From Methanococcus maripaludis (GTDB lineage Archaea > AGJL01 > Methanococci > Methanococcales > Methanococcaceae): a stretch of DNA of 64,000 nt. Below, piece after piece: positions 1-64,000 of this stretch (the stretch's first letter is position 1; each line of letters begins with the position of its first letter). A program made the position numbers and the translations under genes. The notes beneath the pieces were generated by a model that saw nothing but the letters and a program-made list of their open reading frames with translations, searched no databases and was not told the DNA's origin. The stretch covers positions 252,340-316,339 of the forward strand of contig NZ_JACDUL010000001.1 in assembly GCF_013760955.1 (NCBI RefSeq), read 5' to 3'.

Positions 1-112
1 TGGTAGAAGAACCAGTGGTAGAAGAACCAGTGGTAGAAGAACCAGTGGTAGAAGAACCAGTGGTAGAAGAACCAGTGGTAGAAGAACCAGTGGTAGAAGA
101 ACCAGTGGTAGA
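1..112 (+). repeat. 15-bp in-frame tandem repeat encoding VVEEP
   Basis: About seven near-identical copies of GTGGTAGAAGAACCA lie head to tail, starting before base 1 and degrading at 111 (GAT replaces GAA). The unit is a multiple of three, so copy changes keep the frame. It probably forms an extended, negatively charged linker ahead of the CAP domain. Confidence 0.95.
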
Positions 113-569
113 TAAAAACTCATTAATTGAACAGTATATATTAGAATACACCAATATGGAACGCTCTTCATACGGACTCGATGAGTTAATATTGGATAGT
201 AAATTAAGCCAAATTTCACAAGCCCACAGTGATGATATGGTAGAAAACAATTACTTTTCCCATACAAACTTAGATGGTGAAACCCCTACAGATAGGGCAA
301 TTGCTGCTGGCTACAATGTTGTAAAATATCTCGGAGACGGGTATTACTCAACAGGAATTGGCGAAAATATTGCAAAAATGCCTACCGGTAACGTACTTGG
401 AATTGGATACGTTTCAGATGATGCTGAAAGTATTGCAGAAGCGATCGTGGATGCTTGGATGGACAGTCCTGGCCACCGGGCAAATATTCTGAATTCCCAA
501 TACACCAACATGGGTATCGGCGTATCTTTTGACGGTACGTATTATGTTGCAACCCAAAATTTCTATTAA
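1..569 (+). CDS. CAP/SCP-domain protein, 3' part only (N-terminus outside window)
   Basis: The frame is open at base 1 and runs in phase with a 15-bp tandem repeat, so the true start lies upstream. After about 35 residues of acidic-proline VVEEP repeat comes a CAP (SCP/PR-1) domain of about 145 residues. Landmarks are an HSDDM helix, FSHTNLDG, GENIA and the W-x3-SPGHRANIL segment, which carry the usual CAP-cavity His and Glu residues, and a closing GIGVS/YYVATQNF strand pair. Prokaryotic CAP proteins of this type are usually secreted, with the repeat as a stalk or spacer. Signal peptide and full length cannot be seen. The family is clear; the role is unknown. Confidence 0.85.
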   Translation, partial: VEEPVVEEPVVEEPVVEEPVVEEPVVEEPVVEEPVVDKNSLIEQYILEYTNMERSSYGLDELILDSKLSQISQAHSDDMVENNYFSHTNLDGETPTDRAIAAGYNVVKYLGDGYYSTGIGENIAKMPTGNVLGIGYVSDDAESIAEAIVDAWMDSPGHRANILNSQYTNMGIGVSFDGTYYVATQNFY

Positions 570-717
570 TCATCTTAATCTATCTTTTTTTATTTTTTTC
601 AACCGAAATTTAAAGCTTTTAGCCAATTATCAATTTTTCTTGAATTTAAAACCCAAAAATATTAATAAAAACGAAGTAATAGCAGATATCATTCAAAATT
701 ATCGTACGGGTGAATCT

Positions 718-1938
718 ATGAAAGCGGTTATTTTTATTATGGACGGGCTTGGAGATAGGCCTAACAAAGATGGAAACACTCCGTTAAAAGAAGCCAAAAC
801 TCCAATAATGGATAAAATGGCTAAGGACGGAATTTGTGGACTTATGAATGCTGTTGATGTTGGAGTTAGGCCCGGAAGTGACACTGCACACCTTGCAATT
901 TTGGGCTACGACCCATACACAACATACACTGGAAGGGGACCATTTGAAGCGTGTGGTGTTGGAGTTACCGTAAAACCAGGAGACATTGCATTTAGGTGCA
1001 ACTTTTCTTCAGTTGATGAAAACTTCATTGTAACAGATAGGAGAGCTGGAAGAATTGAAAATACATCAGAACTTGAAAAAGAACTTGATGGATTAAAAAT
1101 TGATGATGTAGAAATTATTTTTAAAGAATCCGGTGGATACAGGGCTGCACTTGTATTAAGGGGCCCTGGTTTAAGTGACAGAATCTCCGATGCAGATCCT
1201 AAAAAAGAAGGAAAAAGAGTAAAAGAAATACATCCTCTTGATGATTCAAAAGAAGCTAAAAAAACTGCCGAAATTGTTAACAGATTGTTAAAAATTGCTT
1301 ATGAAAAATTAGATAAACACCCTGTAAATGAAGAAAGAAGAAAACAAAACTTGCCTGTTGCAAACATGATCGTTCCAAGAGGTGTTGGACAGGTTCCTGA
1401 AATCATGCCGTTCACTGAAAAAACCGGACTTAAAGGAGCATGTATTGCAGGAACCGGACTTATCAAAGGAATTGCAAAAATGGTTGGTCTCGATGTTATC
1501 GATGTTGAAGGATGTGATGGAACTCCAAATTCTGACCTTATGGCAAAAGCCTGTGCAATTGTAGAAACCCTTAAAAATTACGACTTTATACTCGTAAACG
1601 TAAAAGGCGCAGATGAAGCAGGGCATGATGGAAATTACGAACTTAAAAAAGAAATAATCGAAAGAATCGATGAAATGCTCGATTACATTACAAAAAATAT
1701 TAGCAAGGATGAAGTCTACTTCGTAATTTCGGGAGACCATTCAACCCCGATTGAAGAAATGGACCACTCCGCAGATCCGCTACCAATAGTAATCTGGGGA
1801 AAAAGCGTTCGGGTTGACGATGTTGAAAAATTCGATGAGTTCTCCACGCATAAAGGCGGATTGAACTGGATAAAAGGAACAAATATCATGCCCATTTTGA
1901 TGGACCTAATGAGTATTGCAAAAAAATATGGTGCTTAA
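718..1938 (+). CDS. apgM: 2,3-bisphosphoglycerate-independent phosphoglycerate mutase, archaeal type
   Basis: This 406-residue enzyme interconverts 3- and 2-phosphoglycerate in the cytoplasm and belongs to the alkaline phosphatase superfamily. Metal and active-site motifs are visible: the N-terminal FIMDGLGDRP, RPGSDTAHLAILGYDP carrying the likely phosphoryl-accepting Ser, KGADEAGHDG, and the C-terminal GDHSTP. The frame stays open upstream to 529, but the ATG at 718 follows GGTGA at 709-713, and MKAVIFIMDGLGDRP is the normal family N-terminus. It ends one base before the convergent taw1 gene. Confidence 0.93.
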   Translation: MKAVIFIMDGLGDRPNKDGNTPLKEAKTPIMDKMAKDGICGLMNAVDVGVRPGSDTAHLAILGYDPYTTYTGRGPFEACGVGVTVKPGDIAFRCNFSSVDENFIVTDRRAGRIENTSELEKELDGLKIDDVEIIFKESGGYRAALVLRGPGLSDRISDADPKKEGKRVKEIHPLDDSKEAKKTAEIVNRLLKIAYEKLDKHPVNEERRKQNLPVANMIVPRGVGQVPEIMPFTEKTGLKGACIAGTGLIKGIAKMVGLDVIDVEGCDGTPNSDLMAKACAIVETLKNYDFILVNVKGADEAGHDGNYELKKEIIERIDEMLDYITKNISKDEVYFVISGDHSTPIEEMDHSADPLPIVIWGKSVRVDDVEKFDEFSTHKGGLNWIKGTNIMPILMDLMSIAKKYGA

Positions 1939-1939
1939 A

Positions 1940-2881
1940 TTAAAATCCAAAGTCTATTTTTGGATTAATTTTTCTATTTTTGTTGGTAAGTAAAACAACC
2001 CTGCTTTCTGGAGAATCGTCTTCAATTTCAAATATGCTGTTTTCTTCTAAGAGTTTACCCATATCCAAAAGTTCAAACTGCTTTACCATGTCATCAAGAT
2101 TTAATCGGTTTCTTGAATATCCTACATTCATGTACGATTTTAATTCAATAAAGTTTGAATTTGCTCTTTCGAATAATTCCTTAAATTTCAAAATATTATC
2201 ATTGATATTTCGAATAACCGTGGTTCTGATGCATGTTCGTTTTTTTGAGTCCAAAATATCCAGAGTATTTAATATGGATTCCCAGTTTTCCTTTGTTCCA
2301 CCACATATTTTCTGGTAGCTTTCCAGATCGTATGCATCAAGGGAAATATAGAGCTGTGTTGGATTTACCTTTTCGATTACATCTGTTAAAATCCCGTTTG
2401 AAACTAAAAATGTGGACATTCCTTTCTTGTGGAATACTTCGATTAATTCATCGATGTACGGATACATTGTAGGTTCCCCTGAAAGAGAGAGTGCAACGTG
2501 TTTTGGTTTTGTTGCTTCGAGGTATTTTTCTTCACCAATCCTGTCCAAAATTCCCTTGTAACCAGTTATAATGGTTTTGTGCATGTTTAAAATATCTTCT
2601 GCAACGATTTCAGGCTCTTTCCATTCTGGAGATTCAAAAGATTCTAATCCCAAATCTTTTGGAAGAACTCTCCAACAAAAAATACATGATTGCTGACACC
2701 ATGCAACTGAAGGAGTGCTTTGAACGCACCTGTGAGTGTTTATACCATAAAACTTCGATTTGTAGCATTCTTTTCCTTCTAAAAAAGATTTCCTAACCCA
2801 ACCGCAGAGTTTTACCCCGCTATGGTCTTTTAACTGGTAGTGTTGTTTTCTCAAAATATTGTGTATTTGTTCTGGAATCAT
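1940..2881 (-). CDS. taw1: tRNA-Phe 4-demethylwyosine synthase (radical SAM, TYW1 family)
   Basis: A 313-residue radical SAM enzyme that condenses pyruvate with N1-methylguanosine-37 of tRNA-Phe to form the tricyclic wyosine precursor. Six cysteines near the N-terminus (C26, C39, C52, C62, C66, C69 from this start) fit the two-cluster layout of archaeal Taw1. C62-x3-C-x2-C binds the SAM cluster and the other three hold the second [4Fe-4S]. An upstream in-frame TTG at 2902 exists, but GGTGAT sits 4 nt before the ATG at 2881, and that start gives the family spacing. Convergent with apgM. Confidence 0.92.
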   Translation of the reverse strand: MIPEQIHNILRKQHYQLKDHSGVKLCGWVRKSFLEGKECYKSKFYGINTHRCVQSTPSVAWCQQSCIFCWRVLPKDLGLESFESPEWKEPEIVAEDILNMHKTIITGYKGILDRIGEEKYLEATKPKHVALSLSGEPTMYPYIDELIEVFHKKGMSTFLVSNGILTDVIEKVNPTQLYISLDAYDLESYQKICGGTKENWESILNTLDILDSKKRTCIRTTVIRNINDNILKFKELFERANSNFIELKSYMNVGYSRNRLNLDDMVKQFELLDMGKLLEENSIFEIEDDSPESRVVLLTNKNRKINPKIDFGF

Positions 2882-2986
2882 ACGTATCACCATTGTATTC
2901 AAGCATTGTTTAATTACTTATATCTTTTAAACTATGCGTTTTATATGGCAACATTTAAATATATGATATTTCATTATAACTAGGGT

Positions 2987-3676
2987 ATGATAAGAGTAAT
3001 AGGTGTAATCGGAAGAAAGGATACTGGAAAAACAAGTTTAATAGCCGATATCCTCAAGAACTTGAATGGCATGTCTGTTGCGACAGTTAAGAATTCACAC
3101 ATGGATTTAGACGTTGATTCCCCAAATACAGATTCATACAAGCTAAAACAGTTTGCAGATACCTCTGTTTTTGTTACAAGTAAGGGCTCTGCATTTTATT
3201 ATGACAGGATGCATTTAAAAGAAATCCTTGCAAAACTAGACTGCGACCTTGTTATTGTGGAAGGTTTTAAAGAAGATTTGATCGAATTAAATATTCCAAA
3301 AATACTTGTAACTGAAGGGGGACGGGGCGCTGAATTGAAAGATAGCCAGACCATAATGGTCATTGATGACTTCAAATATGATATAGATGAAGTTACAGCT
3401 CAGGTTCTTGAAAAAGCTATAGTTCCAACGTATAACCTAAACTGCGGTCACTGCGGATACAACTGCAAGGGTTTTGCGAACAAGTTAGCCTCGGGCGAAG
3501 TTAACTGGAACAAGTGCGTTATGTCAACAGCATTGAAATTAATAGTTGATGGCAGAACAATCCCGGTAAATCCATTTGTTTCCGACATTATTAAAAATAC
3601 ACTAAAAGGGATTGTAGGAACACTGAAGGGTACGGAAAACCCTGAAACCATTTCAATCAAAATTGAAAAGAAATAA
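2987..3676 (+). CDS. mobB: MobB-like P-loop protein with C-terminal Fe-S motif
   Basis: The 229-residue protein opens with a P-loop (residues 9-17, GRKDTGKTS) and the MobB pattern TVKNSHMDLDVDSPNTDS then VIVEGFKEDL. MobB assists guanylation of the molybdopterin cofactor, needed by tungsten/molybdenum formylmethanofuran and formate dehydrogenases. Beyond the MobB core, residues 153-177 carry C-x2-C-x3-C-x16-C with GYNC and FANKLASGE, resembling the small [4Fe-4S] domain of RnfB and corrinoid Fe-S proteins (PF04060-like). The C-terminal 50 residues have no recognised motif. The ribosome site is weak (TAGGG). Confidence 0.82.
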   Translation: MIRVIGVIGRKDTGKTSLIADILKNLNGMSVATVKNSHMDLDVDSPNTDSYKLKQFADTSVFVTSKGSAFYYDRMHLKEILAKLDCDLVIVEGFKEDLIELNIPKILVTEGGRGAELKDSQTIMVIDDFKYDIDEVTAQVLEKAIVPTYNLNCGHCGYNCKGFANKLASGEVNWNKCVMSTALKLIVDGRTIPVNPFVSDIIKNTLKGIVGTLKGTENPETISIKIEKK

Positions 3677-3789
3677 CACTCTTATTTTTTGAATAAAGAT
3701 CCCATACCGTGCATTATGGACTTTTTTCGTATCTCAAAATATTTAAATATTGTAATAAATAAACTATATTACGGTTATTTGGTGATACT

Positions 3790-4077
3790 ATGGCTATGGA
3801 AGAATACAAATACGAATATATGGCTGAAGTTTTTAAGGCGTTTGCTGATCCTACTAGATTGATGATTTTAGAGCTTTTAAGTGAAAATGAAAGCATGTGC
3901 GTATGTAAAATTATTGATGAATTAAAAAAACCTCAGCCAACAATTTCCCATCACCTGAACATATTAAAGAAGTCTGGAATCATTAAAGCCAGAAAAGAAG
4001 GTACATGGAACCACTACTATATTGTAAATCCTAAGGTAAGGGAAATGATATCTATTATGGGCGGAATTGTAGATTAA
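3790..4077 (+). CDS. ArsR-family winged-helix transcriptional regulator
   Basis: A 95-residue ArsR/SmtB-type repressor. DPTRLMILELL forms the first helices, and a recognition helix region around residues 48-62 contains PTISHHL, followed by a beta wing. Residues C37 and C39 (MCVC) occupy the position of the arsenic/antimony-binding CVC motif of ArsR, so thiol-reactive metal(loid) sensing is possible but unproven. GGTGAT precedes the ATG at 3790. A 14-bp perfect palindrome, AATATTTAAATATT, at 3738-3751 lies about 40 bp upstream and may be promoter or operator. No arsenic-resistance gene is adjacent. Confidence 0.88.
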   Translation: MAMEEYKYEYMAEVFKAFADPTRLMILELLSENESMCVCKIIDELKKPQPTISHHLNILKKSGIIKARKEGTWNHYYIVNPKVREMISIMGGIVD

Positions 4078-4134
4078 TCATTGTATTAACCGTGATAAAT
4101 TGGTTTTTGACCATCATAGTTAATTTTATATATC

Positions 4135-4170
4135 AAATATCACTATTAGTGAATAATTAAAGTGATATTT
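4135..4170. promoter_or_regulatory. Nested inverted repeats between arsR and drg
   Basis: AAATATCACT (4135-4144) and AGTGATATTT (4161-4170) are perfect inverted copies separated by 16 bp. An 11-bp perfect inverted repeat, CACTATTAGTG (4141-4151), overlaps the left arm. A TATA-like TTTTATATAT at about 4124-4133 lies directly upstream, so the structure would cover the start of transcription of drg. It could be a repressor operator, possibly for the neighbouring ArsR protein, or an RNA hairpin. Confidence 0.5.
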
Positions 4171-4271
4171 TGAGACTTGAGGATAAATAAAACATAATTT
4201 TCTTTTTTAATTTTGTAATTAAAACATTTTTCATCGATTTATTCAATTTACAGTTTATGCGTTGTGAGAAT

Positions 4272-5381
4272 ATGGGAATACAAGAAGATATCAAGAAATT
4301 GGAAGACGAATTATTACATACTCAGTATAACAAAGCCACCCAAAAACACGTTGGAATATTAAAAGCAAAACTTGCCAAATTAAGGGATGAACAGCAAAAC
4401 CCAAAAGGAGCAGGCGGATCGAGTGGACCTTCATATGCAATTAGAAAAACGGGAGATGCAACAGTTGCTTTCGTTGGATTTCCATCAGTTGGTAAGTCGA
4501 CACTTTTGAATAAACTTACAAATGCAAATTCAGAAGTTGGAGCATATGCATTTACAACACTTACAATTATTCCTGGATTAATGGAACACAAAGGTGCTAA
4601 AATTCAGGTACTGGATGCACCAGGAATTATCTCTGGAGCTTCTTTTGGTAGGGGTAGGGGTAGCGAGGTTTTAGCTGCGGTTAGGAACGTAGACCTTGTA
4701 ATGCTCGTTGTGGATGTATTTTCACCAGAACATATTCCAATCCTTGAAAAAGAGCTTTCGAATGTTGGTATCAGGCTCGACCAGGAAAAACCCGATGTAA
4801 AAATTGAGAAACACGATCGTGGTGGGCTTGCAATCAATAAAACTGTTAACTTAACAAAAATGGACGAAGCCACAATAGCTGCAATAGTTGGGGAACACAG
4901 AATCCACAATGCGGCTATTCTGATAAGGGAAGATATTAGTGCAGACCAGCTAATCGATGTTGTTTTGGATAGCCGGTCATACATCCCAACACTCGTTATT
5001 GTAAACAAGATCGATCTTGCAGATGAAGCAAACTTAAAAAAGACTGAAGCTGCAATTGGAGATAGACCACACGTATTTGTTTCAGGACATAAAGAAATTA
5101 ACCTTGAAGAATTAAAAGACAAAATCTTTGAAACATTAGGATTTATAAAATTATACTTAAAACCTCAAGGCGGAAAAGCAGACCTTGAAGAACCATTAAT
5201 TATCTTAAAAAATTCCAGTGTTGAAGATGTTTGTAACAGACTTCACAGGGATTTTGTTAAAAATTTCAGATACGCTCTCGTCTGGGGAGATTCTGCAAAA
5301 CACCCTGGCCAAAGAGTAGGATTAGACCACATCTTAAAAGATGGAGATATATTGACGATCGTTGTTAAAAGATCACTTTAA
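4272..5381 (+). CDS. drg: Drg-type GTPase (Obg family, TGS domain)
   Basis: A 369-residue translation-associated GTPase of the universally conserved archaeal/eukaryotic DRG family. A short N-terminal coiled region rich in Lys/Glu precedes the G domain. The latter has G1 GFPSVGKST, G3 DAPG followed by the glycine-rich GRGRGSE loop, and G4 NKID. The last 75 residues form a TGS domain. A start at 4257 is possible, but MGIQEDIKKLEDEL at 4272 is the usual family N-terminus and GTGAG lies just before it. The stop overlaps the ATG of map by one base (TAATG), so the two are probably co-transcribed. Confidence 0.92.
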   Translation: MGIQEDIKKLEDELLHTQYNKATQKHVGILKAKLAKLRDEQQNPKGAGGSSGPSYAIRKTGDATVAFVGFPSVGKSTLLNKLTNANSEVGAYAFTTLTIIPGLMEHKGAKIQVLDAPGIISGASFGRGRGSEVLAAVRNVDLVMLVVDVFSPEHIPILEKELSNVGIRLDQEKPDVKIEKHDRGGLAINKTVNLTKMDEATIAAIVGEHRIHNAAILIREDISADQLIDVVLDSRSYIPTLVIVNKIDLADEANLKKTEAAIGDRPHVFVSGHKEINLEELKDKIFETLGFIKLYLKPQGGKADLEEPLIILKNSSVEDVCNRLHRDFVKNFRYALVWGDSAKHPGQRVGLDHILKDGDILTIVVKRSL

Positions 5382-6283
5382 TGGTAGATAAAATGGATAA
5401 TAGTGAAGAATATAATAAAATTATTGAAGCTGGAAAAATTGCATCACAAGTTCGGGGGGAAGCTTTAAAATTAGTAAAACCCGGTGCAAAACTCTATGAT
5501 GTTGCAGAATTTGTAGAAAATCGAATAATAGAACTTGGAGCAGGCGTTGGATTCCCTTGCAATATTTCATTAAACGATATTGCCGCACACTACAGCCCTT
5601 CACACGGGGATGAAACCGTCTTTTCCGAAGAAGATGTTGTAAAGTTAGATCTTGGAGCTCATGTTGATGGATTTATTTCAGACACTGCTGTAACTATCGA
5701 TTTATCAGGAAAATATTCTGACTTGAAAAAAGCTTCAGAAGATGCATTAAATACAGTAATTAAAGAAATTGTTCCAGGAATAAATGTTGGTGAAATGGGC
5801 AAAATAATTCAGGAAGTAATTGAAAGTTACGGTTACAGGCCAATTTCAAATCTTTCCGGACACGTTATGCACCAGTATTCACTCCACTCCGGAGTAAGTA
5901 TTCCAAATGTTTATGAGAATACGAAAGATACTATCGATGTTGGCGACCTCGTTGCAATCGAACCTTTTGCAACAGACGGATTTGGACAAGTTACAGATGG
6001 AAAAGACGTATACATTTTTAAATATTTAAGATCAAGACCTGTAAGACTCCCTGCTGCTAGAAACCTATTAAGAAACGTTGAACAAAATCATGCATATTTA
6101 CCATTTTCAGAAAGAGACATGGCAAAAATTGATGCGCATTATAAAGCCGGCCTAAAAGCTTTGATGATGGCAGGCGTGCTATACGGATACCCGACACTGG
6201 TCGAAAGAGAACATGGTATAGTATCCCAAAGTGAACATACCGTCTTAATTACCGAAAATGGTGTTGAAGTCACCACAAAATAA
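5381..6283 (+). CDS. map: Methionine aminopeptidase, type II
   Basis: Removes the initiator Met from nascent proteins; 300 residues, archaeal type II. The five dinuclear-metal ligands of the pita-bread fold are present: Asp in KLDLGAHVDG and in ISDTAV, His in SGHVMHQYSLHSG, Glu in VAIEPFA, and Glu in QSEHTVLI near the C-terminus. The extra helical insert between the last two ligands marks type II. The ATG at 5381 overlaps the drg stop. A second ATG at 5393 has a GGTAGAT before it and is an alternative start. Confidence 0.93.
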   Translation: MVDKMDNSEEYNKIIEAGKIASQVRGEALKLVKPGAKLYDVAEFVENRIIELGAGVGFPCNISLNDIAAHYSPSHGDETVFSEEDVVKLDLGAHVDGFISDTAVTIDLSGKYSDLKKASEDALNTVIKEIVPGINVGEMGKIIQEVIESYGYRPISNLSGHVMHQYSLHSGVSIPNVYENTKDTIDVGDLVAIEPFATDGFGQVTDGKDVYIFKYLRSRPVRLPAARNLLRNVEQNHAYLPFSERDMAKIDAHYKAGLKALMMAGVLYGYPTLVEREHGIVSQSEHTVLITENGVEVTTK

Positions 6284-6304
6284 TTTAAAATTAAAGGTGG
6301 AATT

Positions 6305-6874
6305 ATGATCGTCATTTTAAACAACGGTGGACAGTACGTACACAGGATCCAGAGAAGCTTGAAATATCTTGGAGTACCTGCAAAAATAGTTCCAAATTCG
6401 ACTACTCTTGAAGAAATTACTGTAAATCCCGAAATAAAAGGAATTATATTAAGCGGCGGACCAGATATTACAAAAGCTACAAACTGCGAAAATATTGCAT
6501 TAAATTCAGAGATTCCAGTTCTTGGAATCTGCCTTGGCCACCAGTTAATTTCAAAAGCATATGGCGGACATGTTTCAAGGGCAGATTCAGAAGAATATGC
6601 AAGCATTAAAATTTATGTAAAAGAAGAAAACGATCTTTTCAAAGGTGTTCCAAGCGAATTTACTGCATGGGCGTCCCACATGGATGAAGTAAAAGTAACT
6701 CCGGAATGCTTTGAAATTTTAGCTTATTCCGACATTTGCGGAGTAGAATCAATAAAACATAAAGAAAAATCGCTTTATGGAGTTCAATTCCACCCTGAAG
6801 TGTCGCACACTGAATACGGGGATGTACTTTTGAAAAACTTCTGTAAAAAATGCGGATTTGAATTCGAAGAATAA
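6305..6874 (+). CDS. guaAA: GMP synthase, glutamine amidotransferase subunit
   Basis: A 189-residue class I glutamine amidotransferase that supplies ammonia to the separate ATP-pyrophosphatase subunit for XMP to GMP conversion, the two-subunit arrangement of archaea. The triad is visible: Cys in GICLGHQ (about residue 76), and His and Glu in GVQFHPEVSHTEYG. Oxyanion-loop residues SGGPD are present. AAAGGTGGAATT precedes the ATG. The synthetase subunit is not in the window. Convergent with the ZPR1 gene. Confidence 0.92.
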   Translation: MIVILNNGGQYVHRIQRSLKYLGVPAKIVPNSTTLEEITVNPEIKGIILSGGPDITKATNCENIALNSEIPVLGICLGHQLISKAYGGHVSRADSEEYASIKIYVKEENDLFKGVPSEFTAWASHMDEVKVTPECFEILAYSDICGVESIKHKEKSLYGVQFHPEVSHTEYGDVLLKNFCKKCGFEFEE

Positions 6875-6905
6875 CTTAAATAAAAAAAGTTTTATTTTTT
6901 TAAAA
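6875..6905. terminator. T-rich bidirectional terminator between guaAA and zpr1
   Basis: An A-run followed by TTTTATTTTTTTAAAA lies between two convergent genes. Archaeal RNA polymerase terminates at oligo-T tracts, and both strands offer one here. Confidence 0.45.
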
Positions 6906-7478
6906 TTATTTATCCATTATTATCGTATTGTCACTCAACAAATTTATCTCTTCTTCACTTAAAACTTCTTCTTTTACGCCATCTCCAATTATTGCGCTGT
7001 GTCCAAGTGGATCTTCGATAATTAAAGTTATTTTTTCTTTTCCAAGTTTTACTTGTTCTAACTTTTCAATTAATTCTTCTGCTTTTTTCTTTTCGTCTTC
7101 ACTTTCCACCCAAGAAATTAAAGTTTTAATCGCACCTTCCATTCGAGTTAAAACTCCTTCAACATTTGAAACGTATGCTTCTGATGCAGGACCTGGGAAA
7201 ACCTCAAATCCAAATTCCGGTATTGAAATGTGGCCTGATGACCCCCTTATGACCCGCTTATTCAGATCATATTCGTCTTCAACTTTTAAAGTGTATCTTT
7301 TGGGCTCTTTTACATCTATAGGGAATATATCGCTTTTTTTATACTTACATGCTTCACAAAAAATAGTGGTTTCAATAACTTTTCCAAAGTAAGGTATTTC
7401 GAGTTCCTGAGTTATAATTTTTAAAGAATCCTCTTTTCCACATATTGGACAGTCCATAACATTGCATTGTTTTTCCAT
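6906..7478 (-). CDS. ZPR1-type zinc-finger protein
   Basis: A 190-residue archaeal homologue of one ZPR1 module. The zinc finger, CPIC near the start and CEAC 32 residues later, is followed by the ZPR1 beta-barrel with VIRGSSGHISIPEFGFEV and a C-terminal IEDPLGHSAI segment. Eukaryotic ZPR1 is a chaperone of translation factor eEF1A; the archaeal role is not established. The longest frame starts at a GTG inside the ribosome site; the ATG at 7478 preceded by AGGTGAGAAAC is the true start. Confidence 0.88.
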   Translation of the reverse strand: MEKQCNVMDCPICGKEDSLKIITQELEIPYFGKVIETTIFCEACKYKKSDIFPIDVKEPKRYTLKVEDEYDLNKRVIRGSSGHISIPEFGFEVFPGPASEAYVSNVEGVLTRMEGAIKTLISWVESEDEKKKAEELIEKLEQVKLGKEKITLIIEDPLGHSAIIGDGVKEEVLSEEEINLLSDNTIIMDK

Positions 7479-7604
7479 GTTTCTCACCTAGATTTACTAG
7501 CAAATACAGTTACATGCTTCTAGAATAAAAAAATATTTCTAAAAAAAATCTGTGATAATTTTTGGTAAGTATGCCCCCATTATGTATATATAAGTGAATT
7601 TATA

Positions 7605-7619
7605 ATGATTAATCATGAT
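7605..7619. promoter_or_regulatory. ATGATTAATCAT palindrome; 13-bp element shared with por promoter
   Basis: ATGATTAATCAT (7605-7616) is a perfect 12-bp palindrome. GATTAATCATGAT (7607-7619) recurs exactly in the minus-strand region upstream of porC (56836-56848), also just after a TATA box. It is a candidate common operator; AT-rich composition makes chance sharing possible. Confidence 0.4.
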
Positions 7620-7742
7620 AAATACAAATAAACCATACAAAAATACACAACAATAATATCCAAAATACACGTTTCTAGCATTTTAAACCTGTAAATTTGG
7701 AATAAATATAGTATCGATATATCCAAAAATCCAAGTGAAAAA

Positions 7743-7757
7743 TTATATATATATAAT
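7743..7757 (+). promoter_or_regulatory. TATA box of regulator-eha transcript
   Basis: TTATATATATATAAT, about 75 bp before the regulator start codon, is the best archaeal TATA element in the region and would place transcription start near 7772-7780. Confidence 0.6.
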
Positions 7758-7763
7758 CCTACT

Positions 7764-7779
7764 AGAATAATATTATTCT
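7764..7779. promoter_or_regulatory. 16-bp perfect palindrome at predicted eha transcription start
   Basis: AGAATAATATTATTCT is a perfect palindrome centred 21-22 bp after the TATA box centre. An HTH regulator gene follows at once, so an autoregulatory operator is the simplest reading. Confidence 0.5.
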
Positions 7780-7824
7780 TAGGAAATAATTTTTAGGTCC
7801 AAGAGTGTGTCTAAAAGTGGTAAT

Positions 7825-8463
7825 ATGTACGACAAATTAAAAATCATAGAAAGGGCAATTCTGCTCAATCCCGAAAATATAAAAGTTTTTCGTGAAAAGC
7901 TCAAGATAACCCAGTCCAAACTTGCTGAAGAAAGTGGGGTCAGTCAATCTCACCTGAGTATGCTTGAAAAAGGAAAACGGGAAATTGGGGAAGCACATGC
8001 TGCCGCAATAACTCTTGGAATGCTTAAATGCAGTAATTTTTGGGATAAAGAGAATCCTGTTTTATATTTATTAGACGTACTTTCGCTGACTAAACTTGAA
8101 GGTGCTATTGTCGATTTTATCCAGGATTTAACGTCAAAAAACGATATCTTCTGTAAAAGATATATTGAAGGACATCCTGTGTATATAATAGATATAAAAT
8201 ATTTTACTGAAGAAATCAAAAAACGCCTCGGTGTTGTAGATATTAATGAAGTTGATTTTTTCAGGGGCAGAATGAATATCAGAGGATTGCACCTCGATAA
8301 AAAAACCGTACTAATCCAATTAGACTGTTCAGATATTCGAAGACTCGAACATAAGGTATCAAATGTATTGAATAACAAGACAATAATTCAGATATTCCCA
8401 AAAGAGGAAGTTCCCCCAATATATTCTATAAAAAAAGACTGCATGATTGTACACTGCTGGTGA
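7825..8463 (+). CDS. XRE-type HTH regulator preceding the eha operon
   Basis: A 212-residue protein with an N-terminal helix-turn-helix of the Cro/CI (XRE) type at about residues 20-70: REKLKITQSKLAEESGVSQ then HLSMLEKGKREIG. The remaining 140 residues have no motif I recognise and may bind a ligand or partner. The start at 7825 has GTGGTAAT upstream; an in-frame GTG at 7807 is less likely. Its stop lies 6 bp before ehaA, so it is probably the first gene of the hydrogenase transcript and a candidate eha regulator. That role is inferred from position only. Confidence 0.85.
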   Translation: MYDKLKIIERAILLNPENIKVFREKLKITQSKLAEESGVSQSHLSMLEKGKREIGEAHAAAITLGMLKCSNFWDKENPVLYLLDVLSLTKLEGAIVDFIQDLTSKNDIFCKRYIEGHPVYIIDIKYFTEEIKKRLGVVDINEVDFFRGRMNIRGLHLDKKTVLIQLDCSDIRRLEHKVSNVLNNKTIIQIFPKEEVPPIYSIKKDCMIVHCW

Positions 8464-8469
8464 TTTTTC

Positions 8470-8736
8470 ATGGTTTTATTAACTAACTACGCAGTAGCCC
8501 TTGTTTCTTCAGTTGTGATTGGAACAATTCTTGGAATGAAACTGTCATTTGATATGGATTCCTTTGAGGGGTCCGTACTATTTCCAACCCCATTTGTAGC
8601 ACTTGGTTTGACTGCGTTAATCGGCTACTTAATAACCCTAGACTTAGTTTCCAGTGCAATAATCGGAATTTTTGCGAGTGTTTTCTCAAAATTTGCAAAC
8701 AAAATATTCCCAGGTGTTACTAATGATATTAATTGA
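8470..8736 (+). CDS. ehaA: Energy-converting hydrogenase A subunit A
   Basis: An 88-residue hydrophobic protein with about three membrane helices and no catalytic motif. It is the first of twenty tightly packed genes whose order fits ehaA-ehaT of other methanogens. Eha is a membrane-bound [NiFe] hydrogenase that couples ion flow to reduction of low-potential ferredoxin by H2. The stop overlaps ehaB by 14 bp. Identification rests on position and hydrophobic profile. Confidence 0.82.
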
Positions 8737-9214
8737 AACTGGAAAGATATTGGCTGCGTTTGCAGTTTGCTGGTTAAATTTTGTTATTGTTGATACCTAC
8801 TTTGGACTTCCAAAAAAACCTGGAGTGCTTGGTGCCAAAGTAATCGGTGAAAAGATAGAAAATGTCGGTGGAAATATCAACGGTGGTTATTTCATGGGAA
8901 ATATTGTATGTTCCCCTGATGCATCGGCAGGAACATTGATGGCTTCGATATTCTACTACTTAATCGGATTCGAAGGCGGATTAATTGCTGCACTGTTCAT
9001 ATACATCGGAAACAGATTGTGTAATGATACAGGTTATGCAGGAACAATTGGGGCAATTACTGCTACAATATTGATTTACTTACTTAGCGGATTTATAAGC
9101 GCTGAATACTTTATTGCAGGAATGGTTCTCGCAATATTCTCAATTCAGGGCGTACATCACGGTGCTGCATCAAGACTTCTCGGCAGTATTGCACGAAAAA
9201 TGGGGAGGATATAA
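8723..9214 (+). CDS. ehaB: Energy-converting hydrogenase A subunit B
   Basis: A 163-residue integral membrane subunit. The N-terminal helix starts [17 protein letters not shown], a loop carries a glycine-rich [11 protein letters not shown] segment, and three to four further helices follow. The ATG at 8723, with AGGTG upstream, is inside ehaA; the longer frame from 8672 lies wholly within ehaA and is unlikely. Its stop overlaps the ehaC ATG (TAATG), a sign of translational coupling. Confidence 0.84.
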
Positions 9215-9483
9215 TGGAATCGTCTCTTGTAACATTTGTTATTGGAATTGTAGGGATAATTTCAGTTTTAAAAGTGTTTCTGACAAAAAGCAGAGCATTG
9301 AAACTCCCTATACTTTGCTGCATTAACTTCTGCATTGCCGCACTAATTGCACTCTACATAAAAAGTCCGATGGGTGCAATTGCCGCAGTTGTATACTTCA
9401 TATCATCAACAGTATCCAGTAATGCGATAGCCCATACGCTTGGAGAACTCAACAAAATGGATGAATTTGAGAAGAAAAGGTGA
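9214..9483 (+). CDS. ehaC: Energy-converting hydrogenase A subunit C
   Basis: An 89-residue small membrane protein with about three helices and a charged C-terminus (ELNKMDEFEKKR). No residues of known function are visible. It overlaps ehaB by one base, and its stop codon TGA lies inside the ribosome binding site of ehaD. Confidence 0.82.
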   Translation: MESSLVTFVIGIVGIISVLKVFLTKSRALKLPILCCINFCIAALIALYIKSPMGAIAAVVYFISSTVSSNAIAHTLGELNKMDEFEKKR

Positions 9484-9488
9484 TTGTG

Positions 9489-9767
9489 ATGGAAATTCTA
9501 CCTATCGTTGCTGCAGGGTGCTGTATTCTTGGAGGAATAGGTACCATCATTCATACGCACAATATTAACAAGATCATCATGTTTGCACTTCTTGAAAGCG
9601 GACTTATCGGATTAATTGCTTCATTTTACTATCTAGATGTTGCAATTATTTCCTCAGTGTTAGAACCAGTTGCTACACTGATTTTGCTTTTGGGTGTGTT
9701 AAAATATGAATTTATAATTAAAAATAAGAAAAAATACAGTACAGAAGTCCCTGTACTTACCAAATAG
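9489..9767 (+). CDS. ehaD: Energy-converting hydrogenase A subunit D
   Basis: A 92-residue membrane protein with three helices and a basic C-terminal tail. The arrangement is reminiscent of the small NuoK/MrpC-type antiporter subunits (for example the Glu in ALLESGLIGL, within a helix), but the similarity is weak by eye. The frame is open to 9480, but AGGTGAT precedes the ATG at 9489. Confidence 0.82.
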   Translation: MEILPIVAAGCCILGGIGTIIHTHNINKIIMFALLESGLIGLIASFYYLDVAIISSVLEPVATLILLLGVLKYEFIIKNKKKYSTEVPVLTK

Positions 9768-9775
9768 GTGATAAT

Positions 9776-10030
9776 ATGGATTTAGTTACCTTGGCAATGT
9801 ATGTGGGCTACTTCTTACTCATATTGGGTACAGTCGGTGCAGTTATTGGACCATTAACAAAAGATCCATTTAAAAGATTTTTAAACATCGAAGTTCCCTC
9901 AGTTGGCGTTTGTTTAATATTTCTAGCATATAACCAGACTCTTGCACTTATGACCTTCCTCGGGGTAAATGCTATCCTTACACTTGTACTCGTGAGAGCG
10001 ATCATCAAAAATGAGGAACTGGAGGAATAA
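9776..10030 (+). CDS. ehaE: Energy-converting hydrogenase A subunit E
   Basis: An 84-residue membrane protein with about three helices; [11 protein letters not shown] in the first loop resembles small MrpG-like subunits. GGTGATAAT lies before the ATG. It is part of the unbroken eha gene array, one base from ehaF. Confidence 0.82.
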
Positions 10031-10031
10031 T

Positions 10032-10502
10032 ATGAAAAAGCTAAATGAAGCCTGGAATTATATTTCAAAACCCAGTGCAGTCTCCAGATTGTTTGCAGGA
10101 TTTATTTGTATAGTTTTATTCATCGGTATATTCTTACCTACAGAATTTACAAGCGACCAGCTATATCCAAAAGATGCAATACAAAATCAGGTTTTAAAAA
10201 CCCCTCTTGCACCATACGACAGAGGCGGAATTCCTTTAACCGAATCTGCAGATATAAAATCTCAGTATCCGGAATATCAGAGTATCAGGGGCCAAATTAC
10301 TGCTTATCTATCCCCTGTTGCTATTGCAATAAGTGAAAATACCATGTACTTTGGTACAACGATCGTTTCAACCCCTGGTGGAATACTGGACGAAATATTA
10401 TACTATACAAGAGGATTTGACACAGTTTTAGAGTCATTAACCTTGCTCCTCTCGTTCACAATATTTGGATGGCTATTCCTAAATAGGAATCGGGTGAAAT
10501 AA
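10032..10502 (+). CDS. ehaF: Energy-converting hydrogenase A subunit F
   Basis: A 156-residue membrane subunit with one helix near residues 20-38, a long extracytoplasmic stretch of about 85 residues, and a C-terminal helix. The fold resembles MrpB-like subunits in outline only. GGAGGAATA before the ATG at 10032 fixes the start; upstream residues from 10011 overlap ehaE. The stop overlaps the ehaG start (TAATG). Confidence 0.82.
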
Positions 10503-11188
10503 TGGACTATGTAAGTTTATTATTCAGTAGAACCGTTACTGTCGGATTAATAGTTGGAATAATTTCGCTTTATTCTATTTCTCGCCAAAAAACAGATCTT
10601 AACATGATTTTGTTAACTGACCTTGTAGAATATGGAATGCTCGTAATTATTGCAGCAATTGGTTCAGACCTTGCAGAAGCACTTATCCTTCCAGGATTGG
10701 TTGTAGGTATGGCCGAATTATTGGCAGTTGCAGAAATATTTGTTTCAAGAAATGACTTAAGAAAACAGGGTCAAAAGAAAAAATCAAAACTCTTAGAAGA
10801 GTTTACAGTTAAAGAAATTCCAGACATGGACATAAACTTTAGTAAAATGGAAGTGCTATATACAGCTCCAAAATTCTTCGCATTTGTTCTCGTTGTTTAC
10901 GGTGCAATATTGAGTGGATTTACAGGTGGGGCCGTTATGGCGAGCGGTCTTTTGTTTTACGTGCTGGCAAAAAGAGTACTTGGTCAGAAAATACTTCCAG
11001 AAGATTTAAAAGTATCTTGGGAAGGAATTTCAGCATTTTCAGGAATTGCATGGGCAGTTTGGATACTCGGGTTTATTGGATTTTTCTTATTCCCTTCAAA
11101 ATGGCCATATTTCCTAATTATAGCCGGATTTGGACTTGCAATAAAAGTGGGCTCTAAACTCGGACTAATTGGAGAGTTGTTCGAATAA
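10502..11188 (+). CDS. ehaG: Energy-converting hydrogenase A subunit G
   Basis: A 228-residue membrane subunit with six to seven predicted helices interrupted by a charged cytoplasmic loop (about residues 80-115, RKQGQKKKSKLLEE). No catalytic motif is visible. It is translationally coupled to ehaF by a one-base overlap. Confidence 0.82.
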   Translation: MDYVSLLFSRTVTVGLIVGIISLYSISRQKTDLNMILLTDLVEYGMLVIIAAIGSDLAEALILPGLVVGMAELLAVAEIFVSRNDLRKQGQKKKSKLLEEFTVKEIPDMDINFSKMEVLYTAPKFFAFVLVVYGAILSGFTGGAVMASGLLFYVLAKRVLGQKILPEDLKVSWEGISAFSGIAWAVWILGFIGFFLFPSKWPYFLIIAGFGLAIKVGSKLGLIGELFE

Positions 11189-11209
11189 ATTCGACCAAAG
11201 GTGATTAAT

Positions 11210-11872
11210 ATGCTCGTTGAATATATCGCAGGAAACTTTCACGGAATAATTCCTTTGGGAGATATTGTATTCTACCTAACAGACTTCTCGCTTATAGCAT
11301 TCATTATAGCAATGCTTTTCACTGCTATAGTATACGTTACAAAACCTGAAAAACAGCTGGAAGCTCAGGTACATGAATTTGGTGACAAATTTAATTACGT
11401 GACAGTTGAAGAACTTAAAATAAGGAGATTCATGTCAATTGTCTGTGGTATTGCCACTGCATTTTCAATGCTAACTGGTGACCTCTTCGACTTTGCATTA
11501 TTCCTTGCAGTAATAGGTATTACAAACATCGGAATTGTTTCAGCAGTTAAAAAAGAATGGGTCTTGAATGCAGCATTCCATTACGGAATTATCGCAATAA
11601 TTTCGTCACTTCCATTATTTGGTGCTGCTGCACTGATTTTGGGAAAAACAGGAACTCTTTCAATATTTGAACTTGCGAAAAACGGTCATGAATTATTCTA
11701 TCAAAAACTACTCTACGCAGTTGGAATGATTGGAGAAACTGGTGTTGCACCGTTTTATGCAGCAAAAGCGGAAATGTTCAGGGCTCCAGGGGCACCTTAC
11801 ATTCTGATGATACACCTTTCATCCCTTTTGGTTATCGTAAGAACCGTAGAAATTCTGCTTACAATATCTTAA
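11210..11872 (+). CDS. ehaH: Energy-converting hydrogenase A subunit H
   Basis: A 220-residue polytopic membrane protein. The second half includes KTGTLSIFELAKNG, a glycine-rich GMIGETGVAPFYAAKAEMF stretch and a final helix, recalling the core of NuoL/M/N-type ion-pumping subunits, though much shorter. The start at 11210 follows GGTGAT; the frame's GTG at 11201 is part of that ribosome site. An antiporter-like role is inferred from the motif resemblance. Confidence 0.82.
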   Translation: MLVEYIAGNFHGIIPLGDIVFYLTDFSLIAFIIAMLFTAIVYVTKPEKQLEAQVHEFGDKFNYVTVEELKIRRFMSIVCGIATAFSMLTGDLFDFALFLAVIGITNIGIVSAVKKEWVLNAAFHYGIIAIISSLPLFGAAALILGKTGTLSIFELAKNGHELFYQKLLYAVGMIGETGVAPFYAAKAEMFRAPGAPYILMIHLSSLLVIVRTVEILLTIS

Positions 11873-11881
11873 GGTGAAAAA

Positions 11882-12091
11882 ATGAGTCCAGAAACGAAAA
11901 GTGGGTTTATAGCACTTATAATTGGAATCTTGGGATATATCGGAACGCTTTACCTGAATTCCCAGAATGAAATGGTAACGTATTTGCTAACGGCAGTATT
12001 TACGCCATTTTTAATTTTTGGTATTGCAATGTTCCTTAATCCAAAATCAAGAAGAGAAAAAATAGGCCAAATTCCGTTCAGAGGGTGGTAA
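11882..12091 (+). CDS. ehaI: Energy-converting hydrogenase A subunit I
   Basis: A 69-residue protein with two membrane helices and a basic C-terminus (NPKSRREKIGQ). AAGGTGAAAAA precedes the ATG. It is the smallest gene of the operon and has no recognisable motif. Confidence 0.8.
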   Translation: MSPETKSGFIALIIGILGYIGTLYLNSQNEMVTYLLTAVFTPFLIFGIAMFLNPKSRREKIGQIPFRGW

Positions 12092-12092
12092 T

Positions 12093-12971
12093 TTGAGCGC
12101 AGCAGTTAGTATGTTTAACGGACTTATGTATGCATTTTATGCCTTTTTAGTTGGCGGAATTTTACTTGGTTTGCATAGAAAAATTATGGCTAGGATCCAA
12201 TGTCGACCAGGACCCCCAATTATCCAGTATTTAATACATACATTCAAATTTTACTTTAAAGAACTAACGTTCCCAATTTCAGCAGGAAATCCATTGTACG
12301 TATTTGTAGCTTTAATGGATATTATGGTCTGGATGAGTGCACTATCGATTGCAGTTGTCTTTGAATCGTCATTGTTGATATTAATCGGACTCTACATCAT
12401 GCAAAAGATTGTTGAACACGGTTGTGGACTGAGTAGCGGATCCCCATATGGAAAAGTTGGTGGTGTTAGAAGTGTTTTCTCAGCTGCTGCAGAAGTTCCG
12501 CTCTTTGCTGCTGCTGGAATAGTCTATACTGTAACCGATTCGTTGATGATTGGAGATATTATCAACTATCAGGCCATAAACGGGCCATTATTGTTCCAAC
12601 TTCCAATATGTGCTTTTGCGGTGTTTGTACTGGTTCTTTCAAAAGCTCCTTTCAGCCCATTTGCGATAGTAAAAGGAAAAGATATCGTAAGCGGATACAT
12701 TACCGAACACTACGGGCCCCTTGAAGCAATTATCATGATTGGAGATGCGATGGCATGGTTTGTATTACTATGGCTATTTATGGCATTATTTTTGGGTCCT
12801 TTGGTCATTGCAAGTCCAGTTTTGACATTGCTTGGAATGTTTGTATTAACAGTTGTTATTTCATTCATCTGCGCTTTGACCCCATTGCTTGCTCCAAATC
12901 ATTCAGTAATGCTTCAAATTACCATTGCGTCACTTACGCTAATTGATCTGGCTTACAGAATCATCCACTAG
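12093..12971 (+). CDS. ehaJ: Energy-converting hydrogenase A subunit J (NuoH-like)
   Basis: A 292-residue membrane subunit related to NuoH/HyfC, which anchors the hydrogenase module and forms part of the ion path. RIQCRPGPP near residue 35 is the typical family motif, as are AEVPLFAAA and APFSPFAIVKGKDIVSGYITEHYGP. About eight helices are expected. Translation appears to start at TTG (12093) after GGGTGGTAAT; the next Met is only six codons on. Confident family call. Confidence 0.9.
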   Translation: MSAAVSMFNGLMYAFYAFLVGGILLGLHRKIMARIQCRPGPPIIQYLIHTFKFYFKELTFPISAGNPLYVFVALMDIMVWMSALSIAVVFESSLLILIGLYIMQKIVEHGCGLSSGSPYGKVGGVRSVFSAAAEVPLFAAAGIVYTVTDSLMIGDIINYQAINGPLLFQLPICAFAVFVLVLSKAPFSPFAIVKGKDIVSGYITEHYGPLEAIIMIGDAMAWFVLLWLFMALFLGPLVIASPVLTLLGMFVLTVVISFICALTPLLAPNHSVMLQITIASLTLIDLAYRIIH

Positions 12972-12979
12972 GTGTTATC

Positions 12980-13231
12980 ATGAAACAGTACATCCAATTA
13001 CTTTCAATTGCAGGATTTGTGGTTTTGGGAATGATAGTGCTCATTAACATAATACAATACCCCATAACTCCAATTTTGGGTCTTTTCGTAGTCCTTCTCA
13101 TAGGAATCTTAGTATTACTTATTCAAAATAAAAAAATAACCCATTTAATAGAAACTACAGAGCATTTAATGATGCTAGCTGTATTAATTGCGTTTATCTA
13201 CTTAGGATATTTCGCATTTATCGCAGGGTGA
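12980..13231 (+). CDS. ehaK: Energy-converting hydrogenase A subunit K
   Basis: An 83-residue protein with three membrane helices and a short charged loop (QNKKITHLIETTEH). AGGTGTTATC lies before the ATG, and its TGA stop is embedded in the ribosome site of ehaL. Confidence 0.8.
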   Translation: MKQYIQLLSIAGFVVLGMIVLINIIQYPITPILGLFVVLLIGILVLLIQNKKITHLIETTEHLMMLAVLIAFIYLGYFAFIAG

Positions 13232-13235
13232 TTTT

Positions 13236-13535
13236 ATGAACGAAGTTCCATTCATGCTACTTTATTGTGCAATTACATTTGTTGTCGGATCGGCCCTTGG
13301 ATTGTCTTACAGCTACAAAAAATATGGAAAACCATACGTAGAAAAAACCCTCGACGGTGTTGCACTTATTTTAGCAGTTATTGGAGGGCTTGCATTTACA
13401 GTAAATGCACCCATATCGGCACTCTTCCTTGCATTTCCTCTTGGAATGAGGCCGGGATATGGGCATTCTGAATTCTGTCTTGGACTACTAATTGCACTTA
13501 TTGGCTACATTTTACTAACGATTGGGCTAATCTAG
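13236..13535 (+). CDS. ehaL: Energy-converting hydrogenase A subunit L
   Basis: A 99-residue membrane protein with three helices; the loop FPLGMRPGYGHSE is conserved-looking and may face the complex interior. GGGTGATTTT precedes the start. It is the last purely membrane gene before the soluble part of the operon. Confidence 0.8.
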   Translation: MNEVPFMLLYCAITFVVGSALGLSYSYKKYGKPYVEKTLDGVALILAVIGGLAFTVNAPISALFLAFPLGMRPGYGHSEFCLGLLIALIGYILLTIGLI

Positions 13536-13550
13536 CAAAAAGGTGAAAAT

Positions 13551-13961
13551 ATGCTAGAAGAAATTGATAAAAATTACGAAAATTCAAGTTTAGAACAAAA
13601 ATACAACATAATAAAGGGTAATCGTTATATCATGGAAGAAGCGATTGTTCCAATTTCAAAAGCTCTCAAAATGTCAATGGAAGAAGTTGTCGATGTATTT
13701 GTAAAGACTTGTGATGGAGTAGCACTTTATGAATCTCACGCATACGTTGAACAGGCTAAAATGGGATGTCTTGGAAGAAAGGTAGATATTGATTTAGGTT
13801 TATGCTGGATAGCGGACTTTTTCGGATTGATATCGAAACAAGATGCCGATTTGATAAGAAAAAGGGTTGTTGAAGATACAATTATTAGAAAAAGGCCATA
13901 CAAAGAAGCGCTTGAAGAAGGCCGTGCACTTACAGTCAAAATCCTGAAAGGCGAGGAATAG
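13551..13961 (+). CDS. ehaM: Energy-converting hydrogenase A subunit M (DUF1959-like)
   Basis: A 136-residue, soluble, largely helical protein without cysteine clusters (two scattered Cys). It sits between the membrane genes and the small hydrogenase subunit and matches the DUF1959 type found at this place in eha operons. Role unknown, perhaps assembly or structure. AAGGTGAAAAT before the ATG. Confidence 0.82.
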
Positions 13962-13982
13962 ATTAAGTTGGAGATGATCTCG

Positions 13983-14453
13983 ATGATTAAAGATTTTGTA
14001 AGAAAACGATCAATTAACGTCTGTCTGGTGAATACCGGCGGTTGCAATGGTTGTGATATCGAAGTAGTATCTTGCCTTGCCCCAAAATATGATATCGAAC
14101 AGTACGGAATTTATGTACACAACAATCCAAGAGAAGCTGATGTTTTAGTTGTAACGGGCCCTGTAACTGGAGCTTGGGAAAAAAGACTTCTTGAAATTTA
14201 CGAAAAGACCCCAGAACCGAAAATAGTTATCGCGGTTGGTGCATGCGCACTTAGTGGCGGAATATTTAAAGAAGGGCATATTCACGGGCCTGTTGACAGT
14301 GTAATTCCAGTTGATGCAAAACTTCCAGGATGCCCTCCAAGGCCCTCAGAAATAATTTCTGCAGTAGTCGCAATTGCCCCAGATGCACTTGCTGCCAAAG
14401 AAAAATTGCTTAATCAAAAATTAAAAGAAGAAAAAAATAAAGCTAAAGTATAA
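13983..14453 (+). CDS. ehaN: Energy-converting hydrogenase A small subunit
   Basis: A 156-residue [NiFe]-hydrogenase small subunit of the NuoB/EchC type that holds the proximal [4Fe-4S] cluster. Its four ligands are C21 and C24 (GGCNGC), C88 (GACALSGG) and C117 (LPGCPPRP), numbered from 13983. Starts at TTG 13968 and ATG 13974 are also in frame; GGAGATGAT 4 nt before 13983 favours the latter. The C-terminal 25 residues are a charged tail. It pairs with EhaO encoded next. Confidence 0.92.
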
Positions 14454-14467
14454 TTTGAGATGATAGT

Positions 14468-15595
14468 ATGAATGTAGTACCGATTGGACCCATTCACCCG
14501 ATATTGAAAGAACCTTTGCGAATAAAACTCCTCGTTGAAGGAGAAAACGTAAAAGGTGCTGAAATAGACATGGGTTACGTTCACAGGGGTATTGAACGGA
14601 TTATGGAAGGAAAACATTATTTAAAATGCATACACCTTTCAGAAAGAGTTTGTGGAATTTGTTCGTACATTCACACCCAATCCTTTGCGGAATGTATCGA
14701 AAATATGTGTAAAATTGAAGTTCCAGATAAAGCAAAATATTTAAGAGTAATTACCTGTGAACTTGAGAGAATTCACAGCCACTTAATTGCAGCAGCAGTT
14801 TACAACCTTACAATCGAGCATGAAACTATGGGAATATGGCTGTTAAATGTAAGGGAAACTGCCATGGATTTACTCGAATTAATTACTGGAAACAGAGTAA
14901 ACATGGGTTTTAACGTTGTTGGTGGAGTGAGACTCGATTTAAACAAAGAAATTTTAGATACAATTCACAAAAAAATTGATGAATTTGAAGAAGATGTGAA
15001 AAACATTATTGAAGCATTCGAAACTGGGCCTTTGATTGCAATGAGAAGTAAACATATTGGAAAAATCGGGTACAAGGAAATCATGAAAACACGTGCAGCA
15101 GGGCCTGTTGCAAGAGCTTCAGGAATTCCCGAAAGTGACTGGAGAATAAGACATGAAACTTACCAAGCATTGAATTTCAAGCCAGATTGGAGAGATGAAG
15201 GCGACAACTACGCAAGAATGATGGTAAGGCATGACGAAGTGCTAACGAGTGTTGAACTTATAAGGCGGGCCCTTGAACAGTATACAGAATGTTCGGGAAT
15301 CGTCAGAAATAAAGCTGAAATTAGGGCAACTGAAGGAGAATGGTATAATGAAGCCCATAGAGGCGAAGTTTACTATAAAATTGCAATTACTGATGGCGGA
15401 CTCATAAAAAGAATTATTATTCGAACTCCAACAGTAATGAACCTTGAAGCCTATAAATACATGATAAAAGACTGTCCAACAATTGCAGATGCAGTTGCCA
15501 CATACACCTCAATAGACCCTTGTGTGTCATGCACAGAACGAACTATCCAATTAAAAGACTTAAATAACGGAAAATTGAGCGACTACAAATTCTAA
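14468..15595 (+). CDS. ehaO: Energy-converting hydrogenase A large subunit
   Basis: A 375-residue catalytic [NiFe] subunit. The N-terminal pair C62-x2-C65 (RVCGIC) and the C-terminal pair C352-x2-C355 (DPCVSCTER) supply all four Ni ligands, so this is an active hydrogenase rather than a NuoD-like relic. The protein ends 20 residues after the last Cys with no long processed tail, as in the energy-converting group. The HxxR region ERIHSHL is intact. GAGATGATAGT precedes the ATG. Confidence 0.94.
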
Positions 15596-15623
15596 TAAAT
15601 AAACCTGATTGCAGGTGGTATTC

Positions 15624-16805
15624 ATGTCATCATCTATTTGGTATCTTTACGAGTTCGTAAGAAAAAAATGGTTTATGAGATTTACAAACGCCAAATCTGA
15701 AAAGGGAAGTTTTATCCCACCGGAAAGATTTAGAAGAATTCCGGTAATTTTTGATTTGCCTGAAAAATGTATAAGTTGCAGTGCGTGTGCAGAATCCTGC
15801 CCATCTGATGCGATTAAAATGGAATATAACGAAGAATTTAAAAAAAATATGCCCGTATTTGATGCAGGTTCCTGTATAAACTGCGGAAACTGTGTTGAAT
15901 CATGTCCTACAAATGTTTTAGAAATGGGAACCCTTCGAAAAGAAGCTTCTGAACTTTTATGGAATGTTCCAAAACTCGTCAATCTTTTAATTGATGAAGA
16001 AATCTGCGTAAGTTGTGGTTCATGTGAAAATGCATGCCCTGTTAATGCAATTTCACACAATAATAATGGACTCTATGAAATAGACGTTAATCTTTGCGTA
16101 AGCTGTAAAAACTGTGTTGAAGCCTGTCCCGTCGAAAATGCAATAGTTACTTATGATGAACCAAAACTTTCAGAACAGATTGAAATTGCACAAAACATCA
16201 AATTTAATATGGAAAGACTTGGAAGTGACTTTGAAGAAGATAGGGATGTAATTTCAGAAATTCCGAGAATTGTCCCAAGTCTTTGCATTGGTTGTGGAAA
16301 TTGTGTTGATGTGTGTCCAGGTTCAATCGATCTTGAAAGATTAGAAGTCACATCCTGTGTAAAATCTGGAAAATGCCTTGAAGTATGTCCCACAACTGCA
16401 ATAAGAATTGGAATTCCTAAAAAAATTACTAAAAGAACTGCTGAATGCTACATTGTCGATGAAGAAAAATGTATCGGATGCAGAATTTGTTACAGAGCAT
16501 GTAATGTTCCTGAAGCGATATTAATATCTAAAGAAACTAATTTACCATACATTAATCCAGAATACTGTGTAAGATGCGGGCTCTGTCAGAATGCATGCCC
16601 TGTTGATGCGATAGATTATCTTAAAACCGAAATATCCGAAAATTTGTATTCTGAAAGAAAAGTAAGAGATGAATTTCAAAATATCTTGCATAACGACCTT
16701 GAAGAATTCACCAAAAATTACGTATTATTGAAAGAAGAAATCAAAACTCTCGGAAGGCAGTCAGTTTTAGATGAAAATATTGGTGAAAAGGGGAAGGATG
16801 ATTGA
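15624..16805 (+). CDS. ehaP: Polyferredoxin of the Eha complex
   Basis: A 393-residue protein with eight ferredoxin-like cysteine motifs, probably wiring electrons between EhaN and soluble ferredoxin. Seven keep C-x2-C-x2-C-x3-C; the sixth reads CVKSGKCLEVCP, with Ser in place of the second Cys, so that cluster may be [3Fe-4S] or absent. The N-terminal 50 residues are basic and aromatic and lack cysteines. AGGTGGT before 15624 sets the start; an in-frame TTG at 15609 is unlikely. The symbol follows gene order. Confidence 0.87.
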   Translation: MSSSIWYLYEFVRKKWFMRFTNAKSEKGSFIPPERFRRIPVIFDLPEKCISCSACAESCPSDAIKMEYNEEFKKNMPVFDAGSCINCGNCVESCPTNVLEMGTLRKEASELLWNVPKLVNLLIDEEICVSCGSCENACPVNAISHNNNGLYEIDVNLCVSCKNCVEACPVENAIVTYDEPKLSEQIEIAQNIKFNMERLGSDFEEDRDVISEIPRIVPSLCIGCGNCVDVCPGSIDLERLEVTSCVKSGKCLEVCPTTAIRIGIPKKITKRTAECYIVDEEKCIGCRICYRACNVPEAILISKETNLPYINPEYCVRCGLCQNACPVDAIDYLKTEISENLYSERKVRDEFQNILHNDLEEFTKNYVLLKEEIKTLGRQSVLDENIGEKGKDD

Positions 16806-16806
16806 T

Positions 16807-17283
16807 ATGGTATCGGAAATTCTTAAAAAATATTTTGGTGAATTAGATATACAATTCGAACTCGATCGCCAGTACATCAATAATAAAATCGAAATAAATC
16901 CTGAAATTTGCATTTTGTGCGATAGATGCCTTGAAATATGTCCTGTAAATGCAATCAGCTCAACTTTTCCAGAAGTTCCGTATATTGATGATAAATGTGT
17001 TTACTGCAACACCTGCGTAGAAACTTGCCCTGTTGATGCGATAAAAATTACTAAAACAAGGGTAAAAGTAGAAAATGGAAATTTAATAATTGAAAATCGA
17101 TTAAAAAGTGAAAATTTAGAATACAATCGACAGAAATGTGTAATGTGTTTAGTTTGTTCCAAAAACTGCCCATTTGGTGCAATATCTGAATCGGATGATA
17201 AAATTTCTTTCGATATGGAAAAATGCGTGCTCTGTGGGCATTGTGAAAAAATATGTCCTGCAAAAGCGATTAAACTTGAATAA
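16807..17283 (+). CDS. ehaQ: Second polyferredoxin of the eha operon
   Basis: A 158-residue protein with four complete C-x2-C-x2-C-x3-CP motifs, paired as two-cluster ferredoxin modules separated by a hydrophilic strand (about residues 82-105). The start is uncertain: ATG at 16798 overlaps the ehaP stop, while ATG at 16807 has GGATGAT at a better distance. It probably extends the electron chain. Symbol by position in the operon. Confidence 0.84.
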   Translation: MVSEILKKYFGELDIQFELDRQYINNKIEINPEICILCDRCLEICPVNAISSTFPEVPYIDDKCVYCNTCVETCPVDAIKITKTRVKVENGNLIIENRLKSENLEYNRQKCVMCLVCSKNCPFGAISESDDKISFDMEKCVLCGHCEKICPAKAIKLE

Positions 17284-17303
17284 TACCTAAAAAGGTGTTT
17301 TAG

Positions 17304-18062
17304 ATGATAACCGTAAAAAAACCAGTCCAGAAAATCATCTCAGATATTTCGGAAAAGCTCGGAATTGATGAAGAATCCGTAAAAAAGAAATTAAAAGATA
17401 TTATCGTACCGGTTGAAAGGAATTTATACGTAGAAACTAACAAATGCGTTAGATGTGAACTTTGTTACGAAGTATGTCCTGTTCAGGCGATAACCGAACC
17501 GAGTGTCAAAAACCCTGCTGAAATAATTCCTGAAAAATGTGTAAAATGTGAAATATGTGCTAAAACCTGCCCGGTTGGTGCAATTAATGTATTGGAAGGT
17601 CGTGCAGAATTAAAAAATGATGATGTAATTTACGAATTAAAAGAAATAGATGTAACTCACAGAAAAATAAGACTTAAGAAACACGAACTCGATGAAGAAT
17701 CCTGCATAAAATGCGGAATTTGCGAAAGATTCTGCCCAACTTCTGCGATAAAAGTTGAAAAAAGGAACAGCATTGATATAAATCTCGATCTCTGCATGGG
17801 ATGCACTGCTTGTGAAAAAGTATGCCCCAAATCCTCGATAAAAGTTGAAAATGAAATGGGGGAAATACCGGCTGAAAATGTAATATCTTTAAATAATGAC
17901 ACCTGCATTAACTGTATGGTATGCAGTGAAATCTGTCCTGTTGGTGCGATAGTTTACGAGGATGGATCGATGAAACTGGATGATAAAAAGTGCATATTCT
18001 GCGGAAAATGTGAGAAAAATTGTCCTGTATCTGCGATAGAGATTAAACCAAAAAATATGTAG
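17304..18062 (+). CDS. ehaR: Third polyferredoxin of the eha operon
   Basis: A 252-residue protein with a cysteine-free helical N-terminus of about 45 residues followed by six C-x2-C-x2-C-x3-CP motifs, giving three two-cluster ferredoxin modules. No motif is degenerate. AAGGTGTTTTAG precedes the ATG. Together the three polyferredoxins offer about 17 intact cluster sites. Symbol by position. Confidence 0.84.
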   Translation: MITVKKPVQKIISDISEKLGIDEESVKKKLKDIIVPVERNLYVETNKCVRCELCYEVCPVQAITEPSVKNPAEIIPEKCVKCEICAKTCPVGAINVLEGRAELKNDDVIYELKEIDVTHRKIRLKKHELDEESCIKCGICERFCPTSAIKVEKRNSIDINLDLCMGCTACEKVCPKSSIKVENEMGEIPAENVISLNNDTCINCMVCSEICPVGAIVYEDGSMKLDDKKCIFCGKCEKNCPVSAIEIKPKNM

Positions 18063-18077
18063 TCGGGGAGGGGTAAT

Positions 18078-18719
18078 ATGAAAGTAAAAAGCTTGATGGA
18101 TAAAAAATTTATTAAAATATATCCTGATTTTACTGTGCAGACGGTTATTGACTTAATGTATAAAAATAAGAAATTTAGCACACCAATTATTGATAATGAT
18201 GACAAAATGGTTGGATGGACGACTGCTATTGATTTGATGGTTGTTACTGATAAAAATATTCCAATAAAGGACATTATGAGTCCCATAGAAGATGTAATCG
18301 TTGTAAATAAAAACGAACCTGCAAGGGAAGCAGTTACAAAAATCGTTGAATACAAAGTTATAAGCATTCCAGTTTTAAATGACAGAGGCCAGGTTGTTGG
18401 AATCGTTAGAAACTGTGACATTACTAAAACTCTTTCTAAACTTTACGATATTCCAGTACACGGCATTTTTAAATCATTAATGGGCGAATTAAAAGGAATT
18501 TCCTGGGAAGAATTAATGAATGCTGCGGCAATTGTTACAAAACAAACTACTGGTGAAACTATCACCGGTGAAGATTACGAAAGAAGAATAAAAGACTCTA
18601 CATTTGGACAGGCGATCTGGGCATGTGGCGGACTTGAAAAATTCTTTACCGGCCTTATAAAGATAGGTGAAGTTGCACTTGCAAGGAAAGTAAGCTGCAA
18701 AAATGTAATAAAAAAATAA
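18078..18719 (+). CDS. ehaS: CBS-pair protein at the end of the eha operon
   Basis: A 213-residue protein: two CBS motifs (about residues 1-55 and 65-118) forming a Bateman module, which in other families binds adenine nucleotides or SAM, then a 95-residue C-terminal domain with GETITGEDYERRI and a CGG that I cannot place. The ribosome site GGGGAGGGG is strong. It may sense energy state for the hydrogenase; this is inference. Symbol by position. Confidence 0.8.
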   Translation: MKVKSLMDKKFIKIYPDFTVQTVIDLMYKNKKFSTPIIDNDDKMVGWTTAIDLMVVTDKNIPIKDIMSPIEDVIVVNKNEPAREAVTKIVEYKVISIPVLNDRGQVVGIVRNCDITKTLSKLYDIPVHGIFKSLMGELKGISWEELMNAAAIVTKQTTGETITGEDYERRIKDSTFGQAIWACGGLEKFFTGLIKIGEVALARKVSCKNVIKK

Positions 18720-18739
18720 CTAAAAATTTAGGTGTCTTT

Positions 18740-19135
18740 ATGTCTGAACTTATAAATATCCCTAAATACGGCAGGAAAATTAATTTCTGGATCTGCCTTG
18801 AAAAAGCATTTGAAAAAAATGTTAAAATAGATATTGGGCACTTTAAAATCATTTGTATGTTTCTTGATGTCATGGAGTTCTACGAAACTTTGAGTAAGGA
18901 TACTTCCAAAAAAGAAGCAAGAAAAATTCTTGAAAAAGAAGGAATATTTTCAAAAAATTCAGAATACATTTCAGGAGAATATTTAAAAAAGCATATTGAT
19001 AGGGACAGTCGAGTTGCAGTTCATAACAGAATTAATGACTTAAGAAAACTTGAATTTATTATTGAAACCAAACCTGGACCACTTGGCGGATATAAATTAT
19101 TAAAAACTCCGGACTGGTTTTTAAACGGAGAATAA
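18740..19135 (+). CDS. ehaT: Probable winged-helix protein, last gene of eha operon
   Basis: A 131-residue basic protein. The C-terminal half (HNRINDLRKLEFI, then a glycine-containing wing GPLGGYKLL) looks like a winged helix-turn-helix; the N-terminal half is helical. AGGTGTCTTT precedes the ATG. It could regulate transcription or be a small structural factor. The DNA-binding reading is from pattern only. Tail to tail with the cysteine desulfidase gene 11 bp away. Symbol by position. Confidence 0.72.
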   Translation: MSELINIPKYGRKINFWICLEKAFEKNVKIDIGHFKIICMFLDVMEFYETLSKDTSKKEARKILEKEGIFSKNSEYISGEYLKKHIDRDSRVAVHNRINDLRKLEFIIETKPGPLGGYKLLKTPDWFLNGE

Positions 19136-19146
19136 AATTTTTAAAG

Positions 19147-20340
19147 TTACATTTCTTTTTTTGACATGATTTTTACAATATCACAATCGAGGTCCCCCAT
19201 TGCCTTACTGATTTTTGAGATGTTTTGAACACATTCTTTAAAATTTTTGCCAACAATTCCATTTTCATGAGATATTTCAACATAAAGAGAAGAATAAGCT
19301 GCAAAACATCCTGATGCAAGTTTTAACGCGCATCCAACTTTTCCACCGTCACATATTATTCCGGGTAAGTTTGCAGTAAACGCCCTTGCGGCGCTATTGA
19401 GTTTTTTAAGATTTTTACCATTTTTATAGTAGCAAAGTCCAATAACTGCCCCCATTCCACCTTTACTTACGCATCCGCACATTGATGAAAGATAAGAAGA
19501 ATTATACGTCGAATAGATTGTAACGAGCATTGCAAGAAGGAGTGATTTTTTAAGTTTTTCAAAATTATTTTCAGTTAAATTATCGTAGGAAATTATTGGA
19601 AGTGTTGCCATGAGTCCCATATTGCCGCTTTTTGCAACACTCATTGCAGGCATATTTTCTCCAGTCATTCTGGTGTTACAGGCTGAAGTTGTTTTATTTA
19701 CCATGTTTGACAAGATATCGTTTCCGTAATTTAAAAAGTCACCTTTAATTAAATTTTTGTTTGTATAAATCGTTTTTTCAACCAAGTTGATGATTTCTTC
19801 CGGGATTTCATCCAGATAATTTAAAAAATCAGTTAATTCAAGACTTTTATATTCTTCTTTTTCAAAATCAGTTATTTCCAAACTTATTTTTTCTTTTTCA
19901 ATTTTCGGAATTACAACATTTAAGTGATTGTCTTTAATTAGCGATTCAAAAAATTTCCCAGAAGTATCTTTAATTTTCACACCACAATATAATGGTCCAT
20001 CTAAAACTTTTACTTCGAGTCTTTTTTTGATAAAATCTTCTAATTTTTGATCATATTTTATATCGTTAAAAATTAAAAGTTTGTTTTTGGAGTTTCCCAG
20101 AAGTCCCCCAACTACTGCAGGAAGTATTCCGTATTTTTTAGTATTTGGAACTCCAACGGCATAAGCATTTTTAAAAGAGCCGTTATTTAGAGTAACTTCG
20201 ATTTTTTCGATTGAAAATGGGTACGAAATATTACATAGTGAAATTGCATAACCGATTAATCCAACTTCAGTGCACCCTAAAGCTTCGGTTACCTCGTTTT
20301 TTAATACTTTTGTGATTAAAATGCGTTTAGAATCATCCAT
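19147..20340 (-). CDS. L-cysteine desulfidase
   Basis: A 397-residue member of the serine dehydratase alpha-like/UPF0597 family whose M. jannaschii relative breaks L-cysteine into sulfide, ammonia and pyruvate using a [4Fe-4S] cluster. Candidate cluster ligands are C23 (ALGCTEVG), a Cys in the MCGCVSKGG segment and one in GGKVGCALK. The TSACNTRMTGENMPAMS region is the family signature. The ribosome site is weak. In this sulfide-using methanogen it may serve sulfur assimilation or cysteine catabolism. Confidence 0.87.
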   Translation of the reverse strand: MDDSKRILITKVLKNEVTEALGCTEVGLIGYAISLCNISYPFSIEKIEVTLNNGSFKNAYAVGVPNTKKYGILPAVVGGLLGNSKNKLLIFNDIKYDQKLEDFIKKRLEVKVLDGPLYCGVKIKDTSGKFFESLIKDNHLNVVIPKIEKEKISLEITDFEKEEYKSLELTDFLNYLDEIPEEIINLVEKTIYTNKNLIKGDFLNYGNDILSNMVNKTTSACNTRMTGENMPAMSVAKSGNMGLMATLPIISYDNLTENNFEKLKKSLLLAMLVTIYSTYNSSYLSSMCGCVSKGGMGAVIGLCYYKNGKNLKKLNSAARAFTANLPGIICDGGKVGCALKLASGCFAAYSSLYVEISHENGIVGKNFKECVQNISKISKAMGDLDCDIVKIMSKKEM

Positions 20341-20390
20341 AATATCAGCTAAATCTTTAGAAAATAAAAAAATATTTTAAAAAAATTAAT

Positions 20391-20693
20391 TTAATCAAAA
20401 ATCTTTTTTATGTATGGTTCAAAAGGAACTATCTCATCTTTTGTTCTCGGACTTATTGAAGCTACTTTCAAGATTTTGTTTTCTGAATCTAAATCGATTG
20501 TAAGGGTTCCTGGAGTTAATGTAATGCTTGATGCGAGTAAAACCTGACCCATCAAACTGTTTATATTTGTATTAATTTCGATAACTTCCGGGTCGATTTT
20601 GCCATCGAAACTTCTTTTAACTACATCGATCCATGCTTCGCCTAAAGCCTTCAAAAAAACAATTAAATACCCGAAAAATCCAAAAAGCTTCAT
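20391..20693 (-). CDS. ehbA: EhbA-like subunit (MrpE-type) of energy-converting hydrogenase B, isolated
   Basis: A 100-residue protein resembling MrpE/MnhE antiporter subunits: an N-terminal membrane helix, [22 protein letters not shown], then [14 protein letters not shown], a hallmark of the MrpE family. In methanogens this type is EhbA, from the anabolic Ehb hydrogenase. No other ehb gene is nearby; M. maripaludis is known for scattered ehb genes. The longer frame to 20822 is unlikely: GGTGTTAAA sits just before the ATG at 20693. Confidence 0.78.
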
Positions 20694-20886
20694 TTTAACA
20701 CCTTTGTCCATAAGAAAACAATTCGTAATTATCAATAATGATAAATAGCTATATATAATTATCGTAACTATAAAAATATTAAAAAGAAGGCTTATTGTTT
20801 TAGAGATTTGAAAACAAAACACGATTTACTTTCAGAGTTTATGGTGTTCTAATTCCAATCCAAAATTGTTATTAATGGTGATAAGA
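20694..20886. promoter_or_regulatory. Divergent promoter region, ehbA / pfdA
   Basis: A 193-bp AT-rich gap between divergent genes. GATAAATAGCTATATATAATTATC near 20740-20763 holds a TATA-like tract and imperfect inverted GATAA/TTATC arms. No ORF is present. Confidence 0.4.
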
Positions 20887-21321
20887 ATGAACGAAGAACT
20901 TCAAAATCAATTCATGGCGCTCGATGTTTACAACCAACAGGTGGATAAACTTAAAGAAGAGCTTTCAAACATTGATATGATGATAATGGAGCTTATAAGA
21001 TCCATTGAATCTATGGAAAGCATGAAAGTTTCTAAAGAAATCTTGTTGCCCCTTGGTGCAGGTGCATTCGTAAAAGCAGAAGCTCAAAACCCTGAAAAAA
21101 TCATCCTTTCAGTAGGGGTAGATGTTTTACTTGAAAAAGACGTTGATGAAGTGATAGTTGACTTCCAAAAAAGTGTCAAAGAACTTGAGGAAACCAAAGA
21201 ACTCGTAAACACCCAAATCCAAAAAACAAATCAGGAAATTGTAAAATTAAGATCTGAACTCGAAAAAAGAGCTGCTGCAATTGAACAAAGAAACGCTCAA
21301 ATGAGACCAAAAACAAACTAA
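20887..21321 (+). CDS. pfdA: Prefoldin subunit alpha
   Basis: A 144-residue subunit of the hexameric jellyfish-shaped chaperone that hands unfolded proteins to the thermosome. Two long coiled-coil helices (about residues 1-45 and 100-140) flank a beta-hairpin body containing [25 protein letters not shown], the alpha-subunit core. GGTGATAAGA precedes the ATG at 20887; the TTG at 20866 is ignored. The beta subunit is not in this window. Confidence 0.9.
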
Positions 21322-21449
21322 TTTTGCCTAATTTTTAACTTTTAAATTAAATTTTAAAAACATAATTAAAATATTTAATCTAAAACGAGTTACAATTTAA
21401 CCCTTGCAAATATATTTGAATTTATCGATATATCTGCCTAAAATAAAAA

Positions 21450-21526
21450 TGGTGGACCTAGCCGGATTCGAACCGGCGACCCTCGCCTTGTAAGGGCGAT
21501 GTCATAGCCAACTAGACCATAGGTCC
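21450..21526 (-). tRNA. tRNA-Val (anticodon UAC)
   Basis: Read on the minus strand from 21526. The 7-bp acceptor stem GGACCTA/TAGGTCC is perfect. The anticodon arm TCGCC-CTTACAA-GGCGA shows anticodon UAC, and the T arm GCCGG-TTCGAAT-CCGGC is canonical. The discriminator is A and CCA is encoded (21450-21452). No intron. Confidence 0.97.
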
Positions 21527-21541
21527 CTTCTGCTTCTCTTG

Positions 21542-21558
21542 GCTCTCGTTCTGAGAGC
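21542..21558. other. Hairpin in the tRNA-Val 5' leader
   Basis: GCTCTC-GTTCT-GAGAGC, a 6-bp perfect stem with a 5-nt loop, lies 15 nt beyond the tRNA 5' end and would be in its precursor leader if transcription begins near 21560. Confidence 0.4.
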
Positions 21559-21580
21559 AAAATAAACATTGCATTCATAA

Positions 21581-21588
21581 TATATAAA
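21581..21588. promoter_or_regulatory. Bidirectional TATA element, tRNA-Val / nucleotidylyltransferase gene
   Basis: TATATAAA on the plus strand and TTTATATA on the minus strand, about 55 bp from the tRNA 5' end and 40 bp before the next plus-strand start codon. Confidence 0.5.
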
Positions 21589-21627
21589 TTTTTCGGTAAG
21601 CTTTGAAAACATGAGATTTGTGGTAAG

Positions 21628-22677
21628 ATGAAAGATCAAATAAAGTCATTTGAACAAGATAGGAATTTGATAATTGAAGACTCGAAAAATTCAAAAAATA
21701 ATATTAAAGACGTTCAAAAAATCATTGAAACTCTGAAAGATGAAAAAAATGCAAAAAACGTTGTGGTAGACTTTACAGAATACAATCCACTTCATAACGG
21801 GCACAAATACTGCATGGATTTTGGTAAAAGTGAAGGTCTTTTTATCAGTATTATTCCTGGACCCCTTGAAAGAAGTGGAAGAGGAGTTCCATATTTAGTT
21901 AATAGGGATATTCGAGCAGAGATGGCATTGCTTGCTGGTGCAGACCTCGTAGTTGAAGGGCCTCCAATGGGAATTATGGGGTCGGGCCAGTACATGCAGT
22001 GTTTGATAAAGATTTTTTCCGCATTGAATGGAGACATTATACCTCGTGGATATATCGAAGAAGAAACGATGGAAAAAGTAATTAATTCGATAAATAATGG
22101 ATGCCACATAAAAGTAAAACCATACAATATTTCCTGCATTGAAACTGGTGAAAAACTCGGGGAAAAATTGGAAATCGATAACTACGTAATTGCTTCGATG
22201 TCTTACACAATATATAAATTAAAAGAAAAATTCCCGAAATGGAACCCTAAATTCAAATTTATCGAAAGGATTGAAGGAATAAGTGGAACAAAAATACGAG
22301 AAGGAGTTTTTAATAATAATTTCGAATCAATAAAACATATGCTTCCAGAAACCACGATTAATGTCTTTAAATCTTTTGGAAATGATTTATCTAAAATTAT
22401 TCTGAAAAGAAATGAAGAAATTGTCCTTGATACTGTTAATAATTTTGATTCGAATAAATATTTGCCAGAAAATATTTCAGAAAAATTAAATGAAAAAGAA
22501 TATTACGAATCAATTGAAGAAATAAAAGAATGTATCCCGAGAGGTTTTTCAAAAAATAACATTGAAAGAACAATCTCAAAACTAGAAGCGAGAATAGAAA
22601 AGGAAACTATCTCAAAATACATCGAAAATTATCCGGCAAATTTAAGAATTTTAAAGGGGATAAATAATAATGAATAA
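21628..22677 (+). CDS. TmcAL-like nucleotidylyltransferase
   Basis: A 349-residue protein. After a charged N-terminal helix (about residues 1-45) comes a cytidylyltransferase-like fold with [15 protein letters not shown], the HxGH nucleotide-binding motif, and the second signature [11 protein letters not shown] near residue 225. The EYNPLHNGH block resembles bacterial TmcAL, which makes N4-acetylcytidine at the elongator tRNA-Met wobble base using acetate and ATP; substrate here is not known. GTGGTAAG precedes the start. Followed 15 bp later by the RNase P gene, suggesting a shared tRNA-maturation theme. Confidence 0.72.
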
Positions 22678-22692
22678 AGGGGGTAGGTAATT

Positions 22693-23364
22693 TTGCAAAA
22701 ACAAAGATTTTGCCTCGATACAACTGCAATTACAGATAGCGACGTTAGGAGATCATTAGGGGTTTCAAATATTTCAGAATCCGCAGAAAAAATAATGGAT
22801 ATTATTGCGCAAGCACGAGTACAGCTCGATATTTCATGTCATATTCCATATAATACTGTTTATAAAGAACTTGTTGGTTTTTTAATTAGGGAAGAGTGCG
22901 CACCTGAAACATTGATAAAAGTAGACACGTGGCTTGTCAAAAAAACTCCAAATCGGTACGAAATAAAAATCCCTGCTGAAATATTTTATGAATATATAAA
23001 AGATTTAAGGGAAAGAATAAATAAAGGGATGAGAATAAGTGAAAACGCAATGTATGAAACAGCCTTGGAAGCATACATACTCTCAAAACCTGACGAAAAA
23101 GATAGGGAAGACGTGTTAAACGAGGTCCTGTCAAAAACGGTTAACAGTTTTAGAGACAAATATCGAAATACACTTCGAGGAGGTACTCTTGACAGTGCCC
23201 CCGATTTAGATGTTCTTTTGTTAGCAAAAGAGCTCGACGCAGCAGTTGTTGCAAATGACGAAGGTATTGAAAAATGGGCTCAAAGACTCGGGCTTAGATT
23301 CGTCAACGCAAGAGATTTTCCATTCATACTTCAAGAATATCTTGATTTATGGGATAAAAAGTAA
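22693..23364 (+). CDS. RNA-free ribonuclease P (HARP; UPF0278, PIN domain)
   Basis: A 223-residue PIN-domain nuclease of the family first named RNA ligase partner/UPF0278 and later recognised as homologue of Aquifex protein-only RNase P, which trims tRNA 5' leaders. The N-terminal acidic site is FCLDTTAITD (D9, D15) and the C-terminal acidic patch lies in SAPDLDVLLLAKEL and ANDEGIEKWA. A helical insertion between them matches the HARP arm. The start is TTG (22693) with TAGGTAAT upstream. Most archaea also retain RNA-based RNase P, so its role here is likely auxiliary. Confidence 0.83.
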   Translation: MQKQRFCLDTTAITDSDVRRSLGVSNISESAEKIMDIIAQARVQLDISCHIPYNTVYKELVGFLIREECAPETLIKVDTWLVKKTPNRYEIKIPAEIFYEYIKDLRERINKGMRISENAMYETALEAYILSKPDEKDREDVLNEVLSKTVNSFRDKYRNTLRGGTLDSAPDLDVLLLAKELDAAVVANDEGIEKWAQRLGLRFVNARDFPFILQEYLDLWDKK

Positions 23365-23420
23365 ATTTAGAATATTTTCATAATTCTAAAACTTAAAACT
23401 ACTAAAACACGGTGAGAAAC

Positions 23421-23804
23421 ATGGTACTCTTGATTATTAGAGGCGACAGCTACGAAAAAATTAAAAATGCAATAGCTGATGTTCATAGGCATGCTAAATT
23501 AACAATACTTGGAAAACCAAGAATAATGGTTCCAGAAGCTGCAGATGAAATTTTGGAGCATATTGTTGGAGACATTAAAAAACCATGTAAAAAAGCTTGC
23601 CTTGTCAGGATTGAGGAAAATGCGCCAAGAGCAATCGACAGGATTAGAAAAATTCACCCTCCTGCACATATTGTAATTGTTAGCGAGAGGCACGAACCTT
23701 ACTTTTATCTCTTAGAAGACCTTCCCAAAATGCCGCTTTTAAAAGGTTACTACAAAAGTAAAAGTCTTGATTCAGACGAAGAAATCGAAGAATCACAACA
23801 TTAA
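23421..23804 (+). CDS. DUF356 protein of methanogens
   Basis: A 127-residue conserved hypothetical. It begins MVLLIIRGDSYEKI and has a central HPPAHIVIVSERHEPYF segment and an acidic tail. I recognise it as the DUF356 family restricted to methanogens; function unknown. GGTGAGAAAC before the ATG at 23421 fixes the start (the GTG at 23412 lies within that site). It lies 40 bp ahead of ileS and may share its transcript. Confidence 0.78.
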   Translation: MVLLIIRGDSYEKIKNAIADVHRHAKLTILGKPRIMVPEAADEILEHIVGDIKKPCKKACLVRIEENAPRAIDRIRKIHPPAHIVIVSERHEPYFYLLEDLPKMPLLKGYYKSKSLDSDEEIEESQH

Positions 23805-23843
23805 CATAAATTAAATTATTTTAAAAATTATCGGGGTGAATAA

Positions 23844-26800
23844 ATGAAACAAGTCAAATCAGTAAATTTTAGAGAATTAGACAAAAAAATAAAAGAATAC
23901 TGGAAAAAAGAAAATACATACAAAAAGGTAAAGGAATTAAACGAACACGGCCCTGAATACTATTTTGTTGACGGTCCTCCGTACTGTTCTGGTGCAATAC
24001 ACCTTGGAACTGCTTGGAATAAAATTATAAAGGATACTGTTTTAAGATTTAAGAGAATTCAAGGATACAACGTATTGGATAAAGCTGGATGGGATATGCA
24101 CGGGCTTCCTATCGAAGTTAAAGTAGAAAATGAATTTAATATCGGCTCTAAAAAGGATATTGAAACAAAAATCGGAACTTTAGGATTTATAAACAAATGT
24201 AAAGAATTTGCATTGAATAATCTCGAATTCATGCAAGGCCAGTTTGAAAATTTAGGTATATGGCTCGATTTTGAAAATGCATACATGCCAATTAAAAGAG
24301 ACTACATGGAAATGGGCTGGTGGACACTTAAAAAAGCTCATGAAAAAGAATTACTTACAAAAGACTTGAGATCAGGATACTGGTGCCCAAGATGTGAAAC
24401 TTCGCTTGCAGAACACGAAGTAAGAGGAGAATACAAAGAAGTACTCGACCCTTCAGTTTACGTAAAATTCAAACTTGAAAAAAGCGATGAATACATTACA
24501 ATCTGGACTACAACCCCATGGACTCTTCCATCAAACATGCTTGTATGTGTAAATCCAGAATTCGATTACGCTTATGTTAATGTTGAATTTGAAAATGGAA
24601 CATCTGAAACTTGGGTAATTGCTGAAAAATTGGTAAATGACGTAATGAAAAAGGCTGAAAAGAATAATAAAATCTCAAAATTCGGCATTTCAAAAGTAGT
24701 CAAAGGAGATTCATTAATTGGTTTAAAATACATTCACCCACTCCTTGAAGAAAACGAAAAACAGCAAGAATTTGCAAAAATAGAAAATGTGCACACAATT
24801 GTTCCAGGAGACCACGTAACTCTTGAAGGAGGAACTGGTTTAGTTCACACCGCACCAGGATTTGGTGAAGACGACTTTAACATTGGTAAAGAACATAATA
24901 TTCCAGTATACGCCCCAATTGATGATAACGGAAGATATACGGATAGCATATGGAAAGGAACTTTCGTAAAAGATATGGATGAATCAGTTATTGAAACACT
25001 GGTATCCAAAAATTTACTCGTAAACTCTGGAAAAGTAAAACACACTTACCCACACTGCTGGAGATGTAAAACACCACTTTTATTCAGAGCGACTGAACAG
25101 TGGTTCCTTTCAATCTCAAAAATAAAAGACTCCATCATAGAACAGGGTAAAACCGTTGACTGGGTTCCAGACTGGGTTAAAACAAGATACGTTAACGGAG
25201 TAAGTTTTGTTGGAGACTGGAACATCTCAAGACAGAGATACTGGGGAATTCCACTCCCAATCTGGATCTGTGAAGAATGTGGAAATTACGAAGTAATCGG
25301 TTCAGTTGATGAATTAACAGAGCGAGCTAACGAAAAAGATTTAGATTTAAGCGACATTCACAAACCTGCAGTTGATAAAATTACGCTTACATGTTCCTGT
25401 GGCGGAAAAATGAAAAGAACTCCAGATGTTTTAGATGTCTGGTACGACAGCGGTTTGGCACCATACGCTTCGATTGGATCCAAAACCCTCAAAAAAGCTA
25501 AATTTATTACTGAAGGAAACGACCAAGTTACAAAATGGTTCTACTCACAACATGCATTGAGTGCAGTTGTATTTGACGATACTTCTTATGAAAAATGTAT
25601 GATGCACGGCTTTACACTCGATGAAACCGGGGAAAAAATGAGTAAATCATTAGGAAACATTGTAAGCCCTGATGATGTTACAGAACAGTACGGTGCAGAC
25701 GTTTTAAGGTTCTATTTGTTAAGTGCAAACAAAGCTTGGGAAGATTTAAGATTTTCATACTCAGAAATGGATGAAACCAGAAGCATGTTAAATACGCTCT
25801 GGAATTCGTACGCATTTTCTGCAAACTACATGGTGCTCGATGATTTCATTCCAAATGACGAATATTTCAAGCATGTTAAAGATGAAGATGCTTGGATATT
25901 GAGTAGAATAAATACCGTTGCTAAAGAAGCTGTTGAAGCTTTAGAAAAACCTCATTTACATACATACACGTGGACACTTAGAGATTTCGTTCTTAACGAC
26001 TTCTCGAGATGGTACATTAAATTAATTCGTGATAGAACCTGGATGGAGAAAAACGATGTGCAGAAATTATCTGCATACCAAACATTATACTACGTTATCA
26101 TGAAGTTAATTTCGATAATGGCTCCGGTAACCCCTCACATTTCAGAAGAAATCTACCAGAACTTGAAAACAGAAGATATGCTTGAAAGCATCTTTATGAA
26201 CAAGCTAACAATTGAATCCGGATTTATCAATGAAACACTTGAAAAAGACACTGAAATTATCAGGGAAATTGTAGATTCAATTCTCAAAGGAAGAGATAAA
26301 GCAAAATACACTTTAAGATACCCGATTACAAAAATAACGCTTCCGGAAAATATTGCTGAAACGATTGAAAAATACGGCTACATTATCAAAGAACAGGGTA
26401 ACGTAAAAGAAATCGAATTAAAAGAATTTGAAGGAAACGTAACAGTAAAACCAAACTTCAAAGAACTTGGAAAGATATTCAGAAGCGATGTTCCAAACGT
26501 TGTTGCTGCAATAAACTCAGTAGATCCAAAAGAACTCAAAGAAAGCTTGAAATCTGGAGAATTTGAAGTTTCCGAATATGTTCTAAAACCAGAATATGTT
26601 GAATTCAGGGTCGAAATTCCTGAAAATATCATCGGTGTAGAATTTTCAAAAGGAAACGTTTACATCAACATTGATATGAACGATGAAGTAATCAAAGAAG
26701 GATTGGTTAGAGAAGTTATTAGAAGAATCCAATCGATGAGAAAAGATATGGATTTAGATATTAATGAAAAAATCAATGTTAAACTAAAAGGAATCGATTT

Positions 26801-26948
26801 CAGTAGCGATTACTTATCACATATCGCAAATGAAGTCAGAGGAAACTTCGTTAATAGTTTAACGTCAGATTACAATCAAAAATGGACAATAAAAACGCCA
26901 AATGAAGAAACTTACAATATCTCAATCGATATTGAAAAAATGAAATAA
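23844..26948 (+). CDS. ileS: Isoleucyl-tRNA synthetase
   Basis: A 1034-residue class Ia enzyme of full length. Visible landmarks are the HIGH-type motif HLGT at residues 53-56, the editing domain (TIWTTTPWTLPSN, and GTGLVHTAPGFGEDD), the WFYSQHALS region, and KMSKS near residue 598. Zn-type cysteine pairs occur in CPRCE, CWRCK and CEECG. The anticodon-binding domain and an archaeal C-terminal extension follow. GGGGTGAATAA precedes the ATG. Confidence 0.96.
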   Translation: MKQVKSVNFRELDKKIKEYWKKENTYKKVKELNEHGPEYYFVDGPPYCSGAIHLGTAWNKIIKDTVLRFKRIQGYNVLDKAGWDMHGLPIEVKVENEFNIGSKKDIETKIGTLGFINKCKEFALNNLEFMQGQFENLGIWLDFENAYMPIKRDYMEMGWWTLKKAHEKELLTKDLRSGYWCPRCETSLAEHEVRGEYKEVLDPSVYVKFKLEKSDEYITIWTTTPWTLPSNMLVCVNPEFDYAYVNVEFENGTSETWVIAEKLVNDVMKKAEKNNKISKFGISKVVKGDSLIGLKYIHPLLEENEKQQEFAKIENVHTIVPGDHVTLEGGTGLVHTAPGFGEDDFNIGKEHNIPVYAPIDDNGRYTDSIWKGTFVKDMDESVIETLVSKNLLVNSGKVKHTYPHCWRCKTPLLFRATEQWFLSISKIKDSIIEQGKTVDWVPDWVKTRYVNGVSFVGDWNISRQRYWGIPLPIWICEECGNYEVIGSVDELTERANEKDLDLSDIHKPAVDKITLTCSCGGKMKRTPDVLDVWYDSGLAPYASIGSKTLKKAKFITEGNDQVTKWFYSQHALSAVVFDDTSYEKCMMHGFTLDETGEKMSKSLGNIVSPDDVTEQYGADVLRFYLLSANKAWEDLRFSYSEMDETRSMLNTLWNSYAFSANYMVLDDFIPNDEYFKHVKDEDAWILSRINTVAKEAVEALEKPHLHTYTWTLRDFVLNDFSRWYIKLIRDRTWMEKNDVQKLSAYQTLYYVIMKLISIMAPVTPHISEEIYQNLKTEDMLESIFMNKLTIESGFINETLEKDTEIIREIVDSILKGRDKAKYTLRYPITKITLPENIAETIEKYGYIIKEQGNVKEIELKEFEGNVTVKPNFKELGKIFRSDVPNVVAAINSVDPKELKESLKSGEFEVSEYVLKPEYVEFRVEIPENIIGVEFSKGNVYINIDMNDEVIKEGLVREVIRRIQSMRKDMDLDINEKINVKLKGIDFSSDYLSHIANEVRGNFVNSLTSDYNQKWTIKTPNEETYNISIDIEKMK

Positions 26949-26983
26949 AATTCTTTTTTATATTTTTTGATAATTATTTACTG
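26949..26983. terminator. T-rich terminator between ileS and lipoprotein gene
   Basis: TTCTTTTTTATATTTTTTGATAA directly follows the ileS stop, and two convergent genes end here. Confidence 0.4.
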
Positions 26984-27814
26984 CTAATTTGAGTAGTAAC
27001 TTGAAATATCAACTGCATTTTCTGCATCATCAGGAAGTTCTATATCCTGAACTTCATTGATATTTTTTAAGCTTAATACGTAGTTAATCTCAAAAGATTC
27101 TCCGGATTTATCAGTTCCTTTGATATTCGCGGTTGTTTTTACAATATACCCGTATGATTTGCTAACATAGTATGTAATCTCAGCCATATCCCAATCCGAA
27201 ACTTCGCCTTCTTCGACATTGTATTCAGATGCCATGGCATTATACATATCATCTACATCCATTCTTACTTTATAACATGGAATTCCATTTACCGTTTCTT
27301 CCCCATCTAATGTAAAATTATTATTTTCTAAATTGTAAATACTTTCATTATATTGGGACAACACATCAAAATTGCTTTCGAAATCCCCATATTCCGATGG
27401 AACTTTCATCCACTGGCTTCCCCCATTTAAGATGGTTCCCATGTACATTGCACCTTCAAAATAATAGTATTCGATACTACCATTTTCAGATACTAACGAG
27501 AGATATGCCTTTTTATTTTTAGTGTCGACTTTTCCAGTCCCACTCATCTCGATATTTCGACCATTTATTTTAGAATTCATTGTATAGTCGTATGAATACA
27601 TCCAAATTTCATTTTGATTTCCAATCAAGTCCATAATTTCCGAGTTTTTATTTGTATTCAAACTTGAAGAACTTTGTGAATCGTAATTTTCAGATTCAAC
27701 TGCATCTGAAGATTCGTATTCTGAACCGGAGGTATTCTCAGCACAACCTGCAAATGAAACTGCGATTAAAATTGCAAAAATAAGTTGAAATGTAAAAAAT
27801 TTTTTGTTAAACAT
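26984..27814 (-). CDS. Predicted secreted lipoprotein, LolA/LppX-like fold
   Basis: A 276-residue protein. The N-terminus is a signal peptide (KKFFTFQLIFAILIAVSF) ending in a lipobox-like SFAGC, so the Cys at about residue 23 is likely the membrane anchor. A Ser/Glu-rich linker precedes a beta-rich domain of about 215 residues with alternating strands (GTGKVDTKNKKAYLSL, YYFEGAMYMG, GIPCYKVRMDV) like the half-barrels of LolA/LppX lipoproteins. Ligand unknown. GGGGGATAAC precedes the ATG at 27814. Confidence 0.72.
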   Translation of the reverse strand: MFNKKFFTFQLIFAILIAVSFAGCAENTSGSEYESSDAVESENYDSQSSSSLNTNKNSEIMDLIGNQNEIWMYSYDYTMNSKINGRNIEMSGTGKVDTKNKKAYLSLVSENGSIEYYYFEGAMYMGTILNGGSQWMKVPSEYGDFESNFDVLSQYNESIYNLENNNFTLDGEETVNGIPCYKVRMDVDDMYNAMASEYNVEEGEVSDWDMAEITYYVSKSYGYIVKTTANIKGTDKSGESFEINYVLSLKNINEVQDIELPDDAENAVDISSYYSN

Positions 27815-27922
27815 GTTATCCCCCAAAATTCACCTTTTTTAGGTAAATACATTAAAAATATGAAATTGAGGATATATCAAGATTTTGAAAAAACAATTAT
27901 TTTGGAAAACTTGAAAAAATGA

Positions 27923-28660
27923 TTAAAAAAGTAAAGACTTTAAAATGGAATAATAGACTTCAAAAAATGTTCCAAGAATTGATAAATCGTTTTCTTTTGC
28001 ATGATTAAATATTATCCAGTCCAAAGTTTCCATGCCACCTGCAATAAATATGAAAATTAGAATTGAAAGGAATTTCAGTAAAAATTTCAGTTTTTGTTTT
28101 TTTGTCCATACTTCTTTTTTTTCGATCAATGGCAGTTTGTAAATTGAATATTCGATTCCAAGAACTATTGCCATTGAAAATCCGGCATACTCAAAAATTC
28201 CATGCGGAATTATTGCAAGCATATCTGAAAAACTTAAACTTGCCCCTAAAATCCCCGTAAGTGGATTTAATATGATTAGTACATAAAAAAACAACAAAAC
28301 ATTGAAATAATCGTTTATTGTTGATTTTCCTTTTGAAATATCTCTTGTATATATATACGGAAGCAATACAAAAACTAAAAATATAGTTATACATGCAAGA
28401 GAATTGCTTATAAAGTACGAATACCAGATCGAATAGTAATTTATTCCTATTTGAGAGGATACTGCTGTTGAAATTACTTCATATTTAGCAGTTGTAAGAA
28501 CTCCAGCAGATTCAACGTTTATTAGAGGTTTTAAAAGTTTACTTATTATCAAAGTTGTAAATAAGCCGATCCAAGACAAAAAATAAGTTAGGATAAATTT
28601 ATTTGTGAAGTTCAGGTTTAAAAAACTACTAAACTGTTTTTTTAAAAATTCAAAACTCAA
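27923..28660 (-). CDS. SpoIIM-like (DUF95) membrane protein
   Basis: A 245-residue polytopic membrane protein with about six helices. The segment MLAIIPHGIFEYAGFSMAI is the signature of the stage II sporulation M-like family, which in archaea is of unknown function. The start appears to be TTG (28660) after GAGGGGATGA; no in-frame ATG is nearby. The C-terminal half carries one basic cytoplasmic loop (KKEVWTKKQKLKF). Confidence 0.78.
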   Translation of the reverse strand: MSFEFLKKQFSSFLNLNFTNKFILTYFLSWIGLFTTLIISKLLKPLINVESAGVLTTAKYEVISTAVSSQIGINYYSIWYSYFISNSLACITIFLVFVLLPYIYTRDISKGKSTINDYFNVLLFFYVLIILNPLTGILGASLSFSDMLAIIPHGIFEYAGFSMAIVLGIEYSIYKLPLIEKKEVWTKKQKLKFLLKFLSILIFIFIAGGMETLDWIIFNHAKENDLSILGTFFEVYYSILKSLLF

Positions 28661-28775
28661 AATTCATCCCCTCAACAAAATATCAAAAATTTTTTATGTT
28701 TTTAAAATATATTTAGTTTATGATTATTTTATAAATTTTAGGAATTATTATTCATTTTAAAATTGTGTGAAAAAC

Positions 28776-30119
28776 ATGAAAAGAATAGTTATTGCAGGCA
28801 CTTCTTCAATGGTTGGAAAAACGACCATATCGACCGGAATAATGAAAGCACTCTCTAAAAAAAATAACGTGCAACCATATAAAATCGGGCCTGACTACAT
28901 AGACCCCACATATCATACAGAAGCTACTGAAAATAAATCGAGGAATTTAGATTCATTTTTTATGGATAAATTGCAGATTAGATCACTTTTTAAAAAACAT
29001 TCTAAAAATAAAGATATAAGCGTTATTGAAGGTGTGAGGGGATTATACGAAGGAATTTCACCATATAACGATATTGGCAGTACTGCATCAGTTGCAAAAA
29101 CATTGAATGCTCCGGTAATTTTATTAATGGATGCAAGAAGCCTTACGAGAAGCGCTGCTGCAATAATTAAAGGTTTTAAATCTTTTGATACTGAATTAAA
29201 CATTAAAGGTGTTATTTTCAATAAAATTAGGGGTGAAGGACACTTAAATAAATTAAAAGAAGCTGTAAAATATTATGACAATGAAATCGAAATAATTGGT
29301 GCAATTCCGCGGGATGAAGGGTTATCTGTTTCCCAAAGGCATCTTGGACTTGTTCCCACCCCGGAAAATAAGCAAGGATTACTTGAAAGAATAGATTTAT
29401 GGGGAAATACTGTTGAAGAATGTCTCGATATTGAAAAAATAGTGGAATTAAGTGATAAAAGTTTCGATTTTTGCGTTGATGAAAAAAATAAGGATGAAAC
29501 TCTCTGGAAAGTTGAAAAAAATAATTCAAAAATTGCTGTTGCGTTTGATGAATCATTTAATTTTTATTACTGGGATAATTTCGATGCAATGGAAGAAAAC
29601 GGTGCAAAACTAAAATTTTTTAGCCCGTTAAATGACTCTGAAGTTCCAGATTGTGACACCATATATCTTGGTGGAGGTTATCCAGAAATATTTTCAGAAA
29701 AACTTTCAGAAAATAAATCTATGATTGATTCAATTAGGAATTTTGATGGAAAAATTTACGGCGAATGTGGGGGGCTGATGTACCTTACAAACTCCATTGA
29801 TGGTAAAGAAATGTTGAAATTGATAGATGCAAATGCGGTAATGACCCCAAACGTTCAGGGCTTAAGTTATGTCAAAGGAACTTTTGAAAAAGATTGTATC
29901 ATCGGTGAAAAATCTAAAGAATTTAAAGCACATGAATTCCACTATTCAAAACTAATAAATATTAATGAAAACGACTTTTCATATAGGATAAATAGGGGAA
30001 AAGGAATAATAAACTCCATGGATGGAATAACTTCAAAAGGTGGCGACATCGTTGGAGGTTATGCTCACCAGCACTGCATTGGAAATCCCTACTTTGCAGC
30101 GAGCCTTTCTAAAATCTAA
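28776..30119 (+). CDS. cfbB: Cobyrinate / Ni-sirohydrochlorin a,c-diamide synthase
   Basis: A 447-residue ATP- and glutamine-dependent amidase (CbiA/CfbB family). The N-terminus is a P-loop-like synthetase ([12 protein letters not shown]) with [14 protein letters not shown], the substrate-binding motif. The C-terminal class I-like amidotransferase has nucleophile Cys about 330 (GECGGLMYL) and His in GGYAHQHC. In methanogens the enzyme amidates Ni-sirohydrochlorin for coenzyme F430 and may also amidate cobyrinate for B12. The start at 28776 follows GTGTGAAAAAC. Followed closely by dacZ. Confidence 0.9.
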
Positions 30120-30133
30120 AACCGGTGCACCAA

Positions 30134-31066
30134 ATGGATAAAGTCAAAAGTTTATTAAAACATGGTTTCAATCTTGCAATAGATATTAGTGCAGATATTC
30201 TATTGATATTTACTGAAACCGGACGAACTTACGAATATTACAAAGATCAGGAAGCAATCTACAAAAGGGCCCGTAAAAACAGGTCATCAAAAGACTTCAA
30301 AAGTTTAAAAGTAGTTGTAACTACACCAAATGAAGAAACTTTTTTGAAGTTAAAAAATGAACCCAAAATTATACCGCTTTTGATGACATATCGGAATGAT
30401 GATAGGTCTTCGATGATAAAACAAGCTGTAACAAATCTTTTTTCAAATAATATTGTTAAAAAAGGAGATATTGTTGTATCAATACTTGGTATTCCAAAAG
30501 TTACGGGTGGAACGGACACAATATCTATCTTTGAAGTAAACGAATACCCTCAGATCCTCAAATATTATGAATACATATCTACAATTGAAAAAACGAAAGG
30601 AAAAGTTATCAATGAAGTTTTAAACCTTTGTATGGAACTTGCAGTTGAAGGGAGGGAGGGAACCCCTGTTGGTTCAATATTTGTAATCGGTGATTCAGAA
30701 AGAGTTCTAAAAATGTCATCACAATTGATTTTAAATCCTTTTGAAGGTCATGAATCTTTTATATTTGATAAACAGGTTAAAGGAACAGTTAAAGAATTAT
30801 CCACAATAGATGGTGCATTTATAATTGGTGAGAAAGGGGAAGTACTCTGTGCTGGTCGTTATATAAGCTGTAGCGGTGGAAATATAGAACTTCCACTGGG
30901 CCTTGGTGCAAGACATCACGCTGCTGCAACTATCTCAAAATATACTAATGCCCTTGCAATTACTATTTCAGAAAGCGGCGGGGTTATAAGAATTTTTAAA
31001 AACGGAGAAATACTATCTGAAATAAAACCTAAAAAAATAAGTAATGATACCGAATACTCATATTAA
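30134..31066 (+). CDS. dacZ: Diadenylate cyclase (c-di-AMP synthase)
   Basis: A 310-residue archaeal diadenylate cyclase. The N-terminal half (about residues 1-175) is a pyruvate-kinase-like alpha/beta domain found in DacZ. The C-terminal DAC domain has DGAFIIGEKGEV and GLGARHHAAATISKYT, matching the DGA and RHR-type active-site motifs, the latter with His replacing the second Arg. It makes c-di-AMP from two ATP. GGTGCACCAA precedes the ATG at 30134. Linked 14 bp behind the amidase gene. Confidence 0.88.
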   Translation: MDKVKSLLKHGFNLAIDISADILLIFTETGRTYEYYKDQEAIYKRARKNRSSKDFKSLKVVVTTPNEETFLKLKNEPKIIPLLMTYRNDDRSSMIKQAVTNLFSNNIVKKGDIVVSILGIPKVTGGTDTISIFEVNEYPQILKYYEYISTIEKTKGKVINEVLNLCMELAVEGREGTPVGSIFVIGDSERVLKMSSQLILNPFEGHESFIFDKQVKGTVKELSTIDGAFIIGEKGEVLCAGRYISCSGGNIELPLGLGARHHAAATISKYTNALAITISESGGVIRIFKNGEILSEIKPKKISNDTEYSY

Positions 31067-31176
31067 TCCTAAATAATTCTTTTTTAAAATTTAATTTAAA
31101 CCCCCATATTTATAAATCAATAACACCTAACCTATGAAGTACGCTTTTTAATCTTATGAATTTATGGTGAGAATCT

Positions 31177-32433
31177 ATGACACTTGCTGAGAAAATCATT
31201 TCTAAAAATGTTGGAAAAAATGTTTATGCTGGAGATAGCGTTGAAATAGACGTCGATATTGCAATGACTCATGACGGGACTACACCACTTACAGTAAAAG
31301 CTTTTGAACAGATTTCTGATAAAGTATGGGATAACGAAAAGATAGTTATTATTTTTGACCACAATATCCCTGCAAACACGTCAAAAGCTGCGAACATGCA
31401 GGTTATAACGAGAGAATTTATTAAAAAACATGGCATTAAAAATTACTACCTTGATGGAGAAGGGATATGCCATCAAGTACTTCCTGAAAAAGGTCATGTA
31501 AAGCCAAACATGATAATTGCAGGGGCTGACAGCCACACGTGTACGCATGGTGCTTTTGGTGCTTTTGCGACAGGTTTTGGTGCAACTGACATGGGTTTTG
31601 TCTATGCGACTGGAAAAACATGGCTCAGAGTTCCTGAAACCATTCGTGTAAATGTAACTGGAGAAAACGAAAATATTTCTGGAAAAGACATTATCTTAAA
31701 AACTTGTAAGGAAGTTGGAAGGAGTGGCGCCACATACATGTCCCTGGAATACGGTGGAAACGCGGTTCAAAATCTAGAAATGAACGAAAGAATGGTTTTA
31801 TCAAACATGGCAATCGAAATGGGTGGAAAAGCCGGAATTATCGAAGCCGATGACACCACATACAAATACCTCGAAAATGCAGGAGTTTCACGTGAAGAAA
31901 TTCTTAATTTAAAAAAGAATAAAATAACGGTTAATGAATCCGAAGAAAACTATTACAAAACCATTGAATTTGATATAACCGATATGGAAGAACAGATTGC
32001 ATGCCCACACAATCCAGACAATGTAAAAGGAGTTTCAGAAGTATCGGGAACAGAATTGGATCAAGTATTCATTGGTTCATGCACCAACGGAAGATTAAAT
32101 GATTTAAGAATTGCTGCAAAATATTTGAAAGGAAAGAAAGTTAATGAAAATACTAGATTAATTGTAATTCCTGCATCAAAATCAATCTTTGCAGGAGCGT
32201 TAAAAGAAGGCTTAATCGATATTTTTGTAGAATCTGGAGCGTTAATCTGCACTCCAGGCTGCGGACCCTGTCTTGGAGCCCACCAGGGTGTTTTAGGTGA
32301 TGGAGAAGTATGTCTTGCTACAACTAACAGGAATTTTAAAGGCAGAATGGGTAACACTAAAGCGGAAGTTTACCTCTCATCTCCCAAAATAGCTGCAAAA
32401 TCTGCAGTTAAAGGATACATCACAAACGAATAA
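31177..32433 (+). CDS. aksD: Homoaconitase large subunit (LeuC family)
   Basis: A 418-residue hydro-lyase large subunit. Three cysteines ligate the [4Fe-4S] cluster: one in GSCTNGRLND and two in CTPGCGPCLGAHQG. Substrate-loop features DSHTCTHGAFGAFATGFGATDM are present. The neighbourhood with dacZ matches M. jannaschii MJ1002-MJ1003, where the enzyme is homoaconitase of the coenzyme B chain-elongation pathway. An isopropylmalate isomerase role cannot be excluded by eye. The small subunit is not in the window. A TATA box lies near 31108-31118; TGGTGAGAATCT precedes the ATG. Confidence 0.86.
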   Translation: MTLAEKIISKNVGKNVYAGDSVEIDVDIAMTHDGTTPLTVKAFEQISDKVWDNEKIVIIFDHNIPANTSKAANMQVITREFIKKHGIKNYYLDGEGICHQVLPEKGHVKPNMIIAGADSHTCTHGAFGAFATGFGATDMGFVYATGKTWLRVPETIRVNVTGENENISGKDIILKTCKEVGRSGATYMSLEYGGNAVQNLEMNERMVLSNMAIEMGGKAGIIEADDTTYKYLENAGVSREEILNLKKNKITVNESEENYYKTIEFDITDMEEQIACPHNPDNVKGVSEVSGTELDQVFIGSCTNGRLNDLRIAAKYLKGKKVNENTRLIVIPASKSIFAGALKEGLIDIFVESGALICTPGCGPCLGAHQGVLGDGEVCLATTNRNFKGRMGNTKAEVYLSSPKIAAKSAVKGYITNE

Positions 32434-32488
32434 GTAATAAAATTAATAAAAAAGTAATAATAATCATTTTTTTCTCTTTTAATGCATA

Positions 32489-32620
32489 TTTATATAGTAT
32501 CAATACCCCTATTAAAGATAGGTTAAAGTTACTAAAATAAAATAGACTAAACCGAAATCAATATATAACATCTTTTGTTAAAGATAACTGTAAATTAATA
32601 TAACTTATCTTTAATAGGTG
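32489..32620 (+). promoter_or_regulatory. cbiM promoter region with three repeats of TTAAAGATA
   Basis: TATA boxes occur at 32489-32496 (TTTATATA) and 32562-32568 (TATATAA). CCTATTAAAGATA stands at 32508-32520, TTAAAGATAA at 32578-32587, and the inverted copy TTATCTTTAATAGG at 32605-32618, which runs into the AGGTGAT ribosome site. Copies 1 and 3 are inverted over 13 bp and copies 2 and 3 over 10 bp. This suits a metal-responsive operator or two alternative RNA hairpins. Confidence 0.6.
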
Positions 32621-32625
32621 ATAAA

Positions 32626-33303
32626 GTGCACATTATGGAAGGTTTTTTGCCTCCGATGTGGGCTGCAATCTGGTTTTTACTTTCCGGTATTGTCGTAATA
32701 TATGGAATAATCCAGTTAAATAAATTAATAAAAGACAAACCTGAAGTTAAACCTACATTGGCGCTCGCAGGAGCATTCATGTTCATATTAAGTTCGTTAA
32801 AACTTCCTTCAGTTACTGGAAGTTGTTCACACCCAACTGGTGGTGGACTTGGTGCAGTTATGTTCGGTCCAGCAATTACAGCAGTACTTGCGACAATTGT
32901 ATTATTGTTCCAGGCAATCTTACTTGCACACGGTGGATTGACCACATTAGGAGCTAATATATTCTCAATGGGAATTATGGGCCCAGCAATTGGTTTTTTA
33001 GTGTTTAAATTGTTAAAAGGAAAATTAAATATTACATGGGTTGTTGTACTCGCTGCAATATTTGCAGACTGGGGAACATACGTTACAACATCAATCCAAC
33101 TTGCTTTAGCATACCCATTACCAGATTTTGGAACTGCTCTTGCAAACTTTGGAACCGTATTTGCAGTAACACAAATTCCACTTGCAATTATGGAAGGTTT
33201 GTTAACAGGACTTATCTGGGACTACATTATGAAATTGAGACCAGATCTCCTTGCAAAACTTGGTCTTATTGAGCCTGCAAAAGCTGAAGGAGGTGCTGAA
33301 TAA
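32626..33303 (+). CDS. cbiM: Cobalt/nickel ECF transporter, substrate component CbiM
   Basis: A 225-residue S-component with about seven membrane helices. The mature N-terminus HIMEGFLPPMWAA supplies the metal ligands (His just after the start Met) and is the diagnostic CbiM/NikM signature. Translation starts at GTG after AGGTGATAAA. The C-terminal tail is charged. Co2+ versus Ni2+ preference cannot be told from sequence; the CbiN partner points to cobalt. Confidence 0.93.
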   Translation: MHIMEGFLPPMWAAIWFLLSGIVVIYGIIQLNKLIKDKPEVKPTLALAGAFMFILSSLKLPSVTGSCSHPTGGGLGAVMFGPAITAVLATIVLLFQAILLAHGGLTTLGANIFSMGIMGPAIGFLVFKLLKGKLNITWVVVLAAIFADWGTYVTTSIQLALAYPLPDFGTALANFGTVFAVTQIPLAIMEGLLTGLIWDYIMKLRPDLLAKLGLIEPAKAEGGAE

Positions 33304-33596
33304 TGGAATTTAAACACGTTTTAATGATTCTCGGAGTTATAATTCTTACATTAGCACCTTTGATCATGTACTCAGGTCTTGGTGAAGATGAAGGATACTT
33401 CGGTGGTGCAGATGGCGCTGCTGGAGATTTGATCATGGAAATCAGTCCAAATTACGAACCTTGGTTTGAACCATTCTGGGAACCTCCAAGTGGGGAAATT
33501 GAAAGTCTCTTATTTGCGCTTCAAGCTGCAATAGGTGCTTTAATCATCGGATACTTCTTTGGATACAACAAAGCTAAATATGATGATCAAAACTAA
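33303..33596 (+). CDS. cbiN: Cobalt transporter accessory protein CbiN
   Basis: A 97-residue protein with two membrane helices flanking an acidic loop (GLGEDEGYFGGADGAAGDL, residues about 27-45). CbiN assists CbiM in metal loading. Its ATG overlaps the cbiM stop (TAATG), so the pair is translationally coupled. Confidence 0.92.
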   Translation: MEFKHVLMILGVIILTLAPLIMYSGLGEDEGYFGGADGAAGDLIMEISPNYEPWFEPFWEPPSGEIESLLFALQAAIGALIIGYFFGYNKAKYDDQN

Positions 33597-33609
33597 AATT
33601 GGTTAAAAT

Positions 33610-34383
33610 ATGACGAACAGTTTCTTGATTGATAGCATTGCAAATTGTAACAATTTGGGGTCAGTTAATCCTACCTTGAAGGTTATTTTTGCAATCTCAT
33701 CACTGCTCGTCAGTGTTTTTTCTAAAACTTTCATCGTACCTCTTTTAATCACAATTATAATGGGTTTTGTAGTTATTTTTGCTGCAAAAGTACCAAAAAA
33801 TGTTTATTTAAAATTATTAGCAATACCTGTTATTTTTGGAATTATTACTTTCGTAATGATGACTTTTTTATTTGGAACCGAAATTTACATGACATTCGAT
33901 TTTTTCGGAATTACAATTAATTTACTAAAAGACGGATTTAGTCTTGGACTTTTAACATTTTTTAAGATGCTTGGTGGAGTATCTTGCACACTATTTTTAG
34001 CGCTGACGACCCCGTTCACGGAAATTTTCTGCATTTTGAAAAAGTCCAAAATACCAAAAAACATGCTAGAAATTGCGATGATGATGTACCGTTGCATATT
34101 TGTGTTGTTAGAAGAAGCTTTTACAATGGAAAATGCGCAGAAAACAAGACTCGGCTACAAAACTCTCAAAACGTCATACCACTCCCTTGGATTACTTGCG
34201 GGAAGTTTATTCATAAAAGCACTCGATAAAGGCGATGTAATCTATAACTCGCTCAATTCAAGAGGCTACGATGGAGATTTAATGTTTTTTGGAAATATGT
34301 CCTATCCGAACCCAGGCTATATTGTGCTTATAGGCATATTTGAATTACTGTTACTGTCTTTAAATTACATTAAAATATATTAA
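33610..34383 (+). CDS. cbiQ: Cobalt ECF transporter permease CbiQ
   Basis: A 257-residue T-component with five to six helices. The ARG-type coupling motifs are visible in the last third (QKTRLGYK and SLNSRGYDGDL), which contact the ATPases. GGTTAAAAT precedes the ATG. Third gene of cbiMNQO. Confidence 0.92.
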   Translation: MTNSFLIDSIANCNNLGSVNPTLKVIFAISSLLVSVFSKTFIVPLLITIIMGFVVIFAAKVPKNVYLKLLAIPVIFGIITFVMMTFLFGTEIYMTFDFFGITINLLKDGFSLGLLTFFKMLGGVSCTLFLALTTPFTEIFCILKKSKIPKNMLEIAMMMYRCIFVLLEEAFTMENAQKTRLGYKTLKTSYHSLGLLAGSLFIKALDKGDVIYNSLNSRGYDGDLMFFGNMSYPNPGYIVLIGIFELLLLSLNYIKIY

Positions 34384-34445
34384 AGCCGCAATTTCAAATT
34401 TAACTTTTTTATACTTTTATGAATATATTCATCTAAGGTGATTTA

Positions 34446-35291
34446 ATGGCGATTTTGGAAACGAGAGATTTAAAGTATTCTTATCCAGACGGAACTGTCG
34501 CACTTAACGGAATTAATTTTAAAGCTGAAGAAGGGGAAATGATAGCAATTTTAGGTCCAAATGGGGCTGGAAAATCTACTACGTTTCTCCATTTTAACGG
34601 AATTTTAAAACCAAGTAGCGGTAGCGTAATTTTAAAAGGCGAACCTATAAAATATGACAACAAATCGCTTTTAAATGTTAGAAAAACTGTTGGAATTGTA
34701 TTTCAAAACCCTGACGACCAGCTTTTTGCCCCCACTGTTGAACAGGACGTTGCATTTGGACCGATGAATCTCGGACTTTCGAAAGAAGAAATTGAAAAAA
34801 GAGTAAAAGATTCATTAAAAGCCGTTTCAATGGAAGGTTCTGAGAGAAAACCTCCACATCATTTAAGTGGTGGCCAGAAAAAGAGAATCGCTATCGCAGG
34901 AATTTTAGCAATGAATCCAGAAATTATTGTTCTTGATGAACCAACTTCGGGACTTGATCCGATGGGGGCATCCCAGATCATGAAGTTACTATATGATTTA
35001 AATAAAAAGGGAATAACAATTGTCATATCCACTCACGACGTAGATTTAGTTCCAATATATGCAAATAAAGTTTATTTACTAAATAAAGGAAAAATTATCA
35101 AAGGAGGAACCCCTAAAGAAGTTTTCAGTGACTCCGAAACGGTTAGGGGTGCACATTTAAGGCTCCCGAGAGTTGCACATTTGATAGAACTTTTAGAAAA
35201 TGAAGACCATTTAGGGATAAAAATGGGTTACACCATAGGGGAAGCAAGAAGAAATATCAAAGAATTTATCGGGGGAATTAATCATGCATGA
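34446..35291 (+). CDS. cbiO: Cobalt ECF transporter ATPase CbiO
   Basis: A 281-residue ABC ATPase. Walker A is GPNGAGKST, the Q-loop is QNPDDQLFAPT, the signature is LSGGQKKR, Walker B is IIVLDEPTSGLDP, and the switch His is in STHDVD. AAGGTGATTTA precedes the ATG. A 62-bp gap with its own weak TATA separates it from cbiQ. The end overlaps the next gene by 8 bp. Confidence 0.94.
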   Translation: MAILETRDLKYSYPDGTVALNGINFKAEEGEMIAILGPNGAGKSTTFLHFNGILKPSSGSVILKGEPIKYDNKSLLNVRKTVGIVFQNPDDQLFAPTVEQDVAFGPMNLGLSKEEIEKRVKDSLKAVSMEGSERKPPHHLSGGQKKRIAIAGILAMNPEIIVLDEPTSGLDPMGASQIMKLLYDLNKKGITIVISTHDVDLVPIYANKVYLLNKGKIIKGGTPKEVFSDSETVRGAHLRLPRVAHLIELLENEDHLGIKMGYTIGEARRNIKEFIGGINHA

Positions 35292-35769
35292 AAGAATTTC
35301 AGATATAAAATATGCAGTAATTACTGTAAGTGACAGCCGATTTAATGAAAAAATTGCAGGAACTGAAATAACCGATAAATCGGGGGATTTTTTAAGGGAT
35401 GAATTGAATGCAAAAATATACCATTTAATTCCAGATAATAAAATGATGTTAGAAGGCTTAATCGAACATATCGTCGAGTTTACAGATGTTAATTCCATTG
35501 TAATTACAGGTGGAACAGGACTTTCTAAAAGAGACAATACTGCCGATGTTGTAAAAGGCATGTATGAAAAAGAACTGGATGGATTTAAAATAATATTCCA
35601 TAATTTAAGCTACGGTGAAGTAAAATATTCAACAGTTCTTTCAAGAGCATCTGCTGGAATTTACAAAGAAAAAATTATATATTCCATTCCTGGATCGATT
35701 AATGCCTGTAAAACAGCGCTTGATATTATTAAAACCGAAACCAGCCACATTATTGGCCATATTAAATAA
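35284..35769 (+). CDS. MoaB/MogA molybdopterin biosynthesis protein
   Basis: A 161-residue protein of the MoaB/MogA family that adenylylates molybdopterin before metal insertion. The VITVSDSR start, ITGGTGLSKRD (nucleotide/MPT site), and the C-terminal SIPGSINACKTAL are family marks. It overlaps cbiO by 8 bp, placing cofactor synthesis with metal uptake. Methanogens need it for tungsto- or molybdopterin in formylmethanofuran and formate dehydrogenases. Confidence 0.88.
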   Translation: MHERISDIKYAVITVSDSRFNEKIAGTEITDKSGDFLRDELNAKIYHLIPDNKMMLEGLIEHIVEFTDVNSIVITGGTGLSKRDNTADVVKGMYEKELDGFKIIFHNLSYGEVKYSTVLSRASAGIYKEKIIYSIPGSINACKTALDIIKTETSHIIGHIK

Positions 35770-35790
35770 AAAAGATATAAAAATTATTTT

Positions 35791-36594
35791 TTAATATTTG
35801 TGGAGATGTATATCCATCTGCGGGAATGGAATTTCGATACCTTCTTTTCCGTATTTTTCATAGATTCCTTTTGTAAGATCTCCTTTTACAGTCCAGTAGT
35901 CACTGGTTTTTGTCCATGCCCTAAGCTGTAAATCTACTGACGAACTACCAAGACCTGTTATAGCTACTGCTGGTGCAGGGTCTTTTAATACTAAAGGATG
36001 TCCGGAAATAAGTTCGAGTGCTTTAGATACTGCATTGTCTAAATTTTCACCGTAGCTAACTCCGACAGCAACGTCTACTCTTCTTATGTCCATTCTAGTG
36101 TAATTGGTTATTGGACTTCCCCAAACCAACTTATTTGGAATTGTAATAACTACGTTGTCTGGAGTTAAAAGTTTGGTTGCCATAATTCCAACTTCGACAA
36201 CGGTTCCAGTCATTCCGCCGATTTGGACAGTTTCTGCCTTATCAAGTGGCCTCATAACTGCAATCCAAAGCCCAGATGTTAAATTTGTAAGTGTATCTTG
36301 TAGGCCAAAACCCAAAATTAGACCAAGTGATGCAGAAAGTCCCAAAATTATTGGTCCGGTTTCAACACCAAAAAGACCTACTGCAAGCAGTATCACAAAT
36401 ACATAGAGTATTGCGCTAAATAGTTTAATAACAAATTCAGAAACAAGTTCTGGAATCTTACTTTTTTTAGCCCCTTTTTCTAATATCCCAGATACAATTT
36501 TTACAGCCAAATACCCTAAAACAAGTACTAAAATGGCCTTAACAATTAAAAACAGATCTATAGATATTGTATAACCCATTAATGAAATAGGCAT
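35791..36594 (-). CDS. MscS-family mechanosensitive channel
   Basis: A 267-residue small MscS channel with three N-terminal helices, a glycine/alanine-rich pore helix (LGLSASLGLILGFGLQDTLTNLTSG) and the cytoplasmic beta domain (VQIGGMTGTVVEVG, PNKLVWGSPITNYT). It releases solutes on osmotic downshock. GGAGGGGAT just before the ATG at 36594 sets the start; the frame is open to 36621. Confidence 0.9.
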   Translation of the reverse strand: MPISLMGYTISIDLFLIVKAILVLVLGYLAVKIVSGILEKGAKKSKIPELVSEFVIKLFSAILYVFVILLAVGLFGVETGPIILGLSASLGLILGFGLQDTLTNLTSGLWIAVMRPLDKAETVQIGGMTGTVVEVGIMATKLLTPDNVVITIPNKLVWGSPITNYTRMDIRRVDVAVGVSYGENLDNAVSKALELISGHPLVLKDPAPAVAITGLGSSSVDLQLRAWTKTSDYWTVKGDLTKGIYEKYGKEGIEIPFPQMDIHLHKY

Positions 36595-36730
36595 TTGTAT
36601 CCCCTCCGACATGGATACCATAAATTATTGATTTTCAAATATATATTTTTAAATATATTACTTAAGTCGCTAAAATTTATAACCGATTACACAGTAGTAT
36701 TATTCAACTGAAATTGCAGGTGTAACTTTT

Positions 36731-38128
36731 ATGTTTATCGATGGAAAATGGATTATAAGAGATGATATCGATGTTTTTGACCCGTACACACTCAAAAATA
36801 TCGAAAAAATAACTGCTCTTGATAGGGAAGAAACAAAAAATGCAATTGAAATTACGGAAAAAAATAAAGAAGTAATGAAAAATTTAAGCCCTTCGAAACG
36901 ATACAGTATTTTAATGAAAATTGCAGAACAGATTAGCTTAAAAAAAGATCTATTTGCAAAAACAATTTCAATTGATGTTGGAAAACCAATAAAACAGTCC
37001 AAAATAGAAGTTGATAGAACGTTGACTGCATTTAGGCTTTCTGCATTCTATGCAAAGGAACTTCGTGGAGAAACAATCAATTCGGAAAATGGTCTCATAT
37101 TTACAAAAAAGGAACCTTTGGGAGTAGTTGGGGCAATAACTCCATTCAATTTTCCATTGAATTTAATAACACACAAAATTGGCCCTGCAATTGCCACTGG
37201 AAACTCTGTTATATTACATCCTTCGTCAAAAGCACCGATTGCTGCAATATACCTTACGAAAATTATAGAACATGTTTTAAAACAGATGGACATTCCAAGA
37301 GGAGTATTTAACCTTGCAACCGGAAACGGGGATATTGTAGGCGATGAAATCTCAAAAAACGACAAAATAAATATGGTTTCTTTTACTGGAAGCGTTGAAA
37401 TTGGGGAATCCATATCAAAAAATGCGAAAATGAAAAAAGTTACACTTGAACTCGGTGGAAATAACCCGATGATAGTCTTAAAAGATTCCGACATCAAATT
37501 AGCTGCTAAATCCGCAGTTAAAAGTAAATTTTTAAATGCAGGACAGGTCTGTATCTCGGTTGGACAGGTACTCGTTGAAGAAGAAGTTTTAGAAACTTTT
37601 ACAAAATATATTATCGATGAAACCAAAAACCTCGTTTTAGGAAATCCGCTTGATACTAAAACCGATATCGGCCCACTCATAAGCCCCGAAAGTGCGCTAA
37701 GGATTGAAAATTTGATAAAAGAATCCGTAAACGAAGGCGGAGAATTATTAATTGGAGGAAATAGGCAAAACAGCTTAATTTTTCCCGCTGTAATCAATAT
37801 TGATGAAGACAATCTTTTATCAAAAATTGAAACTTTTGGCCCGGTTTTACCGATATTAAAAGTAAAGAATAGTGAAGAAGCAGTATCTATTGCAAATAAT
37901 TCTAAATATGGACTTCAAGCAGGTGTATTCACCAATGATATAAATAAAGCCATGAAAATAGCGGATTCACTTGAATACGGCGGAATAATGATAAATAGCA
38001 GCCCCACATTTAGAAAAGACAATATGCCTTTTGGAGGGGTCAAAAAAAGTGGTCTTGGAAGAGAAGGCATAAAATATACTGTAGAAGAAATGTGCGAGAC
38101 TAAAACGGTTGTAATTCATAACATTTAA
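36731..38128 (+). CDS. cofA: Lactaldehyde dehydrogenase (coenzyme F420 side-chain synthesis)
   Basis: A 465-residue aldehyde dehydrogenase. The NAD site is FTGSVEIGE, the catalytic Glu lies in LELGGNNPM, and the nucleophile Cys is in NAGQVCISVGQ (about residue 276). It matches the M. jannaschii CofA type that oxidises lactaldehyde to lactate for F420; other substrates are possible within this large family. CAGGTGTAACTTTT precedes the ATG. Confidence 0.85.
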   Translation: MFIDGKWIIRDDIDVFDPYTLKNIEKITALDREETKNAIEITEKNKEVMKNLSPSKRYSILMKIAEQISLKKDLFAKTISIDVGKPIKQSKIEVDRTLTAFRLSAFYAKELRGETINSENGLIFTKKEPLGVVGAITPFNFPLNLITHKIGPAIATGNSVILHPSSKAPIAAIYLTKIIEHVLKQMDIPRGVFNLATGNGDIVGDEISKNDKINMVSFTGSVEIGESISKNAKMKKVTLELGGNNPMIVLKDSDIKLAAKSAVKSKFLNAGQVCISVGQVLVEEEVLETFTKYIIDETKNLVLGNPLDTKTDIGPLISPESALRIENLIKESVNEGGELLIGGNRQNSLIFPAVINIDEDNLLSKIETFGPVLPILKVKNSEEAVSIANNSKYGLQAGVFTNDINKAMKIADSLEYGGIMINSSPTFRKDNMPFGGVKKSGLGREGIKYTVEEMCETKTVVIHNI

Positions 38129-38172
38129 TTAAAAGAAAAGCAGATTTATGTCATTATTAAACTGGTGAAATT

Positions 38173-39549
38173 GTGAGTTTTTTAAACGAACTTGATTTAA
38201 ACATTGAAAAACTTGAAAAATTACTCGAAATTGGAACTTATGCGGATTTAAGAATTGTATCTGGTGAATCAAACAATATTATCCAAAAAGACGGAATAAT
38301 CGATGAAATTTCTTCGGGAATAGCTTCTGGCGTGATTATAAGGGTACTTGAAAAAAACGGATGGGGTTTTGCAACCTCAAATAATGTTTCTTTGAAAAAT
38401 ATTGAAGAAATAATAAAAAAAGCACACAACATGGCAAAAATATCAAATACTCACACCAAAAAATCAATTGAATTAAAAGATGTTCCTGTAATTTGCGACA
38501 ATATAAAAGCTGATGTAAAAATTCATCCTGAAAACGTCTCAATCGAAGAAAAAAAGGAATATTTAAAATCGGCACACGAAAACATGTCTGGAGAAAAAAT
38601 AGTTAGCACTTCTGTAAGTTACAGTGACGGGGAAGGACATTCTATTTTAATGACTAGTGAAGGAACCAAAATAGAAAATGAAAGTGTTAAGGCCCTTTTA
38701 AGAATGACTGCTATTGCAAAAGATGGAACATTGCAATTTGCATTTGATAGAATCGGTGGAAACGGATTTGAAATAATTAAAAATGCGAAAATAGAAGAAA
38801 TGGCTAAAAATACAAAGGATAGGGCAATACGACTACTAACTGCTGAAAGCTGTCCAAAAGGAACTTTTGATGTAATATTAGATCCAGAACTTGCAGGAGT
38901 ATTCATTCACGAAGCTGTTGGTCACGCTGCTGAAGCAGACCTTGTGTTACAGAACGATAGCGTATTTTTAGATAGAATTGGTACTTCTGTCGGTAGTGAA
39001 GAAGTAACTGTAATTGATGATGCCACGATTGAAAAATCGTTTGGGCAGTATAAATACGACCACGAAGGAGTTAAGGGGGAAAAAACTACCTTAATTGAAG
39101 ATGGGGTATTAAAAGGATACTTGCATTCAAGAGAAACTGCTGGAAGACTTAATATGGATGTTACAGGAAATGCAAGAGCTGATGGGCTTAGTCGACCAAT
39201 TGTCAGAATGAGTAACACATACATTAAGCCTGGATCTTGGAAATTTGACGAACTTTTGGAAGATACGAAAACAGGAATATTTTTAAAAGGATCAAGAGGG
39301 GGACAGGTCGATACTGGAAAAGGACTATTCCAGTTTAACGCTGTTGAAGCATTTTTAATTGAAGATGGAGTTTTGACAAAAACATTAAGGGATGCAGGAC
39401 TCAGTGGTGAAATTTTAGATATTTTACACCACATAGATGCAATATCTGATGAATTCGAATTAAGTGTAGGATACTGTGGAAAAGGGGGCCAGAGCGTTCC
39501 AGTAGGGGACGGAGGAGGAAGTGTTAGAACGAAAACTACACTTTCATAA
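38173..39549 (+). CDS. tldD: TldD-type metalloprotease
   Basis: A 458-residue subunit of the TldD/TldE protease. The zinc motif HEAVGHAAEAD sits near residue 246, and the C-terminal glycine-rich GYCGKGGQSVPVGDGGGSVR is typical. Translation begins at GTG 8 nt after GGTGA. Its usual partner TldE (PmbA) is not adjacent. Confidence 0.9.
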   Translation: MSFLNELDLNIEKLEKLLEIGTYADLRIVSGESNNIIQKDGIIDEISSGIASGVIIRVLEKNGWGFATSNNVSLKNIEEIIKKAHNMAKISNTHTKKSIELKDVPVICDNIKADVKIHPENVSIEEKKEYLKSAHENMSGEKIVSTSVSYSDGEGHSILMTSEGTKIENESVKALLRMTAIAKDGTLQFAFDRIGGNGFEIIKNAKIEEMAKNTKDRAIRLLTAESCPKGTFDVILDPELAGVFIHEAVGHAAEADLVLQNDSVFLDRIGTSVGSEEVTVIDDATIEKSFGQYKYDHEGVKGEKTTLIEDGVLKGYLHSRETAGRLNMDVTGNARADGLSRPIVRMSNTYIKPGSWKFDELLEDTKTGIFLKGSRGGQVDTGKGLFQFNAVEAFLIEDGVLTKTLRDAGLSGEILDILHHIDAISDEFELSVGYCGKGGQSVPVGDGGGSVRTKTTLS

Positions 39550-39561
39550 ATTCGTGAAAAT

Positions 39562-39720
39562 ATGGATGAATTAGCCAGTAATTTAATAAATGCACTATTT
39601 CAGGACATATTTGATATCACGCTAGATTTAATCTACCTAATTATTGCATTATTAATTCTCATAATTTTAGCGTTTAAAATGAAGTACTTCCTAAAAAATC
39701 TAGTTTTTAGAAGAAAATAA
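39562..39720 (+). CDS. Small membrane protein, 52 residues
   Basis: ATG at 39562 with CGTGAAAAT upstream, 12 bp after tldD. It encodes an acidic N-terminus (MDELASNLINALFQDIFD), a strongly hydrophobic helix (LIYLIIALLILIILAF) and a basic tail (KNLVFRRK), a sound single-pass topology by the positive-inside rule. No family recognised. Short length means some risk of a chance ORF. Confidence 0.6.
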   Translation: MDELASNLINALFQDIFDITLDLIYLIIALLILIILAFKMKYFLKNLVFRRK

Positions 39721-39740
39721 AAAAGAATAGAAAATTAGTT

Positions 39741-41441
39741 TTACATTAAACTTAATTTTTTTAACTTGTTGTAGAAATTATCTCCTTTTACAAAGTAAGC
39801 ATTTGATTCAGATTTTCTCAAAACTATTTCATCGCCTTTTTTTGCTTCAAATTCTGTGTTTCCATCAATTACAACATACGTGGATTTTTTCAAAAGTTTT
39901 ATCTTTATTTCAGAATTTGCATTTACCACTAAAGGCCTTGATGAAAGTTTAAACGGACATATTGGAACAATTACAAATCCTTCAACCGTTGGCTCAATTA
40001 TCGGACCACCAGAACTCAAAGAATATGCTGTAGAGCCATTTGGAGTTGAAACGATTATCCCATCAGCCCTTACGTCCTCTACAAGATTTCCATCGATATA
40101 TACTTCAAAATGAAGCATTTTTGCAGGATTTTTAGTTGTAATCACGACTTCATTTAAAGAGTCGCTTAAAATTTGTTGGTTACCATCGGAAAGCTTTGCA
40201 AAACCCATTAATTTCGTTCTTTTCTCGACTTTATAACATCCGCAGATTATTGAATCGATTGCAGAAAATATCTCGTCTTTGCTAAATTCAGTTAAAAACC
40301 CAACTGTACCCATGTTTATACATATTATTGGGATTTCGTTTCCACGAATCATTTTAGATGCCCGAAGTACTGTTCCATCCCCTCCGATGGAAATCATATG
40401 GGATATCTCTTCAATATTTGAGATAACATTGCATTCTTTAACTAAACGATCCTTTAACGCATTATACGTTCCACTATCGAGCTCGTATTTTATCCCTTTT
40501 GAATCCAAATAATTTATGACATCAAGAGCAACCGCGATCGATTCTTCATTATCTATTCTTGAAATTATTCCAAAGTTTGTTGGTTTAATTCTCCAGCGGT
40601 TTCCAAATATCCCTACAAGCTTTTTATGGAGTATTTCATTTGAACATATCACTGAAACTTTCGAATTGACATCGAGATCAAGATTTACTTCCTGACCATT
40701 CTTATCGGTTACAATCCCCCCAGCTTCTTTAATTATAACATATCCTGCTGCAATATCGCAAAGCCGGGTTGTTTCATTTACATTAATAAATGCATCGAGT
40801 GCACCCTTTGCAACATAGCACATCTCAAGGGCAATAGATCCAAAAAGTCTGATTCTCCTAAATCTTCTATCTTTTATAAATTTAAGAGTATCTAAAGAAA
40901 TATCGTGTGCAAAAAGCCCTATTGAAGAATCTTTTAAATTAGAAGAATTTGAAATGGAAATTGATTTTTTCTCGCCTTTCTTTAAAAGATACGCACCTTT
41001 TCCTTTTTCAGCGTAATAAGTATCCCCTGTTGCGATATTTCGAACTACCCCAACTTCTAGATCGCTCATTTTAAGATTTTTTAGCATTTCTTCAAAATTA
41101 TCTGCAAATTTATCAATTCGCCCGATTGCAACTGCTGCAGAATAAAAAGGAATATCTTTTAATGAATTGTAGGTCCCATCAACAGGATCCAAGACTATAA
41201 CGTATTCTGGCTTATTTTTGCCTATTTTTTTAAATCCGATTTCTTCGCTTATTAAAATTGCCGAACAAACCTTTTCTATCGAGTTTATAGCAACATTTTC
41301 CGCAATTAAATCAATTCTTTTTGTCGGAGTACCATCTGCCCCGATTTTGACGACTTCGTTAGATTTTTCCCATCCGATTAAAGGTTTAACACTTTTCTCG
41401 ATGTCCTTGGCAATATTCAAAGCCATGTCCAACATGTCCAT
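39741..41441 (-). CDS. Bifunctional NADP phosphatase / NAD kinase
   Basis: A 566-residue fusion known from Methanococcales (MJ0917 type). The N-terminal inositol-monophosphatase domain has the metal motif VLDPVDGTYNSL and the second Asp in CDIAAGYVIIKEAGG. The C-terminal NAD kinase domain has IGGDGTVLRASK and TPNGSTAYSLSSGGP. Opposing activities in one chain would set the NAD/NADP ratio. GGTGAAAAA precedes the ATG. Confidence 0.93.
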   Translation of the reverse strand: MDMLDMALNIAKDIEKSVKPLIGWEKSNEVVKIGADGTPTKRIDLIAENVAINSIEKVCSAILISEEIGFKKIGKNKPEYVIVLDPVDGTYNSLKDIPFYSAAVAIGRIDKFADNFEEMLKNLKMSDLEVGVVRNIATGDTYYAEKGKGAYLLKKGEKKSISISNSSNLKDSSIGLFAHDISLDTLKFIKDRRFRRIRLFGSIALEMCYVAKGALDAFINVNETTRLCDIAAGYVIIKEAGGIVTDKNGQEVNLDLDVNSKVSVICSNEILHKKLVGIFGNRWRIKPTNFGIISRIDNEESIAVALDVINYLDSKGIKYELDSGTYNALKDRLVKECNVISNIEEISHMISIGGDGTVLRASKMIRGNEIPIICINMGTVGFLTEFSKDEIFSAIDSIICGCYKVEKRTKLMGFAKLSDGNQQILSDSLNEVVITTKNPAKMLHFEVYIDGNLVEDVRADGIIVSTPNGSTAYSLSSGGPIIEPTVEGFVIVPICPFKLSSRPLVVNANSEIKIKLLKKSTYVVIDGNTEFEAKKGDEIVLRKSESNAYFVKGDNFYNKLKKLSLM

Positions 41442-41529
41442 TTTTTCACCAATAGTACATAACTATTAATTATTATAAATAAATAACAAAACACAAAAAT
41501 AAAATGGAAACTAAAATTACGGTGAACAG

Positions 41530-42303
41530 ATGCTAATTATCTTAACTGGACTTCCTTCAGTTGGAAAATCGACGTTTTCAAAAGCAATATCAAAAAAGAT
41601 GGCTGAAAAAAATATCGACAACATCATACTTGGAACAGATTTAGTTAGGGAAAGTTTTCCAGTTTGGAAAGAATCTTATGAAGAATTTATAAGGGATTCA
41701 AACAGTTATTTGATAAAAAACGCACTTGAAAACAATTTTAGTGTTATTGTAGATGATACAAATTATTACAATTCAAAAAGACGGGATTTAATGAACATCG
41801 CAAAGGAATGCGATAATAATTACGTTACAATATATCTTAAAGCGCCTTTGGACTTACTTTTGAAACGAAATATTGAAAGAGGACAGAAAATCCCAAACGA
41901 AGTCATAAAAAATATGTATGAAAAGTTCGATACTCCTGGAACCAAATATGCATGGGATTTGCCAGATATTACAGTGGATACTACTGAAAAAATAGATCAT
42001 AACGAAATTCTAAGTAAAATTTTGAAAATAGCCGAAAATAAAAGCTCAAAAATTGAAGAAGATAAAATTTCAAATTCAAACTCCGTTGAAAGTGATTTGC
42101 AAAAAATCGACAATATTACAAGAAATATTGTTGGAGAGTTAATAAAAACTGAAAAAATTAATAAAAAAGATATAAAATTAGTTTCTGAAATTAGAAAATC
42201 GTTTTTAAAGGACTGTAAGAAAATTGAATCCAAAAAAATGGATTTGAAAAAAATTGAAAAGGATTTTTTAGATTACTTGAATAAGAATTTAAAAATAAAC
42301 TAA
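41530..42303 (+). CDS. pstK: O-phosphoseryl-tRNA(Sec) kinase
   Basis: A 257-residue kinase that phosphorylates Ser-tRNA(Sec) on the path to selenocysteine. P-loop GLPSVGKST (residues 6-14), DDTNYYNSKRR, and a lysine-rich helical C-terminal domain for tRNA binding. ACGGTGAACAG precedes the ATG. It implies selenoprotein synthesis; no in-frame UGA selenoprotein was seen in this window. Confidence 0.9.
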   Translation: MLIILTGLPSVGKSTFSKAISKKMAEKNIDNIILGTDLVRESFPVWKESYEEFIRDSNSYLIKNALENNFSVIVDDTNYYNSKRRDLMNIAKECDNNYVTIYLKAPLDLLLKRNIERGQKIPNEVIKNMYEKFDTPGTKYAWDLPDITVDTTEKIDHNEILSKILKIAENKSSKIEEDKISNSNSVESDLQKIDNITRNIVGELIKTEKINKKDIKLVSEIRKSFLKDCKKIESKKMDLKKIEKDFLDYLNKNLKIN

Positions 42304-42311
42304 AAAATTTT

Positions 42312-43580
42312 TTATTTGGTTAATTCAAGGTATGCTTCTTCTGCTAGCTCATAAACTTTTTCTTCATCGATAGTAACCATTTTTCCATCATTTAACACAA
42401 TTTTACCATCAATTACAACTGTATCGACTACACCGTTGAAGGAATACACCAGATGTGATTCGATATTTTCTTTAGGTGTTAAATAAGGCTTTTTCATATT
42501 TATAATCACGAAATCTGCAAGCTTTCCTTCTTTTATTTCTCCGGAATTAATATTCAATGCTTTTGCACCGTTTAAAGTTGCAAATTCAAACGCTTCTTTT
42601 GCAGTTACTGCTACAGGATTTAAGTTTACGCCTTTATGTATCAAAGCTGCTGCTTTTATCTCTTCGAACAAATTCATATTGTTGTTACTTCCACAGCCGT
42701 CAGTTCCAAGAGTTACTGGAACGTTGTTTTCAAGTAATTTTAAAACCGGTGAAACTCCGGATGCAAGCTTCAAGTTACTTACTGGATTGTGTGCTGCAAA
42801 AATATTCTTTTCTTTCATTATTTGAATTTCTGAATCGCTCAAATGAACGCAGTGCGCACAGATCGTATTTACGTCATTGAAAAATCCAAATGAATTCAAA
42901 TATTCAAAAGGCCTCATTCCTGTTTTTTCGACTACTTGATTTATTTCGTCTAATGTTTCATTCATGTGAATATGAATTGGAACGTTGTATTCTCTTGCAA
43001 GTGTATTCGTACTTTCTAAAAGCTCTTTTGAACATGTATATGGCGCATGAGGCCCAAGTGCTCCCGTAATTCTCGAATTATTTAAGTTTTTAATTGTTTC
43101 AAGGGATTTTCTTGCAGTTTTTAATTCTTTTTCCCTTTTTTCTTCGTCAAATAAATCAATCATTCCGTATGCAATTGTTGATCGAATTCCTGTTTCGTCA
43201 ACTGCTTTAATTATCGAATCGAGGAAAAAATACATATCATTAAATGCAGTTGTTCCGCTTTTAATCATTTCAACAGTTCCAAGAAGAGTTCCCGCGTAAA
43301 CGATTTTTTCATTCAATTTTGATTCCATTGGCCAGATGTGTCCACTCAACCATTCCATTAAAGGGATATCGTCTGCAACTCCCCTGAAAAGAGACATTGG
43401 AACGTGAGTGTGTGTATTTACAAGTCCAGGAATTAAAACACAGTTTTTTCCATCGATTATTTCGGTTTCGTCTTTTGAAACTTCTGAAATTGAAATATTT
43501 CCAATTTTTTTAATAATATTTCCTTCAACAAGTAAATCCTGCTTTTTTCCATTTATAATTGCATCTTTTACTAAAATCAT
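42312..43580 (-). CDS. dadD: 5'-deoxyadenosine / S-adenosylhomocysteine deaminase
   Basis: A 422-residue amidohydrolase. Metal ligands are NTHTHVPMS, IHIHMNETLDE, CAHCVHLSD and LGTDGCGSNNN. It resembles MJ1541 (DadD), which deaminates 5'-deoxyadenosine, SAH and methylthioadenosine, recycling the by-products of radical SAM and methyltransferase reactions. TAGGTAGGTTTTC precedes the ATG. Convergent with pstK. Confidence 0.88.
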   Translation of the reverse strand: MILVKDAIINGKKQDLLVEGNIIKKIGNISISEVSKDETEIIDGKNCVLIPGLVNTHTHVPMSLFRGVADDIPLMEWLSGHIWPMESKLNEKIVYAGTLLGTVEMIKSGTTAFNDMYFFLDSIIKAVDETGIRSTIAYGMIDLFDEEKREKELKTARKSLETIKNLNNSRITGALGPHAPYTCSKELLESTNTLAREYNVPIHIHMNETLDEINQVVEKTGMRPFEYLNSFGFFNDVNTICAHCVHLSDSEIQIMKEKNIFAAHNPVSNLKLASGVSPVLKLLENNVPVTLGTDGCGSNNNMNLFEEIKAAALIHKGVNLNPVAVTAKEAFEFATLNGAKALNINSGEIKEGKLADFVIINMKKPYLTPKENIESHLVYSFNGVVDTVVIDGKIVLNDGKMVTIDEEKVYELAEEAYLELTK

Positions 43581-43615
43581 GAAAACCTACCTAAAATTTA
43601 AAGATTAGTTATAAA

Positions 43616-44173
43616 TTATTTATTAAGTCCTAGTTCTTCGATTGTAACCAGAGGAACTAATTCAACATTATTTTGAGCTAAATTTTCTTTTGCGCCTTCT
43701 TGTCTATCAACAATTACGTAAATTTTTTTAACGTTTCCAGAAGCTGCCCTTATCTCATCCACTGCCTTTGAAACGCTTCCACCTGTTGTTGTAACGTCCT
43801 CCATTACAATTACATTATCGCCAGGATTTAATTCCCCTTCGATTTTATTTTTTGTTCCGTATTCTTTTGCCTTTTTTCTAATTATTAAAAGGTCTTTTTC
43901 TGTTTCTAAGGAAACTGCTGTTGCAATTGAAACTGACCCAAGTTCTACCCCTGCAATTTTTAAATTTTCAACATTTTCATTTGAAACATAATAATTTACA
44001 AGTTTTGCAGCTGCTTTTAAAACTTTCGGGTTTGTTGTAGCCTTTTTAATATCTACGTAATATTTACTCTGCTTTCCGGAGGCCAATGTAAAGTCACCAA
44101 ACTTCACGCAATTTACATCTTTCAATAAACTTATCAATTCATTTTTTAAACTGAGTTCTTCCGCTGTTACCAA
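43616..44173 (-). CDS. pyrE: Orotate phosphoribosyltransferase
   Basis: A 185-residue enzyme of pyrimidine synthesis. The PRPP loop VIVMEDVTTTGGSVSKA and the FGDFTLASGKQSKYYVD start are clear. The frame is open to 44194, but AAGGTGAT ends 5 nt before a TTG at 44173; both candidate starts are TTG. The shorter form gives the usual archaeal length. Confidence 0.9.
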   Translation of the reverse strand: MVTAEELSLKNELISLLKDVNCVKFGDFTLASGKQSKYYVDIKKATTNPKVLKAAAKLVNYYVSNENVENLKIAGVELGSVSIATAVSLETEKDLLIIRKKAKEYGTKNKIEGELNPGDNVIVMEDVTTTGGSVSKAVDEIRAASGNVKKIYVIVDRQEGAKENLAQNNVELVPLVTIEELGLNK

Positions 44174-44279
44174 AAATATCACCTTATAATCCAAACAAAA
44201 AAGTAAAGTATAAATGCTATTTGAATATTATATTAAGGTAGTAGATATATCTTTTCTCAAAACAGTACATGGTGATTGA

Positions 44280-45623
44280 ATGAGTGCCCCCAATAAATTA
44301 ATAGCACTGTTTGTTTTAACAGCACTCTGCACTATACCAATAAATTACGGTATGGTTGTAGACGACCCCCTAATCGTAGTAAACAGCGAAAAAGTTGATA
44401 AAGAATACGCAGAGCTTTTAATGGATAAATACTACACTAAAAGAACTTTAGAAGTAAACTCTGATAATGAAATTGTTGTTACTGAAAACATAATATATAA
44501 CGTTCCTGCACTTGATGAATTTGAAATTAATGACGGTAAAGGTAACTTATTAGTAGAATTTACAAAATCTGGCGAAACAGTTACATACAAAACCTTCGAA
44601 TATGAAGAAGACCTCGAATCAGATGATGAAGGAGACGAAGTAACATTTATGGGAAAAACGTATAAACTGATAGAATACGATGAAGATGAAAAAATAGTTC
44701 TCGGAAATAAAGTTGAAGATACTGAAACTACCGAAGAATTTAGCTACGACGCATACACATTTAAAATAATCGGTAAAGACAGTACTGGAGAAATTTTAAT
44801 GAGCGTTTACGAGGGCAACGATAGAATTGAAAATGTCAAAATGTATCCTGATGATACCTACTTTGTAGAGGGCTCAACAGTTTCGATTTATTATGATGAA
44901 TATCTTGAAAATGGAAATACACCGTATTTTTTCTTTGAAATCTATGATTCCCTCGAACTTGAAGATGGAGAAACTATATCAGGATACAATGACTTCGATA
45001 CGGACCTCGATGGCAAAACAATAACTTTAGAATACGAAAGTCCTAAAAGTTTATCAAAAAACTTTGAATTATTAAATTATAACGTGGAACTTACAGATGT
45101 AGGTGAAGAAGATTTAACAGTATTTTTTACAGTCACACAGAATTTAAACTACGAATTTGATATGGATGAAGGTACAAAATACTTCGGAAATAACATATTT
45201 GCCGTAAAATTAGAAAACGACGAAGATGATGACTGGGATGATGAACTATATCTTTACAAAAATAATAAAAAATATAGTGAAATTGTCGATTACCAAGGTT
45301 CAGTCCAGTTAGTTGACCAGGATGATCTTTTAAGTGCTTCATCAGACTTAATTTTAATTGGTGGACCTCTTTCAAACAAAGTTACAGAAAGCATCCAAGA
45401 TAGTTTAAATGTTGAAGTTTCAAATGACTATCCCGGAGAAGGAAAAGGAGTAATTCAAACTATTACCAATCCAGATAACTCAGAAAGTACAATTCTCGTT
45501 CTTGCAGGATCTGATAGGGATGGAACAAAAGCCTGTGTTTTAGCACTTAATCAAGGTCTTTATTCTGGATCTGGCAATTTAGTTGTGAAATTAACTGGTG
45601 ACGATAGCGTGAGTGTTATCTAA
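44280..45623 (+). CDS. Short S-layer-like protein
   Basis: A 447-residue secreted acidic protein. An N-terminal hydrophobic signal (about residues 5-25) is followed by VVDDPLIVVNSEKVD, typical of methanococcal S-layer N-terminal domains. The C-terminal part has LILIGGPLSNKV and STILVLAGSDRDGTKACVLAL, the S-layer C-terminal domain signature. The middle is rich in Asp/Glu. It is shorter than the major S-layer protein as I remember it, so it may be a minor surface component. GGTGATTGA precedes the ATG. Confidence 0.8.
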   Translation: MSAPNKLIALFVLTALCTIPINYGMVVDDPLIVVNSEKVDKEYAELLMDKYYTKRTLEVNSDNEIVVTENIIYNVPALDEFEINDGKGNLLVEFTKSGETVTYKTFEYEEDLESDDEGDEVTFMGKTYKLIEYDEDEKIVLGNKVEDTETTEEFSYDAYTFKIIGKDSTGEILMSVYEGNDRIENVKMYPDDTYFVEGSTVSIYYDEYLENGNTPYFFFEIYDSLELEDGETISGYNDFDTDLDGKTITLEYESPKSLSKNFELLNYNVELTDVGEEDLTVFFTVTQNLNYEFDMDEGTKYFGNNIFAVKLENDEDDDWDDELYLYKNNKKYSEIVDYQGSVQLVDQDDLLSASSDLILIGGPLSNKVTESIQDSLNVEVSNDYPGEGKGVIQTITNPDNSESTILVLAGSDRDGTKACVLALNQGLYSGSGNLVVKLTGDDSVSVI

Positions 45624-45720
45624 TCCAAAAACCTAACGGTTTCTTGACTTCCCTTAACATAACTATTATTTTTTATTCTTTCTTAAATAAATCTCAAAAG
45701 AAAGATTTCGCGGTGGTTTT

Positions 45721-46323
45721 ATGAAAAAAATCGATTTTGATACAATTTCTGCAATTATTTTAGAAGAATTTAAAACCTATACTGGAGAAGAAATTGAACC
45801 TCTCTGGGCATTTAAAACATTTGATGTTCAAAAAGATAGCATTGTTGGATTTATTGGTCCAATGAATGTTAAAATAGAAAATATGAAAGATTTAAAAGAT
45901 GTTAAAGAAGAAAAAGATATAGAAACTCCGATACAATCATCAGAAGCCATCAACTTTATTGTCGAACATTTTGATAATCCGGATTTGAAAATGACTTATT
46001 TAAGACAGCGGATTCTCGTATCAATTGCAAAAGACATAATTGAAAATAAATCCAATTTAAAACTGAAAAAATCTGGAGACGACCTTTATTTTAACGAAAA
46101 AAAGTTATCTGTATGTATTGCATGTAGGGGAATTAGTTCTGGAAAAATCCACCTTGGAATAAATGTAAAAAGTGATGGTGTTCCACCCCACGTTTCTGCA
46201 GTTGGGTTGAATGATATTGGAATTGAAAATGCTTTTGAAGTTATGGAAGAAATTGCCAAAGAATATGCAAAAGAAATGTCAAAAATTGAAAAAGATATTC
46301 GAAAAACGCTTCCTTTGTTTTAA
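45721..46323 (+). CDS. DUF366 protein
   Basis: A 200-residue conserved archaeal protein of the DUF366 family. The block CIACRGISSGKIHLGINV and VPPHVSAVGLND are its recognisable core; both Cys and the His are candidates for metal or catalysis. Function unknown. CGGTGGTTTT precedes the ATG. Tail to tail with the radical SAM gene. Confidence 0.78.
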   Translation: MKKIDFDTISAIILEEFKTYTGEEIEPLWAFKTFDVQKDSIVGFIGPMNVKIENMKDLKDVKEEKDIETPIQSSEAINFIVEHFDNPDLKMTYLRQRILVSIAKDIIENKSNLKLKKSGDDLYFNEKKLSVCIACRGISSGKIHLGINVKSDGVPPHVSAVGLNDIGIENAFEVMEEIAKEYAKEMSKIEKDIRKTLPLF

Positions 46324-46340
46324 TTTAAATTTGATTGTTT

Positions 46341-47339
46341 TTATTTTTTGTATTTTGAACCCTGTTTTGAATTTCTTCTTGCGAGCTCTTTTGAAACTTC
46401 ATTTAAGATTCTGAGTCTCTTTAAAGACCATTCCGGAGATATTTTTATTTCATCAGGTACTTTATCTTTTGAAACTCTCTGAATAATTACATAAGGGGAT
46501 AAATGTTCTAAAAAATCTGCAACTAAATGAATATACTGTTTTTCATCAAGTGATTTGTATTCCCCTTTCCAGTATATTTTTTCGAGTTCCGTATTTTCAA
46601 TAACCACTAACGGGTATATTTTTAGTGCATCTATTTCTAAATCAGATAAAACTTTTGCTGTTTCCATCATCATATCCCAATTCTCATTTGGAAGCGCCAA
46701 AATAATATGTCCGCACACCAAAATCCCCCTTTTTTTACATTCTATAACAGCTCGCCTTATATCATCTGAAGAATGTTTTCTATTTAAAAAATCAAGAGTT
46801 TTATCATGCATAGTCTGGACTCCAAGATCTATCCAGATTTCATATCCCTGTTTTACATAATTTTCTAAAATATCGAGTTTTTCGTCTTCGAGACAGTCAG
46901 GTCTTGTTCCAATTGAAATTCCAATAACATCTTCAAAAGAAAGTGCAAAATCCCAAAGTTCTTTTAGTTTTTCAGGCGTTCCGTGAGTATTGGTTCCAGG
47001 GTAAAAATAAACATAAAATTTTCCAATTCCCTTTTCCTTATTTTGTTTTATCTGGGCCTCAATCTGATCTTTTAACGAATATTTAACATTGCAATATTCA
47101 ACACTTATCGAACGACCCATTTTTGGACAGAAAATACATCCCCTTGTATCGATTGTACCATCTTTATTTGGGCACGAAAATCCTGCATCAACTGGAACTT
47201 TGAATGTTTTATAATCTCTTTCTCTTTTCATGTAAAGTCCGTACTGGGCTATTAAAAAACCCTCTTCGTAAATTCTATCTACAATATTTTTATCTATTGA
47301 ACCACTACTATTTCTGTAGATTTGAGCGCCCGTGTTCAT
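46341..47339 (-). CDS. Radical SAM protein, YhcC/TIGR01212 type
   Basis: A 332-residue radical SAM protein. The cluster motif is spaced C-x11-C-x2-C (SCPNKDG...RGCIFC), an Elp3-like variant of the usual CX3CX2C. Further marks are YPGTNTHG, GTRPDC and LGVQTMHDKTLDFLNRKHS. The family is widespread with unclear role, suspected in RNA modification. GGTGGTTTC precedes the ATG. Confidence 0.83.
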   Translation of the reverse strand: MNTGAQIYRNSSGSIDKNIVDRIYEEGFLIAQYGLYMKRERDYKTFKVPVDAGFSCPNKDGTIDTRGCIFCPKMGRSISVEYCNVKYSLKDQIEAQIKQNKEKGIGKFYVYFYPGTNTHGTPEKLKELWDFALSFEDVIGISIGTRPDCLEDEKLDILENYVKQGYEIWIDLGVQTMHDKTLDFLNRKHSSDDIRRAVIECKKRGILVCGHIILALPNENWDMMMETAKVLSDLEIDALKIYPLVVIENTELEKIYWKGEYKSLDEKQYIHLVADFLEHLSPYVIIQRVSKDKVPDEIKISPEWSLKRLRILNEVSKELARRNSKQGSKYKK

Positions 47340-47418
47340 GAAACCACCGAAAACTAAATTATAGGATATATTAAATAATTGGTGTTTATATTGTTATATG
47401 TTTATAAGGGTGAAAATT

Positions 47419-48924
47419 ATGGAACTTCACAATGATGAGAAAAGATTATTAAAAGCATTTCAGGACTCGAATAAAAAAATAATGAATTTAGAAGAGCTTT
47501 CAGAATATATTGAAAAAGAAAAAGTCATGAGAGCAGCGTTTTGGCTTTCTGGACGAGATTTTCTTGAAATTATTGAAAATAAAACCAGAGTGTGTGAATT
47601 AACCGAACTTGGTAAAAATTCCCTAGATTCTGAAATTCCTGAGAGAAAAGTTGCAAATTATATCAAAGAAAATAATTTAGAATCAATCCCAATAAAAGAC
47701 CTTTCAAAAATTTTAGAAAAGGATGAAACAGGGGCCGCACTTGGTAATTTAAAGAAAAAGGAATTAGTTACAATCGATAAAGGAAATATCGTATTTAAAA
47801 ATTTAGATTACAAAGATAATGAAGAAGAAGTATTGAAAAAAGTTTCAGAAGATTTCAATTTATCAAATTATTCTGAAGATGAAGTTAAAATAATTGAAAA
47901 CCTGAAAAAAAGAGGTTTTTTAAAAATAAACGAAGTAGTCGATAGAAGTTTTGAACTTAAAAGTGCAGGAATTGATTTTATTAAAAATCCAATCGAAATA
48001 AAAGAAGAAATCACCCAGCTTACAAGAGAAATGATTGTAAGTGGAAAATGGAATGACTATACAATTAGGCCATATGATGCAAAAATTCCAACTGAAGAAA
48101 TTTATCCTGTAAAAGCGCACCCGATGTCAAAAATAATTCAGGAAGTGAATGAAGTTTTGATATCAATGGGTTTTAAAGAAGTAAAAAGCCAGATTGTCCA
48201 AACGGAATTTTGGAACTTTGATACCTTGTTTGAACCTCAAGACCACCCTGCAAGAGATATGCAAGATACATTCTTTGTAAAATACCCAAACACAGGCATT
48301 GTTCCAAAAGATCTGCTTGAAAAGGTAAAAGGAATTCACGAATGTGGAACCATTGGCAGCGAAAAAATTTCAAAGGGCTGGTGCTACAAATTTGATGAAA
48401 AAGTTTCTGAAAGAACAGTTTTAAGAACCCACACGACTGTTTCATCAATAAAATATCTAGCGTCACTTTCTGAAACTGAAAGAGAAAACCCTCAAAAAGT
48501 ATTCTGTATCGATAGAGTATTTAGAAACGAAACAATCGACTACAAACACTTGCCTGAATTTTATCAGTGCGAAGGAATCGTAATGGCAGAGGATGTTAAC
48601 TTTGACAACCTTGTTGGAGTTTTAAAAGAATTTTTGAGAAAATTAGGATTTGAAAAAGTAAGAATAAGGCCTGCATACTTCCCATTTACGGAACCTTCGC
48701 TTGAAGCTGAAGTTTACATGGAAGGGAAAGGCTGGCTTGAACTTTTAGGTGCGGGAGTATTCAGACCTGAGGTTTTAGAGCCCTTTGGAATTAAAAAACC
48801 AGTTCTTGCATGGGGAATTGGGCTAAGCAGGCTTGCAATGTTAAGACTTGGCCTTACAGATATTCGTGAACTTCACAAAAACGACATAGAATGGCTTAAA
48901 AAAACTGCAGTTAGTGAAAAATAG
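47419..48924 (+). CDS. pheS: Phenylalanyl-tRNA synthetase alpha subunit
   Basis: A 501-residue class IIc catalytic subunit of archaeal length. N-terminal winged-helix modules (residues about 1-190) bind tRNA. The catalytic core has [17 protein letters not shown] (motif 2 region), [17 protein letters not shown] and the motif 3 [24 protein letters not shown] before the ATG at 47419; the frame is open to 47398. The beta subunit is elsewhere. Upstream of hcgB as in M. jannaschii. Confidence 0.93.
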
Positions 48925-48948
48925 TTATAATATTTTAAGAGGATCTCC

Positions 48949-49428
48949 ATGAATATAGAAAAAACAATTAAATGTGCTTATGATGAATCCATAAACAATG
49001 CACGCTTTGGAGATAAATTTGAAGAAATTGAAGCCATACAAAGCACCATCAAAAGTGCAAAAAGCGTTGTTGTTGCAACGCGAAATGAAAAGAAATTTAA
49101 AGTAGTATCCGATATTATCTCAAAGATTACAGATGCAGATATATCAATGATTGAAATTCCAACAAATTCTGCAGATTTAACCAGAATGCCTGCATTAAAC
49201 AAGGGACTAATTGCTGTAGATTCTTCAAATGCAGACATTGTAGTATCAAGAGGAAGGCTTGGAATTCCAGGTTCTGGATCTCTTCTTATTATCCTGGATA
49301 AAAAGGGAAGAATTTTAACAGGATCTGTTTCCCCTTCATCTATTATTCATAAAAATCCGATAGAAAAAACAGTCGAGTTGGAATTAATTAATGCTCTTGA
49401 AAGAATCGGTATTATGGTGAAAAAATGA
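48949..49428 (+). CDS. hcgB: FeGP cofactor biosynthesis guanylyltransferase HcgB
   Basis: A 159-residue DUF3236 protein. It transfers GMP to the pyridinol precursor of the iron-guanylylpyridinol cofactor of [Fe]-hydrogenase (Hmd). Recognised by VVVATRNEKKFKVVSD, ADLTRMPALNKGLIAVDSS and VSRGRLGIPGSGSLL, and by its place between pheS and hcgC, the same order as MJ0487-MJ0489. GAGGATCTCC precedes the ATG. hmd itself is not in the window. Confidence 0.86.
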   Translation: MNIEKTIKCAYDESINNARFGDKFEEIEAIQSTIKSAKSVVVATRNEKKFKVVSDIISKITDADISMIEIPTNSADLTRMPALNKGLIAVDSSNADIVVSRGRLGIPGSGSLLIILDKKGRILTGSVSPSSIIHKNPIEKTVELELINALERIGIMVKK

Positions 49429-50207
49429 ATTACGGAATTACCGAAAGCGTAAAAACCACTAGATCAAAAATAAAGATAAAAGATATTGTTTCAGATGTTG
49501 TTGAAAAAAAGGCAAATGCAATTAAATACTTCTTAGAAGGAGAAGAGTTTAAAAAGGCCATTGTTTTCGGTGCTTATCTTTCAGGAAGTTATATTGCATA
49601 CACCCTTTTAAAAGACTGTGATGAAGTAATTATTGTTGATATCCAGCCCCATTTAAAAGATATATTGATTAACGAAGGAATAAAATTTATGGACTTAAAC
49701 AAATTACAGCTTGAATTGAGAAACGGAAATTCAATAAATCCAGATTTAGTAATTGATTTAACCGGACTTGGAGGATTATCTCCAGATTTACTTTCAAAAT
49801 TCAATCCAAAAGTATTGATCGTTGAAGATCCAAAAGGAAACCACGATAAAGGAATCTCAAAAATAGACAATACCAATAAAAGACTCTGTGTTGGAACTAA
49901 AAAGGGAATTCTAAAAACTTACAGGTCATCTAAATTTTCAAAAACTTCTGGAACCATGACACTTGTTGTCGATATAATTATGGATTCTTGCAGGGAAATT
50001 AATGAAATAGATGGTGTTTTGTACACGATTCCAAATTTAAAATACTTTGAAGGAACCGTTTTCCATGAAAAAAACGTAAAAAAGTTTTTAACTGAATTGA
50101 ACATGCCTGCAATAACAGTAAGCTCGATAGACCACGTCGAATACGAACTTGAAGAAACACTTTCCAAAAATATTTCAAGAGTAAACTCTTTTGTAAAAGA
50201 AATTTAA
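49425..50207 (+). CDS. hcgC: FeGP cofactor biosynthesis methyltransferase HcgC
   Basis: A 260-residue SAM-dependent pyridinol methyltransferase with a Rossmann-like fold: IVFGAYLSGSYIAYTL as the nucleotide loop, VIIVDIQPHLKDIL for the acidic strand end, and PDLVIDLTGLGGL. It methylates carbon 3 of the pyridinol ring. The ATG overlaps the hcgB stop by four bases (ATGA), so the two are coupled. Identification is from family memory and order. Confidence 0.86.
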   Translation: MNYGITESVKTTRSKIKIKDIVSDVVEKKANAIKYFLEGEEFKKAIVFGAYLSGSYIAYTLLKDCDEVIIVDIQPHLKDILINEGIKFMDLNKLQLELRNGNSINPDLVIDLTGLGGLSPDLLSKFNPKVLIVEDPKGNHDKGISKIDNTNKRLCVGTKKGILKTYRSSKFSKTSGTMTLVVDIIMDSCREINEIDGVLYTIPNLKYFEGTVFHEKNVKKFLTELNMPAITVSSIDHVEYELEETLSKNISRVNSFVKEI

Positions 50208-50214
50208 TTCTTTT

Positions 50215-50727
50215 TTAAATCTTTGACACAACAATTTCTAGCGCTTCCATAAATGCATTTTTTTCTGCAATGATAACTGCAACCGGAATTCTTACAACCT
50301 TTTCAATGCTCGTACTTACAATTGGGGCACAAACTATTGCTTTTACACCCTCTCTTTCTGCATATATTGCCGAAACTATACATTCTTCGAGCGTGCTTGC
50401 AGGGTATTCTTTTAAAAGATAGGTTTTTCCATTTACTGCTATCCTTTTTGTGCTTATTTTATTAAGTGATGGCCTTGCTGCAATCAGGGCTATTTTATCT
50501 TCCGAAGAATCTTCTTCTTCAAAGCTTTTTACAGTATTTATAATTTTTTTAAGAGTTGATACTCGAAAATCCTTTTCATTCGTGATTTTATAAAGTGTAC
50601 TGTAAGGTATATCAGATATTTCAGAAAATTCCTTTAATGGAACATCCAGTTCAAGAAGAACCTTTTTAAATTCATCCGTAAACTTATCTGAACCCACACT
50701 CAATAAAAGTCGTTCATGCGCCCGCAT
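50215..50727 (-). CDS. HTH transcriptional regulator
   Basis: A 170-residue protein. Residues about 20-65 form an XRE-like helix-turn-helix (PLKEFSEISDIPYSTLYKITNE) and the second half is an alpha/beta domain with IALIAARPSLNKI, EGVKAIVCAPIV and VAVIIAEKNAFMEALE. This architecture is common to methanogen regulators of unknown target. GGTGGGACCT precedes the ATG at 50727. Convergent with hcgC and next to ftsZ. Confidence 0.8.
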   Translation of the reverse strand: MRAHERLLLSVGSDKFTDEFKKVLLELDVPLKEFSEISDIPYSTLYKITNEKDFRVSTLKKIINTVKSFEEEDSSEDKIALIAARPSLNKISTKRIAVNGKTYLLKEYPASTLEECIVSAIYAEREGVKAIVCAPIVSTSIEKVVRIPVAVIIAEKNAFMEALEIVVSKI

Positions 50728-50766
50728 AGGTCCCACCTAAAAAATAAAAAAGAAAAATTTTTAAAA

Positions 50767-51864
50767 TTATACTATGTAATCAATTCCAAGGGATCCTTTG
50801 GACCTATTGGCCGAACTTGGAATTATTTTTTGAGGGGATCTTCCACCGCCAATTATATTTGGAGATCTAACTCCTGTAATGATTGCCATTACTCTTATTG
50901 CACCATCCATTGAAGGATCAAGTCTTGCACCCCAGATAACGTTAGCATTTATATCCATGCTGCTTGTGATTCCTTCACCGATTCTGTTAGCTTCACCAAG
51001 AGTTAAATCGGGGCCACCCGTTATGTGTATTAACGCACCGGTTGCTCCTTTGTAGTCGATATCTAAAAGTGGGCACTGTAATGTGTCTTTTACAACTTTG
51101 TCTACCCTGTCACCTTTGGTATCAAAGTCAACTTCACCAACACCAATCATTGCGACCCCACCGTTTGTCATAACCGCTTTGACATCTGCGTAGTCAATAT
51201 TAATCAAGCTCTTTAATGAAATTGTTTCAGTAATTCCTTTGACCGCTTGAGCAATGATTTCATCAGCTACCCTGAAAGCCTCGTTCATAGGTAAGTTTGG
51301 AACAAAATCAACAAGTCTGTTGTTGTCAATTACGATAACAGTATCACAGCTTTCGGTAAGTCTTCTGAGACCTTCATCAGCTTTTTTAAGTCTTGCTCTT
51401 TCAATTTTGAATGGATAAGTTACAACTCCGATAACTACAGCACCATTTTCTTTTGCAATTTCAGCTACAACTGGAGCGGAACCCGTACCTGTTCCACCAC
51501 CCATTCCTGCTGAAACGAATATTAAATCTGCACTTTTTATAACATCTTCAAGAACGTTTTTAGCTAGTTCAGCGGATTTTTTTCCGATTTCTGGATATCC
51601 ACCTGCACCGAGACCTCTTGTAAGGGTTGAACCAATTAATATTTTTTTGTCAGCATTTATGTGCTCTAAATGCTGTTTATCCGTGTTAATTGCAATGGTT
51701 TCCGCACCCTCAATACCAATCTCACTTAACCTGTGAATTGTATTGTTTCCAGCACCACCACATCCAACAACAAGAATTTTTGCATTTCCAAAATCGTCTT
51801 TTGACATTTGGGTATTGTAAAGTTCATCATTATTTTTGGCCAAAGCTTCTTTAACAAGTCTCAT
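50767..51864 (-). CDS. ftsZ: Cell division GTPase FtsZ
   Basis: A 365-residue tubulin-like GTPase that forms the division ring. The glycine-rich GCGGAGNNT, the tubulin signature [12 protein letters not shown], the GTP-contact DNNRLV and T7-loop region [11 protein letters not shown] are all present. A short conserved C-terminus ([10 protein letters not shown]) ends it. GGAGGATTAAT precedes the ATG. Confidence 0.95.
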
Positions 51865-52030
51865 ATTAATCCTCCAAAGCGGTGAAGATGGTTGTGTAAA
51901 TTACTTTTAGTATATTAACAGTCAAAAAATTGTTTTTACTAAATATATACCCTCTTTTATGCTATATAATAGTTTTTATATGGTTTTTACATCCCTCTCA
52001 TTATTAATATTATTAAATATTATCGTAAGG

Positions 52031-52038
52031 TATATAAA
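52031..52038 (+). promoter_or_regulatory. TATA box of SRP RNA gene
   Basis: TATATAAA lies about 25 bp before the inferred 5' end of the 7S RNA, the expected archaeal distance. Confidence 0.65.
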
Positions 52039-52057
52039 CCTAAACACTTAAACCTTG

Positions 52058-52370
52058 ATGTGGCTAGGCTGGGAAGTTAGGCGTTTCCTGTAACTCGAAA
52101 TCGCCTTTGCGAGAGCCGAAAACTTGAGGGCGGTTTTAAATTCTGTCATTCATTCTCAAGTTTTGTGTAGACATTTCGTCCTTTGGGGTAAGATGGAGGA
52201 GGAACCTTTTTTGGAAGAAAAAGACAAACCTCCCTTATCTTTCGAACCCCGTCAGGCCCGGAAGGGAGCAGCGGTAGAGAGAACTTCAACGCTCAGAGGG
52301 TTGCGGAATCGAGCAGGACTTGGGGTAAAATGGGTTTCAGGGTTTATTACCCACCTCAAGGAAGCCACTT
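52058..52370 (+). ncRNA. 7S signal recognition particle RNA
   Basis: The helix 8 core GTCAGGCCCGGAAGGGAGCA (52251-52270), with its SRP54-binding internal loop and GGAA tetraloop, is diagnostic. The 5' domain TGGCTAGGCTGGG... CTGTAACTCGAAATCGCC matches archaeal Alu-domain helices 3-4. GTGGCT at 52060 pairs with AGCCAC at 52363, giving helix 1 and a length near 310 nt, typical for archaea. Ends are approximate. An oligo-T tract follows. Confidence 0.93.
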
Positions 52371-52426
52371 TTATTTTAAGAGATTTTTATAATTATTCAA
52401 TTTTTCAAGTTTTTTTAAGGTACACA

Positions 52427-52918
52427 ATGATTATCGGACTCATTTCAGATACGCACATTCCAGAAAGAGCTAAAAAACTTCCAAAAGAAATTTTTGAACA
52501 TTTTTCAGATGTAGATTTGATAATACACTGCGGTGATGTAACGTCTGAATCTGTTTTAAAAGATTTAGAAAAAATTAGTAAAATTTCAGTTGTTTCTGGC
52601 AATATGGATTCTATGAATTATCCAAAAGAACGTGAATTAATCATTGAAAACTTTAAAATAGGAATAATACATGGAAACCAGATCCATCCAAGAGGCGATA
52701 CTTTAAAAATGAAATATCTGTGCCTTGAAAAAAATTGGGATATTTTAATTTCTGGACATACTCACGTTCCAATGATCAAAGAAATAACTGTTGAAAATAA
52801 AAAAATACTGCTTTTAAATCCTGGAAGCCCAACTGTTCCACGATATCCGTTAAAAACCATTATGAAATTAAAAATAGAAGATAAAAAAGTTGATGCAGAG
52901 TTAATTCCCATAAAATAA
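52427..52918 (+). CDS. Metallophosphoesterase, YfcE/MJ0936 family
   Basis: A 163-residue phosphodiesterase. Metal ligands are in ISDTHIP, IHCGDVT, VSGNMD, IIHGNQ and SGHTHVP, the full calcineurin-like set. The M. jannaschii relative hydrolyses phosphodiesters in vitro; the cellular substrate is unknown. The frame is open back into the SRP RNA, but the ATG at 52427 begins the family N-terminus MIIGLISDTH, with AAGGT before it. Confidence 0.88.
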   Translation: MIIGLISDTHIPERAKKLPKEIFEHFSDVDLIIHCGDVTSESVLKDLEKISKISVVSGNMDSMNYPKERELIIENFKIGIIHGNQIHPRGDTLKMKYLCLEKNWDILISGHTHVPMIKEITVENKKILLLNPGSPTVPRYPLKTIMKLKIEDKKVDAELIPIK

Positions 52919-52928
52919 AAAAATAAAT

Positions 52929-53345
52929 TTATTTTCTTGAAGTTAATTTCTTAAGTTTTGAAACAAGTTCCGCTCTTTTGTTTTCAATTGTATTTTCGTA
53001 GTAATCGAGTGCCTTTGTAGGGCATACTTCAAGGCATATCTCACTGCCTCTTTCAATACAACCATCACATTTTACTGCAACTTTTGTGCATTTATCAATT
53101 TGTATTGCTCCAACAGGGCATACTTCAGCACATAATGCACATCCAATACATTTTTCAGGTTCTATTATAACCTTATCGTCTATTTTTTTGATTGCATCTT
53201 CAGGACATGCATTAAGACATGGCGCGTCTTCACAATGCATGCATCTAATTGGAATTCCATCAAACACATGAATTGCATTTATAGGACATGCCCTTTCACA
53301 CTTTTTGCAATCTACGCATAAGTCAATATTTGGCATTACCTTCAT
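52929..53345 (-). CDS. porF: Pyruvate oxidoreductase-associated ferredoxin PorF
   Basis: A 138-residue polyferredoxin with four [4Fe-4S] motifs: two standard (CVDCKKCERACP, CIGCALCAEVCP) and two of the HycB/DmsB type with widened spacing (CMHCEDAPCLNACP, CDGCIERGSEICLEVC). In M. maripaludis PorE and PorF were shown to support electron supply to pyruvate oxidoreductase. GGTGAAGTT precedes the ATG. Last gene of the por operon. Confidence 0.9.
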   Translation of the reverse strand: MKVMPNIDLCVDCKKCERACPINAIHVFDGIPIRCMHCEDAPCLNACPEDAIKKIDDKVIIEPEKCIGCALCAEVCPVGAIQIDKCTKVAVKCDGCIERGSEICLEVCPTKALDYYENTIENKRAELVSKLKKLTSRK

Positions 53346-53362
53346 AACTTCACCAGATTATT

Positions 53363-53866
53363 TTAAGGATTACATCTTGATGATGCAGTAACTAAAGAAA
53401 GAAGTCCTTTTTTATTTTTGGATTTTCCTTTAGGACCTAAAACTGTTAAATTTTCAATATTTTTCAATTTCTTATCCATTACTAATTCATCAACATTTAC
53501 AACTTCGAGACATCTTTTACTGCATGCTTTAACACATGCCTGTTCATCTCTACCATAACACAAATCGCACTTGTGTGCAGTCTTTCCGCTGATATATATT
53601 GCACCAAAAGGACATGCCATTGCACAGAGTCCACATCCAATGCAGGATTCTTTATCGAGGTAAATTACGCCATCTTTTGATTCGATGGCAGAAACAGGAC
53701 ATACTTCCATGCATGGTGATGAGGTACAGTGCTGGCATACTACTGGCAAGTATCTTCCTTCGTGCTCCCAAATGCTGATTCCACTAACTTCGTGAACTTC
53801 AGAACATGCTTTAACACAATCCCCGCAGTTATCACAAGCTTCGTTAACCATCATTACTTTCTTCAT
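53363..53866 (-). CDS. porE: Pyruvate oxidoreductase-associated ferredoxin PorE
   Basis: A 167-residue paralogue of PorF with four cluster motifs: CDNCGDCVKACS, CQHCTSSPCMEVCP, CIGCGLCAMACP and CDLCYGRDEQACVKAC. A 45-residue C-terminal extension without a clear domain ends near SSRCNP. AAGGTGCGATC precedes the ATG. Lies between porB and porF. Confidence 0.9.
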   Translation of the reverse strand: MKKVMMVNEACDNCGDCVKACSEVHEVSGISIWEHEGRYLPVVCQHCTSSPCMEVCPVSAIESKDGVIYLDKESCIGCGLCAMACPFGAIYISGKTAHKCDLCYGRDEQACVKACSKRCLEVVNVDELVMDKKLKNIENLTVLGPKGKSKNKKGLLSLVTASSRCNP

Positions 53867-53890
53867 GATCGCACCTTAAAAAATATATTA

Positions 53891-54787
53891 TTAAAGACCG
53901 TATTCGTCGCATTTCATGTCGATGGTCTTTTGAATTACTGAAATATCTTCGGGTTTTAAGTGTCTATATCTTTTCTGAACTTTTAAATATTCTTCAATTG
54001 GTTTTCTTTTCAATGGCCTGTAGTTTAACTTAAATTCGCCATTTTCAATCTCGAAAAGTGGCCAAACACCAGTTTCAACTGCAAGTCTGCCCATTTCAAT
54101 TGTGTTTTCAGCAGGGTATCCCCAACCGGTAGTACACGGCTGAAGTACCTGTATAAATGCTGGACCATTTACTTCACATGCTTTTTTAACTTTCTTCATG
54201 AAGTCTTCTGGGTAGCTTATTGATGCTGTTGCAACGTAAGGAATTCCGTGAGCAGCCATGATCATTGGCATGTCTTTTTTAGGTCTGTTTTCTCCACGGA
54301 TATGGCTTCCAGCAGGCGAAGTCGTTGTTGAAGCCATGAACGGTGTTGAACCACTTCTTTGAACCCCCGTGTTCATGTAAGCTTCGTTATCATACATTAT
54401 GTAGACCATATCGTGTCCCCTTTCCATTGCACCACTGAGTGCTTGAAAGCCGATATCTGCAGTACCGCCGTCACCACCAAATGCAATGACGTTTACTTTT
54501 TCTTCACCGTATTTTCCTTTCTTTCTTTTTAAAGCAGCCACAGCTCCTTCAATACCGCTTGCTACTGCAGCAGCATTTTCAAATGCAACGTGAACCCAAG
54601 GAACTCTCCACGCAGTTTCAGGATAGGGCGTTGTCATAACCTCAAGACAGCCTGTAGCATTTGCAACGATGGTATTTTTTCCAGCAGCTTTTAAAGCGAG
54701 TCTTGCGACAATTGCTGCACCACAACCTGCACAGCCCCTGTGTCCTGGAGCAAATAATTCTTCTCTTGGAAATTGGCTTCCAGTCAT
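53891..54787 (-). CDS. porB: Pyruvate:ferredoxin oxidoreductase beta subunit
   Basis: A 298-residue subunit that binds thiamine diphosphate and one [4Fe-4S]. The TPP motif is [10 protein letters not shown]...[10 protein letters not shown]; cluster ligands include CAGC (residues about 19-22), one in NATGCLEV and one in LQPCTTGW. In methanogens it works mainly toward pyruvate synthesis. GGTGATATT precedes the ATG. Confidence 0.94.
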
Positions 54788-54803
54788 AATATCACCAAAT
54801 AAA

Positions 54804-55967
54804 TTATTCTTCCTTCAATCCGACCCAGTTTGTTTTTCCGTCTTCAGATGTTTCTACATCCGCATAAATTCCTAAAATATCTTCAGAAGTAATATCTCTT
54901 CCACCAAGACCAACGATATAGTTTACAGTCTTTTTATCCTTTAAATGGGATGCAACATCCGCATAAATTGCACCTTTGTTCATACCAAGGCTTATGCTTT
55001 TATCAAGAATTGCAACATTCTTAGCATTTTTAAGTGCATCTTTAATCATTTCAACAGGAAGTGGTCTGTAGCATCTTATTTTTAATAAACCGATTTCTAC
55101 GCCTTCTTTTTTCTTAAGGTCGATCATATCTTTTATTGTTCCACAAATTGAACCCATTGCAATAATTACGTTTTCTGCTTTTTCCAAATTGTAACTTTCA
55201 ATAAGCCCGTTTCCGTAAGCTCTGTTGAATTTTTCTGCAAAAGCATCGTGAACATCTGCAATAACTTTTTCAGCGTTTCTCATTGCAGTTTCTATTGCAT
55301 ATCTGGTTTCCATGTAGTAGTTTGGATCACCAAGCGCACCTTGTGTCATTGGTTTTTTAGGGTCCAAGTATGCATGTTTTGGTTCATAAGTTCCGATAAA
55401 ATCGAGTACAGTTTCCCGTTTTGGAAGAGTAACTGGTTCTACAGTGTGTGTTAAAATAAAACCGTCTAAATTTACCATAACTGGAAGAAGAACTTTTTCA
55501 TCTTCTGCAATTTTAAATGCCTGGATAACCAAATCTAAAACTTCCTGATTATCTTCAGCATATAGTTGAATCCATCCAGTATCTCTTTGAGATAAACTGT
55601 CTTGCTGGTCATTCCAAATATTGATTGGTGCAGATAATGCCCTGTTTGCATTCATCATTACAACTGGAACCCTCATTCCTGCTGCTGCAAATAAAACTTC
55701 GTGCATTAATGCTAAACCTTGTGATGATGTTGCAGTAAATGTTCTTGCACCCGTTGCACTTGCCGCAATACTTGCACTCATTGCAGAATGCTCACTTTCT
55801 ACTTTGATATATTCTGCATCTAATTCACCATTAGCTACAAAATCTGCAAGCTTTTCTACACATGTGGTCTGCGGCGTAATTGGATATGCTGCAATAACAT
55901 CTACATCTGCAAGTTTTGCAGCTTCGGCAGCTGCAGAAGTTCCTGTGATAACCTTAACTTCAGACAT
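54804..55967 (-). CDS. porA: Pyruvate:ferredoxin oxidoreductase alpha subunit
   Basis: A 387-residue catalytic partner of PorB. The N-terminal [15 protein letters not shown] binds the pyrophosphate/CoA side, and [18 protein letters not shown] and the C-terminal [11 protein letters not shown] are family signatures. AAGGAGGATATC precedes the ATG, one of the strongest ribosome sites in the operon. Confidence 0.94.
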
Positions 55968-55988
55968 GATATCCTCCTTAAATCAGTG

Positions 55989-56246
55989 TTATTTTTCTTC
56001 CCTTTCTGTTTTTATCGCTTTTACAGGGCATTCTTTCTCGCAAATGAGACATCCTTTACAGTAATCGTAATCGATTTCGAATTTTCCGTCTTTTTCTTGT
56101 ATACATCCTTCAGGACAGAAAATGTAACAATTTTCACATTTTACACATTTATCTTGGTCTAAAACTGGTTTGAATACTCTCCAGCTTCCAGTTTTATTAT
56201 TTGCTGAACTTCCAGGTTCATAAATAATCGTTCCTGTGTTTACCAT
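55989..56246 (-). CDS. porD: Pyruvate:ferredoxin oxidoreductase delta subunit
   Basis: An 85-residue two-cluster ferredoxin subunit with motifs CVKCENCYIFCP and CKGCLICEKECP. It carries electrons between PorB and outside ferredoxin. AAGGTGATTAT precedes the ATG. Confidence 0.92.
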   Translation of the reverse strand: MVNTGTIIYEPGSSANNKTGSWRVFKPVLDQDKCVKCENCYIFCPEGCIQEKDGKFEIDYDYCKGCLICEKECPVKAIKTEREEK

Positions 56247-56259
56247 ATAATCACCTTAA

Positions 56260-56790
56260 TTACAGACCTTTTGTTAGATTGTATGCTTTTTCAGCCGCTT
56301 CTGCATTTTTAGGTCCTAATTTACCAGGAAATGTTTCTAAAATTGCTTTTTTAAGGGATTCAATAGTAACTTCTCCAGTAATTCCAGCAAAAGCCCCACA
56401 AAGCGTCGTGTTTACGATAGGAACTCCAAGAACTTCTAATGCGATTCCTGTAGCATCTATTGTTTGAACATCGTAACCATTAAGTTTTATGTCTTTTAAT
56501 GTGTTTATCAATATTTTTCCACCATTTTTGAGCCCACTTGTAACATCTACTGAATCCATCAGTGTTGGATCCTGTACAATTACATAATCTGGTTCATAAA
56601 TCTGGCTTCTCAATCTTATTTTCTCATCGTCAATTCTTGTAAATGCCATTACGGGAGCCCCTCTTCTTTCCACACCAAAGAATGGAAAAGCCTGGCAGGA
56701 CTTACCGTCGTAGAATGCAGCTTTAGCAAGAATTTGAGCAGCCGTTACTGCACCCTGTCCCCCTCTTCCGTGGAATCTAACTTCTATCAT
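56260..56790 (-). CDS. porC: Pyruvate:ferredoxin oxidoreductase gamma subunit
   Basis: A 176-residue subunit (porC or porG in different schemes), with [19 protein letters not shown] at the start and [15 protein letters not shown], both family signatures. First gene of the operon, preceded by GAGGTGAATTA. Confidence 0.92.
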
Positions 56791-56835
56791 TAATTCACCT
56801 CAAATGACCTCTGCAATGAAACCAAATTCATAATC

Positions 56836-56870
56836 ATCATGATTAATCGTTACAATTATTATTATATAAA
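56836..56870 (-). promoter_or_regulatory. por promoter with element shared with eha
   Basis: On the minus strand a TATA box (TTTATATAAT, 56870-56861) is followed after about 12 bp by GATTAATCATGAT (56848-56836), identical to 7607-7619 before the eha operon. This would place the element at or near the por transcription start. Confidence 0.5.
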
Positions 56871-57040
56871 TGTTTTCACTATCCACCTATCGTCGAATAA
56901 ATTCCTAAAAATATACTAAAATATTACGTTATTTAACGTTTTAATTTTTCTAAATTTTTATGAGTATATAGTTATGTATAAATGTGTTAATCGTGAAAAT
57001 GAATTAAAATGGAATATAAAAAAGTTGATTTTGTGATTAA

Positions 57041-57346
57041 ATGACAGAAATTGATAATATTATTACTGACGAAAAAATAGCTAATTATTTTGAAAGAACC
57101 AAAGAAGCAATATCGATTATAAAAAACGGATTACCTCCTGAAAAAAGTCTTCTGTCAGATGTAGCTTCCGACTTTTTGGTAATGATCGATTGCTATTTTG
57201 AAGATGCAAAAACATTTATAGATAAAGGGGATTATATAAATGCATTCGCTTCGTTGAATTATGCTTACGGCTGGATTGATGCCGGAGCACGGCTCGGAAT
57301 TTTTAATGTAGGAGACGACGACGTGAGATTTACACTAGCAAAATAG
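57041..57346 (+). CDS. DUF357 protein
   Basis: A 101-residue helical protein of the archaeal DUF357 family, marked by [35 protein letters not shown]-type helix pairs (TPR/HEPN-like in look). Function unknown. GTGATTAA before the ATG. About 20 bp ahead of the DUF555 gene, with which it probably forms an operon. Confidence 0.78.
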
Positions 57347-57366
57347 CGAGATTTCGGTGAGATAAC

Positions 57367-57708
57367 ATGGGAAATTACCACGTAACATTACAGGCTTCAT
57401 ACATTGCGAAAAATGTTGAAGACGTAGAAGATGCAATAGGGGTTGCAATATCCCAAATTGGAAAACTATTAAACAAAGGAAGCTTAGATTACGTAGACAT
57501 TGACGTTGGACTTACCATATGTCCAAAATGTGGTGAACCAATTGATTGTGTACTTGTGGTTGCAAAAACTGCAATTGTAGGTATTTTACTTTCGATGAAA
57601 GTTTTTAATGCAGAAAGTCCTGAACACGCAGTAAGGATTGCAAAATCATCAATCGGAAGGGCTTTAAAAGATATCCCGTTAGAAGACGTGGATGTTGTAG
57701 AAATCTAA
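57367..57708 (+). CDS. DUF555 (UPF0212) protein
   Basis: A 113-residue archaeal protein. [11 protein letters not shown] zinc-ribbon-like patch (about residues 52-61) lies in an alpha/beta body; [22 protein letters not shown] is the family C-terminus. Function unknown. CGGTGAGATAAC precedes the ATG. Confidence 0.82.
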
Positions 57709-57725
57709 TTTTTTTCTTTTTTTAA
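57709..57725 (+). terminator. Oligo-T terminator after DUF555 gene
   Basis: TTTTTTTCTTTTTTT immediately follows the stop codon. Confidence 0.5.
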
Positions 57726-57821
57726 GTTTAAAATAATTTTTTGGTGCAAATTTAATTTTTAACGTGTATTACTCTTTTTTTGTTGATTATAATGATCAAT
57801 TATGACATTTTTTTCAGAAAG

Positions 57822-57862
57822 TTATATAAATTAGGCCCTCATTAGTACATTATAGTACGTAA
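57822..57862 (+). promoter_or_regulatory. Promoter with GTAC repeat before the solute-binding protein gene
   Basis: TTATATAAA (57822-57830) is a TATA box. TTAGTAC-N6-GTACGTAA (57842-57862) follows, an inverted arrangement with one extra base, centred about 25 bp after the TATA box. Confidence 0.45.
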
Positions 57863-57921
57863 ATTAAGATATAATATTCATAAAATAGGAATAAAAAATA
57901 GAACATTGGAACTGGTGAGTT

Positions 57922-58680
57922 ATGAAATCATTATATATATTAATTATAACACTACTCAGCCCACTTGCAAACGTTGTGGATATTGAAGACGAATATCAAA
58001 TTACTGACATTTTATCTGTTGGGGCATACCCTGATCTACCGCCATATACTTACGAAGAAAACGGTGAATTGAGAGGGTTTGAGATTGATTTAATAAATGA
58101 AATAGCGAAAAGAATGGAATTAACTCCTGAATTTATAGTTTATAACCATACCAACGAACCCTATGAAGCAGTGAAAAACAAAAAAATAGACTGTGCAATA
58201 TCTTCAAATTTTTTATCTCCGAAAAATGACGACATAGAATATTCAAGAACTTATCTTAGCACATATGAAGTTATAATGTGTGAAAAAAGCCAAAAATACT
58301 TCAGACTCGAAGATTTAAAAGATAAAAAAATAGGAGTACTCAAAAATTCTGAAGCTGAAGAAAAAGCAAAATATCTGCTTAGAAGTATGAATTTTGAAAT
58401 AGTAACTTACGATAATCTAGAGGATATCGAAAATGATCTCACATCTGGAAATATAGATGCTGCAATTTCAGATAAACACCACTTAAATTATATTCAAAAA
58501 GAAAATGATTCGTTAAAATTCGTTCAAGAACTAGATATTAAGTACATAAGTATCGCAATAAATTCCAAAAATCCAGAATTAACTGAAAAAATCGATGAAA
58601 TTCTTCTAGAAATGGAAGAAGATGGAACGTATCATGAAATATACGATAAATGGTTTGGAGATTTAGAAAAATCTCTATAA
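57922..58680 (+). CDS. Solitary extracellular solute-binding protein, family 3
   Basis: A 252-residue periplasmic-type amino-acid-binding protein. A hydrophobic signal (about residues 3-18) is followed by the SBP_bac_3 fold: YPDLPPYTYEENGELRGFEIDLINEIAKRM-type start, DCAISS hinge, and EDGTYHEIYDKWFGD at the end. There is no lipobox Cys. No permease or ATPase gene is beside it, so it either serves a distant transporter or is a sensor. ACTGGTGAGTT precedes the ATG. Confidence 0.85.
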   Translation: MKSLYILIITLLSPLANVVDIEDEYQITDILSVGAYPDLPPYTYEENGELRGFEIDLINEIAKRMELTPEFIVYNHTNEPYEAVKNKKIDCAISSNFLSPKNDDIEYSRTYLSTYEVIMCEKSQKYFRLEDLKDKKIGVLKNSEAEEKAKYLLRSMNFEIVTYDNLEDIENDLTSGNIDAAISDKHHLNYIQKENDSLKFVQELDIKYISIAINSKNPELTEKIDEILLEMEEDGTYHEIYDKWFGDLEKSL

Positions 58681-58730
58681 TTTAATTATTTTAGATATAT
58701 AGGGAAAATCATAATTAGAGGGGAGATACC

Positions 58731-59204
58731 ATGATTAACGATATAATGGAATATTCAGTTGTAAAAAATACTAAAATATCATCTGAATTTTTAAGCTACA
58801 CTCAAAATTTCTCTAAAATCATGAATTCAGACTTTAAAACGGTCGATCCAATGCTTTATCTTGATTTGGTAATGGATACCATGCATATGTTTAGAATCCT
58901 TGAAAACGAACTTGATTCTATCTCGCTATTAAATAGTGAAAAAAACATTTTGGAATTATTTAAATATTACAAAAAATGGACATATTTAAAACCTCATGAT
59001 GAACATTATACGATGTTTGCCACATTAAAATCAGAAAAATTTGGAATCAAATATTTACTTTTAAAACCGTCAGAATTAAAAATGTTTGAAAATAATTTTG
59101 AAATCGTTTATTCAGCAATGTTACCTAATAAAACTTCAATAAAGTCGATATATCGAATATTTATGAAAGTAGCGAACAAACTATCAACAACTAAAAATCA
59201 ATAA
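58731..59204 (+). CDS. Hypothetical protein, helical, 157 residues
   Basis: I do not recognise this protein. It is basic and mostly helical, without cysteines, signal peptide or membrane segment. A central HDEHYTMFATLKSEKFGIKYL stretch is the most distinctive. The ribosome site GGGGAGATACC is strong, which supports it being a real gene. It follows the solute-binding protein by 50 bp on the same strand and may be co-transcribed. Confidence 0.7.
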   Translation: MINDIMEYSVVKNTKISSEFLSYTQNFSKIMNSDFKTVDPMLYLDLVMDTMHMFRILENELDSISLLNSEKNILELFKYYKKWTYLKPHDEHYTMFATLKSEKFGIKYLLLKPSELKMFENNFEIVYSAMLPNKTSIKSIYRIFMKVANKLSTTKNQ

Positions 59205-59214
59205 AAAAAATAAT

Positions 59215-60510
59215 TTAATAATTTTTTTCAAATTCAATCATTGCACTGAGTACTTTTTCATCTTCAAGCGGCGCCCCTTGGATTTGTAGCCCTACTGGAA
59301 CCCCGCTAATATTTCCACATCTAACAACGCCTGAACATATTCCACAGATGTTTGTTGGAACCGTTAAAACGTCATATGCGTACATTTCCATTGGTGATAA
59401 GTTTTCACCGAGTTTGTGTGGGAGTTTTGGTACAGTTGGGCCAACTATCAAATCAGCACTGTTGAATAATCCAAGCATTTCTTTCTTCATTGATTTTCTT
59501 GCCTGAAGTGCTTTTTTGTAGTATTTTCCACTGAATTCCTGTTCACTGATGTGTTTTCCAATCAATATCCGTCTTAAAACTTCTTCACCACAAGCTTCTT
59601 CGATGAATTCTCCGTACCGTCTTCCGTCGTATTTTCTTGTTGCAGAGAAGAATTCAACGTAGTTTATGAGATAGTAAGTTGGAAGAGCAAGATCAATATA
59701 TTTGTAGCTTAAATCAACAATTTTACAGCCCATGTCTTTGAAAACTTCAATTCCTTTTTCAATTTCGTTTCTGATTTTTTCATCAGTTACATCCATGAAT
59801 TCTTTTACGACACCGACTTTGTAATTTGAAATATCCTTTTTTTCGAATTTCGGTGTTTCGAGTGAAGTGCTGTCAGACCTATCAATACCTTTTATTGCGT
59901 TTGTTAAAACTAATGCATCTTCTGCATTTTTTGTTAATGGGCCAATCTGGTCAAAACTCATTGCAAGATCACACAAACCCTGTCTTGATACTACACCATA
60001 GGAAGGTTTGAATCCAACAATTCCACAGTGGCTTGCAGGGTTTCTGATACTGCCTCCAGTGTCACTTCCAATTGCCATGTCACAAAGATCTGCAGCAACT
60101 GCAGCAGCGCTTCCAGAGCTACTTCCACCAGGAATTCTATCCATTGCTGCCGGGTTTTTTGTTGGGCCAAAGTAAGAAGTTTCACCACTGCTTCCACTTG
60201 CAAACTCATCCATGTTCGTCATTCCGACAATAAGTGCCCCTTGGGATCTTAATTTTTTAACCACTGTTGCATCATAAGTTCCAATATAGTTATCAAGCGT
60301 TTTTGATGCACATGATATTTTGTAGCCTTTTACATTTATGTTGGATTTTACTGCAACTATTTTCCCATAAAGCGGTTTATTCTTAAGAGCGTCGTTTTTT
60401 TCCAGTTCTTCTGCTTCTTTTAGAACTTTCTCGCTGTTAACATCGATAAAAGCATTAACATCAGACTTCTCGATTTTTTCCAAGTAATCGGAAACTCTGT
60501 CAGTAATCAT
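59215..60510 (-). CDS. gatA: Glutamyl-tRNA(Gln) amidotransferase subunit A
   Basis: A 431-residue amidase. The Ser-cisSer-Lys triad is seen in AVKSNI (Lys near residue 52), GGSSSGSAAAVA and GSDTGGSIRNPAS. It releases ammonia from Gln for transamidation of misacylated tRNA (Asp-tRNA(Asn) in archaea lacking AsnRS; archaeal Gln uses GatDE). GatB and GatC are elsewhere. TTAGGTGATTTAA precedes the ATG. Confidence 0.92.
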   Translation of the reverse strand: MITDRVSDYLEKIEKSDVNAFIDVNSEKVLKEAEELEKNDALKNKPLYGKIVAVKSNINVKGYKISCASKTLDNYIGTYDATVVKKLRSQGALIVGMTNMDEFASGSSGETSYFGPTKNPAAMDRIPGGSSSGSAAAVAADLCDMAIGSDTGGSIRNPASHCGIVGFKPSYGVVSRQGLCDLAMSFDQIGPLTKNAEDALVLTNAIKGIDRSDSTSLETPKFEKKDISNYKVGVVKEFMDVTDEKIRNEIEKGIEVFKDMGCKIVDLSYKYIDLALPTYYLINYVEFFSATRKYDGRRYGEFIEEACGEEVLRRILIGKHISEQEFSGKYYKKALQARKSMKKEMLGLFNSADLIVGPTVPKLPHKLGENLSPMEMYAYDVLTVPTNICGICSGVVRCGNISGVPVGLQIQGAPLEDEKVLSAMIEFEKNY

Positions 60511-60671
60511 TTAAATCACCTAAATTACAAATCCTATAGATTTATCCATTTTACGTATAAAAAAGTATTGAGGCAAGATATCATTAAAACTCTAAATTAA
60601 AAATCACGTATTTGAATTAGCTCCTTAAAATATAGTATATAAAAAAAGAATTTAATTGATAATTATTTAAT

Positions 60672-62033
60672 TTAAGCTTTTTTAAGTTCATTTTTCCTTA
60701 TTTCGTTGAAAGCTTTTGTTTCGCTAACAACTACTCCGGAAAGTAATAATAAACCGATCAAGTTTGGAATTGCCATTGCACCGTTTAATGTATCTGCAAT
60801 GTCCCATACAAGTGGTAAGCTTGCGGTTGCACCCCAGAAAGCAACTAAAACGAATGCAATTCTGTAGAGCCTAATTCCTTTTGTACCGATTAAATATTCG
60901 AAACATTTTTCACCGTAGTATGACCATCCAAGAACTGTTGAGTATGCGAAGAAGATCAAACCGATTGTAACAATCATTCCACCCATTGGCATCAATGCAT
61001 CAAATGAAGCTGCGGTTAAAGTTGCACCCGTCAAGTCAGAAAGACCAGGGAATGCTTTTAAACCTGCGATTGTTAAAACTAATCCTGTAATTGAACATAC
61101 AATAATTGTATCGAGGAATGTACCAGTCATTGAAACTAATGCCTGTCTTCCAGGGTGGTCTGTTTTAGCAGCTGCTGCTGCAATTGGTGCGGAACCAAGA
61201 CCTGCTTCGTTTGAAAATACACCTCTTTTAACCCCCCACATGATTGCGGTACCGATTAATGCACCGAATCCTGCATCGAAGTTAAATGCTGAAGAAACGA
61301 TTGTTACAAACGCTGGGATAACGTAGCCTAAGTTCATTAAAAGAATTGCTAATCCACCCAATATGTAAAATACGGCCATGAAAGGTACGATAATTCCTGT
61401 AGCTTTACCAATACTTTTAATACCGCCTAAAATAACTGCCGCAGTTAATAATGCGAGAACAAATCCTGTAACTAATGGATCAATACCGAAGTTTGAAGCC
61501 ACTGCATCAGCAACTGAGTTCGTTTGAACCATGTTACCAATACCAAATGCAGCAAACGCACCGAAGAATGCAAATGCAACCCCTAAAATTTTTCCAAGTC
61601 CGTGGTTTGGAAGACCTTTTTCAAGGAAGTACATTGGACCTCCTGCCATTTCACCGTTGTCGTCAACGGTTCTGTATTTAATTGCAAGAACTGCTTCTGC
61701 ATATTTTGTAGCCATTCCAAAGAATGCGGTGACCCACATCCAGAATATTGCTCCAGGTCCACCGAGAACGTATGCTGTTGCAACCCCTGCGATGTTTCCT
61801 GTACCGATTGTTGCTGCAAGCGCAGTCATCAGTGCCTGAAAGTGTGAGATGTCCCCTTCTGAGGTTTCGTCCTGATGTTTTGAAAATGCAAGTTTTAATG
61901 CGTATGGCAATGTATGGATTTGCATGAAACCCAATCTGAGTGTTAAAAAGATCCCGGTACCCAAAAGGAGTACAAGCATATAGGGACCCCAAACAAAACT
62001 GTTAACAACTGAAACAAGCGAAACAAAATCCAC
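60672..62033 (-). CDS. agcS: Sodium:alanine symporter, AgcS family
   Basis: A 453-residue permease with about eleven helices. Family marks are GTGNIAGVATAYVLGGPGAIFWMW, GGPMYFLEKGL and KRGVFSNEAGLGSAPIAAAAAKT. Starts at GTG after GGAGTGG. In M. maripaludis this permease allows alanine use as nitrogen source; its cluster with racemase and dehydrogenase fits. Confidence 0.93.
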   Translation of the reverse strand: MDFVSLVSVVNSFVWGPYMLVLLLGTGIFLTLRLGFMQIHTLPYALKLAFSKHQDETSEGDISHFQALMTALAATIGTGNIAGVATAYVLGGPGAIFWMWVTAFFGMATKYAEAVLAIKYRTVDDNGEMAGGPMYFLEKGLPNHGLGKILGVAFAFFGAFAAFGIGNMVQTNSVADAVASNFGIDPLVTGFVLALLTAAVILGGIKSIGKATGIIVPFMAVFYILGGLAILLMNLGYVIPAFVTIVSSAFNFDAGFGALIGTAIMWGVKRGVFSNEAGLGSAPIAAAAAKTDHPGRQALVSMTGTFLDTIIVCSITGLVLTIAGLKAFPGLSDLTGATLTAASFDALMPMGGMIVTIGLIFFAYSTVLGWSYYGEKCFEYLIGTKGIRLYRIAFVLVAFWGATASLPLVWDIADTLNGAMAIPNLIGLLLLSGVVVSETKAFNEIRKNELKKA

Positions 62034-62247
62034 TATTTTCCACTCCGAGTTTTTTTAATTTTTAATGGTCAATCATTACAGATATACCTTTCAAGTTATG
62101 TGAAAGGTCATTTATATGAATTTTTATTTTGAATTCTGTGGTCACCGGCACTCATATTCCGGCAATATATAAATTATATAGATTACTATATAAATGTAAC
62201 GGATTTAAATACTTGAATTTATAGATTGTTGGGACTAAAAAAAAGAA
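62034..62247 (-). promoter_or_regulatory. alr-agcS intergenic region with promoter
   Basis: 214 bp without an ORF. Two AT tracts, near 62166-62181 (AATATATAAATTATAT) and 62191-62197, can serve as TATA boxes for agcS, leaving a leader of about 100 nt. CCGGCACTCATATTCCGGC around 62145-62163 contains a CCGGC direct repeat (GC-rich for this genome). Confidence 0.4.
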
Positions 62248-63369
62248 TTATGGCAGGTATTTTCTTGGAACCCTACCTGCCACCATACATACGAGTTCAT
62301 AATTTATGGTTCCCAATTTTTCTCCAAATTCTTCAATTGGGATTTTTTCGTTTTCCTGAGTTCCAAATATTGTAACAACGTCCCCCACTTGGACATTTTC
62401 AATATCTGAAACATCGATCATGCACTGATCCATACAGATTCTACCAATAACTGGAACTCTTGATCCGTGAATCAAGACGTATCCATCCTTTAACATTCTT
62501 GTAAATCCATCGGCATAGCCTATTGGCAGTGAAGCAATTTTTGAGGGTTTTTTGGTTTCAAATGTGCATCCATAACTTATTTTTGTGTTTTCTGGAACTT
62601 CTTTTACGTGAGTTATAAGTACCTTCAAACTCATTGCAGGTTTTAAATTAATTCGTTCTTTATGGACTAATTCTGAGGGGTAAAGTCCATAAAGGATAAT
62701 TCCGGGCCTTACTAGATTGAGATGTGTTTCGGGGTGATCAATTATTGCAGCGCTATTTGATGCGTGTTTTATTGGAATAAAAATTTCATTTTCTTCAAGA
62801 TTGTGTAAGAAATTCGTAAATCTTGAAAATTGCATTGTGGTATATGATTTATCGGAATTGTCGGCATCCGCAAAATGCGTGTAAATTCCTTCAATTTTGA
62901 TATTTTTAAGTTCCATGATTTTTTTTATGGTTTCTATAGCTTCTTTTTTGGGCAGAAATCCAAGCCTTCCCATTCCAGTATCTACTTTGATATGGATTTT
63001 TGAATGTTTTCCTAATTTCTCAGCAATTTTTTGAATTGATTCTGCAGTTTCAAATGAATAAACTGTCAAAGTTATATCATTTTCAACCATTTTTTCAATT
63101 TCTTCTTCAGTGCAATAACCAAATACGAGTATAGGGCACGTTATTCCTGCATTTCTCAGTTCAAGAGCTTCGGTTGAACGTGCGACTGCAAGTCTATCGG
63201 CCCCATTTTCAAGACATACTTTTGAAACTTCGATTGCACCGTGCCCATAAGCGTTTGCCTTTACTACTGCCATTACCTGGGATTTGGGGTTTGTAATTCT
63301 TCTTATTTCTTGGATATTGTTTTTAATTGCGCTTAAATCAATTTCTGCCCAGATCGGATGTGAAACCAT
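62248..63369 (-). CDS. alr: Alanine racemase
   Basis: A 373-residue PLP enzyme of bacterial type. The PLP Lys is K37 in VVKANAYGHG; the second-base Tyr lies in ISYGCTF; PIGYADGFTR and GRICMDQCMID complete the signature. Alanine racemase is unusual in archaea; here it feeds D-alanine to alanine dehydrogenase via L-alanine. AAGGTGGAGTTT before the ATG at 63369 sets the start. Confidence 0.94.
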   Translation of the reverse strand: MVSHPIWAEIDLSAIKNNIQEIRRITNPKSQVMAVVKANAYGHGAIEVSKVCLENGADRLAVARSTEALELRNAGITCPILVFGYCTEEEIEKMVENDITLTVYSFETAESIQKIAEKLGKHSKIHIKVDTGMGRLGFLPKKEAIETIKKIMELKNIKIEGIYTHFADADNSDKSYTTMQFSRFTNFLHNLEENEIFIPIKHASNSAAIIDHPETHLNLVRPGIILYGLYPSELVHKERINLKPAMSLKVLITHVKEVPENTKISYGCTFETKKPSKIASLPIGYADGFTRMLKDGYVLIHGSRVPVIGRICMDQCMIDVSDIENVQVGDVVTIFGTQENEKIPIEEFGEKLGTINYELVCMVAGRVPRKYLP

Positions 63370-63426
63370 AAACTCCACCTTATAACTTGAAAAATGTTGC
63401 TTTTTAATGAATAAAAAATAAGATAA

Positions 63427-64000
63427 TTATTCATTTATAGCTTTTTCCACAGGAGTGTATGGTAAATCGTGTGCTTTTGCAACTGCTTCGTAAGTTACTT
63501 TTCCGTTGATTGTGTTTAATCCTTTTAATAAAGCAGGGTTTTCAATTAATGCTTGTTTGTATCCTTTGTTTGCGATCTGTAATGCGTAAGAGAGTGTAAC
63601 GTTTGTTAACGCGAACGTTGAGGTTCTTGCAACTGCTCCAGGGATGTTTGCAACTGCGTAGTGAATAACTCCGTATTTTTCGTAAGTTGGGTTGTCGTGG
63701 GTTGTGATTCTGTCAATTGTTTCGATTGATCCACCTTGGTCGATTGCAACATCAACAATTACTGAACCTGGCTGCATTGTTTTAACCATTTCTTCTGAAA
63801 CTAATTTTGGAGCTTTTGCACCAGGGATTAAAACACATCCTACGAGTAAATCTGCTTTTTTAACTGCTTTTGAAATGTTGAAGCTGTTTGACATCAAAGT
63901 TGTGATTTTGTTTCCAAAGAGTTCGTCTAAGTATGCGAGTCTTCTTGTGTTAACATCTAAAATTGTTACTTTTGCACCCATTCCGATTGCAATTTTTGCA
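63427..64000 (-). CDS. ald: Alanine dehydrogenase, C-terminal part (continues beyond window)
   Basis: About 190 C-terminal residues are present; the frame is open through base 64000. The Met at 63981 is internal, since [17 protein letters not shown] continues the Rossmann NAD fold. [34 protein letters not shown] and a [21 protein letters not shown] end are family marks. It makes pyruvate, ammonia and NADH from L-alanine. First gene in direction of transcription of ald-alr-agcS. Confidence 0.94.

Follow-up and report, generated by a model that had tools for sequence, protein, structure and literature searches.

Candidate palindromic operators at the promoter of the cbiMNQO cobalt-uptake operon in Methanococcus maripaludis and other Methanococcales

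The window, a 64,000-nucleotide stretch of Methanococcus maripaludis DNA, carries the genes cbiM, cbiN, cbiQ and cbiO, whose products all exceed the curated cut-offs for components of a cobalt ECF transporter, and ahead of them two TATA boxes and three copies of a repeat (Table 1). The upstream neighbour of the operon encodes the large subunit of homoaconitase (HacA), and farther up lie DacZ-like and CfbB genes. CfbB, the Ni-sirohydrochlorin a,c-diamide synthase of the F430 pathway, scores above its cut-off at 28767-30119 of the window, three genes upstream of cbiM. In the whole window, Rfam matches only an archaeal SRP RNA gene (52057-52371, + strand) and a tRNA gene (21453-21526, - strand).

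Table 1 Promoter features and genes of the cbiMNQO locus (window positions; invariant columns refer to four congeners)
Feature	Position	Strand	Evidence
TATA box of upstream promoter P1 (TATATA)	32491..32496	+	Retained by the four congeners; its start lies 21-22 nt ahead of that of copy 1
Copy 1, full site TTAAAGATAGGTTAAA, on expected P1 start	32512..32527	+	11/16 columns invariant
Main promoter P2: BRE-like CGAAAT and TATATA box (32562-32567)	32552..32569	+	13/20 columns invariant over 32550-32569
Copy 2, left unit of candidate operator, TTAAAGATAACTGTAA	32578..32593	+	14/16 columns invariant; pair recovered in other genera with held-out matrix
Copy 3, right unit of candidate operator (reverse complement TTAAAGATAAGTTATA)	32599..32614	-	21 bp from left unit; 13/16 columns invariant; spacing fixed in four congeners
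Ribosome binding site AGGTGAT of cbiM	32616..32622	+	Sequence
cbiM, GTG start	32626..33303	+	TIGR00123 CbiM, 313 bits (cut-off 184)
cbiN	33303..33596	+	TIGR01165, 129 bits (cut-off 105)
cbiQ	33610..34383	+	TIGR02454, 168 bits (cut-off 112)
cbiO	34446..35291	+	TIGR01166, 282 bits (cut-off 212)

An earlier note on this DNA had described a three-copy repeat before cbiM, and the copies, arms, spacers, TATA boxes and ribosome site that it listed all proved to lie where it had placed them. Copies 1 and 3 match exactly over 13 bp as an inverted repeat (CCTATTAAAGATA at 32508-32520 against 32606-32618), with arms that can be extended to 32508-32525 and 32601-32618 at 17 of 18 matched positions, whereas copies 2 and 3 (TTAAAGATAA at 32578-32587 and TTATCTTTAA at 32605-32614) are perfect over 10 bp across a 17-nt spacer. 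The TATATA boxes stand 15 and 10 nt ahead of the copy 1 and copy 2 9-mers, and the copy 3 arm terminates within AGGTGAT. A degenerate partner 20 bp downstream of copy 1 is suggestive only. We would expect the upstream promoter P1 to start near 32517 and the main promoter P2 near 32590, ~25 nt past its TATA box and downstream of copy 2, a distance that is the established TATA-to-start spacing of archaeal promoters.

Part of this arrangement is not rare at such base composition. When the 192-nt intergenic region (82% A+T) was shuffled 2,000 times with dinucleotides preserved, 14 shuffles contained an exact inverted repeat of at least 13 nt, 251 a 9-mer in three copies, and 4 both together. Genome-wide, exact matches to CCTATTAAAGATA are confined to these two places; at two mismatches, however, it has 125 matches versus 143 for a reversed control. 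By itself the 13-mer is thus no regulon marker, and we dropped it. The pattern TTAAAGATA-N10..25-TATCTTTAA occurs in this genome only here, and a loose dyad allowing three mismatches showed no excess over control in G000.

Alignment of the cbiM upstream regions, from upstream gene to start codon, of the four closest Methanococcus-type genomes (G000, G001, G004 and G003) shows that both TATA boxes and all three copies are kept. Invariant columns concentrate in the two 16-mers of copies 2 and 3, in copy 1 and in the BRE/TATA region of P2 (Table 1), as compared with 1 of 8 in the gap between the second TATA box and copy 2, 0 of 5 at the centre of the pair and 15 of 53 upstream of the first TATA box. 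All four share the 19-nt distance between the copy 2 and copy 3 9-mers. In the other three congeners, copy 1 has the sequence TTCAAGATA, so its perfect match to copy 3 is peculiar to this genome. In G000, G003 and G004, cbiM is the only place where a TATATA box is followed within 8-20 nt by TTMAAGATAA; G001 has one other such place besides cbiM.

Judged by comparison, the repeated unit is a ~16-bp imperfect palindrome, TTAAAGwtAACTTTAA, of which each copy is the outer part. Averaged over all sites, the halves read TTAAAG-ATAA-CTTTAA and are palindromic about their own centre, with a self-match of 0.58 as against 0.38 by chance and 0.47 in the highest of 2,000 shuffles. The two units lie 20 or 21 bp apart, start to start or centre to centre, which is two helical turns. 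The three copies that had been described do exist, but as palindromic sites of ~16 bp paired at 20-21 bp rather than as a 9-mer triplet.

When cbiM promoters are aligned across the order, this block recurs in other genera, again lying between the TATA box and the ribosome site. A matrix built from the four congeners only, applied to the 140 nt upstream of every other cbiM with 300 shuffles, recovers the pair in both Methanococcales families; eight further loci reach the p floor of 0.003 and others come to ~0.01. G021 and G017 are among the positives. Within the same 140 nt, no significant pair was recovered at L007-L009, L011, L014, L017, L020, L022, L023, L026 and L030, and many Methanothermococcus and voltae-like loci were negative. 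The offset from the TATA box is 17-18 in Methanococcaceae and 10-11 in Methanocaldococcaceae-type genomes, and hence the left unit always lies just downstream of TATA. TTAAAG/CTTTAA precedes cbiM1 in 25 of 32 cases (shuffle mean 9.3, maximum 16), an enrichment not seen before a second transporter described below (8 of 25, shuffle mean 6.2). Some Methanocaldococcaceae-type genomes (L015, L016 and L025) also have, at about -105, a second dyad, TTAAAGTTTATTTTAT...ATAAAATACCGTTAA, overlapping the cbiM BRE.

Model R1, built from the cbiM sites of the order and run over 36 genomes, points to further candidate targets. In the voltae-like genome G005, three of the four best genome-wide matches precede cbiM, BtuC-like and BtuD-like genes. 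The best match in both G005 and voltae-like G002 lies ahead of a BtuD-like ATPase, a region also matched in G006; the G005 gene encodes an ABC ATPase of 407 aa, for which the top NCBIfam match is ‘corrinoid ABC transporter ATPase’. Among the next matches in G005 are the cbiM site, which is there a single copy, and a pair upstream of a FecCD permease with BtuC as its best match. In the voltae-like BtuC-like and BtuD-like promoters, the units are 20 bp apart and lie just downstream of a TATA-like box. The BtuC and BtuD matches fall below curated cut-offs, so the transporter substrate is not proved, and beyond the voltae-like group the pair is missing upstream of most BtuC orthologues. Several weaker R1 matches inside coding sequence were treated as background. 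Model R2, trained on the four congeners alone, is too strict for genome-wide use; at E < 0.3 it did not list cbiM outside those four. An order-wide role at cobQ (cobyric acid synthase) is unsupported, as cobQ promoters carry at most a single site in Methanococcus. Upstream of cobQ at L228-L232, a single palindromic site reads TTAAAGAAAAGTTTAA in G003 and CTAAAGAAAAATTTAC in G000 and G001.

These sites, with their pairing, spacing, position and conservation and with similar pairs before BtuC- and BtuD-like genes of voltae-like species, are best read as candidate operators for a transcription factor controlling cbiMNQO, an interpretation to which we assign a probability of roughly 0.7. We propose that each ~16-bp unit is probably bound by a protein dimer. 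Copies 2 and 3 would be a pair of these units, separated by two turns along the same face of the helix and spanning the expected P2 start, and copy 1 would be a further site at the expected start of P1. The bound protein could block recruitment or escape of RNA polymerase, turning the uptake genes off when cobalt or corrinoid is plentiful. We infer both the existence of this protein and its kind; repression, rather than activation, is suggested by the position of the sites over the start site and by the need to stop uptake when metal is plentiful.

A metal-responsive repressor acting at two promoters was one of two explanations offered by the earlier note, and it gains from the retention of both TATA boxes and all copies in the four congeners and from the presence, in many species of the order, of a pair of sites after the cbiM TATA box. 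Of the ‘Ni/Co’ signal then suggested, the cobalt or corrinoid side is favoured over the nickel side, since the operon is CbiMNQO, the other targets resemble B12 transporters and another motif stands at the second transporter. The most likely regulator would be a repressor that responds to cobalt or corrinoid. More tentatively, and at somewhat less than even odds, this may be an undescribed archaeal factor, distinct from NikR and DtxR, that senses cobalt or corrinoid and governs, through tandem TTAAAGwtAACTTTAA sites, a Methanococcales-wide regulon comprising cbiMNQO and, in some species, BtuCD-type transporters. Our searches of the literature on NikR or cbiM in Methanococcus, the CBL-box, CblR and methanogen cobalt repressors found no description of this element and no paper describing a cobalt regulator of methanogens. 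In all, a new regulatory site with a small regulon of familiar kind is probable.

The second transporter, also of CbiM type and beginning MHIPDGF, is encoded elsewhere in the genome and is present as well in genomes that lack cbiM1. Its promoters carry GTATTA/TAATAC in 21 of 25 cases (shuffle maximum 12), often as GTAATAC-TGTATTAC (L091-L097, L100 and L178-L194), whereas the motif is not enriched before cbiM1 (10 of 32, shuffle mean 9.4). This difference bears on the alternative that survives best, although we consider it unlikely: that the cbiM operator belongs to NikR. This ribbon-helix-helix tetramer responds to nickel and, on such a reading, would repress cobalt uptake on a nickel or cobalt signal. 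PF08753 detects NikR in G000 and throughout the 36 genomes of the order, NikR scores above the NF003381 cut-off, and two sites two turns apart on one face would suit a tetramer. Known NikR sites, moreover, are inverted repeats of 27-28 bp, of the forms GTATGAT-N13/14-ATCATAC and GTGTTAC-N13/14-GTAACAC (PMC545781). Like these, the cbiM element stands at the promoter of a Ni/Co ECF transporter and forms a long inverted repeat whose half-sites are about two turns apart; it differs from them in half-site sequence and in having halves that are themselves 16-bp palindromes. GTATTA/TAATAC, by contrast, is close to the NikR half-site GTGTTAC (PMC545781), and a GTATTAC-like motif sits at the nickel-type second transporter instead, making NikR the less likely owner of the cbiM sites, and BtuC- and BtuD-like genes are not usual NikR targets. 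We regard GTATTA/TAATAC as a candidate NikR site of Methanococcales, and the simplest reading would assign the second transporter to NikR and cbiMNQO to another factor, one that responds to cobalt or corrinoid.

The other explanation in the earlier note was an RNA switch: within the mRNA leader, copy 3 would base-pair with copy 1 or copy 2 and so mask the ribosome site. In its favour, copy 3 overlaps that site, folding of the leader is better than that of shuffles in G000 (z -1.9 and -2.7) and in G003 (z -3.9), and the G003 arms carry matching CCAG/CTGG extensions, one compensated extension in that genome only. The copy 2/3 hairpin that folds well in G000, G004 and G003 is lost in G001, however, where no stable hairpin forms (z +0.7). 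The register of the dyad is sharp (71% of cells paired versus at most 57% in slid registers), but its arms do not covary, with 71.0% of cells paired as against 71.5% in shuffles and a covariation score reached in 169 of 500 shuffles. Moreover, the start expected from the second TATA box would leave the main mRNA with copy 3 alone, the 13-bp match between copies 1 and 3 is absent from the congeners, and the pair is retained by Methanocaldococcaceae, the described members of which are hyperthermophiles, where an A-U stem would melt. Cobalamin and NiCo riboswitches would likewise control cobalt or B12 genes from the leader; unlike them, the present leader is too short and unstructured and matches nothing in Rfam by gathering-threshold or E-value searches. 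The lack of arm covariation, the hairpin lost in one congener and an expected start that excludes copies 1 and 2 all make a protein operator the better fit, and RNA masking quite improbable.

We think it similarly improbable that the DtxR-type metal regulator encoded in these genomes owns the sites. Operators of the DtxR type are A+T-rich palindromes that cover the start sites of metal uptake genes, the type of site seen here except that two palindromes stand in tandem, and nearly every genome has one strong DtxR-type protein. The distribution of that protein appears to depart from that of the sites: it is present in genomes without cbiM1, and no strong copy was found in pair-bearing G017 and G034, whose assemblies are 89% and 85% complete. 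The archaeal CBL-box/CblR regulon, reportedly predicted in a 2003 description, offers another parallel, as a predicted DNA operator for cobalamin-related genes lacking a known protein. Here, however, the targets are transporters rather than B12 biosynthesis genes; our literature search did not find a published CBL-box consensus. CblR is mentioned as a B12 regulator with a predicted regulon in P. furiosus (PMC10746257). Least likely of all, and very improbable, is that the sites merely resemble a core-promoter initiator or arose by chance in A+T-rich DNA. A three-copy 9-mer is not rare at this composition, and TTAAAGATAA follows TATA at the corresponding position in voltae-like mtd promoters, probably as an initiator resemblance; against such a reading stand the paired 20-21-bp spacing, the held-out recovery in other genera and the recurrence at other cobalt-related genes.

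More broadly, methanogens need much cobalt for corrinoid-dependent methyl transfer. If the preferred reading, a repressor bound at tandem palindromes, is right, the motif supplies a defined 39-bp bait and a short list of targets with which the regulator could be fished out directly, and the genus includes genetically tractable species. The two motifs further suggest that a single cell uses different promoter sequences to keep its cobalt-type ECF transporter apart from its nickel-type one.

Several minor features attend these transporter genes. In voltae-like genomes, the second cbiM (L095-L097) is preceded by a widely spaced inverted pair: CCAAAATGATA lies ~100-150 nt upstream of the gene, and its reverse complement, TATCATTTTGG, ~20 nt ahead of the start codon. 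The second cbiM of G001 (G001:C1:671922-672607, L092) is matched in two pieces, with open frames of 156 and 102 aa, and is either a broken gene or a sequencing error. In Methanocaldococcaceae-type genomes (L015, L016, L019, L025 and L027), a near-perfect palindrome, GTAATACTTAGTATTAC, lies ~230-300 nt upstream of cbiM, between it and the divergent gene, and shares its core with the second-transporter motif. Finally, at the second cbiM of G008 (L100), TTAAGTTATCTTAA directly follows GTAATACTGTATTA, possibly placing both motifs on one promoter.
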